From contig DATLFM010000024.1 of the NCBI GenBank assembly GCA_035541015.1, positions 1 to 48,434 of the forward strand: 48,434 nucleotides of DNA, read 5' to 3'. Origin of the DNA: Candidatus Thermoplasmatota archaeon (GTDB taxonomy: Archaea > Thermoplasmatota > SW-10-69-26 > JACQPN01 > JAIVGT01). Positions 1-48,434 of the stretch are shown in pieces. Made by a program: the position numbers and the translations under genes. Every line of letters starts with the position of its first letter. Within the stretch, counting starts at the first letter, position 1. A model generated the notes under the pieces. That model ran no database searches. It worked only from the letters and a program-made list of their open reading frames with translations, and was not told the origin of the DNA.

Positions 1-570
1 CGCAAGCGCTGCGGGGGCCGGCATGGAGGCGATCGTCGTTTCGACGGGCTCGGGCTTTGGCGTCGGGGCCTCCGGAACCGCGGCGGCCGGCGGCGCGGGC
101 GCCACGTCGGCGGCTGCCTTGCGCCGCGAGAACGACGTTGGAAACGAGAAGCGGCGTCCGGACGTCGGCGCGGGGCTTTCCGGCGTTGACGTGCGCGAAG
201 ACGGGGCGGCGGGCTCGGTCGGCTTTGGCAACGCGGGCTCCGCCGCCTCGGCGGCCTTGGCGCGGCGGGGCAGCGACACGGCCGGAAGCGACGGCGCGAA
301 GCGGCGCTTCCGTTCGGGCGTCGGCGCCGCGACCCCCGCCGCGGGCTCCGCGGCCGCCGGCGCGACCGTCGGGACGGCCGGCGGCGCGGGCGCGGCCTCG
401 GGCGACGGCTCGGGCGGCGAGTATTCGAGAGGAACAAATCGGACGCCGCGCGGGGCGGCGGGCGCGGCGGGAGTCGCCGGTTCGGGCGCGGACGTCGGCT
501 CGGGGGCGGGCGTCGGTTCGGGCGCCGTCGCGGGGGGCGCCTCGGCGGCCTTCTTCCACGGCAGTCGCAT
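1..570 (-). CDS. Pro/Ala-rich protein, C-terminus off the window
   Basis: The frame opens with ATG at 570 and stays open for 190 codons to the window edge. It starts MRLPWKKAAE and then runs into low-complexity Pro/Ala/Glu sequence (repeats of APEPTP type). Two basic patches, ERKRRF followed by LPRRAK, and SGRRFSFP followed by FSRRK, have similar spacing and look like a degenerate repeat. No folded domain is visible in this part, so a function cannot be assigned; long Pro/Ala linkers often precede a folded C-terminal domain. It lies 26 nt downstream of the COG1325 gene on the same strand and is probably co-transcribed with it and with L15e. A long open frame on the other strand across the same DNA is Gly/Ala-rich and looks like a composition shadow. 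Confidence 0.55.
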   Translation of the reverse strand, partial: MRLPWKKAAEAPPATAPEPTPAPEPTSAPEPATPAAPAAPRGVRFVPLEYSPPEPSPEAAPAPPAVPTVAPAAAEPAAGVAAPTPERKRRFAPSLPAVSLPRRAKAAEAAEPALPKPTEPAAPSSRTSTPESPAPTSGRRFSFPTSFSRRKAAADVAPAPPAAAVPEAPTPKPEPVETTIASMPAPAALA

Positions 571-596
571 GCTCGTTTCGATGCGGCCGCCTCGTC

Positions 597-1055
597 TTAT
601 ATTTGTCCCCCGAAGTAGTCGCCGAGGGCCAAGAGGGCGCTTGCCCGGTTGGCGGGGAACGTCTTCACCTTGGCCCGCAAGCGGATCGCGTCGTCCACCT
701 GCGCGACGACGATCTCGCCCTGCGCGGCGCGCTGCTTGTCGAAGCGCACGTAGAACCACAGGTCGTCGGAGAGGCGCGCGTCGGCCTCGGCCGCAAGCTT
801 CGGCCCGTGGCGTTCGCGGAGCGCCTCCATCGTGCGGCGGAGGTCGCCGCCGGAAAGTTCCGCCTCCAAATGCTGGATCGGATTGCCGTGGTGGCCCGTG
901 ACGCGCCGCTGGCGCACGGGCGCGGGGCCCACGACGGCGCGCAGCGCCTCCTCGACCTTCTCGATGCGCTCGGTCGCGTGCCCAAAGACGTGGACGCTGG
1001 CACGCTGAAAAGGAAGCGCGCGGGGCGCGCGGGCGCGCCCCGGGGGTTCCTCCAT
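597..1055 (-). CDS. COG1325 RNA-binding protein (predicted exosome-associated subunit)
   Basis: This 152-aa protein matches the archaeal COG1325 family, small alpha/beta RNA-binding proteins predicted to work with the exosome. Visible traits are an N-terminal strand SVHVFGHATE followed by a helix with EALRAVVG, the central QRRVTGHHGNPI segment, and a C-terminal DDLWFYVRFDKQ strand followed by AQVDDAIRLRAKVKTFP. Length is close to the family norm. The ATG at 1055 lies 3 nt after the L15e stop, so the two are almost certainly co-translated; an L15e-COG1325 pairing is common in Euryarchaeota. The role in RNA processing or ribosome assembly is inferred from family and context. Confidence 0.85.
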   Translation of the reverse strand: MEEPPGRARAPRALPFQRASVHVFGHATERIEKVEEALRAVVGPAPVRQRRVTGHHGNPIQHLEAELSGGDLRRTMEALRERHGPKLAAEADARLSDDLWFYVRFDKQRAAQGEIVVAQVDDAIRLRAKVKTFPANRASALLALGDYFGGQI

Positions 1056-1058
1056 GGC

Positions 1059-1649
1059 CTACTTTGCCTGCCGGCCGTGCGCTCGCAGGCTCGGGCGGAC
1101 CTTCTCCGCGCCCTTGCCCTTGTACATGAGGCCACGGCCCTTCTGGCCGGCCGAGGTCTTGCCGCGCGTGACGCGCTTGCGGTTGGCCGGGTCCTGGAGC
1201 CACTGCAGCTTGGGATCGGACTGGATGACCGGGTGCGACGGATCCACGAGGATGACCTCGTAGAACTTGTGCTTGCCGTCCTCGCCGACCCAGTACGAGT
1301 TGAGGACTTCGAGGTTGGGGAACTTCCGCGCGACGCGCTCCTCGGCGATGCGCTGGATGGACTTGCCCATCGTGATCTTGCGGACACCGACGTTGGCCGG
1401 CTTGCGCGCGCGCTGGTGACGGCGCTTGCGCAGCGAGCCGCGGCGAACGCGCGTGCGGGCGATCACGAAGCCCTGCTTGGCCTTGTAGCCAAGCGAGCGC
1501 GCGCGGTCGATGCGCGTGGGGCGCTCGACGCGGGCCACGACGGCCTCGCGGCGCCAGGCGATGAGGCGGCTCTTGACAAGGTCCTCGAGGGGGCCGTCGC
1601 GGGGACGATCCCACAGCTCGCTCATGAATGCGTACGCGGACTTCGACAC
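1059..1649 (-). CDS. rpl15e: Large-subunit ribosomal protein L15e
   Basis: A 196-aa archaeal/eukaryotic-type ribosomal protein of the large subunit. Recognisable segments are [11 protein letters not shown] near the N-terminus, [53 protein letters not shown] and a basic C-terminus. Length agrees with the family (about 190-195 aa). The start is taken as GTG at 1649, which gives the expected N-terminus (SKSAYAFM) and has an AGGTG ribosome-binding site 5 nt upstream; the first ATG would cut into the conserved helix. A TATA-like box at 1786-1797 would leave a leader of about 115 nt. Confidence 0.95.
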
Positions 1650-1785
1650 GATTTCACCTGCCGTTGCGGATTCGCCATCGGCCGAGCGCAGCGAGGCTCC
1701 CGGCCCGCCCCGGCCAGGGGCTGGTACAACTCCGGAGGACCCGAAAGGCAAGGCCCATCGGGTGGCGGCTTTGCAAACCGGTTGG

Positions 1786-1797
1786 GGTATAAAAATG
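1786..1797 (-). promoter_or_regulatory. TATA-like box upstream of L15e
   Basis: The minus strand reads CATTTTTATACC, the most AT-rich stretch in the 173-nt gap between the wHTH gene and L15e. If used, transcription would begin near 1765 and give a leader of about 115 nt before the GTG, which is long compared with other promoters here. Confidence 0.5.
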
Positions 1798-1822
1798 TGG
1801 GGGGTGGGAGGGGCCCGAAGCT

Positions 1823-3370
1823 TTACTGCGCAATTGCGCAGGAAACGTCCTGGCCGCCGGAAAGGACCCACGCGGCCCGCCGCTTTCCCTCCGACCGCGC
1901 GACGAGGCCTGCGCGCGCCATGCGGTGCAGGTGGTAGTGCGTGAGGTCCACGCGAAGGCCGGCCGTGCGCGCGATCTCCGTCGTCGTGCTTCCCGGCCGC
2001 TCGCCCACGAGGCGCGCGATGCGGCGCGCCGTCTCGGCGGAGGTCGCGTCGGCCGCCGCGACGTCCACGCGCGCCTCGGGCGGGAACCAGTAGATCGAGC
2101 GGCCGGCAAGCTGCGAGCGCAGGAGCCCTTCGCGCTCCAAGCGGACGAGGTGGTACCGCGCGGTCGTGAGGTCGACGGAAAACTCGCGGGCAAGGGCTGC
2201 GGCCGTCGTTCCGGGCGCGGCGCGCACGCGGTCGTAGAGGCGCCCGCGCAGGGGCTGTGCCAGCATGCGGTCGCGGGCGATGCGGCTGTAGAGCGCGATC
2301 GCAAGCAGCGGGAGCGCAAGCGCGGCGGCGAGCGCAAGCGACAGGGGCGACGCGCGCTCGGGCGTCACGCGCGAGGGGTCGATCGCCTCGGATCTTCCCG
2401 TCGCCGCGCGGGGCGCGGGAAGCTCGGGGGCCGGCGCCGTCGCGCGGACGTTTGCAAAACCGGGGGCAAGCGACGGAGCCCCGGGCAGGCGCGCGGGGGC
2501 GTCCTCGTCGGGCCGGGGCTGCGCTCGGTCGAGCGAGGGGGCGTGCGTTCCCTCGGGAGACGCGCCGGGATCGACGCCGGGTTCCGGCAACCGGACCTCG
2601 CCTTCAAGGCGCACGGGTGCGCCCAGCGGGGCGGGCGGCTCCGGCAACGCGATTGGGCCGGTGCCGACGCGGATCTCCACGCCTCCGACGGGGGGCGGCT
2701 CGATGCGGACGGAGGTCTCGCGTTGGATCGGAGGCGCGGCGAGTTGCGGGCGCGGCACGCGTTCGTGGTAGTTGTCAGCGGCCGCGCGCGCGTTGTCGAG
2801 GCCGCACCGGGTCCATCGTCCCGCGTCGATGAAGTACGACGTGCGGGCAAGGCAGTCGGAGACATCGTCGGCCTCCTCGACGGGACGCGGGGGGAGCGCC
2901 TCGGCCGCCGGGCGCGGGAGAAGCGGAGCCAGGTGGTCCCACAGCGCGCCGGCGGCGCCAGTCCATGCGCGAGCCTGCCGGAGGAAGTTCGCCGGGCAGA
3001 GCGGATCCGATCCGCACGGGTCGGCGGGCGTGAAGAAGCGTTCCGGATCGACGGGGTCGCGCGCGGGAACGCGCACGCGGGGAAGCTCGACGGCGGCAAG
3101 CGCAGCGAGGATCTCGAAGGCCGGCTCGAAGGGACGCAAGGACAACGGCTCCAGGACGACGGCAGGGGCCGTGAGGCTCGCCTCCACGGGCTCGACGGCG
3201 GGAATCTCAAGCGGCGCCGCGGCTTCGTGCGAGGCGTCGGCCAGCACGATCGACGCTCGGGCTCCTCGAAGGCCTGCCTCCGCTTCGAAGCCCACGGTCG
3301 TCGCGCCGGCGCATCCCGTCGTCACGAGAAGCACAAGGCACGCCATGGGCGCCACGTGGCGCACGCGCAC
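1823..3370 (-). CDS. Membrane-anchored tandem winged-helix regulator with secreted domain
   Basis: A 515-aa protein with an N-terminal signal and lipobox-like LVTTGCAG, a large extracytoplasmic region rich in Pro and Ala (about residues 25-335), one membrane helix at about 341-360 ([18 protein letters not shown]), then YSRI and two winged-helix domains at about 375-430 and 445-507. Both helices carry the RYHLVRLE / HYHLHRMA pattern of archaeal wHTH proteins. This is the layout of a one-component transmembrane transcription factor: an outside sensor, one helix and a cytoplasmic DNA-binding pair. Ligand and targets are unknown. The start is GTG at 3370 with GGGGAG just upstream; ATG at 3346 is an alternative. 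It is 48 nt downstream of a paralogue with the same plan. Confidence 0.8.
1826..1841. promoter_or_regulatory. Perfect 16-bp palindrome, possible operator
   Basis: CTGCGCAATTGCGCAG is a perfect palindrome lying over the last codons of the wHTH gene that ends at 1823 and facing the L15e promoter region. The same 7-bp arms with a 2-bp spacer recur at 36834-36855. It may be a regulator-binding site; as part of a coding sequence it could also be chance. Confidence 0.4.
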
Positions 3371-3418
3371 TCTCCCCGCCGCCAGGCGGCCTGGGGTCTC
3401 ATGAACCTTTTCCCGGCT

Positions 3419-4549
3419 TCATTCGAAAGCGCTAGGCGCGGGGTGCCAGTGCGCCCGGCCGTCGCCGCCGGACGCTCGGCGCACGAGGCCCGCCGATTCG
3501 AGGCGGTGCAAGTGGTAGTACACGGAGTCGAACGGCGCGGCCACGCTTCGGGCGATCTGCGCGCAGCCGGCGCCGGGCCGTTCGCGGACGGCGGCCTCGA
3601 TCCGCCGGGCCAAGGGGACGCGCACGGCCGAGAGACGGACCACGTCTGGCGCGCGGTCGGGAAGCGTCCAGAAGCCCGCGCCGGCGCCGGGAACGCGGCG
3701 AACGTACCCGCGGGCCTCCAGGCGCCGCAGGTGGTAGAGCACGGTCGTGAGGTGCGCCTGCAGCTCCTCTCCGAGGGCCGCCGCGGTGACCCCTTCGCGC
3801 GAGCCGACGGCCGCGTAGATGCGGGCGCGCAGCGAATGGTCGAGCTCCTTGCCGGGGCGGATGCGCGAGTAGAGCGCGTAGGCGAGAAGCGGGAGGGCCA
3901 GCAGACCCGCGAGCACGGCCGCGGGAATCTCGGGCAAGGCGGCGCGCGTCGGCGGTTGCGAGGCGACCACGGGGTGGACCTCACGCGGGAAAAGCGTTTC
4001 GCGCGCCGGTGGGGGCGGGGACGCCGGCGAGGCGGAGGGCGCGTCGACGTGGGGCGCGTTTGCCGAGCCGGTGGAGGGCGCGAGTTGGTCGCCGTGGATG
4101 GGCGTCGCGGGGCTGTCGTCCGCGGGCGCGGCGGGCGGGACGTCCGCCGGAACGGGCGCGGGGATTCCCGCCCGCGCGCGGCACGAGACCGTGAGGACGC
4201 CGACCTGGCCGCACTCGATCCGCAGGCGCGGGCGGCCGTCGGAGGCTCCATCGACGGAAACCCGAACGCCCGTCACGACCGAGGAGGTGGGCCGCGGCGG
4301 CCGGATCTCGTCGCTCACGTGGACGTCCGCCTCCACGGGGTCGGGCGCGGAAAAGGAGACGCCGCGCGATTCGGCGTCGCGAGGCACGTCGTCGCGGCGG
4401 GCGTTCGTTCCCAAGAGGATCGTGATCGAGCCGTCGCCGTTGTCCTCAAGACGCGGTTCGATGGATTCGTAGGAGTACGCGGCAAACGCCGGCGCGCCCG
4501 TGAGCGCGGCGACGAGGACGCCTAGAACGATCGTGCACCAGGTCCGCAC
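3419..4549 (-). CDS. Membrane-anchored tandem winged-helix regulator, paralogue of the next gene
   Basis: A 376-aa protein with a signal peptide (VLGVLVAALTGAPAFA), a short secreted beta-rich domain (about 25-125, including DNGDGSITILLGTN), a Pro/Ala linker, one membrane helix at about 206-226, the motif YSRI then LDH..R, and two winged-helix domains at about 240-295 and 310-372 (LYHLRRLEARGYVRR and YYHLHRLESAGLVRR). It has the same architecture as the downstream gene but a shorter ectodomain, so the pair probably arose by duplication and now senses different signals. It starts with GTG at 4549 behind GGGAGAG; a TATA-like box lies at 4581-4590. Function as a transmembrane regulator is inferred. 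Confidence 0.8.
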   Translation of the reverse strand: MRTWCTIVLGVLVAALTGAPAFAAYSYESIEPRLEDNGDGSITILLGTNARRDDVPRDAESRGVSFSAPDPVEADVHVSDEIRPPRPTSSVVTGVRVSVDGASDGRPRLRIECGQVGVLTVSCRARAGIPAPVPADVPPAAPADDSPATPIHGDQLAPSTGSANAPHVDAPSASPASPPPPARETLFPREVHPVVASQPPTRAALPEIPAAVLAGLLALPLLAYALYSRIRPGKELDHSLRARIYAAVGSREGVTAAALGEELQAHLTTVLYHLRRLEARGYVRRVPGAGAGFWTLPDRAPDVVRLSAVRVPLARRIEAAVRERPGAGCAQIARSVAAPFDSVYYHLHRLESAGLVRRASGGDGRAHWHPAPSAFE

Positions 4550-4580
4550 GGCTCTCCCGGCCCCCCTTCCCGGTGTGCGG

Positions 4581-4590
4581 CGATAAAGCT
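4581..4590 (-). promoter_or_regulatory. TATA-like box for the wHTH gene pair
   Basis: The minus strand reads AGCTTTATCG about 37 nt before the GTG at 4549, leaving a short leader that holds the GGGAGAG ribosome-binding site. Confidence 0.55.
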
Positions 4591-4657
4591 TGCCGTGCTG
4601 CCGTATCGAGGTTTGGAAAACGCTCGGAGAAGGGATATGAAGGTCAAGGCCGGCGGC

Positions 4658-5479
4658 CTACGCGTTGCGCGCGCCCGGCTCGCGGTCCTTCTCCCGGTTG
4701 AGAAGGCGCGTCGTGACCTCGACGAGCGGGTGCTGTCCGAAGTCGTTGATCTGGATGTCGGCAAGCGAGTGCAGGCCGCTTGCGTGGGCGTTGCGCTCAA
4801 GGCCAAGCTCGATCTCCGCCTCCACGCGCAGCACGTACGCGTCGAGCTCGTGGAGGCCCAAGCGTTGCGCGGCGACCACGCGGTGGTGCCCGTCGACGAG
4901 GATGGGCTGGGGCCGCTTCAGGATGATGAGGATGGGCTCGGCAAGGCCGCGCTTGAGCTCGCGCTTTCGGCCCTCGAGCTCGTCGGCGTAGATCTGCTTT
5001 TGCGTGGGCAGGAGGTTTGCGATGGGGACGCGCTGGCGATCGACGGAGACGCGGATGTTGTACAGGCTCTCGATCGTGTCGCGCAGCTTCTCCATCTTCG
5101 TGGGCGTCACGCGCTCGATGTGGCTTCGGATGACGTCCGTCGTGCTGACGATGCCGACCATGTGGCCGTCGTCGTCCACGACGGGAAGCTCGCGCACGCC
5201 CATGCGGAAGAGGATTCGCGCGGCGTCCTCGAGATCCATGTCGGGGTGCGCCACGATCGTGCCCTTGGCGATGATGTCGCTCACGCGCGCGTCGGGCCGG
5301 TGCGCGTTCCGCAGGAGCTCCTTGGGCGTGAGGAAGCCCACGAGGACCTTGCCCTCGGCCACGGGAAGGCCCACGTGTCCCTCCTGCACGATGCGGTCGA
5401 TGGCCTCGCGGATGGTGAGGCTCGGATGGATCGTGACGACCTCCGTCGTCATGTAGTCCCGGACGAGCGGCTTTGCCAC
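4658..5479 (-). CDS. CBS-pair protein with ParB-like domain
   Basis: A 273-aa protein with a CBS pair (about residues 7-58 and 70-120; MTTEVVTIHPSLTIREAI, then GVRELPVVDDDGHMVGIV) followed by a ParB/sulfiredoxin-like domain at about 145-225 with the signature VDGHHR at 195-200. CBS pairs bind adenine nucleotides or S-adenosylmethionine and gate an attached domain; ParB-like folds bind or hydrolyse nucleotides. Proteins of this layout occur in archaea and lack a settled function. GTG at 5479 is chosen because an AT box at 5506-5515 lies about 30 nt upstream; ATG at 5452 is possible but would cut into the CBS domain. A nucleotide-responsive regulatory role is inference. Confidence 0.8.
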   Translation of the reverse strand: MAKPLVRDYMTTEVVTIHPSLTIREAIDRIVQEGHVGLPVAEGKVLVGFLTPKELLRNAHRPDARVSDIIAKGTIVAHPDMDLEDAARILFRMGVRELPVVDDDGHMVGIVSTTDVIRSHIERVTPTKMEKLRDTIESLYNIRVSVDRQRVPIANLLPTQKQIYADELEGRKRELKRGLAEPILIILKRPQPILVDGHHRVVAAQRLGLHELDAYVLRVEAEIELGLERNAHASGLHSLADIQINDFGQHPLVEVTTRLLNREKDREPGARNA

Positions 5480-5505
5480 CGGGCGGGCGATGCGGGGCGG
5501 CGACG

Positions 5506-5515
5506 TTAAGCTTTT
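5506..5515. promoter_or_regulatory. Single AT box shared by two divergent genes
   Basis: TTAAGCTTTT is the only AT-rich stretch in the 60-nt gap between the CBS-ParB gene (start 5479, minus) and the penicillin-acylase gene (start 5540, plus). It lies 25-35 nt from both starts, so one palindromic core (AAGCTT) could serve as TATA box in both directions for leaderless mRNAs. Confidence 0.6.
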
Positions 5516-5539
5516 GGAGCGGGCCGGCGCTCGCGCCGC

Positions 5540-8116
5540 GTGCGCTTCTCCCTCGCGCCTCTGGCGCTGCTTGCGCTTCTTGCGCCCGCGCTCGCCGGAT
5601 GCCTTGCGCCCGCCGAGCCGCCCTCGCGCGCGGCGGCGGAGCTCTCGTGCGAGGCGTTCGTCGACCCGCCGCCGACGCCGCAAGCCTCGCCGCGTCCTCC
5701 GCCCCGGCTTCCGTCGTTCCCCGCTCCGTCCTCGTCGTTCTCCCGCAACGAGTTCGGGGTACCGCTCATCGAGGCGGAATCGACCGCGCACGCCTGGTTC
5801 GTCGCCGGCTACGCGATGGCGCAGGACCGCCTGTGGCAGCTCGAATGGAAGCGACGCGCGGCCGACGGCACCCTCTCCGAGGTGTACGGCGAATCGCAGC
5901 TTGGCGCCGACCTCCTCACGCGCACGCGCATGCCCACCTCCGCGCAGCGCGCGGGGCTTCTGGCCGCGCTTGCGCCCGACGTCCGCCTCTCGCTCGAGGC
6001 GCACGTGGCGGGCATCAACCGCTGGATCGAGGACGTCCGCGCCGATCCTTCCCGGCTGCCCGGCGAGTTCGTCGCAACCGGCCTCTCGCCGCGCCCGTGG
6101 ACGGCCGACGACGCCGTGCTCGTCCTCTCGCAAGGCGCCGACTCGGGAAACGAAACGGCGAACGCGCGCCTGTATTTCCGCCTGCTCGACCTCTTCGGCC
6201 GGCAGGGCGCCGTCGATCGGCTTGGCGATCTCGTGCCCAGCACGAGCCTCCACGCACCGCCGTCCATTCCACCCCGGGAACTGCGCTACGCGCCCGTCGC
6301 CTCGCCGCCGGGGCCGTTTCCCGCGCAGCTTTCGCTCCTCGAACGCGCGCGTCCGTTCTTCGACGCGTCCGCCTCCGTGACGTTCACCCCGCGCGCCGGC
6401 CTAAGCGCGTATTCGCTCGTGGACGTCCCGCAGCCGTTCGCCCCGCGCGAAGGCTCGAACGCCGTGGCCGTGTCGGGCGCCCACACGGTCTCGGGCGCGC
6501 CGCTGCTGCTGGGCGGCCCGCAGGTGGGCTACGAGACGCCCGCCGTGTACTGGGAGGCCGAGATCCGCTTCCCGGACGCGACCTGGAACGCGTTCGTGAA
6601 GCCCGGCGAGCCGCCGCTGCTTCGCGGCCGTTACGGAACCGGCGCGTTCGTGCAGACGACAGGCTACGGGGACCAGCTTGACCTCGTGGTGCTACGTCTC
6701 GACCCGGGCGATCCCGAACGCTACCTCTACGGCGACGACCTGCGGCCGTTTGTCCTTCGGCAGGAGACCTTCGCCGTCGCCGACCGGTGGACCACCGCTC
6801 GCACCGCCGCGAACGGCCTGCTTGCGCCGCCCGCGCTTGCGCCGCCCCGCGTCGAGACCTTCGCCGTGCGCCAGAGCCACCTCGGACCCGTCGTCGCGTG
6901 GGATCCGACGCTTGGCGTCGCGCTCGTCGAGCACGCGACCACGCGGGGCGGCGAGCTCTCGGGCGCGCTCGTGACGCTGCGCGAGGACCTTCCCGCGCGC
7001 TCGGCCGATCCGCGATCGCTCTTCGATCTCGTCGACGCGCAGTCCGCCCGGATCACGGGCGGAAACTCGATCGCAGCGTTTGCCGACGGCACGATCGCGC
7101 TGTGGCACAACGCCCGCGTGCCCGCGCGCCCGCCCACGTACGACCCGCGCCTTCCGCGGCCCGGCGACCCCGAGACGGAGTGGACGAAGGTCTGGGCGCC
7201 CTCGTGCCTCCCCAAGGTGGCCAACCCGCGCCAAGGGTACGTCGTCAACTGGAACAACAACCCCGCGGAGGGCTGGTCCAACATGGACCGCCGGCCGTGG
7301 CTTTGGGGCGACAGCCACCGATGGACCGCGCTCGACGGGGCCGTGCGCGAGGCCATCGCGCAAGGCCCCCTCGACGCCGCGCGGCTCAACGCCCTGTACG
7401 AGGACGTCTCGATGGCCGACGCCTTCGCCGACGCGGTGCTGCCGCGGCTCCTCTTGCTCGCCTCGCCCGGAACGCCCGCGACCGCCCAGGTCGCCGATTG
7501 GCTTTCCTTGGGCCTCCCCATCCGCGACGAGGACGACGACGGCCGGGTGGACCATCCCGGCCTTGCGGCCTACGAGACGTGGCGCGAGATCCTCCAGGAA
7601 CGCATCTTCGGCGACGAGCTTGGGCCGCACGCTCGCGTGCCCTCGTGGGGAAAGGACCTTTCCGGCTCCAACAACGACGACCACGGAACGAGCGCGTACT
7701 CGGAGTCGGTCCTCTTGGCGCTCCTGCGCGGCGACCTCGCGCACGGTTGGTGGGACGACGTCGCCACGCCCGAACGCGAGACGGCCGCCGACGTCGTCGC
7801 CGCAAGCCTCGCCGACCTCGACGCGCGCCTGGCCGAGCGTTTCGGACCCTCGCCGGAGGACTGGCGGCGGCCCATGGCCCGCATCCACTACACGCCGCGC
7901 GGGTTGGGCCCAGAGCTCTCCATGCCGCAGCAGAACCGCGGCAGCATCAACTACATCGCCGACTTCGGAGACGGCTCCATGCGCACGGTCGTGCCGCCGG
8001 GGCAAAGCGGCCACGTCGCTCTGGCCGACGCGCTTGGCGGCCGCTTCGGGCGCCACGTGAGCGACCAGCTCGACCCCTACGTTCGGTTCGACTACAAGCC
8101 GGCGTCGGCGCGCTGA
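5540..8116 (+). CDS. Penicillin acylase family lipoprotein (Ntn hydrolase)
   Basis: An 858-aa protein with a lipoprotein signal (LLAPALAGC, Cys21) and a full penicillin-amidase fold. The alpha part (about 65-300) includes NEFGVPLIEAES and GYAMAQDRLWQLEW. The nucleophile is Ser306 in EGSNAVAVSG; self-cleavage before this Ser would make it the N-terminus of the beta chain. The beta part carries NWNNNP (Asn572-574), where the family has its oxyanion Asn, and the WGDSHRW stretch. The enzyme would hydrolyse amide bonds outside the cell; family substrates include beta-lactams, acyl-homoserine lactones and other N-acyl compounds, and the actual one cannot be told. It starts with GTG at 5540. The 3' end overlaps the convergent UPF0248 gene by 25 nt. 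Confidence 0.92.
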   Translation: MRFSLAPLALLALLAPALAGCLAPAEPPSRAAAELSCEAFVDPPPTPQASPRPPPRLPSFPAPSSSFSRNEFGVPLIEAESTAHAWFVAGYAMAQDRLWQLEWKRRAADGTLSEVYGESQLGADLLTRTRMPTSAQRAGLLAALAPDVRLSLEAHVAGINRWIEDVRADPSRLPGEFVATGLSPRPWTADDAVLVLSQGADSGNETANARLYFRLLDLFGRQGAVDRLGDLVPSTSLHAPPSIPPRELRYAPVASPPGPFPAQLSLLERARPFFDASASVTFTPRAGLSAYSLVDVPQPFAPREGSNAVAVSGAHTVSGAPLLLGGPQVGYETPAVYWEAEIRFPDATWNAFVKPGEPPLLRGRYGTGAFVQTTGYGDQLDLVVLRLDPGDPERYLYGDDLRPFVLRQETFAVADRWTTARTAANGLLAPPALAPPRVETFAVRQSHLGPVVAWDPTLGVALVEHATTRGGELSGALVTLREDLPARSADPRSLFDLVDAQSARITGGNSIAAFADGTIALWHNARVPARPPTYDPRLPRPGDPETEWTKVWAPSCLPKVANPRQGYVVNWNNNPAEGWSNMDRRPWLWGDSHRWTALDGAVREAIAQGPLDAARLNALYEDVSMADAFADAVLPRLLLLASPGTPATAQVADWLSLGLPIRDEDDDGRVDHPGLAAYETWREILQERIFGDELGPHARVPSWGKDLSGSNNDDHGTSAYSESVLLALLRGDLAHGWWDDVATPERETAADVVAASLADLDARLAERFGPSPEDWRRPMARIHYTPRGLGPELSMPQQNRGSINYIADFGDGSMRTVVPPGQSGHVALADALGGRFGRHVSDQLDPYVRFDYKPASAR

Positions 8117-8343
8117 AACGCGACCGAATCGCCCACCTGCACGCGCAGCACGCGATGGTACGGGATCATCGTGCCGCCCCGGAGCGCGAGGAACGACGGG
8201 CCCACGTCGAGGACGTCGCTTCCGCGCACTTGCGCCTCGTCGCCGGGCGCCCCGCGGTGGCGATACGTGACGACGACGCGGTCGAGATCGCGGGATTCCC
8301 ATTTGTGGCGATTGAGCAGGTCCCGGATGGCGTTCTCGCTCAG
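8092..8343 (-). CDS. UPF0248 (DUF504) protein
   Basis: A small protein of the UPF0248/DUF504 family (MJ1316-type RNA end-recognition domain). Diagnostic segments are IRDLLNRHKWE, VVVTYRHRGAPGD, GSDVLDVG and IPYHRVLRV. The likely start is CTG at 8343: it overlaps the upstream stop as CTGA and has a GGAGG site 7 nt upstream, giving 83 aa with the family N-terminus. A GTG at 8391 would add 16 residues and overlap the upstream gene by about 50 nt. Its end overlaps the convergent acylase gene. The family is linked to RNA with cyclic or modified ends; a precise role is unknown. Confidence 0.85.
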   Translation of the reverse strand: MSENAIRDLLNRHKWESRDLDRVVVTYRHRGAPGDEAQVRGSDVLDVGPSFLALRGGTMIPYHRVLRVQVGDSVAFQRADAGL

Positions 8344-8735
8344 GGGCCCGCCTCCGGCGCGGCCGCCGGCGCGCGGATCTCGTCGACCCACCGCCGCGCC
8401 TCCTCCCGCGTCTCGAACAGCCGGATGCGGTCGGTCATGCGGGCCGCCAGCAGCATGAGGTTCGTGAAGTGGCGCGGGATCGGCTTTGCGCCAAAGAGCC
8501 CCGCGCGTCCAAACGCGATCGTGTGCAGGAGCTGCGATCCGGCGCGGCGGGCGTCGGCGTCGGCCTGCCCGACGAGCGAAAGGTCGACGAGGATGCGCGC
8601 CGAGGCGGGCGATCCCGCGGCCTCCGCGAGCGCCTTCACCTGCCGGCCCATCTCGCGGATGCCCGCGGCGATCTGATCGCCTCGAACGACCACGACGATG
8701 CGCCCGTCCTCATCGAGGAACGTCGCGTGGCTCAC
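8340..8735 (-). CDS. Small STAS/SpoIIAA-like protein
   Basis: A 131-aa soluble protein with a short strand (GRIVVVVRGDQI), a helix, the strand ARILVDLS and later strands and helices ending RIRLFETREEARRWV. The order resembles STAS/SpoIIAA-like folds, small proteins that relay signals or bind partners; the match is by pattern only. A second protein with the same layout is at 17303-17707. It starts with GTG at 8735 after GGGGTGA and is translationally coupled to UPF0248 through CTGA. No catalytic motif is seen. Confidence 0.65.
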   Translation of the reverse strand: MSHATFLDEDGRIVVVVRGDQIAAGIREMGRQVKALAEAAGSPASARILVDLSLVGQADADARRAGSQLLHTIAFGRAGLFGAKPIPRHFTNLMLLAARMTDRIRLFETREEARRWVDEIRAPAAAPEAGP

Positions 8736-8798
8736 CCGCTCACCCCTTGCGCTTCTGTCGCTCCCTGGCTAAGTAGCCTGGCGGCCGAGCGGGCGATA

Positions 8799-8808
8799 GC
8801 CTTATCAA
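8799..8808 (+). promoter_or_regulatory. TATA-like box for the radical SAM gene
   Basis: GCCTTATCAA lies about 30 nt before the TTG start at 8833, which fits a leaderless or nearly leaderless mRNA and supports the choice of that start. Confidence 0.5.
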
Positions 8809-8832
8809 GGAGACTCGGACTCGAATCGGTCG

Positions 8833-9963
8833 TTGACCCCCTCCACGGCCCGATCCGTCGAGCGCATCCACGGCGATTCGCTTGCCGTGGGGCCCCTTGC
8901 CCAAGGGTGCAAGCAGTGCGCGCGCGGAGAGAAGCTCGTCCTCTACGTCACGGGCGTCTGCCACTGGAAGTGCTTCTACTGCCCCGTGTCCGCCGCACGG
9001 CGCAACAAGGACCAGCTCTACGCGAACGAGCGGCGGATCGACCCCGCCGCGCCCGACGCCGTGGCGCGCGTCGTCGACGAAGCCCGCCTCATCGGCGCGC
9101 ACGGCACGGGCATCACCGGCGGCGATCCCATGTACGCCCCCGAGCGCGTCGTCGCGTACTGCCGCGCGCTCAAGGATGCCTTCGGCCCGCGCCACCACGT
9201 GCACCTCTACACGCAGGTCGACTTCGACCCCGCGTGGCTTGCAAAGCTCAAGGACGCCGGCCTCGACGAGATCCGATTCCATCCCCCCGAGGAGCACTGG
9301 AGCGACATGGACGCGGGCCACCACGCGCGCCTCGTCCCCGCCGCGCGCAAGGCCGGCCTTGTCGTCGGCGTCGAGATTCCGATCCTGCCGCCCATGCACG
9401 AGGAGACGATGGCGCTTCTCCGGTGGTGCGCGGAAAACGGCGTGCGCTTTGTGAACGTGAACGAGCTCGAGTTCAGCGAGACAAACGCGCGAAAGCTTCT
9501 CGCCCGCGGCTTCGACTACGCCTCCGACGACACGAACAAGGTCGCCGGCGCCGAGGCGGCCGCGCGGCGGATCCTCCTCGAATCCGTCGGGCTTCGCATG
9601 CCCGTCCACTACTGCTCCTCGCCCTTCAAGGACCGCATCCAGCTCGCCCAGCGCTTCCGCCGCCGCGCCGAGCGCGTGAAGCGCCCGCACGAGATCGTGA
9701 CCGAGGAGGGGACGCTCCTCCGCGGCGTCGTCGAATGCCCCGACCCCCGCGCGCTGCGGGAGTCGCTGCGCGACGACTTCGACGTTCCGGCCGACCTTGC
9801 AGTCGTCCGCAAGGATCGGCTCGAAGTCGCCCCCTGGGTGCTGGAGAAGATCGCCAAACGGATTCCGCACCCGTGCTTCCTGTCGGAGGTCCACCCCACC
9901 GACGAGGAGGTCGAGGTCGAGCGCACGCCGCTCAACCGGGCCCGCTCGCGGCCCGTTCCGTGA
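8833..9963 (+). CDS. Radical SAM protein, COG2108 type
   Basis: A 376-aa radical SAM protein related to pyruvate-formate-lyase activases. The cluster motif is CHWKCFYC (Cys43, Cys47, Cys50), followed by GITGGDPMY, the SAM-binding glycine motif, and HLYTQVDF. A second pair, CKQC at 26-29, precedes the cluster motif. The family is archaeal and conserved but its substrate is unknown. TTG at 8833 is taken as start because no in-frame ATG or GTG lies before the conserved region and a promoter box is well placed. The 3' end overlaps the convergent secreted-protein gene by 32 nt. Confidence 0.85.
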   Translation: MTPSTARSVERIHGDSLAVGPLAQGCKQCARGEKLVLYVTGVCHWKCFYCPVSAARRNKDQLYANERRIDPAAPDAVARVVDEARLIGAHGTGITGGDPMYAPERVVAYCRALKDAFGPRHHVHLYTQVDFDPAWLAKLKDAGLDEIRFHPPEEHWSDMDAGHHARLVPAARKAGLVVGVEIPILPPMHEETMALLRWCAENGVRFVNVNELEFSETNARKLLARGFDYASDDTNKVAGAEAAARRILLESVGLRMPVHYCSSPFKDRIQLAQRFRRRAERVKRPHEIVTEEGTLLRGVVECPDPRALRESLRDDFDVPADLAVVRKDRLEVAPWVLEKIAKRIPHPCFLSEVHPTDEEVEVERTPLNRARSRPVP

Positions 9964-10543
9964 GCGACAGCCGCGCCTCGCAACGCAAAAGCTCGACGCG
10001 CGCTACGGCCGCGCCCGCGCCCTCCTCCACGCGCGCGGTCATCGGCTGCACGTCGCACTGCCAACGCAGGCTCGCTCCGTCCACGTCGGCGCCGGCCGAC
10101 TCCACGCGGGCTTGGCCCAAGGGCGCCGTCGCGGCGACGTCCAGGAGAAGCGTCTTGTTGGCGTCGCGGAGGGTGGCAAACGCAAACGGCTCGCCGGGAA
10201 TGGGCGCGCTGCGCGCGCGAACGATGCCCTCGATCGCTTCCACGTCGAGACGGCCCGCGAGCCCGCCCTGCACGCCCACGCTTGCGTTGCGAACCAGAAG
10301 GAGCGTCCGGCCGAGGTCGTCGACGCCCTCGTGCGTGGCCCCGCAATCGAGCGCGAGCGTCGAGCGGACGCGAACGCCCACGCAATCGACGAGAAGCCAC
10401 GACGGCGCAGGAGCCGTCTCCACCACGGGCTCGGATTCGAGCGCCGCGCCGGGCACGCGCGTGGTGCTCGGCGAGGCAAGGAGCAGCCCGCAGGCGGCAA
10501 GCGCCAGCAGCGGGCCTACGAACGCGACAAGCCCCCGTCCCAT
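9932..10543 (-). CDS. Secreted or membrane-anchored protein of unknown function
   Basis: A 203-aa protein with one N-terminal hydrophobic segment (LVAFVGPLLALAACGLLL), then a beta-rich region with several Asp-Cys/Cys pairs (LLVDCVGV, LALDCGATHEG, WQCDVQPM, LLRCEARL). The four Cys residues could form disulfides outside the cell. AACG resembles a lipobox but the segment continues as a membrane helix, so the anchoring type is open. No family was recognised. ATG at 10543 is the start that keeps the signal region. It is convergent with, and overlaps, the radical SAM gene. Confidence 0.65.
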   Translation of the reverse strand: MGRGLVAFVGPLLALAACGLLLASPSTTRVPGAALESEPVVETAPAPSWLLVDCVGVRVRSTLALDCGATHEGVDDLGRTLLLVRNASVGVQGGLAGRLDVEAIEGIVRARSAPIPGEPFAFATLRDANKTLLLDVAATAPLGQARVESAGADVDGASLRWQCDVQPMTARVEEGAGAAVARVELLRCEARLSLTERAASGPG

Positions 10544-10640
10544 ACGTGAGTCGGTGGCGCCGGCGGGGCAAAGAACCTGTGGGCGCGGGAGCGGGGAACG
10601 TCCGCCGGCGTTGCGATGAATGTTCATCGCAGCCGCTGGA

Positions 10641-10652
10641 GCCTTTTTAGAG
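10641..10652 (+). promoter_or_regulatory. TATA-like box for the aminotransferase
   Basis: GCCTTTTTAGAG is centred about 27 nt before ATG at 10674, which supports this start and a leaderless mRNA. Confidence 0.6.
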
Positions 10653-10673
10653 GCGCTGCCTGTTGTCCGGCCC

Positions 10674-11804
10674 ATGCCCTTTGACCCCGAGGACAACCTG
10701 TTCCTGCTGGCCGGCCCCATCCGCATGCACCCGCGGGTCCTGCGCGCCATGGAGCGGCCCGCCATCAACCACCGCGCGCCCGAGTTTGCCGCCGTGGCGC
10801 GCGAGCTCCACGACCTCCTCCAGTACGCCTTCGACACGCAAAACCCCGTCCTTGCGCTCACGGGATCGGGCACGCTTGGGATGGAGGCGGCGATCCAAAG
10901 CCTCGTCGACAAGCAGGACAAGGTCGTCGCCGTGGCCAACGGCAACTTCGGCGAGCGCATGGCCGGCCTGGCCGACCTCTACGGAACGTGCACGACCGTG
11001 AAGGCCGCGTGGGGCCAGCCGGTGGATCTTGCCGCCGTCGAATCCGCGCTGCGCGGCGGCGCGAAGGCCGTCGTGCTCACGCACAACGAGACGTCCACGG
11101 GCTTCACGAACCCGCTGCGCGAGATCGCGCGCCTCGCGCACGACCACGGCGCGCTCGTGATCGCCGACTGCATCACGAGCATCGGCGGCATCCCCGTGCC
11201 CGTGGACGCGTGGGGCGTGGACGTGGCGATCACGGGAAGCCAGAAGTGCATCGGCGCTCCGCCGGGCCTTGCCTTCGTGAGCCTCTCGCCGGAGGCCGAG
11301 CGCGCGCTCAAGCCCAAGAAGTCGTACTATCTGTCGCTCTCGCGGTACCTCGAGAAGTGGCGCAAGGAGGGCCAGTCGCCCTTCACGCCCGCCACCCACC
11401 TGTACTTTGCTTGCGTGGAGGGCCTGCGGTTGCTCAAGGAGCAGGGGCGCGAGGCGCGCTTTTCGCAGGTGGCCGCGACGGCGCGGGCGACCCGCGCGGG
11501 CGCGCAGGCGCTGGGTCTCTCGCTCTTTGCGCACGAGGCCCACCGTTCGGACACCGTCTCCGCCATCCGGTACCCGTCGGGCGTGGAGGACGCGAAGTTC
11601 CGCGGCGCGCTCAAGGAGAAGCGCGGGGTCGTCGTTTCGGGCGGCCAAGGACCCGTCAAGGGCTCGATCTTCCGCATCGGCCACATGGGCACGGTGGGCA
11701 AAAACGAGATCGCCGCCGCCTTCGCGGCCGTCGCGGCCACGCTCAACGAGCAGGGCTTCAAGTGCGACGCCGGCGCGGCGGCGCAGGCCGTCTCGCAAGC
11801 GTAG
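10674..11804 (+). CDS. Class V PLP aminotransferase (alanine-glyoxylate / serine-pyruvate type)
   Basis: A 376-aa fold-type I, class V aminotransferase. The PLP-binding lysine is Lys191 in GSQKCIGAPPG. Other family marks are LLAGPIRMHPRV at the N-terminus, LTGSGTLGMEAAI (phosphate-binding loop), VLTHNETSTG, ADCITSIGGIPV and RIGHMGTVG near the end. Relatives transfer amino groups from alanine or serine to glyoxylate or pyruvate; in archaea they may act in serine and glycine metabolism. The substrate cannot be fixed from sequence. Its stop abuts the stop of the convergent deoxyribosyltransferase fusion without overlap. Confidence 0.9.
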   Translation: MPFDPEDNLFLLAGPIRMHPRVLRAMERPAINHRAPEFAAVARELHDLLQYAFDTQNPVLALTGSGTLGMEAAIQSLVDKQDKVVAVANGNFGERMAGLADLYGTCTTVKAAWGQPVDLAAVESALRGGAKAVVLTHNETSTGFTNPLREIARLAHDHGALVIADCITSIGGIPVPVDAWGVDVAITGSQKCIGAPPGLAFVSLSPEAERALKPKKSYYLSLSRYLEKWRKEGQSPFTPATHLYFACVEGLRLLKEQGREARFSQVAATARATRAGAQALGLSLFAHEAHRSDTVSAIRYPSGVEDAKFRGALKEKRGVVVSGGQGPVKGSIFRIGHMGTVGKNEIAAAFAAVAATLNEQGFKCDAGAAAQAVSQA

Positions 11805-12587
11805 TCAACGACGGCGGCGTGCGGGCTCGCGGCCGCTCAGGCGCGTGAGCACGACGCCCCCGCCGTAGCCGCCCAGCCGCTCGCGCACGGCGACCTGCTC
11901 GCGCCGGGCGCGGGCGCCAAGACCGTGGAGGTCCGCGTAGGCGCGAAGCGCCTCCCACAGGTCGCACAGCTCGCGGGCGCGCTCGCGGGGCCCGCGCGCT
12001 CGCCCGAGCTCCCCGACTTCCTCCGCGAGCTTGCGAAGGAGAAGCGCCTCGCGCTTTGCGGGCGAGCGGACCCGCCGCGAGGTCGCGCGGCGCCCTTGCG
12101 CCCGCACGACGGAGGGCAGGCGGTCGCGCACGAGCTTCCCGCCGGGCGGAAGAAGCGGCGTGTCGAGGATTCGGGCGACGGCGTCGGCGACGCGGGCGGG
12201 GGGCGCGTCGGGAAGCGCGAGCAGGACCGAGCAGGCGCGCTCGAGCATGAGGTTCACGCTTCCTTCGGGACCAAGCGTGCGGTAGTCCGTTCGGACGCCC
12301 ACGACGGGGACGCAGCGCGACCACGCGACGCCCACCTCGAAGGCCGTGCCCGAGTCGGCGTCGGCGCCGTCGAGGATCGCGACGACGGCGTCGGCCGCCT
12401 GAAGCTCGCGCACGTTCGCCTCGAACGTGGCCTCGCGCTCGCGGAGCGACGGCCGCGCGGGAGGCGGCGCGAACGTCTCGGCCGGCAGGAAGACCTCGTG
12501 CCCCTTCGCGCGCAGCCGAGCGCCCACCGCGGCGACGAAGGCGCGGTCGCGCGGCGCGAAGATCGGAGAGGCGAGGTACAGGCGCAT
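11805..12587 (-). CDS. Nucleoside 2-deoxyribosyltransferase fused to MazG-like pyrophosphatase
   Basis: A 260-aa two-domain protein. Residues 1-125 form a nucleoside 2-deoxyribosyltransferase-like domain: MRLYLASPIF at the start and DADSGTAFEVGVA with the likely nucleophile Glu84. Residues 150-245 form a MazG-like all-alpha NTP-pyrophosphatase of the COG4997 type: KLVRDRLPSVV at 151-161, EEVGEL at 189-194 and ELCD at 206-209, the acidic metal-binding pairs. Both domains act on nucleotides, one on glycosidic bonds and the other on NTP phosphates, so a combined role in nucleotide-pool cleaning or salvage is likely. The last 10 residues are basic. ATG at 12587 gives the family N-terminus. Confidence 0.85.
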   Translation of the reverse strand: MRLYLASPIFAPRDRAFVAAVGARLRAKGHEVFLPAETFAPPPARPSLREREATFEANVRELQAADAVVAILDGADADSGTAFEVGVAWSRCVPVVGVRTDYRTLGPEGSVNLMLERACSVLLALPDAPPARVADAVARILDTPLLPPGGKLVRDRLPSVVRAQGRRATSRRVRSPAKREALLLRKLAEEVGELGRARGPRERARELCDLWEALRAYADLHGLGARARREQVAVRERLGGYGGGVVLTRLSGREPARRRR

Positions 12588-12630
12588 GCGGGCGGAATCC
12601 CGCCACGCCTCTTCAAGGCGGAGGAATCGT

Positions 12631-13533
12631 TCACGCCGTCGGGCACGCGGGCAGGAGGACGTTGTCCTGGACGGTCACGCCGTCGGAGCCCTGCACGTGG
12701 ATCGGGTTTTGGGCGCCCGCGAGCGCGTTTCGTGCGACGAGGCTTCCGTGCGAGCCGAAGGTGATCGCGACGCCGGCGAAGTGGTGTCCGCAGACGACGT
12801 TGTCCACGACCTGCGCGCCCGGCGAAGCCGAGACGATGAGCTCCGTCGGGGCGTGGTTGTCGCGCACGTCGTTGCCGCACAGCAAGACGCCGGGAACGTT
12901 GTACACGCCCACGCCATGGCCGCGGTTCTCGCGCACGACGTTGCCGCAGAAGACGACGTCCGTCGATTCGCGCAGGCGGGCGCCGAAGGCCGAGTTTCGC
13001 TCGAGCCGGTTGCCCGTGACCGTGACGCCAGAGGAGAACTCGACGGCGATGCCGTCGGCGCCGGGAATGAGGAAACAGGCGCAGACCGTCACCGAAATCG
13101 CCCATTCCATGCGGACGATCTCGTTGTCGGCCACGACGACGTTTTCCGCGTTGTACAGGTACACGCCCGCGCGGATGCGCTTGTCGAGCGGAACGACGCC
13201 GGAGGTGTCGTAGTGCTTGACTTCGACGAGCGAGTCGTGGACGACGTTGTTGCGGATGACGACGTGCCGGGTCGTGTCCTTGAGGAGGATGCCGTCCACG
13301 CCTTGGGGCGCGATGTCCCAACCGCAGATGACGTACGGGTCGGCGGGCGTTCCCGCGCCGCCCACAACGCCGTTTCCGGGCCGCGCAAAGTCGTCGTCGC
13401 CCAGGATGGCGATCGGGGGGTGGGGCGTTGGGTCCGCGCACGGATCGGTCGTGGTTGCGGCGAGAGAAACCGCCGACGCTGCAGGAACGGTAACCACGAC
13501 GGCAAGCGCCAGGGCGAGGATTCGGGCGATCAT
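12631..13533 (-). CDS. Secreted right-handed beta-helix protein
   Basis: A 300-aa protein with a signal peptide (ILALALAVVVTVPAASA) followed by parallel beta-helix (PbH1/NosD-like) repeats from about residue 80 to the end. Repeats follow the pattern of a hydrophobic strand plus Asn ladder: HVVIRNNVV, NVVVADNEIV, GVTVTGNRLE, DVVFCGNVV, GVLLCGNDV, GAQVVDNVV, GSLVARNALA and GVTVQDNVLL. Such proteins bind or cut polysaccharides or serve as surface proteins; no catalytic residues can be assigned. It lies 43 nt upstream of the deoxyribosyltransferase fusion on the same strand, without a clear functional link. Confidence 0.82.
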   Translation of the reverse strand: MIARILALALAVVVTVPAASAVSLAATTTDPCADPTPHPPIAILGDDDFARPGNGVVGGAGTPADPYVICGWDIAPQGVDGILLKDTTRHVVIRNNVVHDSLVEVKHYDTSGVVPLDKRIRAGVYLYNAENVVVADNEIVRMEWAISVTVCACFLIPGADGIAVEFSSGVTVTGNRLERNSAFGARLRESTDVVFCGNVVRENRGHGVGVYNVPGVLLCGNDVRDNHAPTELIVSASPGAQVVDNVVCGHHFAGVAITFGSHGSLVARNALAGAQNPIHVQGSDGVTVQDNVLLPACPTA

Positions 13534-13604
13534 GGCCCGCCCACGCGGCGCCGACGCCAAGCCGTTTGTTCCACCTTCGTGGCACCGCGCCGCGCGCGCT
13601 GCGA

Positions 13605-13616
13605 ACCCTTTAAGCC
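13605..13616 (+). promoter_or_regulatory. TATA-like box for the acyl-CoA carboxylase operon
   Basis: ACCCTTTAAGCC is centred about 31 nt before ATG at 13642 in otherwise very GC-rich DNA. No ribosome-binding site precedes the ATG, consistent with leaderless transcription. Confidence 0.6.
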
Positions 13617-13641
13617 ATCGTCCGTTGTGGCTTGGCCGACC

Positions 13642-15135
13642 ATGTTCCGGACGCTGCTTGTGGCCAACCGCGGCGAGATCGCCTGCCGCGTGATCCGCGC
13701 CTGCCGGGAACTTGGCGTGCGCACCGTGGCCGTCCACAGCGACGCGGACGCGGACGCGCTCCACGTGCGCCTGGCCGACGCGGCCGTCGCCATCGGTCCG
13801 GCCCCCTCGCAGCAAAGCTACCTCCGCCAGGAAGCGATCCTCGAGGCGGCCGAGCGCGCGGGCGCGGAAGCCGTCCATCCCGGCTACGGGTTCCTTTCGG
13901 AGAACGCCGGCTTCGCGCGCGCCGTCGGCAAGGCGGGACTCGTCTTCGTGGGTCCCCCGCCCGAGGCGATGGAGGCGCTGGGCGACAAGGTGGCGGCCCG
14001 CAAGCTTGCGGTTCGCGAAGGCGTCCCCGTTTCCGCCGGAAGCGAGGGCGCCGTGAAGGACGCCGACGAGGCGCTCGCGGTCGCGCGGCGCGTCGGGTTT
14101 CCCGTCATGCTCAAGGCCGCCGGCGGCGGGGGCGGCATGGGCCTTCGCGTGGCCCGCTCCGAGGCCGAACTTCCCCGCCTCTTTGCCGACGCGTCCGCGC
14201 AGGCGCTTTCGGCCTTTGGCAACGGCGCCATGTTCGTCGAGAAGTACCTCGAACGACCGCGCCACATCGAGGTGCAGATCCTCGCGGACGCGCACGGCCA
14301 CGTGATCCACCTGGGCGAGCGCGAATGCTCCATCCAGCGCCGGCACCAGAAGCTCCTCGAAGAGGCGCCAAGCCCGGCGCTCTCCGAAGCCATGCGCCAG
14401 AGCGTCGGAACGATGGCGGTGAAGCTCGCGCGCGCCGGGGGCTACCGCAACGCCGGCACGATGGAGTTCCTGCTCCAGGACGGCGCCTTCCACTTCAACG
14501 AGGTGAACGCGCGCCTCCAGGTCGAGCACCCCGTCACGGAGATGGTGACGGGCGCGGATCTCGTCCGGTGGCAGCTTCGCATCGCCGCGGGCGAGGAGCT
14601 TTCGCTTCGGCAGGAGGACGTGCGGCTGCGGGGGCATGCGATCGAGTTCCGGATCAACGCCGAGGATCCCCTGCACGACTTCCGCCCGAGCCCCGGGCCG
14701 GTGCGGCGCCTGCGCGTGCCCGACGGCGAGGGCGTTCGGGTGGACCACGGCCTTCGCGAAGGATGGACCGTGCCCAGCCACTACGACAGCCTCGTGGCCA
14801 AAGTGATCGTGCACGGCGCCACGCGCGGCGAGGCCCTCGCGCGCTCCCGCGGCGCGCTCTCGCATCTGGAGATCCGGGGCTTCCCCACGAACCGCGACCT
14901 CCACCTCCTTCTCCTCTCCGACCCCGCCTTCCGCAAGGGCGAGCTCTCCACGCGCTTCCTCGAGGAGCGCCCGGTCCTCGCGGACCTGCGCGCCCGTGCC
15001 GCGGCCCACGCGGAGGAGGCGCGCCGCCGCGCCGTCGCGCTTGCCGCCGCGCTGGCGCAGGCGCCCGAGGGGGGAATCGGCACCCTCCACCACCGGCACA
15101 CGACGCCGGCCAGGGTCCCGCGGAGGGACGCCTGA
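13642..15135 (+). CDS. accC: Acyl-CoA carboxylase, biotin carboxylase subunit
   Basis: A 497-aa biotin carboxylase that uses ATP and bicarbonate to carboxylate biotin on the carrier protein. The ATP-grasp features are present: LVANRGEIACRVIRA at the start, HPGYGFLSEN, the glycine-rich loop KAAGGGGGMGLRV, ECSIQRRHQKL, FHFNEVNARLQVEHP and the catalytic region EFRINAED. It is longer than the 450-aa core, with an Ala/Arg-rich C-terminal tail. It is the first gene of a three-gene operon, and its stop overlaps the next start as TGATG. With the two following genes it forms an acetyl- or propionyl-CoA carboxylase. Confidence 0.95.
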   Translation: MFRTLLVANRGEIACRVIRACRELGVRTVAVHSDADADALHVRLADAAVAIGPAPSQQSYLRQEAILEAAERAGAEAVHPGYGFLSENAGFARAVGKAGLVFVGPPPEAMEALGDKVAARKLAVREGVPVSAGSEGAVKDADEALAVARRVGFPVMLKAAGGGGGMGLRVARSEAELPRLFADASAQALSAFGNGAMFVEKYLERPRHIEVQILADAHGHVIHLGERECSIQRRHQKLLEEAPSPALSEAMRQSVGTMAVKLARAGGYRNAGTMEFLLQDGAFHFNEVNARLQVEHPVTEMVTGADLVRWQLRIAAGEELSLRQEDVRLRGHAIEFRINAEDPLHDFRPSPGPVRRLRVPDGEGVRVDHGLREGWTVPSHYDSLVAKVIVHGATRGEALARSRGALSHLEIRGFPTNRDLHLLLLSDPAFRKGELSTRFLEERPVLADLRARAAAHAEEARRRAVALAAALAQAPEGGIGTLHHRHTTPARVPRRDA

Positions 15136-15623
15136 TGCACGTCGTCCTCGAGATCGACGGCGAGACGCACGACCTTTGGATCGAGCGCGAGGACGAGCGC
15201 GTCGCGATCGAAGCGGGCGACAAGACCTTCTCGGTCGAGGCGCGCCGGCGCGGCAAGACGATCGAGGTCGCCTTCGACGGCCGCACGTTCCACGTCGAGA
15301 CGCGCGGACCCACGCACGCGCGCATCGACGGCCACCTCGTGGAGTTCCGCGTCGTCGGTTTCTCGCCCGGGGGCGGGCCCGGCCGGCACCGCGCGGGAGC
15401 CGCCGGACCGGCGCGCGTGCGCACGCCCATGCCCGGACGCGTGGTGGCCGTGAAGGTCCGCGAGGGCGACGCCGTCCAGAAAGGCCAGGTGCTGCTCGTG
15501 CTCGAAGCCATGAAGATGCAGAACGAGGTTCACGCGCCCACGACCGGCCGCGTGGCGAAGGTCCACGCGTCCGAGGGCGGAGTCGTGGAGGCCAACGCGG
15601 TGCTCGTCGACCTGGAGGGCTAG
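15135..15623 (+). CDS. Biotin carboxyl carrier protein
   Basis: A 162-aa carrier subunit. The C-terminal biotinyl/lipoyl domain (about 94-162) has the biotin site EAMKM with Lys127, preceded by RTPMPGRVVAVKV. The N-terminal half (about 1-75) is beta-rich, as in carriers of archaeal and bacterial acyl-CoA carboxylases, and probably binds the partner subunits. A short Gly/Pro linker joins the two. It shares one base with the preceding stop codon (TGATG) and ends 2 nt before the carboxyltransferase start, so the three proteins should be made together. Confidence 0.93.
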   Translation: MHVVLEIDGETHDLWIEREDERVAIEAGDKTFSVEARRRGKTIEVAFDGRTFHVETRGPTHARIDGHLVEFRVVGFSPGGGPGRHRAGAAGPARVRTPMPGRVVAVKVREGDAVQKGQVLLVLEAMKMQNEVHAPTTGRVAKVHASEGGVVEANAVLVDLEG

Positions 15624-15625
15624 GC

Positions 15626-17203
15626 ATGACGCAGGAAACGCGGCAGGGCGCGTCGCGGCCCGCGCGCGGGCTCGAAGACCTCGCGGCCAAGCTCGCCGAG
15701 GAGACGCGCCGCCTCCAGCAAGGCGGCCCCGCGAAATACCGGAACGCCCTCAAGGAGGAGGGCAAGCTCTTCGTGCGCGAGCGGCTGCACCTGTTCTTCC
15801 CCGGCGGCCTCTCGTACGAGGACGGCCTGTTTGCCAACAACCGCAACCCCGACCTTCCCGCCGACGGCATGGTGACGGGCGTGGGCGAGCTCGACTCGCG
15901 CACCGTGTACGTCATGGCCAACGACTACACCGTGAAGGCCGGCAGCATGGCCGAGAAGGGCGTGGAGAAGTTCCTGCGCCTGCAGGAGCGGGCCCTGCGC
16001 GCGCAGAAGCCCATCCTCTACCTCGTCGACTCGAGCGGCGCGCGCATCACGGACCAGTCCGGCTTCTTCGCGAACCTCCGCGGCATCGGGAAGTACTTCT
16101 ACTATCATTCGCTCCTCTCGGGCGCCATCCCGCAGATCGCGGTTCTCTACGGCCCGTGCGTCGCCGGGGCCGCCTACACGCCCGTCTTCTGCGACTTCAC
16201 GATCATGGTGCGCGGCATGAGCGCGATGTGCATCGCCTCGCCGCGCATGGTCGAGATGGTGACGGGCGAGACGATCGGCATGCAGGAGCTCGGCGGCGCC
16301 GACCTCCACGCGCGCGAGAGCGGGTCGTGCCACCTCGTCGCGGAGAGCGAGGAGGACGCGGCGCGTCTCACCTGGCGCCTGCTCTCGTACCTTCCGGACA
16401 ACCACGCGCAGAAGCCGCCCCAGTACGAGGCCGTCGCGCCCGCGCGGCCGCCCGCCGACATCGCCGGCATCGTGCCCAACGATCCCAACGCCGCCTTCGA
16501 CATGCACGAGCTCCTCGACTGCCTCGTGGACGCCGATTCGCTCCTTGAGCTCTCGCCCGACTATGCGCCCGAGCTTGTGACCGGTTTTGCGCGGCTGGCC
16601 GGGCGCGTGGTGGGCATCGTCGCCAACAACAGCCGTCACCGCGCCGGGGCCATCTTCCCGGCCTCCGCCGACAAGGCCGCCGAGTTCATCCTCAAGTGCG
16701 ACGCGTTCAACGTTCCCCTCGTGTACCTCTGCGACACGCCCGGCTTCATGGTGGGCCTCGACGTGGAGAAGCAGGGCATCCTCAAGCGCGGCAAGAAGTT
16801 CATCTACGCGACCTCCACGGCGACGGTGCCCAAGTTCTGCGTCGTCGTGCGCAAGGCGTACGGCGCGGGCATCTACGCCATGTGCGGGCCGGCCTTCGAG
16901 CCGGAAGCCACGATCGCGCTCCCCGGCGCCGAGATCGCCGTGATGGGGGCCGAGGCCGCCGTGAACGCCGTCTTCCGCCGCCACATCGACGCCGTGCCCG
17001 AGGGCCCCGAGCGGGAGCGGTTCGTGGCGCAGAAGCGCGAGGAGTACCGTCGCGACATCGACGTCCACGTCATGGCCGACGACCTCGTCGTGGACGCCGT
17101 CGTCCCGCCGTCCGAGCTTCGGTCCGAGCTCGTGCGGCGGCTGCACGCGGCCCGCGACAAGACGTACGCGCTTCCGCCCAAGCGGCACGGGACGGTCATC
17201 TAG
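15626..17203 (+). CDS. Acyl-CoA carboxylase, carboxyltransferase (beta) subunit
   Basis: A 525-aa carboxyltransferase that moves the carboxyl group from biotin to an acyl-CoA. It has both crotonase-like halves: the N half with GMVTGVGEL, VDSSGARITDQ and YGPCVAGAAYTP, and the C half with GIVANNSRHRAGAI, CDTPGFMVG and KAYGAGIYAMCGPAFEP. The form is the propionyl/methylcrotonyl/acetyl-CoA carboxylase beta chain; which acyl-CoA is used cannot be decided by eye. In archaea such complexes mostly serve propionyl-CoA or acetyl-CoA. It ends the operon, and the next gene starts 100 nt later without an obvious promoter. Confidence 0.94.
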   Translation: MTQETRQGASRPARGLEDLAAKLAEETRRLQQGGPAKYRNALKEEGKLFVRERLHLFFPGGLSYEDGLFANNRNPDLPADGMVTGVGELDSRTVYVMANDYTVKAGSMAEKGVEKFLRLQERALRAQKPILYLVDSSGARITDQSGFFANLRGIGKYFYYHSLLSGAIPQIAVLYGPCVAGAAYTPVFCDFTIMVRGMSAMCIASPRMVEMVTGETIGMQELGGADLHARESGSCHLVAESEEDAARLTWRLLSYLPDNHAQKPPQYEAVAPARPPADIAGIVPNDPNAAFDMHELLDCLVDADSLLELSPDYAPELVTGFARLAGRVVGIVANNSRHRAGAIFPASADKAAEFILKCDAFNVPLVYLCDTPGFMVGLDVEKQGILKRGKKFIYATSTATVPKFCVVVRKAYGAGIYAMCGPAFEPEATIALPGAEIAVMGAEAAVNAVFRRHIDAVPEGPERERFVAQKREEYRRDIDVHVMADDLVVDAVVPPSELRSELVRRLHAARDKTYALPPKRHGTVI

Positions 17204-17302
17204 TCGCGCCGTCGCGGGACGAGCGAGCGGGGCCGGCAGACGGCGACTTTCGCAAGGGCCGCAACCGAAGCCCGCAAGAACTCGGCGCGAAGGTGCGGAC
17301 GC

Positions 17303-17707
17303 ATGAACCGGGTTTTCGAGGGCACCGACGACCTTCTCCACATCGTGCTTCGCGGCGAACAGACGCTCGACGGGATCGAGTGGGCCTTCGACGAGGTCGC
17401 CCGCCACGTCCGTCTTCGTCGCAACCGGGCCGCCCGCGTGCGTCTTCTCGTGGACACCGTCGAGGCCCGCATGGACGGGCACCACCGGCGCAAGATCGAG
17501 TCGTGCGCGTCCTCGTCCGAAGCCGAGCGGGTGGCGCTCTCCGGCGCCGGCATGCTGCACGGCGTCGTGGGCAACCTGCGGCTTCGCGCCTCCGGCACCG
17601 ACGCGCGCGTCCGCTGGGTCCGCGCGAACGCCGACGCGCGCGAGTTCCTTCTGCACGGCGGGCTTTCGACGTCCCCGGCCGACCGGGCAAGCGCCGCGGA
17701 GTGGTGA
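17303..17707 (+). CDS. Small STAS-like protein, relative of 8340-8735
   Basis: A 134-aa soluble protein: DLLHIVLRGEQTLDGIEWA, a helix, then VRLLVDTVEARMDGHHRR and a C-terminal VRWVRANADAREFL. The order of strands and helices, and spaced similarities (LLVD against ILVD; a final V-R-A-N-A-D-A-R-E-F-L against L-F-E-T-R-E-E-A-R-R-W-V), match the protein at 8340-8735, so both probably belong to one STAS/SpoIIAA-like group. No enzymatic motif is visible. It follows the carboxylase operon but no link is evident. Confidence 0.6.
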   Translation: MNRVFEGTDDLLHIVLRGEQTLDGIEWAFDEVARHVRLRRNRAARVRLLVDTVEARMDGHHRRKIESCASSSEAERVALSGAGMLHGVVGNLRLRASGTDARVRWVRANADAREFLLHGGLSTSPADRASAAEW

Positions 17708-17712
17708 CGCCT

Positions 17713-17967
17713 TCAGTCCGTGGCCGACCGCAAGAGCGTGCCGGGAAGCACCCAGTAGTGGTCGGGCGGCTCGCGGCACAGCGCGCCCTCCAGGCGCTTG
17801 GCCAGCTGCTCCAGCGCCTGCAGCGTGATGGCGGTGGGGCGCGTCACCCGGATCGCGCCGACGGTGCACTCCCCGCACAGCGTGAGCGACCGGGCGGGGC
17901 AATCCAGACGGTGCAGGGGCGAGCGCGGCTGGCGGCACACCGAGCAGACGGGCGCTTGGCTTGCCAT
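17713..17967 (-). CDS. Small zinc-ribbon protein
   Basis: An 84-aa protein with two CxxC pairs (CSVC near the N-terminus and CGEC about 25 residues later) around a Cys-containing loop, the layout of a zinc ribbon. The C-terminal half (ITLQALEQLAKRLEGAL) is helical and may dimerise or bind a partner. ATG at 17967 is chosen because a CCTTAC box lies about 28 nt upstream; an in-frame ATG at 18018 would add 17 residues before the zinc ribbon. Family unknown; a regulatory or nucleic-acid-binding role is possible but unproven. It is convergent with the STAS-like gene. Confidence 0.6.
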   Translation of the reverse strand: MASQAPVCSVCRQPRSPLHRLDCPARSLTLCGECTVGAIRVTRPTAITLQALEQLAKRLEGALCREPPDHYWVLPGTLLRSATD

Positions 17968-18077
17968 GCCCGTTCGTCCGGCGGCAGCCCACGTAAGGTT
18001 TCGGCCAACGATGAGCACCGCGAAACGATCCAGGCGGGCAAAAGCTCAAGCCGCCCGCGCGACTCTTCGCAAGCGCT

Positions 18078-20090
18078 TTGCCCTCGTTGCGCGTGCAATC
18101 CGAGTACGAGCCCGCCGGCGACCAGCCGCAGGCGATCGCCTCGCTCGTGCGCTCGATCGAGCGCGGCGACGAGCGCGCCACGCTCCTTGGCGTGACCGGA
18201 TCGGGAAAGACCTTCACGATCGCCAAGGTGATCGAGCAGCTCCAGCGACCCACGCTTGTCATCTCGCACAACAAGACCCTCGCCGCGCAGCTGTACGCGG
18301 AATTCCGGGAGTTCTTCCCCGACAACGCGGTCGAGTACTTCGTCTCCTACTACGACTACTACCAGCCCGAGGCGTACCTCCCGACGACGGACACCTACAT
18401 CGCCAAGGACTCGGCCCGCAACGAGGAGATCGATCGGCTGCGCCTGTCGGCCACGCAGAGCCTCCTCACGCGGGGCGACACCATCGTCGTCGCCTCCGTC
18501 TCGTGCATCTTCGGCCTTGGCAACCCCCACGAGTACAAGGCCGCCCACCTCGTGCTCGAGCAGGGCCAATCGATCGAGCGCGACGTCGTGCTCGCGCGCC
18601 TGGTCGACATGCAGTACAAGCGCAACGACTTCGAGGTGCAGCGCGGCTGCTTCCGCGTCCGGGGCGACACGGTCGACGTGGAGAGCCCCGACGGGCTCGA
18701 CGTCTTCCGCATCGAGTGGTTCGGGGACGCGATCGAGCGCTTGACGCGCATCGAGCGCGTCACGGGCCGCACGCTCACGAACCTTCCCGCCGTCGCGCTG
18801 TATCCCGCCAAGCACTTCGTGACCCCCAAGGACGAGATCGAGCGCGTCTGCCAGGCCATCGAGCAGGAGCTCGCCGAGCGCCTGTCCGAGCTTCGCGCCG
18901 GAGGCAAGCTCGTGGAAGGCCAGCGCCTCGAGCAGCGGACGAACTTCGACCTCGAGATGATCCGCGAGGTCGGCTACTGCTCGGGCATCGAGAACTACAG
19001 CCGCCACTTCGACGGACGCACGCCAGGCGAGCCTCCGTACACGCTCCTCGACTACTTCCCCAAGGGGGAGTTCCTGACCGTGGTCGACGAGAGCCACGTC
19101 ACGCTCCCGCAGCTTCGCGGCATGCACGCGGGCGACCGATCGCGCAAGGAGGTGCTCGTGGAGTACGGCTTCCGCCTGCCGTGCGCCCTCGACAACCGCC
19201 CGCTGCGGTTCGAGGAGTTCGAGGCGCGCGTCGGCCAAGTCGTGTACGTGAGCGCCACGCCCGGCCCGCACGAGCGCAAGGTCTCCCGCGCGATCGTCGA
19301 GCAGCTCGTGCGGCCCACGGGCCTCCTGGACCCGGAGGTCGAGATCCGCCCCGCCAAAGGCCAGGTCGAGGACCTCCTCTCCGAGATCCGGGCGCGCATC
19401 GAGCGCAAGGAACGCGTGCTCGTCACGACGCTTACGAAGAAGATGGCCGAGGACCTCACGAAGTACTACGAGGACCTCGGGCTCAAGGTCCGCTACCTGC
19501 ACAGCGACGTGGACACGCTCGACCGCATCGACCTGCTCGAGGACCTCCGCGCGGGCGCCTTCGACGTGCTCGTCGGCATCAACCTCCTGCGCGAAGGGCT
19601 CGACCTTCCCGAGGTCTCGCTCGTGGCCGTGCTCGACGCGGACAAGGAGGGGTACCTGCGCAGCGAGACGAGCCTCGTGCAGACGATGGGCCGCGCCGCG
19701 CGCAACAAGGGGGGGACGGTGCTCCTCTACGCCGACCAGCTCACGGACTCGCTTCGCCGCGCGGTCGAGGAGACGCGGCGCCGCCGCGCCGTGCAGGCCG
19801 CCTTCAACGAGCGCCACGGCATCGTCCCGCGCACGATCGAGAAGGCCATCCGCCGCATGCGCGAGCGGGAGAAGGAAGCCATCGAGGAGGTCAAGCGGGA
19901 GGCCACGACCGAGGCCGAGCTTGAGGTCCTGATCACGGAGCTCTCCGGCAAGATGCAACTTGCCGCCAAGCGGCTGGACTTCGAGGCGGCGGCGTACTAT
20001 CGCGATCAGATCCGAAAGCTCCGCGGCGCGGAGCCCACGGGTCAGAGGGTCGTCCGAAGGAGCTTCAAGGGCGTGACCGGGCGGGACTAG
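18078..20090 (+). CDS. uvrB: Excinuclease ABC subunit B
   Basis: A 670-aa UvrB of full length, the helicase-like damage-verification subunit of nucleotide excision repair. The Walker A motif is GVTGSGKT (38-45); the beta-hairpin region reads [13 protein letters not shown]; helicase motifs include [36 protein letters not shown] and QTMGRAARN. The C-terminal UVR motif [15 protein letters not shown] binds UvrA or UvrC. The start is TTG at 18078 or one of two codons just after it (TTG 18087, GTG 18093); an AAAAGCTCAA box lies about 30 nt upstream. UvrABC in archaea is generally regarded as acquired from bacteria. uvrA and uvrC are not in this window. The stop is shared with the convergent gene in CTAG. 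Confidence 0.96.
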
Positions 20091-20665
20091 CGGCCTTGTC
20101 CGGCGACGTCCGACACGAGCCTTCGGAGCGTGTCCGGAACGTCGTTTGCCGCCGCCTTTTGCTCCAAGACGGCAGGATCCACGCGCGCACGGTGCGCGGC
20201 GTAGAGGAGGATCGCTTGTTCCCAGTCGGTCGTGGACTTCCAGAACTTGGCGGCCAGGAGGCGATCGACGATGGCGTCCTCGACGGTGACGGCGTACACG
20301 GGCAAACCTTCCACCTCGTGGAGGACGACCGTCTCGGTCCGTCGCAGCGAGTCCTTCGGAATCTCGACCACGAGGCCCAAGTCCTCGCGGTAGAGGTGGC
20401 GCCCTTCCTTGCCAAAGCCGGCCTGACGCATGACGTCCTCGATCGCATTCCAATTGCCGATGAGGTCGACGTCACCGGTGGTGTACAGCCCGGAGGTGTA
20501 GAACTCGACGAGGGCCCCGCCGACGAGCACCGCGCGCTGCCCGCCAGGCAGGTGCTTGTTCAGCAGGCCCACGAACAGGATCCTCCGATCCGCCGGCGAA
20601 CGCTCCGCAAGGAGGCGGACGAGCTCGTCGGCGAACCGGGAGCCGCCCGGATCAGCCGCCTTCAA
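20087..20665 (-). CDS. Nucleotidyltransferase-like protein, probable toxin partner
   Basis: A 192-aa protein with a minimal nucleotidyltransferase signature: [15 protein letters not shown] (GG at 49-50) followed by TTGDVDLIG with Asp65 and Asp67 as likely metal ligands. A C-terminal part has [20 protein letters not shown] and a helical region. The pattern resembles AbiEii/MNT- or DUF6036-like proteins, which often act as toxins with a small DNA-binding antitoxin. Its start overlaps the RHH gene by 14 nt, the arrangement expected for such a pair. Activity is inferred; it might instead modify tRNA or a protein. It ends in a CTAG shared with uvrB. Confidence 0.7.
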
Positions 20666-20927
20666 CGGTCACCCGCCCGGAAGCGATGCGGTCCCGCCAC
20701 TGGCGGTCGGCGGCTCGTCCCAGCAGAAGGAGCTCACGCAGGTCCCTGCCCTTCTTGAGGACGGGCCGGCCTCCCCGAAGCGACTGGACGGCCTCTTGCA
20801 CGAGCGGGTTCTCCCGAAGCAGATTCTCGACGAGTCGGCTCACGTCCTCGGATCGCTCCTTGGCGAGGGCGCGCAAGGCCGCCGCGAGCTCGGGCGTCAC
20901 GGAGATGGACAGGCGGCTTACGGGCAT
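20652..20927 (-). CDS. Ribbon-helix-helix-like protein, probable antitoxin
   Basis: A 91-aa protein. The N-terminal SRLSISVTPELAAALRALA fits a ribbon-helix-helix: one strand, then two helices (RSEDVSRLVENLL). The C-terminal half is charged and could wrap the partner. It is the first gene of a two-gene unit with the nucleotidyltransferase-like protein and has a perfect palindrome between its TATA-like box and ATG, consistent with autoregulation. ATG at 20927 is the first codon after that element. Confidence 0.7.
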   Translation of the reverse strand: MPVSRLSISVTPELAAALRALAKERSEDVSRLVENLLRENPLVQEAVQSLRGGRPVLKKGRDLRELLLLGRAADRQWRDRIASGRVTVEGG

Positions 20928-20931
20928 GATG

Positions 20932-20943
20932 TTACTATAGTAA
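20932..20943. promoter_or_regulatory. Palindromic operator of the RHH pair
   Basis: TTACTATAGTAA is a perfect 12-bp palindrome between a TATA-like box (minus strand GGTTTATGAC, 20951-20960) and the RHH start at 20927. It covers the expected transcription start, where binding of a ribbon-helix-helix dimer would block initiation. Confidence 0.65.
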
Positions 20944-21110
20944 TACCAAGGTCATAAACCTTGCGAAGCCGGAAGCAAGACGCACGCGGCTTGGACCTCC
21001 TGCTCGCCCGTACCTTGAAGGCTGGGCCGCGCGGCCCAATCGCTTGCGCCGGCGGCAGCCGCAAGGCCGCCCACGAGTCGACGTCGAACGCCTCCGTGGT
21101 CGGGGGGCCC
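20944..21110. other. Intergenic gap between the RHH promoter and a wHTH gene
   Basis: Apart from the RHH TATA-like box at its left end, this 167-nt GC-rich stretch shows no gene. It lies downstream of the wHTH gene ending at 21111 and probably holds its transcript end; no T-rich terminator is visible. Confidence 0.5.
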
Positions 21111-21656
21111 TTAACCGCCCGCCCTTCCAAGCACCTCGCGCGCCGTTTCGGTCGCGCGGTAGCGCTTGACGCGTCCCTCGCGCCAGGCCTCGACGAGGCC
21201 TTGCTTCTCGAGGATGTCGAGATGGTGCAGGGCGGTGGGCGGCGAAAGGCCGACCGCGGCGGCAAGCTCGGTTTGGCTTGCGCCCGCACGGGCGAAGATG
21301 CCGTGCAGGAGCGCCCGGCGGGAGGGTTCCCGGACCGCGACGATGGCCTTGGCAAGCGTGGGGGGGAAGTCTTTGGTGAAGTAGCGGCGGGTCTTGCCGT
21401 CGCGGACGAGGGAGACGAAGCCCTCGCGCGAGAGCTTCTCGAGATGCCAGGTGGTGGGCCCGTCGGCCAGGCGCACGGCGTCCTGCAGCTCCTTGAACGA
21501 GGTGCCCGGTTTGGCCGTGATCATGGAGAGCATGTCGTGCCGGGTCCCGTGGTCGAGCACCTGGATTCCCGTGATGCGGGAATACATGCCTTCCTTGGCA
21601 AGCTTCCGGGTCCCTCGGGGTTTGCGCGGCTTGGGCTTGGACGCCATGGATCGCAT
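21111..21656 (-). CDS. Soluble tandem winged-helix regulator
   Basis: A 181-aa cytoplasmic protein with a basic N-terminus (SKPKPRKPRGTRK), the motif MYSRI with a following LDHGTRH, and two winged-helix domains at about 45-100 (TTWHLEKLSREGFVSLV) and 115-170 (ALHHLDILEKQGLVEAW). The YSRI...LDH..R stretch matches the segment just after the membrane helix in the two membrane regulators at 1823-4549, so this looks like a version without sensor and anchor. The start is uncertain among ATG 21662, 21656 and 21647; an AATACTAC box about 27 nt upstream favours the first two. Targets are unknown. Confidence 0.78.
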   Translation of the reverse strand: MRSMASKPKPRKPRGTRKLAKEGMYSRITGIQVLDHGTRHDMLSMITAKPGTSFKELQDAVRLADGPTTWHLEKLSREGFVSLVRDGKTRRYFTKDFPPTLAKAIVAVREPSRRALLHGIFARAGASQTELAAAVGLSPPTALHHLDILEKQGLVEAWREGRVKRYRATETAREVLGRAGG

Positions 21657-21780
21657 ACGCATCCCTTGTCGTCCCCCAAGTAGTATTCCGTTTCGGGCGA
21701 ACCTATCAAATCCTCGCTTTTGGGCCTCCAAAGGGCGCAAGGCTCATGCCACGGGAGGGGCCCTCCTGGCGGGGGCTTGC

Positions 21781-22599
21781 ATGGTACCCACGTACGTCCG
21801 GTTCGGCGCTTTTCTTGCGGCCTTCGTCCTCCTGGCCGGCTGCATCGGCTCGCCCGAGCCGGTCTCGACCGCGTCCGTCGAGGGCCCCGCGGAGCTTTCC
21901 GTCGAGGTTCCGCTGCTCGCGACGCTGGGCTTTGGCGGTTGCGTCGAGCAAATCGCCGTCTTCACGATTCCGTCCTCCGTCTTGGGTCCCCTTCCGCCGG
22001 GGTTCAAGGCGTCGAGCCTCGATCCCGCCGGCGCCACTTCGCTGATCGTCACGATCGCGTACCGCTGCGAGCAGACCCAAGTCGGCGACGCGCAGGCGAC
22101 CTCGACTGTCATGCTGGGCCTCCTGGCCGTCGACCCGCCGGCGGAGCACGCCGGCGAGGGCTTCGACCATTACGGGATCGTCGTGGGCGGTTGGGCCGAC
22201 ACGCCGGGCGTGGCGGACGTCCTTGCCTCCTGGAAGCTGCCCAACGTGGGCCTCGGAAAGGTTCGCCTCGACGTCGCGCAAACGCCGCTTGGCCAGACCG
22301 GAAGCTCGCACGGGGAGGACGAGGATTTCTGGATCTCCATCGACACCGTGGTGACCGGCAGCCCCACCAAGGGCGAACCCTCGGCGGCGCGGCTGTACAT
22401 CGTCGAAGACGCAACGCTTCTAGGGTACGTCGACTCGCGGGATCGCGCCGGCGCCATGGGTCTCGAGGGCACCGCCGTCCTGCGGCAGGCTTTCCTGCCG
22501 ATTCCCGTTCCCTTTGCCCAGCCGGGCCTCGGGTTCCACATCTGGGGCGAAGGCTACGGGTTCGATTTCGAGTACGTTCCCCTGAAGGCGGAGGCCTAG
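21781..22599 (+). CDS. Lipoprotein of unknown function
   Basis: A 272-aa protein with a lipoprotein signal (FLAAFVLLAGC, Cys21) and a beta-rich secreted body with aromatic-rich strands near the end (LGFHIWGEGYGFDFEY). Two Cys residues in the mature part (GGCVEQIAV and YRCEQTQV) may form a disulfide. No family was recognised. ATG at 21781 has GGGGG a few nt upstream; a CCTATCAAAT box at about 21701-21710 would give a leader of some 45 nt. It ends 37 nt from the convergent small gene. Confidence 0.68.
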   Translation: MVPTYVRFGAFLAAFVLLAGCIGSPEPVSTASVEGPAELSVEVPLLATLGFGGCVEQIAVFTIPSSVLGPLPPGFKASSLDPAGATSLIVTIAYRCEQTQVGDAQATSTVMLGLLAVDPPAEHAGEGFDHYGIVVGGWADTPGVADVLASWKLPNVGLGKVRLDVAQTPLGQTGSSHGEDEDFWISIDTVVTGSPTKGEPSAARLYIVEDATLLGYVDSRDRAGAMGLEGTAVLRQAFLPIPVPFAQPGLGFHIWGEGYGFDFEYVPLKAEA

Positions 22600-22636
22600 C
22601 CCGGCGGGAGGGCAGACCCATCCCGACTCCGCGCGT

Positions 22637-22978
22637 TCAGCCGAAGATGAAGCCGACGCCGCCGGCGGCGGCTTCCTCCTCGTCCTTGATCTTCTGGCGG
22701 ATGGCCTCGGCGTCCTTGGCCTCCTGTCCCCCGAACGCCTTCACGCGGTCGCGTGCATGTTTCAAGGCCTCGTCGCTGCCCTCCACGAGAACGTAGAGGT
22801 AGCCCTCTTCGAGGCCCAGGGATTGACCCTCCTTGACCACGATGGTCTGCTTTCGGAGGAGGTCGGCGACCTTGTCGTAGACGAGCTTGCCGGTCGCAGG
22901 GTCCTTCACGTTGATTTCCAACGCCTGCTCCCACTTGGGCTTGTCCGACTTCTTGATCTCGAAGACCGCAAAGGCCAT
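22637..22978 (-). CDS. Small conserved-looking protein, function unknown
   Basis: A 113-aa soluble protein: MAFAVFEIKKSDKPKWEQA, then VADLLRKQTIVVKEG, a strand pair YLYVLVEGSDEAL and a charged C-terminal helix (DAEAIRQKIKDEEEAA) ending GGVGFIFG. The mix of strands and helices suggests a small alpha/beta fold with a flexible tail. No motif of known function was seen. A strong CTTTTTAAGC box 30 nt before the ATG suggests it is a real, well-expressed gene with its own promoter. Confidence 0.65.
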   Translation of the reverse strand: MAFAVFEIKKSDKPKWEQALEINVKDPATGKLVYDKVADLLRKQTIVVKEGQSLGLEEGYLYVLVEGSDEALKHARDRVKAFGGQEAKDAEAIRQKIKDEEEAAAGGVGFIFG

Positions 22979-23004
22979 GCGAATCGGGCGGCAAGCCTCC
23001 CTCC

Positions 23005-23015
23005 GCTTAAAAAGG
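23005..23015 (-). promoter_or_regulatory. TATA-like box for the small gene at 22637-22978
   Basis: The minus strand reads CCTTTTTAAGC, centred about 31 nt before ATG at 22978, one of the clearest promoter boxes in the window. Confidence 0.6.
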
Positions 23016-23023
23016 TTGCCGGG

Positions 23024-23737
23024 CTAGGGGACGACCTCGCCGGCCAGGAACCCGCGTGTCCACGCATTCGCGGGTGCGTGAAGCGCCTCGCGGCCTCCCC
23101 GCTCGACCACCGAACCGTCGCGCAGGAAGGCCACCTCGGTGGCAAGCCGCCTGGCCTGGAAGACGTCGTGCGTGCACAGAAGAACCGAGCGGCCGGGCTG
23201 ACGGGCAAAGGCGCCCGTGGCCGCCTCGAGCGCGAGCACGTTGGCGGGATCGAGATTGGCCGTGAACTCGTCGAGGAGGAGGATCTCGGGCTCGACGAGC
23301 GTCGCCCGCACGAAGGCCAGGCGCTGGAGCTCCCCGCCCGAGAGGTGCCGCGCAGGGCGGCCGGCGACGTGCGCAAGATCCATGCGGAGAAGCGCCGGAA
23401 GCGCCCGCGCGTGCGCCTCCTCGCGCGGCACGCCGCGGACGCGAAGACCCACGGCCGCGTTGTCGAGCACGGTCCCCGCAAGGGCCACCGGACGCTGGAG
23501 GACGACGCCCATGCGGCGGCGCGCGGCGAGCGCGTCCCGCGGGAGCGCGCCGTCCACGAGCACCTCGCCGCTTTCGACCGGATGCAAGAGGGCGGCGACG
23601 CGAAGGAGCGTCGTCTTGCCGGCGCCGGAAGGGCCCATGACCGCAAGCACTCCGCCCTCGGGCACGGCAAGGTCCACGCCGCGAAGCGCAAGCCGGCCGC
23701 CGTGACTTGCCGCCACGCGCGAAAGCGTGAGCCTCAC
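23024..23737 (-). CDS. tupC: Tungstate/molybdate ABC transporter ATPase
   Basis: A 237-aa ABC ATPase. Walker A is MGPSGAGKTTLL, the signature is HLSGGELQRLAF, and Walker B is EILLLDEFTANLDPAN followed by LCTHDVFQA. The start is GTG at 23737, overlapping the permease stop as GTGA with GGGAGG about 8 nt upstream, which decides it over upstream codons. It energises uptake by the permease and binding protein encoded just before it. Tungstate rather than molybdate is inferred from the binding protein type; some relatives take both. It is the last gene of the three-gene unit. Confidence 0.9.
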   Translation of the reverse strand: MRLTLSRVAASHGGRLALRGVDLAVPEGGVLAVMGPSGAGKTTLLRVAALLHPVESGEVLVDGALPRDALAARRRMGVVLQRPVALAGTVLDNAAVGLRVRGVPREEAHARALPALLRMDLAHVAGRPARHLSGGELQRLAFVRATLVEPEILLLDEFTANLDPANVLALEAATGAFARQPGRSVLLCTHDVFQARRLATEVAFLRDGSVVERGGREALHAPANAWTRGFLAGEVVP

Positions 23738-24372
23738 GGGCGGTCCTCCCACAGCGTGAGGGCAAGCACGGTCGCCGCCGAGAGCGCAAGCAGGATCACG
23801 CCCAGCAGGACCGCGTACTGGAGGTCGCCCCTTCCGGTCTCAAGCACGATCGCGGTCGTGAGCACGCGCGTGTGCGACTGGATGTTGCCGCCCACGATGA
23901 TGACGGCGCCCACCTCGCCGATCGCGCGCCCGAAGGCCAGCATGAGCGCGCCCACGAGGCTCCGGCGGATCTCGCGCAGCAGCATCCCGCGCACCTGCGA
24001 CTCGCTTGCGCCCACGGCGCGCGCGGTCTCACCAAGCAGCGGATCGACCGACGCGACGGCCGAGGCGACCATGCCGGCCAGAAGCGGCGCCAGGAGAAGC
24101 ACCTGCGCCACCACCATCGCCTCCGGCGTGAAGAGAAGCCCCAACGACCCAAGCGGCCCCGCGCGCGAGAGGAGCAGGAACACGAAGAGCCCGGCGAGCA
24201 CCGGAGGAAGGCCGTAGAGCGTGCGAGTGAGGACGAGGAACGTGCGGCGAAAACGCGTCCGCCGCTCGCCCAGCCACAACCCCGCCGGCACGCCGAGGAC
24301 GCCGGCGAGCGCCGTGCTGGCAAGCGCCACCTGGACGGTGAGAAGCGTGATCGCCCCGACGTCGGCGCTCAT
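23734..24372 (-). CDS. tupB: Tungstate/molybdate ABC transporter permease
   Basis: A 212-aa inner membrane protein with five to six helices. The ABC-permease loop that docks the ATPase is visible as ETARAVGASESQVRGMLL, and GRAIGEVGAVIIVGGN is typical of the TupB/ModB/WtpB group. ATG at 24372 overlaps the stop of the binding-protein gene as ATGA, and its own stop overlaps the ATPase start as GTGA, so all three proteins should be translated in series. Confidence 0.9.
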   Translation of the reverse strand: MSADVGAITLLTVQVALASTALAGVLGVPAGLWLGERRTRFRRTFLVLTRTLYGLPPVLAGLFVFLLLSRAGPLGSLGLLFTPEAMVVAQVLLLAPLLAGMVASAVASVDPLLGETARAVGASESQVRGMLLREIRRSLVGALMLAFGRAIGEVGAVIIVGGNIQSHTRVLTTAIVLETGRGDLQYAVLLGVILLALSAATVLALTLWEDRP

Positions 24373-25214
24373 GCGCCTCCGCCCGAAGCGCCCGCGCGGA
24401 ACAACGGTCGCCCGTCCACCGCAAACGTCTCGACGGCGGCCCGCCCTTCGGCCGAGAGCAGCCACTCGACGAAGGCCCCCGCCGCCTCGGAGTTGACGCC
24501 CGGCACGCGCGAGGCGTCCACCGGAAGCGCGCTGTACACGTTCGTGAGCGCTTCTCCGCCCTGCACGTGGACGACCAGCGCGAGCGCGCTGCGATACGAA
24601 TGGTACGTGGCCTCGTCGACAAGCGTGTACGCCGAAAGCTCGCTTGCGATGCGCAGCGTGGCGCCCATGCCCTGCCCGACCAGACGGTACCACGGCGCCG
24701 GGACGACCTCACGATCGTAGTCGAGGCCCGAAAGCGCCCAAAGCTCGCGCTCGCGCGCGTGCGTGCCCGACCCGTCCCCGCGCGACACGAACGGAGCACC
24801 CGCTTGCGCCAACGCAGCCATGGCGGCCGGAGCGTCGAGGCCCGCCACGCGCACCCCGTCCCCCGAGGGGCCCACGATCAGGAACCCGTTGCGCGCGAAC
24901 ACGTGCCGCCCCGTGCCGAACCCTTGCGCGACGAAGGCCTCCTCGAGCGCCGGCGCGTGGGTGAGAAGAACGTCTGCGTTGCCGCGCTTGGCGTCCTCAA
25001 GCGCCAAGCCCGTTCCAAGCGCGCGGACGCGAACGTCGATCCCGCGCGCCTGCTCGAAGACCGGAACGATCGAGGCGAGCAGGCCGGAATTCTCAAGGCT
25101 CGTCGTCGTGGACACGCGCAGCGCCGGACGCGGGCTGGATTCGAAGGCCGACAGGCACCCGGCGAGCGCGGGGGCCAGAAGCGCGGCGATCGCAAGCGCG
25201 GCGACGGTCCGCAT
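24369..25214 (-). CDS. tupA: Tungstate-binding lipoprotein of the ABC transporter
   Basis: A 281-aa periplasmic-type binding protein with a lipoprotein signal (LLAPALAGC, Cys20). The hallmark LRVSTTTSLENSGLL after the signal, RGNADVLLTHAP and the GDGSGTHARERELW stretch identify the TupA-like oxyanion binders (tungstate, possibly molybdate). It would sit outside the membrane anchored by lipid and hand substrate to the permease. It is first in the unit, and its promoter carries a ModE-type operator and is divergent from the ModE gene. Confidence 0.9.
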   Translation of the reverse strand: MRTVAALAIAALLAPALAGCLSAFESSPRPALRVSTTTSLENSGLLASIVPVFEQARGIDVRVRALGTGLALEDAKRGNADVLLTHAPALEEAFVAQGFGTGRHVFARNGFLIVGPSGDGVRVAGLDAPAAMAALAQAGAPFVSRGDGSGTHARERELWALSGLDYDREVVPAPWYRLVGQGMGATLRIASELSAYTLVDEATYHSYRSALALVVHVQGGEALTNVYSALPVDASRVPGVNSEAAGAFVEWLLSAEGRAAVETFAVDGRPLFRAGASGGGA

Positions 25215-25228
25215 GCGGCGCGGTCACC

Positions 25229-25254
25229 CCGTTATGCTCGCTTAAGCATAACGG
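25229..25254. promoter_or_regulatory. ModE-type operator over a divergent promoter
   Basis: A perfect inverted repeat has 10-bp arms (CCGTTATGCT and AGCATAACGG) and a 6-bp spacer. The CGTTAT-N12-ATAACG layout equals, from memory, that of the E. coli modA operator for ModE. GCTTAAGC at 25241-25248 in its centre is a palindromic AT box about 29 nt from the tupA start and about 35-47 nt from the two possible modE starts. Metal-bound ModE on this site would shut off both promoters. Confidence 0.85.
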
Positions 25255-25291
25255 CAAAGGTTCTTCGCCCGCCCGACCGTTGGCCACGCCG

Positions 25292-25855
25292 ATGCCGCGC
25301 CTGCGCACGCGAAGCTGGCTGGAGGCGCGCGGCCGCGCGGTCCTGCCCGACGACGCCGCCGCGCTCTTGTCGGCCGTTGCGACCGAGGGCTCGCTTGCGG
25401 CCGCGGCGCGCGCGACGGGCCGATCCTACCGTCACGCGTGGGGCCTCCTGCGGAAGGCGGAGGAAGCCGCCGGGCGCCCTCTCCTCACGCGGGCGCGCGG
25501 GGGCGCGGCGCGAGGCGGCGCGCGCCTTACGCCGGCCGGCGAGCGCGTGCTTGCCGCCTACGAGCAACGGCGCGGCGCGCTCGAGCGCGTCACGGACGAG
25601 GACACCTTCTGGCAGGCGATGGGGTACGGCCTGTCGGCGCGCAACCAGCTCCGCGGGACGCTGCGGGCCGTCGAGCGCGACGGCGTGGCGGCCCGCGTCA
25701 CGATCGACCTTGCGCCCGGCCAGGCGCTGGAGAGCCTCATCACCCGAGCCGCCGCCGACCACCTCCGCCTGCGGGAAGGGCTTCGCGTGAGGGCCGTGAT
25801 CAAGGCCACGGAGGTCATGATCCTCGCGCCCCCGCGCAAGCGTCCACCGTCGTGA
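25292..25855 (+). CDS. modE: Molybdate/tungstate-responsive regulator
   Basis: A 187-aa ModE. Residues 21-85 are the LysR-like winged helix (LLSAVATEGSLAAAARATG, RHAWGLLRKAEEA, TPAGERVL). Residues 114-180 form a single Mop/TOBE oxyanion-binding domain with SARNQLRG at 115-122 and KATEVM at 171-176. E. coli ModE has two Mop domains; one per subunit is common in archaea and other bacteria. It likely senses tungstate or molybdate and represses the divergent transporter through the operator at 25229-25254. ATG at 25292 is used; TTG at 25280 would add four residues and lies closer to the AT box. Confidence 0.9.
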   Translation: MPRLRTRSWLEARGRAVLPDDAAALLSAVATEGSLAAAARATGRSYRHAWGLLRKAEEAAGRPLLTRARGGAARGGARLTPAGERVLAAYEQRRGALERVTDEDTFWQAMGYGLSARNQLRGTLRAVERDGVAARVTIDLAPGQALESLITRAAADHLRLREGLRVRAVIKATEVMILAPPRKRPPS

Positions 25856-25989
25856 GAGGGTGACCGTTGAAGGCTCGCCGGCCGGCGCCCGAAGGGCCCC
25901 TTGCCCCCCAGGTCCCCTGCGGTCGATTCCCCCGTTTCTCCCGAGAGCGCCTGACGCAGCGGGGAAAAGGAGCGGGCGACCAAGCAGAC

Positions 25990-26448
25990 GTGGGTGCAAA
26001 GGGTTTGGCACAAGGCACCGACGACTGGCTCTCTTTCCTGAACGCCGAGGCGCGCAGCCTGAAGACGCTTGCCTCCGAGGCCGACAAGGGCGACCTTCGG
26101 TGCGCGCTCGTCGACGCGCTCGTCTCCCAGTACAAGTTCCCCATGAAGGTGACCTTCCGCGGCTACGTCGCGCGCGAGCGCGTGATCAAGAAGATCAAGG
26201 TGCGCGCCGGAGACGGCGGCACGGAGGAGGCCGACAAGCCCTACCTCGAGGTCGTGCCCGAGCGGTACAGCCAGGAGGCGTGGGACCTCCTCGGCGGCAT
26301 CCTCGTTCCCATGAAACGCGGATTGCAACCCGGCTCCGTGCTCGAGCTCACGCTCGACATCCAGTCGCCCAAGCGGTACAAGCTCAGCCCGCCGGGCATC
26401 CTCTCTTCCCTGCGGAGCTGCGACATCGTCGTGGGCGTAGAGGCCTAG
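25990..26448 (+). CDS. Hypothetical protein
   Basis: A 152-aa soluble protein with the start taken as GTG at 25990 (GAKGLAQGTDDWLSFLNAEA); an ATG at 25867 would add 41 mostly Pro/Arg residues that look like leader DNA. Segments SQYKFPMKVTFRGYVARER, IKKIKVRAGD, PYLEVVPERYSQEAW and LELTLDIQSPKRY suggest an alpha/beta fold with several strands. The Lys/Arg-rich middle may contact nucleic acid, which is a guess. No family was recognised. It ends in a CTAG shared with the convergent gene. Confidence 0.6.
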   Translation: MGAKGLAQGTDDWLSFLNAEARSLKTLASEADKGDLRCALVDALVSQYKFPMKVTFRGYVARERVIKKIKVRAGDGGTEEADKPYLEVVPERYSQEAWDLLGGILVPMKRGLQPGSVLELTLDIQSPKRYKLSPPGILSSLRSCDIVVGVEA

Positions 26449-26840
26449 GGCACGCGCCAGACCTCGTACCGCACGCGCCCTTTCTCCACCGCGTCGCGGA
26501 TCCTGCGCTCATCCGAGGAGATCTCGCCGCGGCCGGACTTCACCTCCACGAGCACGATCCAGGGCAGATCGGCGCAGGCGCCGTCCCTGGCCGCGCTGTA
26601 GCCGTCGAACACGACAAAGTCCACCGGCTTTCCGATCCAGCGCGCGTCCGCCGGATTCCATCGGAAGCCCGGCAGCATGGGCGCCAGCTGCTCGACCGCA
26701 TTCCCGCGCACGACGGCGCGCTGGCGCACGGCCGTGTCCCGGCGCGCGGCCGCGACGGCGGCGGCGCGGCCGGCCCGGGCAAGGGCCCACCCGAGGAGGA
26801 AGGTGAGGATCGCGAGGGCCAGCGCGTCGGCGGCAAGCAT
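26445..26840 (-). CDS. Membrane-anchored Holliday-junction-resolvase-like endonuclease
   Basis: A 131-aa protein with one N-terminal membrane helix (LALAILTFLLGWALA) followed by a nuclease-like domain. VVRGNAVEQLAPML, GKPVDFVVFDGYS and WIVLVEVKSGRGEIS give the PD-(D/E)xK pattern with Asp in KPVDFVVFDG and the E-x-K in VEVKSG; DERRIRDAVEKGRVRYEVWRV closes the fold. This fits the small archaeal family COG4741, described as secreted or membrane endonucleases related to Hjc. The orientation of the nuclease domain is not clear. ATG at 26840 keeps the membrane helix. Confidence 0.8.
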   Translation of the reverse strand: MLAADALALAILTFLLGWALARAGRAAAVAAARRDTAVRQRAVVRGNAVEQLAPMLPGFRWNPADARWIGKPVDFVVFDGYSAARDGACADLPWIVLVEVKSGRGEISSDERRIRDAVEKGRVRYEVWRVP

Positions 26841-26935
26841 GCGAACGCTGAGGCGCGCGGGGTCAAGAGGTTTGGGGCGCAGCGCGCAAAGGGCGGCCGC
26901 TCCGCTATCCAAGCCAGTGATGAAAGAAGAGTGAG

Positions 26936-27093
26936 TGGGTGGTGACAGCGAACGTCCTTGCGGACCCTGGCAAGCCAGGCACGCTTCCCAGCCGGTCTCC
27001 CAAGCCGGTACCTCGTGGCACGCAGGAGGGCTTAACTTCCGAGTTCGGGACGGGATCGGGTGTACCCCTCCGCCATGACCGTCAAGCCACCCA
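26936..27093 (-). rRNA. rrf: 5S ribosomal RNA with an extra insertion
   Basis: The minus strand reads from TGGGTGGCTTGACGG to CTGTCACCACCCA; these ends pair as helix I (with one wobble). The conserved core CCCGAACTCGGAAGTTAAGC is present. The gene spans about 158 nt, while most 5S RNAs are about 120 nt. The excess is at 26954-26979, which on the transcript forms two small hairpins (CCTGGC/GCCAGG and GTCC-GCAA-GGAC) inserted in the 3' strand of the helix IV-V arm. It is the last gene of the rRNA operon. Confidence 0.9.
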
Positions 27094-27096
27094 CTG

Positions 27097-27118
27097 CAAC
27101 CGATCTTGCGATCGGTTG
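27097..27118 (-). other. Hairpin with GNRA tetraloop in the 23S-5S spacer
   Basis: The transcript strand has CAACCGATC and GATCGGTTG arms (9 bp, perfect) closing a GCAA tetraloop, just upstream of 5S. It may guide processing between 23S and 5S. Confidence 0.6.
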
Positions 27119-27130
27119 ACCGTGAATCAC

Positions 27131-27165
27131 ATACGCGAACCCGTTTGAAGGTTGAGTCATAATCG
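27131..27165 (-). other. 3' strand of the 23S processing stem
   Basis: This segment pairs with 30090-30124: 13 perfect pairs (ATACGCGAACCCG), an 8/8 internal loop and 14 pairs with one wobble around TTGAGTC. It is the typical pre-23S stem, cut in archaea at a bulge-helix-bulge by the splicing endonuclease. The exact bulges cannot be placed by eye. Confidence 0.75.
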
Positions 27166-30089
<2,924 letters not shown>

Positions 30090-30124
30090 CGATTACGACT
30101 CAACTGGCGTCCGGGTTCGCGTAT
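30090..30124 (-). other. 5' strand of the 23S processing stem
   Basis: Partner of 27131-27165; see that entry for the pairing. It sits between the tRNA-Ala and 23S in the precursor. Confidence 0.75.
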
Positions 30125-30296
30125 GCATCGACCTTCATCGCCCGGCGCGCCGGATGGGCGCGTCTTACGGACTGGGCCGCTTCCCCGACGCGCCTAGGTA
30201 GCGGCGTCGCCGGGTGCACGTGATTGTCATGAATCGGACCGCCCGAAAGCGGTTCGAGATGACTTGGAATTGGGAACCGACCGGTCCATCGTGCGA

Positions 30297-30368
30297 TGGA
30301 CGTGGTGGGATTCGAACCCACGACTTCCTCATTGCAAATGAGGCGATCTTCCGCTGATCTACACGCCC
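30297..30368 (-). tRNA. tRNA-Ala (TGC)
   Basis: A 72-nt cloverleaf in the 16S-23S spacer. The acceptor stem GGGCGTG/CACGTCC contains the G3:U70 pair that marks alanine tRNAs, the D arm reads GATCAGCGGAAGATC, the anticodon stem-loop CTCATTTGCAATGAG carries TGC, and the T arm is GTGGGTTCGAATCCCAC. No CCA is encoded after the discriminator A. Alanine tRNA in this spacer is the common euryarchaeal arrangement. Confidence 0.97.
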
Positions 30369-30530
30369 GGCGTGGCCGGGCATGCGGTCCGCTTGGAATG
30401 AACGTTATGCTGTGCAGCGACGTGATTTGGTGCTCGCTTCCTTGTTTTCTGCCAAACGGCTGCCGAAGGTCCTTTCGAACCTCTGGCAACCGCAAGGTCG
30501 TTGTCGTAGACCCTCACGTACGAGGTTTCG

Positions 30531-32000
<1,470 letters not shown>

Positions 32001-32516
32001 TGGCCACCGGACCTTTGCTCGCGCGTGCGAGCCAGCCAGGTCCGGTGAACCGGTCGGACTCTCGCCGAAGCGAGAGCTCCTGCGGCAGAAAAAAGGAAGC
32101 GAGTTTGCACCTCACGTCGTTGCACTGTTGATCGGTTCCCACGTCAGCTCCGAGAGGTCACGTCAGAGGGCGCCGGACCGTGTGGATCACGGGCGCCGTG
32201 TCGGGTTTCTCGGACCTCCATGAAAGCGCGGCCGGCCGGAGCCGTGCGCCTGTTCCGCGGCCTGGATGGAACCCCTTTCACAGCGGGCGTACGCCCGGAC
32301 TCCAAGGGCCTTGTAACCGCGGAGTGATTGCTTGTCCACCTACCTGACGAGGTAGGCCCCTACAGATACGTTACATCGTATTTGTGGGTTGCGAGCGCCC
32401 GGACGACGATCGGCCGCCGAGACGGTCTCGCAGGCTCGCCACGGGTTTTCCGTGGGTCAGAACCAGTGTGCGTCGGGCGCTCTTGGCACCCGGTGCGCCT
32501 TCCCTCGTATGCGCGC
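32001..32516 (-). other. rRNA operon leader
   Basis: About 516 nt without a protein gene upstream of 16S. It contains the strong hairpin at 32005-32047, a second hairpin CTCTCG/CGAGAG near 32054-32072, a T6 tract on the transcript strand near 32091-32096, and small inverted repeats at 32339-32356 (CCTACC/GGTAGG) and 32366-32381 (ATACG/CGTAT). An alternative AT box, AAATACGATG, lies at 32375-32384. Confidence 0.6.
32005..32047 (-). other. Stable hairpin directly before 16S
   Basis: CACCGGACCT (32005-32014) and AGGTCCGGTG (32038-32047) are perfect 10-bp arms; the loop holds a nested GCTCGC/GCGAGC stem. It competes with the possible pre-16S stem for AAGGTCC and may time 16S processing. Confidence 0.6.
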
Positions 32517-32526
32517 TTTCTATAAG
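32517..32526 (-). promoter_or_regulatory. Candidate rRNA operon promoter
   Basis: The minus strand reads CTTATAGAAA, the clearest TATA-like box upstream of 16S, giving a leader of about 490 nt. On the plus strand the same box has no gene to serve. Confidence 0.5.
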
Positions 32527-32533
32527 AACGTTG

Positions 32534-32563
32534 CGCCGTCGGGGGCCGTTTTTCAGACGGCGG
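32534..32563 (-). terminator. Hairpin after the Asp-box lipoprotein gene
   Basis: CGCCGTC and GACGGCG form a 7-bp stem just after the stop at 32580 on the minus strand, with an A5 run and C-run in the loop. It lies between this gene and the candidate rRNA promoter and could limit read-through. Not a classical T-tract terminator. Confidence 0.4.
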
Positions 32564-32579
32564 AATCAAAGTTCACGCT

Positions 32580-33998
32580 TCACGGCGCTTGCCCGGCATA
32601 GTGCACGTGCCCGATCTTGACGCCCCCGACCTCGCGGGAGCGGGCGAAGGCGTAATGCAGCCGCTCGTCGGGCCCAAAGGTCACGCTCACGTAGTCGAGA
32701 AGCTCGCGGTCGGAGGCGCACGCGGCGCCGTGGAGGCAGAAAGGCCCGACTTTCACGGGTTCGTCGCTCACCTTCGCGATCGTCCACGTGGCGCCGGCGT
32801 CGCGCGAATCCGCCGCGTAGGCGAACCATTGCGCGTCGGCGGGCGCTTGCCGCGGATCGCCCGTGGACGCTCCGCCGTACCACCCGACGGTGACGTGCCC
32901 GTCCTTCTGCGCCGCCACCCACGGGAGCCCGTGGACGCCCTCGGCTGCAATGGCGTGCGGTGAGGTCCACGTGCGCCCCTTGTCGTTGCTTGTGGAGACG
33001 AGAAGCGCGATGTGCTCCCCGCGCCGCTCCTGCCAGGCGACGTACATGCGGCCGGCGGCGTCTGCGGCTCCTTGCAGGGGCCAGACGCCCTCGAAGGCGG
33101 TCTCGATGGGCGCGATGGCGTGCTGCGTCCACGTGCGGCCGTCGTCGGCGGAGATCGCGTAGGCGGCTTCGCCCGGATCGAAGAGGTAGTCGCCGAAGAC
33201 GGCCGCGTACGGAACGACCATCTCGCCGCTTGGAAGCCAGAAGGGGTGCGCGATGAGGTAGACGTAGTTTGGCTTGGGCGGGGCCACGACGACGGGAAGG
33301 CTCCAGCTCTCGCCGTGGTTGCGCGAGAAGACGCCCTGGATGTCGTTTACGATCTCGCTTCGCTCGCGCGCCGTGAGCGTCTCGGGATGGTTGTAGCCGC
33401 TCCAGAAGAGACCGATAAAGCCGCCCTCGCGCGCGAGGAGCCATTGGCGGTCGATGTTCGCGGGCTCCGGGATGGTGACGGGCGCGGACTGCCACGTCTC
33501 GCCACCGTCGCGGCTTCGCTCGACAAGGTAGTTGCCCACGCGGTGGGTGCCCGCGACGGGCGCGCCCCAATTCCACCAGTCGGTGTAGTAGACCCAGCCG
33601 TCCGTCGTGGCCACGACGTCCGCGTCGCTGCTTCCAAACGGCCGTCTCGTGCCTGAAACGGTCCCAAACGGCGAGTCGCGGATGGGCTCCCGAAGCGTCT
33701 GCCAGCTTTGCCCGCCGTCGCGCGAGCGCCACAGCCAGGCGGCGCCCTCGAGCGCGTTCGGGCGATCTTGGCCTCCCGCGACGGCCGTGATGAAAATCGT
33801 GCCGTCGGGGAGTACCGCGAGGTTGGGCTCGGCTCCGCCGCTTGGCTGCGCCATGCCAACCGAAGGGCCAAAAGCAAGCGACGGAAAACCCTGGCGTTCC
33901 TCCTCGCGTGCGCCCTCGGAGGGCGGCGGGGGGCCGGCCAGGCATCCGACAACGACGAGCGCCAACAGGAGCAGGGCAAGCGGGCGCACGGGGCGCAC
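32580..33998 (-). CDS. Asp-box (BNR) beta-propeller lipoprotein
   Basis: A 472-aa protein with a lipoprotein signal (LALLLLALVVVGC, Cys19) and a sialidase-like beta-propeller. At least five Asp-boxes are visible: SRDGGQSW, SRDGGETW, SADDGRTW, SNDKGRTW and SRDAGATW, evenly placed through the chain. Such propellers bind or cut glycans or mediate surface contacts; the arginine triad and Tyr/Glu of true sialidases cannot be confirmed by eye. GTG at 33998 is chosen because a GGAGG site stands 6-7 nt upstream. It lies downstream of RNase Z's divergent promoter. Confidence 0.85.
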   Translation of the reverse strand: MRPVRPLALLLLALVVVGCLAGPPPPSEGAREEERQGFPSLAFGPSVGMAQPSGGAEPNLAVLPDGTIFITAVAGGQDRPNALEGAAWLWRSRDGGQSWQTLREPIRDSPFGTVSGTRRPFGSSDADVVATTDGWVYYTDWWNWGAPVAGTHRVGNYLVERSRDGGETWQSAPVTIPEPANIDRQWLLAREGGFIGLFWSGYNHPETLTARERSEIVNDIQGVFSRNHGESWSLPVVVAPPKPNYVYLIAHPFWLPSGEMVVPYAAVFGDYLFDPGEAAYAISADDGRTWTQHAIAPIETAFEGVWPLQGAADAAGRMYVAWQERRGEHIALLVSTSNDKGRTWTSPHAIAAEGVHGLPWVAAQKDGHVTVGWYGGASTGDPRQAPADAQWFAYAADSRDAGATWTIAKVSDEPVKVGPFCLHGAACASDRELLDYVSVTFGPDERLHYAFARSREVGGVKIGHVHYAGQAP

Positions 33999-34064
33999 TT
34001 CTCCTCCCCCGAGAAATACCTTGGGACGAGGGCGGCGGGCATTCCGGCGCCCCGCGCGAATAAA

Positions 34065-34074
34065 CGCTTATCTA
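34065..34074 (+). promoter_or_regulatory. TATA-like box for RNase Z
   Basis: CGCTTATCTA is centred about 26 nt before ATG at 34096 and supports that start over the internal ATG at 34129. Confidence 0.5.
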
Positions 34075-34095
34075 CGAGGCTCCCAATCGCCCGCC

Positions 34096-35103
34096 ATGGG
34101 CCAGCCTCGACCCGGCATCCACGAAGGGATGTCCATCACGTTCCTTGGCACCGGCGGCAGCTGGCCCACCGCCGAGCGCAACACGGCCTGCATCGCCGTG
34201 AAGCGGGGCCCCGAGGTGATCCTGTTTGATTGCGGCGAGGGGACCCAGCGGCAGTTCCAGCGCAGCAAGCTCAGCTACATGCAGGTCCGCAGGGTGTTCG
34301 TCTCGCACCTCCACGCGGACCATTTCCTGGGGCTTGCCGGCCTTCTGCAGACGATGTCCATGAACGAGCGCGTCGACCCGCTCGAGGTTTACGGGCCCCC
34401 CGGCATCGCCGAGATCGTGGCCGGCTTCACGCGCCTTGCCTACTTCAAGCCCTCCTTCGCAATCGACGTGCGCGAGCTTCGCGACGGCGACGTGGTCCCC
34501 TTCCCGGGCTACCGCATCGAGGCCCGAGCGGTCAAGCACAACGTGCCCAACCTCGGCTATGCGCTCGTCGAGGATCCGCGCCCGGGCCGCTTCAACAAGC
34601 CCCGCGCGCTTGAGCTTGGCGTGCCCGAAGGACCGGCCTTCGGGTCGCTGCAGACGGGCACGCCCGTCACGCTTGCCGACGGGCGCGTCGTGCGGCCCGA
34701 GGACGTGCTGGGCCCGGCGCGTCGCGGGCGCAAGATCGCCTACTCGGGCGACGCCGTCCCGAGCGAGGCCATGGTGGAGCTTGCTCGCGACGCCGACGTG
34801 CTCGTCCACGACTCCACGTTTGGCGACGACTATGCGGAGGCCAACGCCTACGGGCACAGCACCTCGACGCAGGCCGCCTACGTGGCCAAGAAGGCCGGCG
34901 TGCGCGCGCTGTACCTCACCCACTTCTCCGCACGCTACCGGGACGTGCGGCCCCTCCTCGAGTCGGCGCGGCGTCTCTTCGAGAAGACGCACGCGGCCCA
35001 CGATTTCCTCGAGATCGACGTCGCCTTCACGGAAGAGCCCGCGGAGGCGTCCCCCGAGCCGCCGGGCGTCGCGCCGGCCACGGCACGCCGGCGAAAGGCG
35101 TAG
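34096..35103 (+). CDS. rnz: Ribonuclease Z
   Basis: A 335-aa short-form RNase Z (ELAC1 type), a metallo-beta-lactamase nuclease that trims the 3' end of tRNA precursors. The zinc motif HLHADH is at 71-76; other marks are FLGTGGSWPTAERN, FDCGEGTQRQ, AVKHNVPNLGY, YSGDAVPSEA and LYLTHFSARY. The exosite between the two halves is present. CCA is not encoded in the tRNA-Ala of this window, which fits a need for 3' trimming before CCA addition. The last 25 residues are Pro/Ala-rich. An alternative start is ATG at 34129. Confidence 0.95.
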   Translation: MGQPRPGIHEGMSITFLGTGGSWPTAERNTACIAVKRGPEVILFDCGEGTQRQFQRSKLSYMQVRRVFVSHLHADHFLGLAGLLQTMSMNERVDPLEVYGPPGIAEIVAGFTRLAYFKPSFAIDVRELRDGDVVPFPGYRIEARAVKHNVPNLGYALVEDPRPGRFNKPRALELGVPEGPAFGSLQTGTPVTLADGRVVRPEDVLGPARRGRKIAYSGDAVPSEAMVELARDADVLVHDSTFGDDYAEANAYGHSTSTQAAYVAKKAGVRALYLTHFSARYRDVRPLLESARRLFEKTHAAHDFLEIDVAFTEEPAEASPEPPGVAPATARRRKA

Positions 35104-35212
35104 GGCGTGGCGGGCGCGCTTGCGCGCGACGCGGTCGAGGGTGACTCGTCTTAGGCTTTGGGACCAAGCCTCAAACGCCGCCCGGACGCTTCGATCCTTG
35201 CATCACAAGCGA

Positions 35213-35220
35213 GGTATACC
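35213..35220 (+). promoter_or_regulatory. Palindromic TATA-like box for a small secreted protein
   Basis: GGTATACC lies 26 nt before GTG 35243 and 35 nt before ATG 35252, both possible starts of the next gene. Confidence 0.45.
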
Positions 35221-35251
35221 CCGGAGGTCGCCTGCGGCGGCGGTGAACGAA

Positions 35252-35617
35252 ATGCGAACCCTACGCATCGCCGCGCTCGCCGCTGCGCTCGTGCTCTCGA
35301 CGGCCGCCCTTGCCGCCTCGCTCCCAGCCGCGTCGAACCGGGGAATCGAGAACGCCTCCGAACGAAGCAACCGCGAGCTGCCCTCGGGATCCCAGCCGGA
35401 GGAAACCGGCGACTCGGGGAACGAGGCCGGCCCCGCCTCGGAGCCTTCGCGCGGCCGCGGGCTTGCCGTCGCGCTCGAGCACGTTCCCGAGCGCGTGGCC
35501 GAGAAGCTGACCGCGATCCAGCAGGCGTTTGCCGACGGCCTCACGGGCCTTGGCGCGCTCCTGCGGGATCTGTTCGACCGCGCCCGCGCCGCCGCGGGCG
35601 CCTCCGCAAGCGGCTAG
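35252..35617 (+). CDS. Small secreted protein
   Basis: A 121-aa protein with a signal peptide (IAALAAALVLSTAALAASLPA) cut here into recognisable halves IAALAAALVL and STAALAASLPA, then a Ser/Glu/Asn-rich hydrophilic middle and a C-terminal helical part (VAEKLTAIQQAF, LGALLRDLFDRARA). No family was recognised. ATG at 35252 has GGTGA 5 nt upstream; GTG at 35243 sits better for a leaderless mRNA. It shares a CTAG with the convergent UPF0201 gene. Confidence 0.6.
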   Translation: MRTLRIAALAAALVLSTAALAASLPAASNRGIENASERSNRELPSGSQPEETGDSGNEAGPASEPSRGRGLAVALEHVPERVAEKLTAIQQAFADGLTGLGALLRDLFDRARAAAGASASG

Positions 35618-36216
35618 CCGCCTGGCCGCTTGTCGTCGGCCGGGGCCCGTCGATCGCCCGCCTTCCCTCCGGGTCCCGGCCGTCCTTCTTCTTCCTCCGG
35701 CTCTTCCGCCTCCGCCGACGGTTCGGAAGGTTCCTCGGATCCTTCGAGCATCTCCTCGGGCGTCCACTCGCGCCGTTGCGCGCGCAGGAGCTCCCGAAGA
35801 TCCGCGGGCGAGAGCGCCTCGCGATACTTCTTGGCCCGCGTGTCCGGCGCGGCGCGGTCGATGAACGCGCGAAGCTCCTCGGGCGCGTCGGCTTCGAGGC
35901 GCACGACGATGTCGCCAAGCGGACCTCGCACGGTGGCGAAGTTGAGCCGGCCCGCGACGGCGGCCTGCTTGTTGATCTCAAACGCCGTCGTGCGCTCGTC
36001 GCGCGAAAGGTTCCCGAGCAGGATGGCGCGCGCCGTGTCCGCGATCTTGGCGCGCGCGATGGCCTCCGCGAGCCCCTTTGCGCCCTCCTCGCTGCCCGCG
36101 ACGCGCGCGCCGGTCGTTTCGAGCGCGGCGCCCGGGAAGAACGCGCGCACGGCCCGCTCCACGAGCGCCGGGTCCTCCGTGGGCTGCACGGCCGCCGACA
36201 CGCGTGCGACGATCAC
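35614..36216 (-). CDS. UPF0201 RNA-binding-like protein
   Basis: A 200-aa protein of the UPF0201 family: VSAAVQPTEDPALVERAVR at the N-terminus and FATVRGPLGDIVVRLEADA in the middle match the family core of about 140 aa. The tail beyond about residue 150 is unusual: SEEPSEPSAEAEEPEEEE followed by Gly/Lys/Arg, an acidic then basic extension. GTG at 36216 overlaps the UPF0200 stop as GTGA. In some archaea UPF0200 and UPF0201 are fused (an Archaeoglobus protein carries both names), which supports a shared role. Confidence 0.88.
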   Translation of the reverse strand: MIVARVSAAVQPTEDPALVERAVRAFFPGAALETTGARVAGSEEGAKGLAEAIARAKIADTARAILLGNLSRDERTTAFEINKQAAVAGRLNFATVRGPLGDIVVRLEADAPEELRAFIDRAAPDTRAKKYREALSPADLRELLRAQRREWTPEEMLEGSEEPSEPSAEAEEPEEEEGRPGPGGKAGDRRAPADDKRPGG

Positions 36217-36788
36217 GGCGGCGCGCCCCCGCTTGGCCACTTGCCGCCGGCGGCGGTTTCCAGGATTGCGCGGATGCTCGCGCGCAGCGGCTCGAGCCCG
36301 CCGTCGTTGTGGATCGTGACGTTGGCCGCCGCCATGGCGCGCTCGATCCCGAAGGCCTTCTCGCGAGCGTCGCGCGCGGCAAAGAGCGCGTGGTCGGCCG
36401 TCTCGTCGTGGCGCTTGCGCTCCTGGATGCGACGCCAGCGCGTCGCCTCGTCGGCCACGACGGCCACGAGCAGGAAGTCGCGCCGGAGCGTCGCCCGCAG
36501 GTGGTCCACCTCGTCCGGGCTGCGCACGCCGTCGACGACGAGGAGGTCGTAGCCGCGATGCGCGACGCGGCCAAGCGTGAGCTTGGCCCAAATCGCCGGG
36601 CCGTGCCGCTCGCGCATCTCGCGCGCCACGCGCGCCACGTTCTCCTCGGTGAGGGGAAGCTCCCGCGCGCGCACCTCGTCCCACACGCAGTCGCCCATGC
36701 GCGCGACGGGCAGGCCCATCTCGCGCGCGACGTCGGCGGCGACGGTCTTGCCCGCGCCGGGCAGGCCCGTGAAGGCGATGACGCGCAT
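36213..36788 (-). CDS. UPF0200 P-loop kinase-like protein
   Basis: A 191-aa P-loop NTPase of the archaeal UPF0200 family, related to dephospho-CoA and nucleoside-monophosphate kinases. Walker A is FTGLPGAGKTVAADVA; MGLPVARMGDCVWDEV is the family motif after it; LLVVDGVRSPDEVDHL is the Walker B region and RWRRIQERKRHDE the lid. The substrate is unknown. It is coupled to UPF0201 by GTGA and is divergent from coaBC, with an inverted repeat between them. Confidence 0.88.
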   Translation of the reverse strand: MRVIAFTGLPGAGKTVAADVAREMGLPVARMGDCVWDEVRARELPLTEENVARVAREMRERHGPAIWAKLTLGRVAHRGYDLLVVDGVRSPDEVDHLRATLRRDFLLVAVVADEATRWRRIQERKRHDETADHALFAARDAREKAFGIERAMAAANVTIHNDGGLEPLRASIRAILETAAGGKWPSGGAPP

Positions 36789-36833
36789 CCACGAGGCGGA
36801 GCGCGGGCGGGCAGATAACCGTGACGGGGAGGG

Positions 36834-36855
36834 TTCCTGCGCACTTGCGCAGGAA
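36834..36855. promoter_or_regulatory. Inverted repeat between UPF0200 and coaBC, possible operator
   Basis: TTCCTGCGCA and TGCGCAGGAA are perfect 10-bp arms around CT. The inner CTGCGCA-NN-TGCGCAG is identical in arms and spacer length to the palindrome at 1826-1841. It lies in the divergent promoter region, so binding could affect both genes. Confidence 0.55.
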
Positions 36856-36910
36856 AACGGCGGGCCGCGGGTCCGGAAACGCTAAGCGCCTCCGCTGGCA
36901 TGGGCGCCCG

Positions 36911-38083
36911 TTGGCGCGCCGCACGGTCTCGCCCGGGCTTCCGCTTGCCGGGAAGCGCATCGTCCTTGGCGTCTCGGGCAGCATCGCAGCCGTCGTGGCG
37001 CCCACGCTTGCGGAGAGGTGGGTGCGCGACGGCGCGTCGGTGCTGCCGGTCCTCTCGCCGGCCGCGCAGCGGCTCGTGCGGCCGCCCGCGTTTGCGGCGG
37101 TGGGTTGCAAGCCCGCCGTGACGTCGCTCTCGGGCCGCGGCGAGCACGTGGCCGCGCTTGGCGACGCGAGGGGCGGCGGGGCCGATCTTCTCGTCCTTGC
37201 GCCCGCGACGGCCAATACGGTGTCGAAAGTCGCGCTTGGCGTCGACGACAACGCCCTTCTCACCTTCGCCACCACGCTTGCGGCGCGCGTCCCGATTCTC
37301 GTCGCGCCGGCCATGCACGCGACGATGCTCGCGAATCCGCCCGTGCAGGAGAACCTCGCGCGGCTGCGGGCCCGCGGGGCCGTCGTGCTTGCCGCGCGGA
37401 TGGAGGAGGAGGCGGCGAAGATGGCCTCCATCGAGGAGATCGACGCGCACGCGCGTCGGCTCCTCTCCGGCCGGCCGCTTGCCAACCGCCGCGTGCTTGT
37501 CGTGGCCGGGCCCACGGCCGAGCCGCTGGCGGAGGATCTCGTGCTCACGAACCGCGCCTCGGGCGCGACGGGCGTTGCCCTTGCGGAGGAGGCGTTCCGT
37601 CGGGGCGCGGAGGTGGAGCTTTGGATGGGCGACGTCGAGGAGCCGGTTCCGACGTGGATTGGCTTCCGCCGCTTTTCGACCGTGGACGACCTCCTCGCGC
37701 TTGCGCCGCTTGCCCGCGGCTTCGACGCGGTGTTCGTCCCGGCGGCCGTCGGCGACTACGCCCCCGCCGCACGGGCAAACGGGCCCGGCGAGGTTCCCCT
37801 GCGCCCGCTTCCGAAGTTCGTCGACGCGGTCCGGAAGCACTTCGCCGGGCCGCTTGTCGCCTGGAAGGCCCAAGCGGGCGGGGACGACGCGGCGCTTCGC
37901 CGCCGCGCGCAGGAGCTTCGCGCGCGGCTCGACGCGACGCTTGTGGTGGGGAACCGCGTCGAGGACGTCTCCGCCGCGCGCACGCGGGCGCTCCTCGTGG
38001 CGGCTCGGTCGGCGCAGCCCTTCGAGGGAACCCGCGAGGCGCTCGCCGCCGCCCTGCTCGAGGCCGTTTTCCCGCGGCGTTAA
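36911..38083 (+). CDS. coaBC: Bifunctional phosphopantothenoylcysteine decarboxylase/synthase
   Basis: A 390-aa CoaBC that makes 4'-phosphopantetheine for coenzyme A. The N half is the flavin decarboxylase (GKRIVLGVSGSIAAV, LVLAPATANTVSKVA, VAPAMHATM with the family Asn nearby). The C half is the synthase (RRVLVVAGPTAEPL, LTNRASGATG, and PLPKFVDAVRKHF followed by VAWKAQAG). TTG at 36911 is taken as start, as a CGCTAAGCG box is about 28 nt upstream; no in-frame ATG or GTG fits better. An upstream ATG at 36821 would run over the inverted repeat and is unlikely. Confidence 0.92.
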   Translation: MARRTVSPGLPLAGKRIVLGVSGSIAAVVAPTLAERWVRDGASVLPVLSPAAQRLVRPPAFAAVGCKPAVTSLSGRGEHVAALGDARGGGADLLVLAPATANTVSKVALGVDDNALLTFATTLAARVPILVAPAMHATMLANPPVQENLARLRARGAVVLAARMEEEAAKMASIEEIDAHARRLLSGRPLANRRVLVVAGPTAEPLAEDLVLTNRASGATGVALAEEAFRRGAEVELWMGDVEEPVPTWIGFRRFSTVDDLLALAPLARGFDAVFVPAAVGDYAPAARANGPGEVPLRPLPKFVDAVRKHFAGPLVAWKAQAGGDDAALRRRAQELRARLDATLVVGNRVEDVSAARTRALLVAARSAQPFEGTREALAAALLEAVFPRR

Positions 38084-38089
38084 AATAGC
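38079..38089 (+). promoter_or_regulatory. TATA-like box for the ABC exporter
   Basis: GTTAAAATAGC lies about 26 nt before ATG at 38110 and includes the TAA stop of coaBC. Confidence 0.6.
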
Positions 38090-38109
38090 GGGGCGCCCGT
38101 CCGCTCTCG

Positions 38110-38796
38110 ATGCACGTGCTCGTCGCGCGCGACCTCGCCAAGACCTACGGCCGGGGCGCGGCGGCCGTCCGGGCGCTTGCGGGCGTCACGCTCGAACTCT
38201 TGCCCGGCGAAGTGGTGGCCGTGCGCGGCCGCTCGGGCTCCGGCAAGACGACGCTTCTCAACCTCGTGAGCGGGCTTGACGCTCCCGACGAGGGAACCGT
38301 CCACGTCCTGGGCCACGACCTCGCGCGGCTGTCCACGGCCGAGCGCCTGGCGCTTCGCGCGCGCGAGGTGGGCTTCGTCTTCCAGGACCCGGCGCTCGTT
38401 CCCGAGCTCACGCTTCTCGAGAACGCGGCGCTGGCCGCTCGCATCCGCGGGTTTGCCCCCGCGGCTGCCAGGGAGCAGGCGCGCGCCGCGCTCACCGCGG
38501 TGGGCCTGCGCGCGCTTGCCGACCGCTTCCCGGCGGAGGTCTCCGGGGGCGAGGCGCAGCGCGCAAGCGTGGCGCGGGCGCTCTCCAAGGAGCCGCGCCT
38601 GCTGCTGGCCGACGAGCCCACCGCAAGCCTGGACCACGAGAGCGCCGCCCTTGTGGCAGACGCCATCGCGCGCTTCGTGCGCGAGGGCGAGCGCGCCGCG
38701 GTCGTCGTGACGCACGACGACGTGATGGCCTCGCGCGCCACGCGCTCGCTGCGGCTGCGCGACGGCGCGCTCGCGCCGCAGGAGCTGCCGGCGTGA
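38110..38796 (+). CDS. ABC transporter ATPase (LolD/MacB type)
   Basis: A 228-aa ATPase. Walker A is GRSGSGKTTLLNLVSGLD (40-57), the Q-loop lies in VFQDPALVPELT, the signature is VSGGEAQRASVARAL, Walker B is LLLADEPTASLD, and the H-loop is VVVTHDD. FVFQDPALVPELTLLENAA is typical of the LolD/MacB/FtsE group, which works with FtsX-like permeases rather than binding-protein importers. Its stop overlaps the permease start as GTGA. Confidence 0.92.
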   Translation: MHVLVARDLAKTYGRGAAAVRALAGVTLELLPGEVVAVRGRSGSGKTTLLNLVSGLDAPDEGTVHVLGHDLARLSTAERLALRAREVGFVFQDPALVPELTLLENAALAARIRGFAPAAAREQARAALTAVGLRALADRFPAEVSGGEAQRASVARALSKEPRLLLADEPTASLDHESAALVADAIARFVREGERAAVVVTHDDVMASRATRSLRLRDGALAPQELPA

Positions 38797-41756
38797 GCCT
38801 CGCCCTTCGGTCGGCGGCGCGCGTCTGGACGCGCCGGCCCGCGGGCCCGCTGCTTGTCGCCCTTGGCGTTCTCGCCGCGACGCTTCTTGTGGGCGCAAGC
38901 GACCTTGCGCTCTCGGACGCGCGGCAGGCCGAGCGCGACACGGACGCCCGCGCGTTGGGCCGCGTGCTCGGCACGGTCCTCACGCCCGGCGGCTACACGG
39001 TTGCGCAAGAGCGGCTGGAGGCGCTCCAAGGCGAGCTTGCGCAGGCCGCGCGGCCCGGCGTTGCGCCCCAGACCGCGTTCCCCGTCCATCTCGAGCGAGA
39101 GGCGCTCGCCTCCTCCGGGGAGCGCACGCACGCGGGCGTTCGCCTCCTGGGCCTTTCGTCCGAGAGCCTGCGCGCGTTGGGCCTGCCCGAACCGGCTGCC
39201 GGCGAGGCCTTGTGGGACCCGGGCGCCTCCGGTCTTGCGCCCGCGCGCGCCACCTTCCGCGTGCAGCAGGCGCCGGCACAAGAGGTGCGCGTGGCCGACA
39301 GCGCGCAAGGTTCGCTCTTCCTTGCAAGCCGCGTCGGCAACACGTACGTGCACAGCGACAACGACGTCTTCCGCTTCGAGTTCGCCGTTCCCGAAGGCGC
39401 GCGCCGGCTGGAGGCGCGATTGTCCACGGCCGACGCGGGAACCGACTTCGACCTCGAGCTTCTGCCGCCCTCGGGCGATCCGATCCTCGACGACGCGGGC
39501 ACGCCCGCCGCGCCCGTCCTTCCCAACCTCACGATCGAGGCCCCGGCGGCGGGCCGCTGGACCGCGCTTGTCCACGCGAAGCTCGCGCAGGGCGTCGCCT
39601 TCCGGTTCGAGCACGCAAGCGTCTTCGACGCGCGCGACGCGCAAGCGCTCGGTCGCCTCCTGTCGGGGCAGGGATGGCGCGCCGTGGCCGCGCAGGTGGG
39701 GCTCCTCGAGCAGGCCCGCATCGAGCGCGCGCTCGTGCGGGCCGATCTCTCCGCGCTTGGCCCCGGCGCGCACGGCCTTGCGGTCGTGGCGCTCTCCGAT
39801 CTCCAGGCGGAGCTCGACCTTGCCGGCCAGGCCTCGGGTCTTCTCGTGCTCGCCGCGCCCGGCGAGGACGCGCTCGCGGGCATGCCGCCCCCGCTTGCCT
39901 CGCGAGTCGAAGGCGTCCTCGCCCGCGCCAGGGAGGGCGCCGGCTCGACACTTGACCCGCTGCGGGGCCTTGCGCTCGACGCGACGGCAAGCCGCTTACG
40001 CGAGGAGCGCGAGGCCCGGCTGTCCACGACCGAGCGCCTTCTCGCCGTCGCCGTTGGGCCGGGCGCGGTCGCGGGCCTTCTCCTTGCGACGTGGGCCGCC
40101 GGGTTCCACACGGGTCGCCTGGCGAGCGAGGTTCGCGTCCTCTCCGCGCTGGGAGCGCGCCGCCGCACGACCTGGGGCCTTGCCGCGCTGCACCTTGCGC
40201 CCGCCTTTGGTGCCGGCGTTCTCCTGGCGCTTGCGGCCTCGCCGCTTCTGGGAAGCTTCCTTGCCCGCGGCCTTGGCCTTGCGCACGGCGGCGCGCTTGC
40301 GCCCGGGCTTGCCGTCCTCCTCGTCCCCTTGGCGGCCGCCGTGCCGGTTGCGCTCTCCGTGTGGTGGTCGCTTCGCCGCGCCGTCCAAGGCCGCGCGCCG
40401 CGGCCCTCCTCGCCGCCGGCTCCCGCCCGCGCGCGCATCCTCCTGGCCGCGCCGCTTCTGGCAAGCGCCGTCCTTCTGCTTGCCCTTGCGCCCGAGGCGC
40501 CCACGGAGGCCTTCTCCTCGGCCGCGCTTGCGGCCGCCGCCTTTGCCACGGCCATCCTCGTGGCGCCGTGGGCCGAGCCCCTCCTCGCGCGCCCCCGCGC
40601 GCTTTCGCCCTCCGCGCTCGGATGGTTCCGGACGCGACGCTCCCACCGCGCGCACGCCGTCGCGGCCGCCGCCACCACGCTTGTCCTTGCGAGCCTCTTC
40701 GCGGGCCTTGCGCTTGCGAGCGCCGCCGCGCCCGACCCGCAGCGCGAAGCGGGCGGCTACGCCGTCGTCGTTGCGCTGCCCGGCTTCGTGGAGGACGCCA
40801 CGGCGGTCCTGCCGCGCGAGCCCGCGCGCGCCGAGGCGGCGCGCGCGCTGCTGCGCGAGACGCTTGGCATCGACGCGCTCATGCGCGTCACGGGCGTGGG
40901 GCTGCACTCGGCGTCCACGCGCGAGCAGACGGTGTACGGCATCGACACGTCCTTCGCGCAGCGGCACCGCCACGCGGTCCGCTCGCTCGACCCGTCCGTG
41001 CACGACCCCTTCCTCGCCGTGGCGACGTCGAGCGACCTTGCCGTCGTGAGCTCCTCCGTGCACGCGTCCCTCGGCTCGGACGAGATCCGTCTCGAAGGCC
41101 CGCTTGGCGCGCTCTCCTACCGCGTCGTTGGCGTCGTCGAGACGCGCCTGCTCGAGGGCGTGTACGTCTCCAAGCAGGCGCTGCCCGTGCACTTCACCGC
41201 GCTTGCCGGCGAGCAGCGCGTGCTCCTCGACCCGGGCGCCGACGCCGACGCGTTTGCCGCGCGCTACCAGGACCTCTTCCGCGACGCGGGCGCGTCGGCC
41301 CTCTCCGCCAACGCGCTCGTGCAGGAGCGCCTCGCGGGCCAGGTGCGCGCGGGGGCGACGCTGCAGGCGCTTGCGCTCGTCGGCGTGGCGACCTCGTTCC
41401 TTCTCGTCGTCCTCTTGGGCCTTCGCGCGCGGGCGGAGCGCCGCGCGGCCGACGGCGTGCTCCTGGCCCTTGGGGCATCCCGGAACGCCGTCGCGGCCGG
41501 GCTTGCCGTCGAGGTGGCCCTGCCGCTCCTGGTCGCGTTCGCCCTCTCGCTTGCGCTTGCGCTTCCGGCCGCCGCCGCGCTCGACCGCATCTCCGGCCTC
41601 GCCTTCCCGCTCCTTCCGGTCGACGCGCTTGCCCTCGCGAGGACGGCGGTTTGGCTCCTGGCGGCCCTCTTTGCCGTCGCGGTCGCCATGGCCGTCGCCC
41701 TCGCGCGGTCGTCGGTGCGGCGGGTCGACCGCGAGACGATGCAGGAGCTGCGTTGA
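38793..41756 (+). CDS. FtsX/MacB-type ABC permease with PPC-like ectodomain
   Basis: A 987-aa membrane protein. After a first helix near residues 15-30 it has a large outside region; residues about 165-280 look like a bacterial pre-peptidase C-terminal (PPC) beta-sandwich (DNDVFRFEFAVPEG, GTDFDLELLPPSG, AAGRWTALVHAKL). Helices follow at about 410-590 and two FtsX-like blocks, the last near 865-980 with ARAERRAADGVLLALGASR. MacB-type permeases move substrates from outside the membrane or transmit force; here export or removal of lipoproteins or lipids is possible. GTG at 38793 overlaps the ATPase stop. Confidence 0.85.
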   Translation: MSLALRSAARVWTRRPAGPLLVALGVLAATLLVGASDLALSDARQAERDTDARALGRVLGTVLTPGGYTVAQERLEALQGELAQAARPGVAPQTAFPVHLEREALASSGERTHAGVRLLGLSSESLRALGLPEPAAGEALWDPGASGLAPARATFRVQQAPAQEVRVADSAQGSLFLASRVGNTYVHSDNDVFRFEFAVPEGARRLEARLSTADAGTDFDLELLPPSGDPILDDAGTPAAPVLPNLTIEAPAAGRWTALVHAKLAQGVAFRFEHASVFDARDAQALGRLLSGQGWRAVAAQVGLLEQARIERALVRADLSALGPGAHGLAVVALSDLQAELDLAGQASGLLVLAAPGEDALAGMPPPLASRVEGVLARAREGAGSTLDPLRGLALDATASRLREEREARLSTTERLLAVAVGPGAVAGLLLATWAAGFHTGRLASEVRVLSALGARRRTTWGLAALHLAPAFGAGVLLALAASPLLGSFLARGLGLAHGGALAPGLAVLLVPLAAAVPVALSVWWSLRRAVQGRAPRPSSPPAPARARILLAAPLLASAVLLLALAPEAPTEAFSSAALAAAAFATAILVAPWAEPLLARPRALSPSALGWFRTRRSHRAHAVAAAATTLVLASLFAGLALASAAAPDPQREAGGYAVVVALPGFVEDATAVLPREPARAEAARALLRETLGIDALMRVTGVGLHSASTREQTVYGIDTSFAQRHRHAVRSLDPSVHDPFLAVATSSDLAVVSSSVHASLGSDEIRLEGPLGALSYRVVGVVETRLLEGVYVSKQALPVHFTALAGEQRVLLDPGADADAFAARYQDLFRDAGASALSANALVQERLAGQVRAGATLQALALVGVATSFLLVVLLGLRARAERRAADGVLLALGASRNAVAAGLAVEVALPLLVAFALSLALALPAAAALDRISGLAFPLLPVDALALARTAVWLLAALFAVAVAMAVALARSSVRRVDRETMQELR

Positions 41757-41778
41757 CGAACGCGTTGCCGCCGCGACC

Positions 41779-41792
41779 ACAAAATACTTTGC
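41779..41792 (+). promoter_or_regulatory. TATA-like box for the downstream lipoprotein
   Basis: ACAAAATACTTTGC is centred about 30 nt before ATG at 41816, so the lipoprotein can be made independently of the exporter genes. Confidence 0.6.
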
Positions 41793-41815
41793 GAGGTCGC
41801 GGCTTCGGCCGCGCG

Positions 41816-42835
41816 ATGAACTCGCGCGCCGTCGCGCTTTCCGTCCTGTTTCTGGCCGGCACGCTTGCGGGCTGCGCCGGCCCGACGCCGCCTCCGCCCC
41901 CGCCCAACGGCAACGGAGGAGACGAGGACCCCGTCGCGCACATCCCCCGCTGGAACCTCGGCGACGCGTGGACCTACACGGCGCAGACCTCCGAGTTTCC
42001 CGCCTCCACGTCCACGATGGTGGCCTACGACGACGACGGCAACCACTATTGGGTGGGCGTCACGGACCGCACGCAGGCGCTCGTCCACGCGCTCTTCAAC
42101 GTGAACCCGCAGCTCGGCCGCATCCAGAAGGGCAACCTCGCCATCTACGAGAAGGGCGAGCCGCGCGCCATGTACCGCTTCCCCATCCGCGACGGCGACA
42201 CGTGGGACACGGACCTCTTCCTCTCGCTCCACAAGGGCACGCTTCGCGCCACGGCGACCTACCGCGAGGACATTCCCACGCGCATGGGCCCCCGTCCCGG
42301 CTTCGAGATCGTGGCCACCAACAACGCGGGCTTCCGCCTCGCGTACGACTTCATCCCGCAGATCAAGTGGTTCTCGAAGCTCCAAGTCACCGACGGGCGC
42401 GGCCAGGTGCTGCACGACCTGCAGGTTTCCGAGCACCGCACGAACGTGCGGGAGACGGCCTACTTCGTCCGCGGCGACGACCTCTTCCAGGAGACCTTCG
42501 GCCCGCCCGGCGGGCTTGCGCAGACGTACTCGCGAACGGTGCTCGTGGACGGCGCGAGCTCCAAGGAACGCAAGCCCTACGACGTCCTCGCGTTCAACGT
42601 CCGCGTGCAGGTGGGCAGCAGCGCCAACGAGCGCGCCGACGTGCGCATCAGCGACCCCGCGGGGCGCGCCGTCTACGAGCGCACGTTCCTGCAGAGCCAG
42701 ACCGACGAGTTCCGCTTCGAGACGATCGACCAGCCGCGCGCGGGCAACTGGCGCGTCGAGGTCACGCTCACGGGCACCACGACGGCGACGGTCATGCTCG
42801 CCGGCGCGTGGGAGTACTACGGGACGGCGCCCTAA
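41816..42835 (+). CDS. Lipoprotein next to the ABC exporter
   Basis: A 339-aa protein with a lipoprotein signal (LSVLFLAGTLAGC, Cys20), a Pro/Gly/Asn linker, a beta-rich body (WNLGDAWTYTAQTSEFP; YRFPIRDGDTWDTDLFL) and a C-terminal beta-sandwich (FNVRVQVGSSANERADV to WRVEVTLTGTTTATVML), reminiscent of PPC domains. It follows the permease by 59 nt but has its own promoter. It may be a substrate or partner of the exporter; this is inferred from position only. Confidence 0.75.
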   Translation: MNSRAVALSVLFLAGTLAGCAGPTPPPPPPNGNGGDEDPVAHIPRWNLGDAWTYTAQTSEFPASTSTMVAYDDDGNHYWVGVTDRTQALVHALFNVNPQLGRIQKGNLAIYEKGEPRAMYRFPIRDGDTWDTDLFLSLHKGTLRATATYREDIPTRMGPRPGFEIVATNNAGFRLAYDFIPQIKWFSKLQVTDGRGQVLHDLQVSEHRTNVRETAYFVRGDDLFQETFGPPGGLAQTYSRTVLVDGASSKERKPYDVLAFNVRVQVGSSANERADVRISDPAGRAVYERTFLQSQTDEFRFETIDQPRAGNWRVEVTLTGTTTATVMLAGAWEYYGTAP

Positions 42836-42845
42836 CGCGCACAAC

Positions 42846-42875
42846 GTATACAGATGTATACATACGTATACATTG
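42846..42875. repeat. Three GTATACA units spaced 10 bp apart
   Basis: GTATACA starts at 42846, 42856 and 42866, each followed by three variable bases, so the palindromic hexamer GTATAC recurs once per DNA turn. It fills most of the 46-nt gap between two convergent genes. Role unknown: a protein-binding array or transcript-end element. Confidence 0.6.
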
Positions 42876-42881
42876 ACGGGC

Positions 42882-43775
42882 TCAGCGCGCCGGCAGGCGC
42901 TTCTCGAGCTCGGCGACGACCTGCTGGAAGGCCTTTGCCGCGGCGCTGTCCTCGTCGCCGAGCACGAAGGGCACGCCCTCGTCGCCGTGCCGCGCGATGG
43001 GCGGGTGCAGCGGGATCGAGCCGAGGAAGGGGACGCCCGTCTCGCGGGCCGCGCGCTCGCCGCCGCCCTTTGCAAACACGGGCGTCTCCTGTTGGCAGTG
43101 CGGGCACACGAAGCCGGACATGTTCTCGACGATGCCAAGCACGCGCAGGTTGAGCGCCTTTGCAAAGCCGATGGACTTCACGATGTCGAGCACGGAGACC
43201 TCCTGCGGCGTCGTCACGACGACGGCGCCGTCCGCCTGCGGGATCTCCTGCGCGATGGAGAGGGGCTCGTCGCTTGTGCCGGGCGGAAGGTCGAAGAAGA
43301 GGAAGTCGAGGTCGCCCCACGCGACGTCGCCGAGGAACTGCTGCAGCACGCCGATCTTGATGGGGCCGCGCCAGATGATGGGCTTGTTGGGGTCCTGCGC
43401 GAGGAAGCCCGTGGAGACGACCTTCATGCCGTGGGCGGCGACGGGAACGAGGCGCTCGCCGTCGCTTGCAACCCGCGCGCCCTCGACGCCGAGCATCTTC
43501 GGGACGTTCGGGTTCGTGAGGTCGGCGTCGAGCACGCCCACGCGCTTGCCCGCGCGCGCGAAGGTCGCGGCGAGGTTCACGCAGACGGTCGTCTTGCCGA
43601 CGCCGCCCTTGCCGCTCATGACGACGATCTTGCGGTCGATGCGGTCGAGGTTGTTCTTGATGCGCTCCATCATCTGGACGCGCGCCAGGAACGCTCGCGC
43701 CCGCTGCTGCGCTTCCGGGTTGGCCTGCGGAAGGGCGCCGGAACGCGGGCCGGCGGGGGGCGGGGGCGTGGCCAT
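42882..43775 (-). CDS. Mrp/ApbC/NBP35 Fe-S cluster carrier ATPase
   Basis: A 297-aa P-loop ATPase that carries or assembles iron-sulfur clusters. The deviant Walker A GKGGVGKT is at 55-62, followed by LDADLTNPNVPKMLG, and FFDLPPGTSDEPLS is the switch region. The cluster-binding pair is CPHC (Cys224, Cys227). The first 20 residues are Pro/Ala-rich. ATG at 43775 lies about 24 nt after a GATACTAC box, which selects it over the ATG upstream. It probably supplies clusters to Fe-S enzymes such as the radical SAM protein; that link is general, not specific. Confidence 0.93.
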   Translation of the reverse strand: MATPPPPAGPRSGALPQANPEAQQRARAFLARVQMMERIKNNLDRIDRKIVVMSGKGGVGKTTVCVNLAATFARAGKRVGVLDADLTNPNVPKMLGVEGARVASDGERLVPVAAHGMKVVSTGFLAQDPNKPIIWRGPIKIGVLQQFLGDVAWGDLDFLFFDLPPGTSDEPLSIAQEIPQADGAVVVTTPQEVSVLDIVKSIGFAKALNLRVLGIVENMSGFVCPHCQQETPVFAKGGGERAARETGVPFLGSIPLHPPIARHGDEGVPFVLGDEDSAAAKAFQQVVAELEKRLPAR

Positions 43776-43792
43776 CGCGCCTCGTAGCCGTT

Positions 43793-43804
43793 CGTAGTAT
43801 CTAG
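43793..43804 (-). promoter_or_regulatory. TATA-like box for the Mrp gene
   Basis: The minus strand reads CTAGATACTACG about 24 nt before ATG at 43775; the core ATACTAC also precedes the soluble wHTH gene. Confidence 0.55.
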
Positions 43805-43865
43805 AGGTTGCGGGGACGCGGCGCGCGGCCATCGCTTGCGCGTACGTGGCGCCGCGTGTTCGCCG

Positions 43866-43876
43866 AGCTTAAGACC
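43866..43876 (+). promoter_or_regulatory. TATA-like box for the Na/Pi-like transporter
   Basis: AGCTTAAGACC is centred 28-29 nt before ATG at 43900 in a divergent gap with the Mrp gene. Confidence 0.55.
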
Positions 43877-43899
43877 CCGCGCGGCGGTCCGGGCGTCCG

Positions 43900-44943
43900 A
43901 TGGGTCGTGCGACGTCCGCGGCGGGCCGCCTTGCCCTTGCGCTTGCCGCGCTTTCCCTCTTCGTGCTCGCGATCCTTCTGCTGAAGAACGGGGCAAGCTC
44001 CATCCAGCCTTTCGTGCGGGGCTTCCTGCAGGTGGACGGGCCCGTGTCGGCGTTGGGCTTTGGGTGGCTTCTCTCCTACGTGGCGCTGTCGGGATCGCCC
44101 GTGGCGGCGACGGCGATCGGGCTTCTGGGCGGCGGGCTTCTCACGAACATCGAGGCCTTCTTCATGATCGGCGGCAGCCGGTTTGGCGCGGCCATGGTCG
44201 TGCTGCTCATCGGCTTCATCTACCAGCTTCGCGGGCACGCGCGCCACACGAGCCTCATGACGGGCGTGCTAGCGCTCATGGTCACGATCACGATCTACCT
44301 GCCCGCGCTTGCGCTTGGGTACTTCGTCTTTTCCTCGGGCGCGCTCGACGGGATCCAGGTGGGCACGCCGCCGCAGGTCGCCGACGTGATCGATCTCACG
44401 TTCGGGCGCGTGGCCGACGCCGCGCTGCAGGCGTTGGGCGGCGTCCCCACGTTCCTCCTCGGGTTGGCCACGGTCGCGGGCGCGTTGTCGCTGTTCGACC
44501 GCGCCGTGCCGGACTTCGATCCTCGCAGCGGCCGCGTCCCGCGCATGGCGGGCCGCATCTACCGACCGAGCGTCATGTTCGCCTTTGGCATGGCCGTCAC
44601 GGCGCTCACGCTCTCCGTTTCCGTCTCGATCTCGCTTCTCGTCCCCCTGTCGGCCAAAGGCTACGTGCGGCGCGAGAACCTCATCCCGTACATCATGGGC
44701 GCCAACATCACGACCTTCATCGACACGCTGCTTGCCGCCATCGTGGCGGGCGCCGGGTTCACGGTCGTGCTCGCCGAGATGGCGGCCGTCTTCGTCGTTT
44801 CGCTCGTCGTGATCGGGCTCTTCTACACGCCCTACGAAGAAAGGCTCATGTCGTTGACCAACACCATCGTCTCCTCCACGCGATCGCTCCTCGTGTTCCT
44901 CGTGGTGCTCGTGCTATGTCCGCTGCTGCTGCTGGTCCTGTGA
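43900..44943 (+). CDS. Na/Pi-cotransporter-II-like membrane protein
   Basis: A 347-aa protein with eight or nine membrane helices. The repeat motifs of the Na/Pi cotransporter II family are recognisable but altered: YVALSGSPVAATAIGLL in the first half, where phosphate transporters carry a QSSSA-type motif, and MGANITTFIDTLLAAI in the second, close to the family GANIGTT. It may carry phosphate or another anion with sodium. The following Usp gene starts inside its stop codon (GTGA), so the two proteins are probably made together. Confidence 0.8.
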   Translation: MGRATSAAGRLALALAALSLFVLAILLLKNGASSIQPFVRGFLQVDGPVSALGFGWLLSYVALSGSPVAATAIGLLGGGLLTNIEAFFMIGGSRFGAAMVVLLIGFIYQLRGHARHTSLMTGVLALMVTITIYLPALALGYFVFSSGALDGIQVGTPPQVADVIDLTFGRVADAALQALGGVPTFLLGLATVAGALSLFDRAVPDFDPRSGRVPRMAGRIYRPSVMFAFGMAVTALTLSVSVSISLLVPLSAKGYVRRENLIPYIMGANITTFIDTLLAAIVAGAGFTVVLAEMAAVFVVSLVVIGLFYTPYEERLMSLTNTIVSSTRSLLVFLVVLVLCPLLLLVL

Positions 44944-45758
44944 AGCCCCCCGACGACGCTGCGCCCCGCCGGCGCATCCTGCTTGTCGTCCACGACAGCC
45001 CCGAGGGCGCCGACGCGGCCGCCATCGCAGGGCACCTGGCGCGCCTGCTGTCGGCCTCCGTGACGATGCTCTCGCTCACGCACTCGTTCGACCGGCGGAT
45101 CCGCGCGTACCAGCGCGCCGACGAGGCCATGGGAGAGGTTCCCGCCCGCGAGCGCCTCTCGGCCGTGGGGCTCATCGAGTGGGAGCTTCCCCGCATCGCA
45201 AACGCGGGCAAGTACGACCTCGTGGTGCTCGCGCGCCTGGGAGGGCTCGACGCGCTCACGGGGCGCCTGCTCGTGCCGCTTACGGTGCGGCACATCCACA
45301 CGAACGTCCTTCTCGTGCGCGGCAAGCGGCGGACGATCCAGAACGTGCTCGCCTGCACGGCCGGCTCGGGCGCAAGCGACCCCGTCGATGCGGCGATCGA
45401 CCTTGCGCAACGCGGCGGGGCGCGGCTCCACGTCCTCCACGTCCTCTCGCACATGCCGCTTGAGTCGGAGGGCCCGCTTGAGATCGGGCAGCTCCTGGAG
45501 CTCGAGCATCCGGCGGCGCAGGCGCTCGCGAACGCCGAGCGGGCCTTGCGCGCGCGGGGCGTCCAGGGCGGCGTTCGCACGAGGGTCGGGCTTGTCGTCG
45601 AGGAGATCGTGCAGGAGGTGCACGATGGAGGGTACGACCTCGTCGTCGTGGGCTCGCACGAGAGCACGCGCGGAGGAAGGCTCACGCTCGACGTCGCCGA
45701 CTACGTCATCGGGCACGTTCCTTCGAGCGTGCTCGTCGTGCGGGCGTGGGCGCCTTAG
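44940..45758 (+). CDS. Tandem universal stress protein
   Basis: A 272-aa protein with two Usp domains, about 10-130 (RRRILLVVHDSPEGADA to HIHTNVLLVRG) and 132-270 (ILNVL-like start IQNVLACTAGSGASDP to VPSSVLVVRAWAP). The second ends in the GxVxxxVxxxxxSVLVV-like pattern (YVIGHVPSSVLVVRA) but the strict ATP motif G-2x-G-9x-G(S/T) is not clear in either. GTG at 44940 forms a GTGA overlap with the transporter; ATG at 44916 is possible. Usp domains next to transporters often regulate them, so a regulatory role is inferred. Confidence 0.82.
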   Translation: MKPPDDAAPRRRILLVVHDSPEGADAAAIAGHLARLLSASVTMLSLTHSFDRRIRAYQRADEAMGEVPARERLSAVGLIEWELPRIANAGKYDLVVLARLGGLDALTGRLLVPLTVRHIHTNVLLVRGKRRTIQNVLACTAGSGASDPVDAAIDLAQRGGARLHVLHVLSHMPLESEGPLEIGQLLELEHPAAQALANAERALRARGVQGGVRTRVGLVVEEIVQEVHDGGYDLVVVGSHESTRGGRLTLDVADYVIGHVPSSVLVVRAWAP

Positions 45759-45952
45759 CTCTCGAAGGCGCCGGCCAGGAGCACGCCGATTCCAAAGACG
45801 AGGAACATGAGGAGGAACAGCAGGAGATCCCCGCCCAGGAACAGGGCGTTCACGGGGATCACGATCCACGGCAGCACGAGGAGAAGCATCGCCAGGGTGA
45901 AGGGCATGCCCGTCTGCGCGCCGTCGTTTCCGCGTCCGAACACGGTGGCCAC
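45755..45952 (-). CDS. Small two-helix membrane protein
   Basis: A 65-aa protein with two hydrophobic helices (FTLAMLLLVLPWIVIPV and LLLFLLMFLVFGIGVLLA) joined by NALFLGGD. It starts with GTG at 45952, 26 nt after a GCTTATAACC box, which supports a real leaderless gene. Function unknown. Its stop overlaps that of the convergent Usp gene (TTAG). Confidence 0.6.
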   Translation of the reverse strand: MATVFGRGNDGAQTGMPFTLAMLLLVLPWIVIPVNALFLGGDLLLFLLMFLVFGIGVLLAGAFES

Positions 45953-45973
45953 GCCGCGCGCAATGCGGCGTCC

Positions 45974-45983
45974 GGTTATAAGC
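45974..45983 (-). promoter_or_regulatory. TATA-like box for the small membrane protein
   Basis: The minus strand reads GCTTATAACC 26 nt before GTG at 45952. Confidence 0.6.
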
Positions 45984-46041
45984 TTCTCGGACCTTCCCGC
46001 CGGTCGCGTGGGACGCCACGCCGGCCCGGGTGCGGCCCAAA

Positions 46042-46052
46042 GGCTATAACGG
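46042..46052 (+). promoter_or_regulatory. TATA-like box for aldehyde dehydrogenase
   Basis: GGCTATAACGG lies about 37 nt before ATG at 46084, leaving a short leader with a GGGAG site 5 nt before the ATG. Confidence 0.55.
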
Positions 46053-46083
46053 GCCCCGGGTTTGGACGGCCAAGGGAGTTCCC

Positions 46084-47571
46084 ATGGCTGCCAAGGAGTA
46101 CGGCCTTTACGTCGACGGAAAGTGGACGGACGCGTCGTCGAAGGACCGCCTCGACACGATCAACCCGGCCACGGGCGAGGTGCTCGCCCGCTTCCCCAAG
46201 GCCACGCGCGAGGACACCCGCTCCGCCATCGAGGCGGCCAAGCGCGCGTACCCCTCCTGGGCGGCCACGCCCGCGCCCCGCCGGGGGGAGATCCTCCTCG
46301 AGGCCGCGCGCATCCTCCGCCGCCGCAAGAAGGAGCTCTCCGAGCTTGTGACAAAGGAGATGGGCAAGGTCCTTCCCGAGGGCGCAGGCGACGTCCAGGA
46401 GGCGATCGACTTCTACGAGTACATCGCCGGCGAGGGCCGCCGCCTGCTGGGCGAAACGACCACCTCCGAGCTCAAGAGCAAGTTTGCCATGTGGGTGCGC
46501 CGTCCGAAGGGCGCCGTCGGCCTCATCACGCCGTGGAACTTCCCCATCGCGATCCCGAGCTGGAAAACGGGCGCGGCGCTTGTCGCCGGAAACACCTGCG
46601 TCTTCAAGCCCGCGAGCACGACGCCGCTTTGCGCGGCCGCGCTTGTCGAAGTCCTCGAGGAGGCCGGCCTTCCGCCGGGCGTGCTCAACCTCGTCACGGG
46701 CGACGGATCGGTCGTGGGTCGCGAGATCGCAGAGAACCCGGCGGTCGCGCACGTGAGCTTCACGGGCGGCACGACGGCCGGGCGGGACGTCTACACGCGC
46801 GCGGCGGGCCTGCTCAAGAGCGTCGAGCTCGAGATGGGCGGCAAGAACCCGCAGATCGTGCTCGACGACGCGAACCTCGACCTTGCGCTCGACGGCGTCC
46901 TGTGGGGCGCCTTCGGGACGTCCGGCCAGCGCTGCACGGCGACCTCGCGCCTCATCGTGCACGAGCGCGTGTATGACGAGCTCGTCGCCCGCCTCGCCGA
47001 TCGCCTTCGCACATTTGCCGTCGGAAATCCCCTGGAGAGCGCGACTCAGATGGGGCCCGTCCACAGCGAAGACCAGCTTGCCACGGTCGAGAAGTACGTG
47101 AAGATCGGCCTTACGGAGGACAAGGCGAAGCTCCTCTCGGGCGGCAAGCGACTCACGGGCGGCGCCTACGACAAGGGATTCTTCTACGCGCCCACGATCT
47201 TCGAGGCGCGTCACGGGATGCGGATCACCAAGGAGGAGATCTTCGGCCCCGTGCTCTCGGTCCTCAAGGTGCGCGACTTCGACGAGGCCGTCCGCGTGGC
47301 AAACGACGTCGAGTACGGCCTCTCGTCCTCGATCTACACGCGGAACGTCAACCACGCCTTCCGGGCCATCGAGGCGCTCGACACGGGCATCACGTACGTG
47401 AACGCTCCCACGATCGGCGCCGAGGTGCACCTGCCCTTTGGCGGCACGAAGAACACCGGGAACGGCGGCCGCGAGGCGGGGACCACGGCCGTGGACGAGT
47501 TCACGGAGCAGAAGGCCGTCTTCGTGGACTACTCGGACAGGCTCCAGCGGGCCCAGATCGACAAGGAGTAG
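46084..47571 (+). CDS. NAD(P)-dependent aldehyde dehydrogenase
   Basis: A 495-aa aldehyde dehydrogenase of normal length. The catalytic Cys is Cys284 in [10 protein letters not shown] and the general base is Glu250 in ELEMGGKNP; the nucleotide site has [13 protein letters not shown] and FKPAS, and [10 protein letters not shown] follows. The GQRCTATSR region and the C-terminal [21 protein letters not shown] block resemble semialdehyde dehydrogenases (2,5-dioxovalerate type), but the aldehyde cannot be fixed. It is well separated from neighbours and has its own promoter and ribosome-binding site. Confidence 0.94.
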
Positions 47572-47657
47572 GCCGGTCTCCGTTGGAAACCGCCCTCCTG
47601 GGGCATCCGAACAACGACTCGCCAAAACCCTTATTTCCCCGCCGGGGAACGACGGCC

Positions 47658-47800
47658 CGGAGGCTTGGAGGATCCTCGCCCCGGCGCCCACCGCCGGGCG
47701 CGGACGCGACCCCCCACGGTCCGCACGACAGCGGGAATCCTTGGTCGGAAAAACCGGCCTTCGGAGGCGCGCGAAGGCGCGGCCATCGGCCGCGCCCGCC
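47658..47800 (+). ncRNA. Candidate structured small RNA
   Basis: The 234-nt gap after the aldehyde dehydrogenase has a typical promoter box ACCCTTATTTCC (47627-47638), but no protein gene follows it on the plus strand. Downstream are three stable hairpins: CCCGGCG/CGCCGGG (47680-47698), GGTCGG/CCGGCC with an A5 loop (47743-47759) and a perfect 9-bp GGCGCGGCC/GGCCGCGCC (47776-47796). Limits are guesses. The last hairpin could also be the transcript end of the convergent truA. Confidence 0.3.
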
Positions 47801-47805
47801 GCCCC

Positions 47806-48295
47806 CTATTCTCGTTCCAGCACCGCTTCGTGCACCGCTCCTAGGACCTCGCGCTCCACCGCGAGGGCAAAGAGCCTGCGGCCCAAGTCCTCGAGCACCC
47901 GCGCGCTTGCCGGCTCCGGAAGCGCGAAGGCAACGCCGACGTCCACGTCGAGAAGGACGAGGTTCTCCGCCGGCGCAAGCCCGAGGTCCACCGCCTCCTT
48001 TCCCGCAAGCGCGGCCTCGACGGACTCAAGCGAGGCTTCGCCGGCCGCCACGCGCCGGGCGGCCTCCACCATGCGCCGCACCTGGTTCCAACGGAACGAG
48101 GGTGCGGTGACGTCGAGGGCCACCATGGCTCCCCGATCGGCGATCTCGACTGCGTCCAAGCGCCCCCGCCTTGGCCCCTCGTCGTCCTCGTCGGGCCGGG
48201 AGAAGCTCGTCCAGTCGTGCTCGCCCACGAACGCGAGGAGCGCGCGGGCAAGCTTGCGGTCGTCGAGGCCCGACGCCGGCAGGAAGTAGCGGTAG
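47806..48295 (-). CDS. truA: tRNA pseudouridine synthase A, N-terminus missing
   Basis: The C-terminal part of TruA, which makes pseudouridine in the tRNA anticodon arm. RRYRYFLPASG, FVGEHDWTSFSRP and SFRWNQVRRMVEAARRVAAG match the family, whose usual length is about 250-280 aa. The catalytic Asp lies in the missing N-terminal half. The true sequence ends near 48295, where the DNA turns into an inverted copy of 48140-48278; codons beyond that point are antisense copy, not TruA. The gene is probably intact in the organism. Confidence 0.85.
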
Positions 48296-48434
48296 CGGCG
48301 TCGGGCCTCGACGACCGCAAGCTTGCCCGCGCGCTCCTCGCGTTCGTGGGCGAGCACGACTGGACGAGCTTCTCCCGGCCCGACGAGGACGACGAGGGGC
48401 CAAGGCGGGGGCGCTTGGACGCAGTCGAGATCGC
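48140..48434. repeat. Perfect 139-bp inverted repeat ending at the window edge
   Basis: Bases 48296-48434 are the exact reverse complement of 48140-48278, with a 17-bp spacer (48279-48295). Both arms lie inside truA and interrupt it. The arm runs to the last base of the window. This is typical of a fold-back chimera at a contig end. Confidence 0.95.

What the first reader, a model, noticed from the sequence alone, without database searches (positions are those of the whole stretch)
1823..4549. Tandem transmembrane regulators that share a YSRI...LDH..R linker with a soluble regulator at 21111-21656
Seen: two neighbouring genes encode signal peptide, unlike secreted domains, one membrane helix and two winged helices, and both read (A)LYSRI right after the helix. 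The soluble protein at 21111-21656 has MYSRI with LDHGTRH at the same distance before its two winged helices; the 376-aa protein has YSRI with LDHSLRA. Known: archaeal one-component membrane regulators exist but most are uncharacterised. Inferred: one family with exchangeable sensors, in which the linker may pass the signal from the membrane to the DNA-binding pair, and from which soluble forms arise by loss of the sensor.
Basis: partly seen in the sequence, partly recalled or inferred. Interest (0 to 1): 0.7.

Follow-up and report, generated by a model that had tools for sequence, protein, structure and literature searches.

The report
Large family of membrane-anchored archaeal regulators
Two neighbouring genes and one distant gene belong to a real and previously uncharacterised family of archaeal gene switches, about 47 of them membrane-anchored in this one small genome, that join very different outside-facing domains to the same inside DNA-binding pair through a short stretch of fixed length just under the membrane.

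Summary
A515 (1823-3370, -) and B376 (3419-4549, -) each have a signal peptide, an unlike ectodomain, one strong membrane helix, YSRI and two winged helices. C209 (21111-21740, -) has YSRI at the same place but no membrane helix.

The motif is not chance. A matching motif occurs in 98 of 125 membrane-type relatives, 3 of 14 soluble ones (all C209 orthologs) and 1 of 562 control membrane segments. A motif-blind check in the window's genome gave 25/32 membrane and 1/10 soluble. Y to the conserved R is almost always 14 residues. LDH..R is not part of a special linker: it is helix 1 of an ArsR-type winged helix.

The 2.2-Mb genome holds 53 relatives, about 47 membrane-anchored; a published survey averaged 4 membrane regulators of any kind per archaeal genome. 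About 35 sit in a branch with only 2 of 30 members of the nearest genome. Ectodomains show no mutual similarity and no Pfam match; relatives carry beta-helix, Ig-like or CarboxypepD_reg domains on the same module.

Exchangeable sensors are supported across the phylum; for A515/B376 fast divergence suffices. Soluble forms arising by sensor loss is not resolved. Signal passage through the linker is inferred, not shown.

The parts
3419..4549 (-). B376: signal peptide, short ectodomain, Pro/Ala-rich stalk, one membrane helix, YSRI, two winged helices
   Evidence: ORF and hydropathy; Pfam HTH_20 and HTH_HVO_0163_N above cut-off; AlphaFold model, membrane helix 209-228 in model numbering, ectodomain low confidence
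1823..3370 (-). A515: signal peptide, unrelated long ectodomain, one membrane helix, YSRI, two winged helices; starts 48 bases after the B376 stop
   Evidence: ORF and hydropathy; Pfam; 46% identical to B376 over the shared C-terminal region; no ectodomain similarity to B376
3860..3871 (-). YSRI codons of B376, residues 227-230
2279..2290 (-). YSRI codons of A515, residues 361-364
21111..21740 (-). C209: soluble tandem winged-helix protein with YSRI (the start codon is uncertain; 21656 is possible)
   Evidence: Pfam; AlphaFold mean pLDDT 91.8; orthologs in two other genomes of the class
21573..21584 (-). YSRI codons of C209, residues 53-56 of the 209-aa ORF

Best explanation
A515 and B376 are membrane-anchored one-component transcription regulators of a large archaeal family. 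The N-terminal part is exported and senses something outside the cell. A single membrane helix runs into a short cytosolic helical segment, typically [YF]-[STHA]-R-[ILV], that sits 14 residues before the conserved Arg of the first winged helix. Two ArsR-type winged helices then bind DNA from the membrane. The fixed register suggests that a movement or dimerisation of the membrane helix is passed directly to winged-helix 1. Shown: architecture, family, motif, spacing and predicted helicity. Inferred: topology, sensing, DNA binding and signal transfer. C209 is a soluble member that keeps the segment. The family has expanded strongly in this lineage.
For: Signal peptide plus strong membrane helix. 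Two winged helices. Motif in 98/125 membrane relatives versus 1/562 control segments, and motif-blind 25/32 versus 1/10. Y to R spacing of 14 in about 95 of 101 motif-bearing proteins. In the B376 model the membrane helix ends at YSR; in the C209 model YSRI lies in helix 16-33 just before winged-helix 1. The N-terminal parts of relatives carry typical extracellular domains: beta-helix, NEW3, Ig-like, CarboxypepD_reg. 53 relatives in the genome, about 47 of them membrane-type.
Against: No ligand, target gene or DNA site is known. The ectodomain of B376 is poorly modelled (pLDDT mostly 33-67). YSRI has lower confidence than the winged helices in the C209 model (residues 21-30 average 64). An aromatic residue followed by Arg just inside the membrane is also what a plain topology anchor would look like.
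Confidence: 0.62

Rival explanations
1. The YSRI segment is only a membrane-interface anchor (aromatic belt plus positive-inside Arg) and the N-terminal cap of winged-helix 1; it fixes topology but carries no signal, and activity is set by dimerisation or ligand elsewhere.
For: Position directly after the helix, aromatic Y/F first and R/K third; LDH..R aligns with helix 1 of ArsR/SmtB structures.
Against: A matching motif follows only 1 of 562 unrelated hydrophobic segments; the motif and its spacing persist in the soluble C209 orthologs of three genomes, where no membrane helix exists.
Confidence: 0.22
2. Regulated intramembrane proteolysis: the membrane helix is cut after ectodomain sensing and the tandem winged helices are released as a soluble regulator, C209 being a permanently free form.
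For: Ala-rich helices; Pro in positions -9 to -4 before Y in 37 of 98 members against 115 of 562 controls in a comparable window; M50 (site-2 protease family) genes are present.
Against: M50 proteases rang in all 14 control genomes, so presence says little. No cleavage site is known. The conserved 14-residue register after the membrane is not needed for release.
Confidence: 0.13
3. The shared motif and domains are convergent among generic winged-helix proteins rather than one family.
For: Winged helices are abundant and short motifs recur.
Against: Profile hits to E 1e-70 spanning the juxtamembrane segment and both winged helices, and matches in 148 of 194 phylum genomes at E 1e-12; fixed spacing; controls.
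Confidence: 0.03

Closest known systems
Pfam PF24266 HTH_HVO_0163_N and PF12840 HTH_20 (ArsR-like winged helix)
   Same: All three proteins score above both cut-offs; PF24266 also rings in Haloferax volcanii, Methanocaldococcus jannaschii and Methanosarcina acetivorans.
   Different: These models describe single DNA-binding domains; they do not describe the tandem pair, the juxtamembrane motif, the membrane helix or the exported domain.
Transmembrane transcription regulators (TTRs) as surveyed by Demey et al. 2023, PMC10269533
   Same: Predicted membrane region plus DNA-binding domain; single-pass forms are the commonest TTRs.
   Different: That survey found 4 +/- 2 TTRs per archaeal genome; here about 47 of one family sit in a 2.2-Mb genome. 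No motif or tandem winged-helix family of this kind appeared in the passages read.
ArnR/ArnR1 of Sulfolobus acidocaldarius (PMC6396743)
   Same: Archaeal membrane-bound one-component regulators with an HTH domain.
   Different: ArnR has an N-terminal HTH, a putative HAMP, an internal sensor and two C-terminal membrane helices: the reverse order, with no exported ectodomain.
ToxR/CadC family (bacteria)
   Same: Single membrane helix joining an outside sensor to a cytosolic winged helix.
   Different: From general knowledge: a single N-terminal OmpR-type winged helix and a C-terminal periplasmic domain, the opposite polarity.
COG3398, predicted regulators with two HTH domains (name recalled, not tested)
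   Same: Tandem HTH proteins of archaea.
   Different: Could not be tested here; no paper in the library mentions it.

Membership tests
Transmembrane transcription regulators (PMC10269533 definition) | Predicted transmembrane region | tested here: met
   Hydropathy 2.31 and 2.17 over 19 residues for A515 and B376; C209 fails this
Transmembrane transcription regulators (PMC10269533 definition) | Predicted DNA-binding domain | tested here: met
   Two winged helices each
Pfam PF24266 HTH_HVO_0163_N | Score above the curated cut-off of 31 bits | tested here: met
   36.6, 36.5 and 49.3 bits for A515, B376, C209
ArsR/SmtB metalloregulators (NF033788) | Score above the curated cut-off of 55 bits | tested here: inconclusive
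   C209 76 bits (above); A515 34.6 and B376 26.6 (below)
ArsR/SmtB metalloregulators (NF033788) | Cys-based metal site (ELCVCDL type) | tested here: not met
   C209 has no Cys at all (translation); other site types were not tested
ArnR-type regulators | N-terminal HTH, C-terminal membrane helices | tested here: not met
   Order is reversed: membrane helix before the C-terminal winged helices; ArnR layout from PMC6396743
ToxR/CadC family | N-terminal cytosolic winged helix, C-terminal outside sensor | tested here: not met
   Signal peptide and exported part are N-terminal, winged helices C-terminal
COG3398 | Match to the COG profile | not testable with these tools
   COG profiles are not among the libraries

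The most novel reading that the evidence does not exclude
This archaeal class uses a genome-wide array of tens of single-protein surface sensors, each with its own fast-changing ectodomain on one common chassis of membrane helix, YSRI segment and tandem winged helices, as its main way of coupling outside signals to transcription; the fixed 14-residue register is a general signal-coupling element of archaea, retained even in soluble members.
Probability: 0.4. Interest if true: 0.75.

Novelty: new variant of a known kind. Interest (0 to 1): 0.58.

Why it matters
How archaea sense the outside and change transcription is poorly known, and very few membrane-bound archaeal regulators have been studied biochemically. 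Here one family supplies about 47 membrane-anchored candidates in a 2.2-Mb genome, roughly ten times the published average for all such regulators. A short motif defines most of them, and a simple spacing test could show whether signals pass through it. It also gives a recipe for finding such sensors across Thermoplasmatota; one haloarchaeal homologue shows the same spacing (SYSRY-x5-LENQVR).

Tried and rejected
LDH..R as half of a special linker: rejected, since the profile aligns with ArsR/SmtB chains from that point on and the model starts winged-helix 1 helix there. Sensor exchange between A515 and B376: not demonstrable, as ectodomains diverge too fast even between orthologs. Soluble forms as several independent losses: four changes on the tree, but one soluble clade is not rejected (p-AU 0.54), so left open. 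Profiles A1 and A2 were too diverse for the search for related loci; A3 gave seven loci. PDB fold search gave only single winged helices well superposed (ArsR types) and tandem winged-helix proteins of ScpB, SelB and RNA polymerase III type with poor superposition (rmsd about 8-16 A), so no solved structure of the pair was found. Literature searches for the family name or motif returned nothing specific.

Full report
What was checked. The window (48,434 bases, 70% G+C) is contig 24 of a 2.2-Mb draft genome. Its class also contains the genome of 'Thermoplasmatales archaeon SW_10_69_26': genome G005 contig 25 and record PXUB01000025.1 have the same length and match. The host is therefore an uncultured archaeon of that Thermoplasmatota class. 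Only seven genomes of the class are held.

The three proteins. B376 (3419-4549) and A515 (1823-3370) lie in tandem on the minus strand, with 48 bases between the B376 stop and the A515 start. Each begins with a hydrophobic signal-peptide-like stretch, has one strong membrane helix (mean hydropathy 2.17 and 2.31) and ends with two winged helices above the Pfam cut-offs of HTH_20 and HTH_HVO_0163_N. YSRI starts at the cytosolic end of the helix. C209 (21111-21740) has the same YSRI and the same two winged helices but no hydrophobic segment. YSRI occurs nowhere else in the six-frame translation of the window.

A large family in one genome. A BLAST search with the B376 C-terminal region found 53 places in the genome, of which about 47 encode membrane-type proteins and most begin with a signal peptide. 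Demey et al. 2023 (PMC10269533) counted 4 +/- 2 membrane regulators of all kinds per archaeal genome. A profile (A1) finds 20 to 69 matches in each of the seven genomes of the class and 0 to 24 in 34 other genomes of the phylum; 148 of 194 phylum genomes have at least one match at E 1e-12. In a tree of this genome and its nearest relative (another genus of the same family, 76% complete), 35 of 54 members sit in one branch with only 2 of the 30 from the relative. This indicates expansion in the window's lineage; support is moderate (93, many open forks).

The motif is real. Among 125 membrane-type relatives 98 have [YF][STHRANVQ][RK][ILMVF] right after the helix; among 14 soluble relatives 3 do, all of them C209 or its orthologs; among 562 hydrophobic segments in unrelated open frames 1 does. 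Because the profile itself contains the motif, the test was repeated with PF24266 hits, a winged-helix model that does not see the motif: 25 of 32 membrane and 1 of 10 soluble proteins have it. The distance from Y to the conserved R of winged-helix 1 is 14 residues in 93 of 101 by script and in two more by eye. Some membrane members carry variants such as PLASRL or LLHRL, and a subfamily has GGxKFVT instead.

What the two halves of the motif are. LDH..R is the beginning of an ArsR-type winged helix: profile matches to SmtB, CadC and relatives begin there, and the C209 model starts winged-helix 1 helix 37-48 right after it. A515 has MLAQPLR there. YSRI is different: in the B376 model the membrane helix (209-228) ends at YSR, and in the C209 model (mean pLDDT 91.8) YSRI lies inside helix 16-33, with lower confidence (residues 21-30 average 64). 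The segment is thus a cytosolic continuation of the membrane helix, held at constant distance from winged-helix 1.

Sensors. The 45 N-terminal parts tested in this genome show no mutual BLAST similarity at E 1e-3, and none of 43 matches Pfam at E 0.01. In relatives the same module carries a right-handed beta-helix with an Ig domain (L114), CarboxypepD_reg repeats (L081), Ig-like and NEW3 domains (L131). This supports an outside location and shows that unrelated ectodomains are used. Yet orthologs whose regulators are 73-81% identical have ectodomains only 30-34% identical, so for A515/B376 fast divergence explains the unlike ectodomains as well as exchange does.

The soluble form. C209 has orthologs in G001 (same gene neighbourhood: an ABC-transporter ATPase and a small protein ending in GGVGFIFG) and G005, both with a short basic N-terminus followed by GYARI or GLYARV at the same spacing. 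The free tree puts this group among membrane forms with support 80-93, but one clade of all soluble forms is not rejected (p-AU 0.54). Sensor loss is therefore plausible but not shown. Retention of the motif without a membrane suggests that it has a role in the DNA-binding half too.

Mechanism. Most likely these are single-protein sensors: an outside signal changes the state of the membrane helix, and the fixed-register helical segment passes this to winged-helix 1 (inferred). Rivals are a passive interface anchor and proteolytic release; neither is excluded.

Known or new. The domain is in Pfam and membrane regulators of archaea are known; ArnR has the opposite order. No paper found in the searches describes this family, its motif or its expansion. 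A haloarchaeal plasmid protein, annotated only as a winged helix-turn-helix regulator, has a signal-peptide-like N-terminus and SYSRY-x5-LENQVR with the same 14-residue spacing, so the motif reaches beyond the phylum. It is filed as a new variant of a known kind.

Noticed in passing
window 1826-1841, overlapping the stop codon of A515: Perfect palindrome CTGCGCAATTGCGCAG, usually extended to TTAC...GTAA or TTCC...GGAA, occurs 18 times in this genome and not in six other genomes of the class; several copies lie just after gene ends, and the last residues of A515 (CAIAQ) are read from it. A terminator, binding site or mobile palindrome are all possible.
   Followed up: partly
L039, L096, L097, L168: A membrane subfamily with GGxKFVT instead of YSRI, in several genomes as two adjacent genes conserved across the class; an alternative juxtamembrane segment at the same place.
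   Followed up: partly
L064 (G000 contig 52, 3935-8693): Four family genes in a row, three membrane-type and one soluble without the motif; one of several local clusters.
   Followed up: partly
window 1823-4549: Both ectodomains contain paired cysteines (A515 PCGSDPLC and [19 protein letters not shown]376 ECGQVGVLTVSC), candidates for disulfide bonds outside the cell.
   Followed up: no
   Followed up: partly
L124 1432-2010: The C209 ortholog of G005 starts MKLIRRFRKWLSRLTSEGLYARV, a basic amphipathic-looking helix, so the soluble form may still touch the membrane surface.
   Followed up: no

Follow-up and report, generated by a model that had tools for sequence, protein, structure and literature searches.

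A probable ModE operator between divergent tupABC and modE genes in a Thermoplasmatota archaeon

The window, a 48,434-nt stretch of DNA from an uncultured Thermoplasmatota archaeon, carries a tupABC-like set of transporter genes divergent from a modE gene, with a palindrome between them (Table 1). The tupA product scores 162.9 bits against NF041772, which is under the 400-bit equivalog cut-off; it contains the TTTS motif of TupA-type binding proteins (PMC5517513), here within STTTSLENSG, and structure comparison also matched it to 3lr1, which is named tungstate-binding. Family search and structure matches, with 5my5 the closest solved structure, bear out the TupABC-type identity that a first-pass annotation, made from the letters of the DNA, had given to the genes beside the operator. 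On the other side of modE, 1.1 kb beyond it on the minus strand, lies a complete linked archaeal rRNA operon (16S, tRNA, 23S and 5S; 26965–31999), whose genes identify the host as an archaeon.

Table 1. Genes and sequence elements at the tup/modE junction of the window.
Feature	Position	Strand	Basis or remark
tupC-like ABC ATPase	23024..23752	-	family call is generic ABC
tupB-like permease	23734..24372	-	family search
tupA-like, oxyanion-binding protein with TTTS motif	24369..25214	-	NF041772, E 9.5e-48; best PDB match 5my5
GGTGA, putative Shine-Dalgarno-like element	25224..25228	-	9 nt before tupA start; alternative to a leaderless start
Predicted ModE operator	25229..25254	.	10-bp arms CCGTTATGCT / AGCATAACGG, 6-bp spacer CGCTTA
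TTAA inside operator, candidate TATA-element core	25242..25245	-	-31 to -28 from tupA start codon
modE, winged HTH and one Mop/TOBE domain	25292..25855	+	alternative start TTG 25280

The modE product combines a winged helix-turn-helix, with SYRHAWG at residues 45–51 in the recognition region, and a Mop/TOBE domain at about residues 115–177. Its helix-turn-helix matches TIGR00637 (E = 2.9e-19) at 69.0 bits, below a curated 98.5-bit cut-off that no genome among the 389 scanned in the phylum attains, and we counted it as ModE-type; the Mop/TOBE domain matches TIGR00638 at 70.8 bits, above the cut-off of 55. The domain search thus agrees with the earlier description of an adjoining ModE with a single Mop domain, where E. 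coli ModE has two in tandem. Residues 23–176 align with the E. coli protein across both domains, and S115, R117 and K171 (including SARN) align with its ligand residues, which we take to be S126, R128 and K183. The AlphaFold model is of moderate quality (pLDDT 71.8, pTM 0.44) and finds E. coli ModE chains as its best PDB matches; four single-Mop archaeal relatives, including proteins from Hadesarchaea, Hodarchaeaceae and Bathyarchaeota, are 36–47% identical. Either tungstate or molybdate is a possible effector, because the genome holds two AOR genes, usually tungsten enzymes, and two partial molybdopterin oxidoreductase matches; the TTTS motif leaves the selectivity unfixed.

Read directly on the plus strand, the 26 bases of the palindrome form two perfect 10-bp arms. 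A motif scan of the window placed the core, CGTTAT-N12-ATAACG, at 25230–25253 with no mismatch, as had been claimed for the stretch between the binding-protein gene and modE. The palindrome lies 15 bp before tupA. The first-pass annotation had also described a palindromic AT box in the center of the site; such a box exists (GCTTAAGC, 25240–25247), but its own center is 2 bp off that of the operator, and the box is part of the extended second half-site, TTAAGCATAACG. A proposed scan for the same palindrome elsewhere found a single copy of the strict core in the 2.21-Mb genome, also when up to one mismatch was allowed, at the tup/modE junction, whereas a dinucleotide model built on 318 kb of the same genome predicts 0.0036 copies. 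The site likewise fits the relaxed form of an E. coli-type operator, CGnTAT-N12-ATAnCG, which occurs once in the genome against about 0.11 expected. Neither of the two AOR genes carries the strict core with up to one mismatch or the relaxed form.

The 12-bp core spacing recurs at other ModE loci. A motif-free palindrome search before 24 ModE matches had returned many GC-rich chance repeats and was replaced by fixed-motif scans with controls. Across 50 ModE loci (443 kb), CGnTAT-N12-ATAnCG occurs nine times, whereas each of the spacings N9–11 and N13–15, and each of four control palindromes, occurs at most once. A further set of 80 named ModE loci, identified by sequence and totalling 565 kb, has Hodarchaeaceae, Methanocellales, Methanosarcinales, Desulfarculus and Symbiobacteriaceae among its hosts. 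It gave nine N12 sites, none at N10, 11, 13 or 14 and one at each of N8, 9, 15 and 16. Half-site positions 7–12, which lie outside the search patterns, also agree: positions 7–8 are GC, and 28 sites give the symmetrised consensus CGTTATGCTTAATTAAGCATAACG.

Across 389 Thermoplasmatota genomes, the raw number of strict sites (25, in 20 genomes) is not above chance, since the reversed control pattern gave 24; the signal appears only when the sites are split by ModE and by neighboring gene. Defining ModE genomes by a TIGR00637 match of at least 55 bits (45 genomes, the window genome G000 included, with weaker matches counted as without), we found the strict site in 13 of 45 ModE genomes and in 7 of 344 others (p = 5e-9, inflated by kinship, as eight of the 13 come from two families), whereas the reversed pattern is present in 1 of 45 and 20 of 344, respectively. 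The remaining 32 ModE genomes have no strict site. ModE genomes hold 18 strict sites, and 16 of these stand directly upstream of tupA, wtpA, modA, mobB or AOR, with the three such calls in G344 (wtpA, modA and AOR) judged by N-terminus against its scanned relatives G226 and G280; of the other two, that of G090 adjoins modE and a gene for an NAD-type aldehyde dehydrogenase, and the last falls within an unrelated frame. Seven of the 25 strict sites of the phylum adjoin no Mo/W or modE gene.

Some of these placements concern enzymes. In G226 (L136) and G344 (L138), strict sites lie 31–44 bp before tungsten-type aldehyde ferredoxin oxidoreductase genes, and the predicted regulon there seems to include the enzyme, not only transport. 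In G090 (L089), the strict site at 5481–5504 lies 24 bp before the NAD-type aldehyde dehydrogenase gene, beside a short modE; this dehydrogenase may replace a tungsten aldehyde oxidoreductase without needing the metal.

The transporter genes themselves show the same association. The 389 genomes hold 48 tupA-like genes, spread over 46 genomes; we counted 47, leaving out that of G001, which is fragmentary and lies where a contig ends. Allowing up to two mismatches, we found a site before 12 of the 15 tupA genes of ModE genomes and before none of the 27 in genomes without ModE (p = 4e-8, inflated by kinship, as 26 of the 27 come from one family); outside both groups stand the genes of G013 (two) and G213, which have weak ModE matches, and those of G003 and G004, in which the recognition helix is changed. 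The three site-less tupA genes in ModE genomes are those of G037 and G042 and one of two in G023. Absence of the motif before tup/modE pairs in related genomes had been named as evidence against the operator; this count and the strict sites place it before Mo/W transport genes in ModE-bearing relatives. G003 (L102) and G004 (L103), which belong to the same taxonomic order as the window genome, have a ModE-like gene divergent from tupA, with DPSNA instead of SYRHA in the recognition region. We found no CGnTAT site in their tupA/modE-like intergenic stretches, which carry GGTC-N4-GACC palindromes in its place. Because an altered helix and other palindromes coincide, regulator and operator seem to have changed together in these two genomes, which belong to one family and are too few as proof.

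A site of this kind also occurs with ModE-type proteins that have another sensor domain or none; we assigned sensor types by eye or by regular expression. In eight genomes (G036, G067, G197, G226, G252, G255, G280 and G344), TIGR00637 has a single match, a protein that joins a ModE-type helix to a Nudix domain (for example, L070 and L079); Pfam confirmed Nudix in two fusions (G067 and G252), and the rest were read by eye. Eleven of the 12 strict sites in these genomes (L136–L139 and L141–L147) precede wtpA, modA, tupA or AOR. Short ModE proteins without a sensor domain lie near operator-bearing tup/mod genes in G320 (L086), G355 (L092) and G043 (L082), and in the ModE-type protein of G014 the C-terminal part matches no Pfam family. 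A genome search returned no Mop match anywhere in G252 and G255 or in G320, G355 and G090, whose ModE proteins are HTH-only. We are evenly balanced on the broader proposal that the archaeal Mo/W regulon keeps a fixed DNA code, CGTTATGCTT with N12 core spacing, and has an exchangeable sensor half (a Mop domain in G000, a Nudix domain in the eight genomes and no sensor in G320 or G355). If this is true, the Nudix fusions would be Mo/W regulators that respond to a signal different from free oxyanion, which might be a pterin or a nucleotide from the cofactor pathway.

These counts bear on what the palindrome of the window is. Inverted repeats with 10-bp arms and spacers of up to 12 bp begin at five positions in the window, the operator included, so that a chance repeat might be suspected; the other four are richer in GC, and the tiny expectation for the strict core, its location at the tup/modE junction and its conservation in relatives make chance a negligible explanation, refuted in practice by the locus, genome and tupA counts. 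It is also very improbable that another dimeric regulator reads the palindrome, or that it is merely a symmetrical promoter element, with the neighboring ModE a coincidence. Binding of the site by ModE is a prediction, and seven of the 344 genomes without a strong ModE match carry one strict site each, that of G239 lying 4 bp before a molybdopterin-enzyme gene; however, the enrichment is confined to N12 and to ModE genomes, and the two genomes with a changed recognition helix lack the site. We conclude that the palindrome is very probably the operator of the adjacent single-Mop ModE, which would repress tupABC when metal-loaded. Support for this reading is comparative: what we observed is the site itself, its agreement with an operator of E. 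coli, its association with ModE and its location ahead of Mo/W genes.

The position of the operator suggests how it might act. Its core covers positions -39 to -16 relative to the tupA start codon. Before 102 genes that come first in their transcription units in the window genome, A/T content is highest at -30 to -27, counted from the start codon (0.47–0.48 against a background of 0.34), in keeping with archaeal TATA boxes and with leaders that are short or missing. The GGTGA before tupA, which we take to be a Shine-Dalgarno-like motif, possibly favors a short leader of some 15 nt over a leaderless start; even with a leader of that length, the operator would overlap the stretch between TATA element and transcription start. 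In 14 binding-protein genes of the phylum, including that of G002, the site ends 5–15 bp from the start codon, with an internal start chosen in the five genes whose longest frame runs into the site. Because the operator spans the promoter region and includes a TATA-like stretch, we infer that repression of tupABC is steric. Plentiful cytoplasmic tungstate or molybdate would be bound by the Mop domains of a ModE oligomer; the loaded protein would bind the two CGTTATGC half-sites at E. coli-type spacing and deny TBP/TFB or RNA polymerase access to the tupABC promoter, so that uptake would stop. At low metal, ModE would leave the operator and the transporter would be made. ModE binding, the effector, repression with its steric cause and any effect on modE are all predicted here from sequence.

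The direction of control is the part of the first-pass annotation that holds only in part. One site was proposed to serve both directions, and control of tupA is the conserved half of that proposal. Control of modE is not: in G002, a genome of the same taxonomic order and the one relative that combines the divergent tup/modE layout with the site, the site lies 6 bp from tupA and 107–113 bp from modE; in three further genomes (G320, G355 and G043) it stands between the transporter, which it serves, and a divergent MOSC gene, with modE elsewhere. These arrangements favor a narrower form of our preferred explanation, in which the operator controls tupABC only and modE, transcribed from a separate promoter farther right, is not autoregulated through it; so does the 38-bp distance from the operator to the modE ATG. 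The alternative TTG start of modE is just 26 bp away, however, and sites 35 bp before modE in G014, G050 and G058 demonstrate that a site close to modE does occur elsewhere. This restriction to tupABC is a real possibility, though we lean slightly against it, and autoregulation of modE through the operator is plausible in the window genome. Activation rather than repression by ModE from the operator has a precedent in E. coli, where, according to the excerpt of PMC11980592 that we consulted, ModE represses modABCD and activates moa. Activation is conceivable at two AOR sites and one mobB site of the phylum, which lie farther upstream, 31–44 bp from the start. The tupA site, in contrast, covers the core promoter region itself, and cells rich in metal would be expected to switch high-affinity uptake off rather than on; activation of tupABC is therefore unlikely.

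Repression of tupABC by metal-loaded ModE would make the locus a testable control circuit for tungstate or molybdate uptake in an uncultured archaeon. It suggests that the DNA code of the repressor has stayed unchanged from E. coli to Thermoplasmatota, though the promoters that it blocks differ in build. The motif can be used to find Mo/W genes in archaeal genomes, and the operator seems to be recognised also by ModE-type proteins whose sensor domains are of other kinds. The type of switch is already known, because archaeal ModE operators, neighboring modE and tupABC genes and single-TOBE ModE-like proteins are already in print, and near-identical sites occur in other archaea as well. The less expected part is the presence of ModE-type operators in Nudix-fusion genomes, outside the window; we found no paper on a ModE–Nudix regulator in titles or the starts of abstracts, which is a weak test given the ambiguity between 'ModE' and 'mode'. 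The same inseparability makes weak evidence of a literature search on archaeal ModE, TATA box and tungstate that found none.

Conservation of ModE sites across domains is not new: a 2003 paper by Studholme and Pau reportedly describes it, by its title, with archaea included, so that it has been in print by title since then. In the partial texts of the respective sources, modE next to tupABC is reported in Geobacter bemidjiensis (PMC2996986), and control of modABC by ModE is stated for Methanosarcinales (PMC9765008). The TudE/ModE-like regulators outlined in an extract of PMC11980592 combine a helix-turn-helix with a single TOBE/Mop domain, like the ModE of the window; they come from gut microbes and are described there by domain architecture, and the extract gives no operator for them. 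Among sites covered by the consulted portion of PMC545781, that of Desulfovibrio (CGGTCACG-N14-CGTGACCG) also pairs a ModE-type DNA-binding domain with a transporter target but differs in letters and spacing, and its regulator is described as lacking Mop. The Geobacter sulfurreducens site, given in the same portion, resembles the E. coli consensus and precedes mod genes lying with modE, in a system that differs from the window in being bacterial and in having mod instead of tup. The published E. coli consensus, ATCGNTATATA-N6-TATATANCGAT (PMC545781, same portion), has the core spacing of the window site.

The closest comparison is with the E. coli K-12 modA operator. In the 8 kb around modE-modABC of MG1655, the single match with up to one mismatch is CGTTATATTGTCGCCTACATAACG, whose CGTTAT and ATAACG half-sites and N12 spacing are identical to those of the window, in line with the shared layout named in the first-pass annotation. 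It lies 19 bp before modA, compared with 15 bp before tupA, and both sites precede a binding-protein gene. On one side the E. coli half-site continues as CGTTATATT (ATT), whereas the archaeal half-site continues as GCT(T); neither has the extended AT half-site TATATA, the window having CGTTATGCT and E. coli modA itself CGTTATATT and CGTTATGTA. The E. coli site serves a bacterial promoter and a ModE with two Mop domains, and that of the window a TBP/TFB promoter and a ModE with one. This match, together with the sites at archaeal and bacterial ModE loci, upholds the earlier proposal that site recognition is conserved between bacteria and this archaeon.
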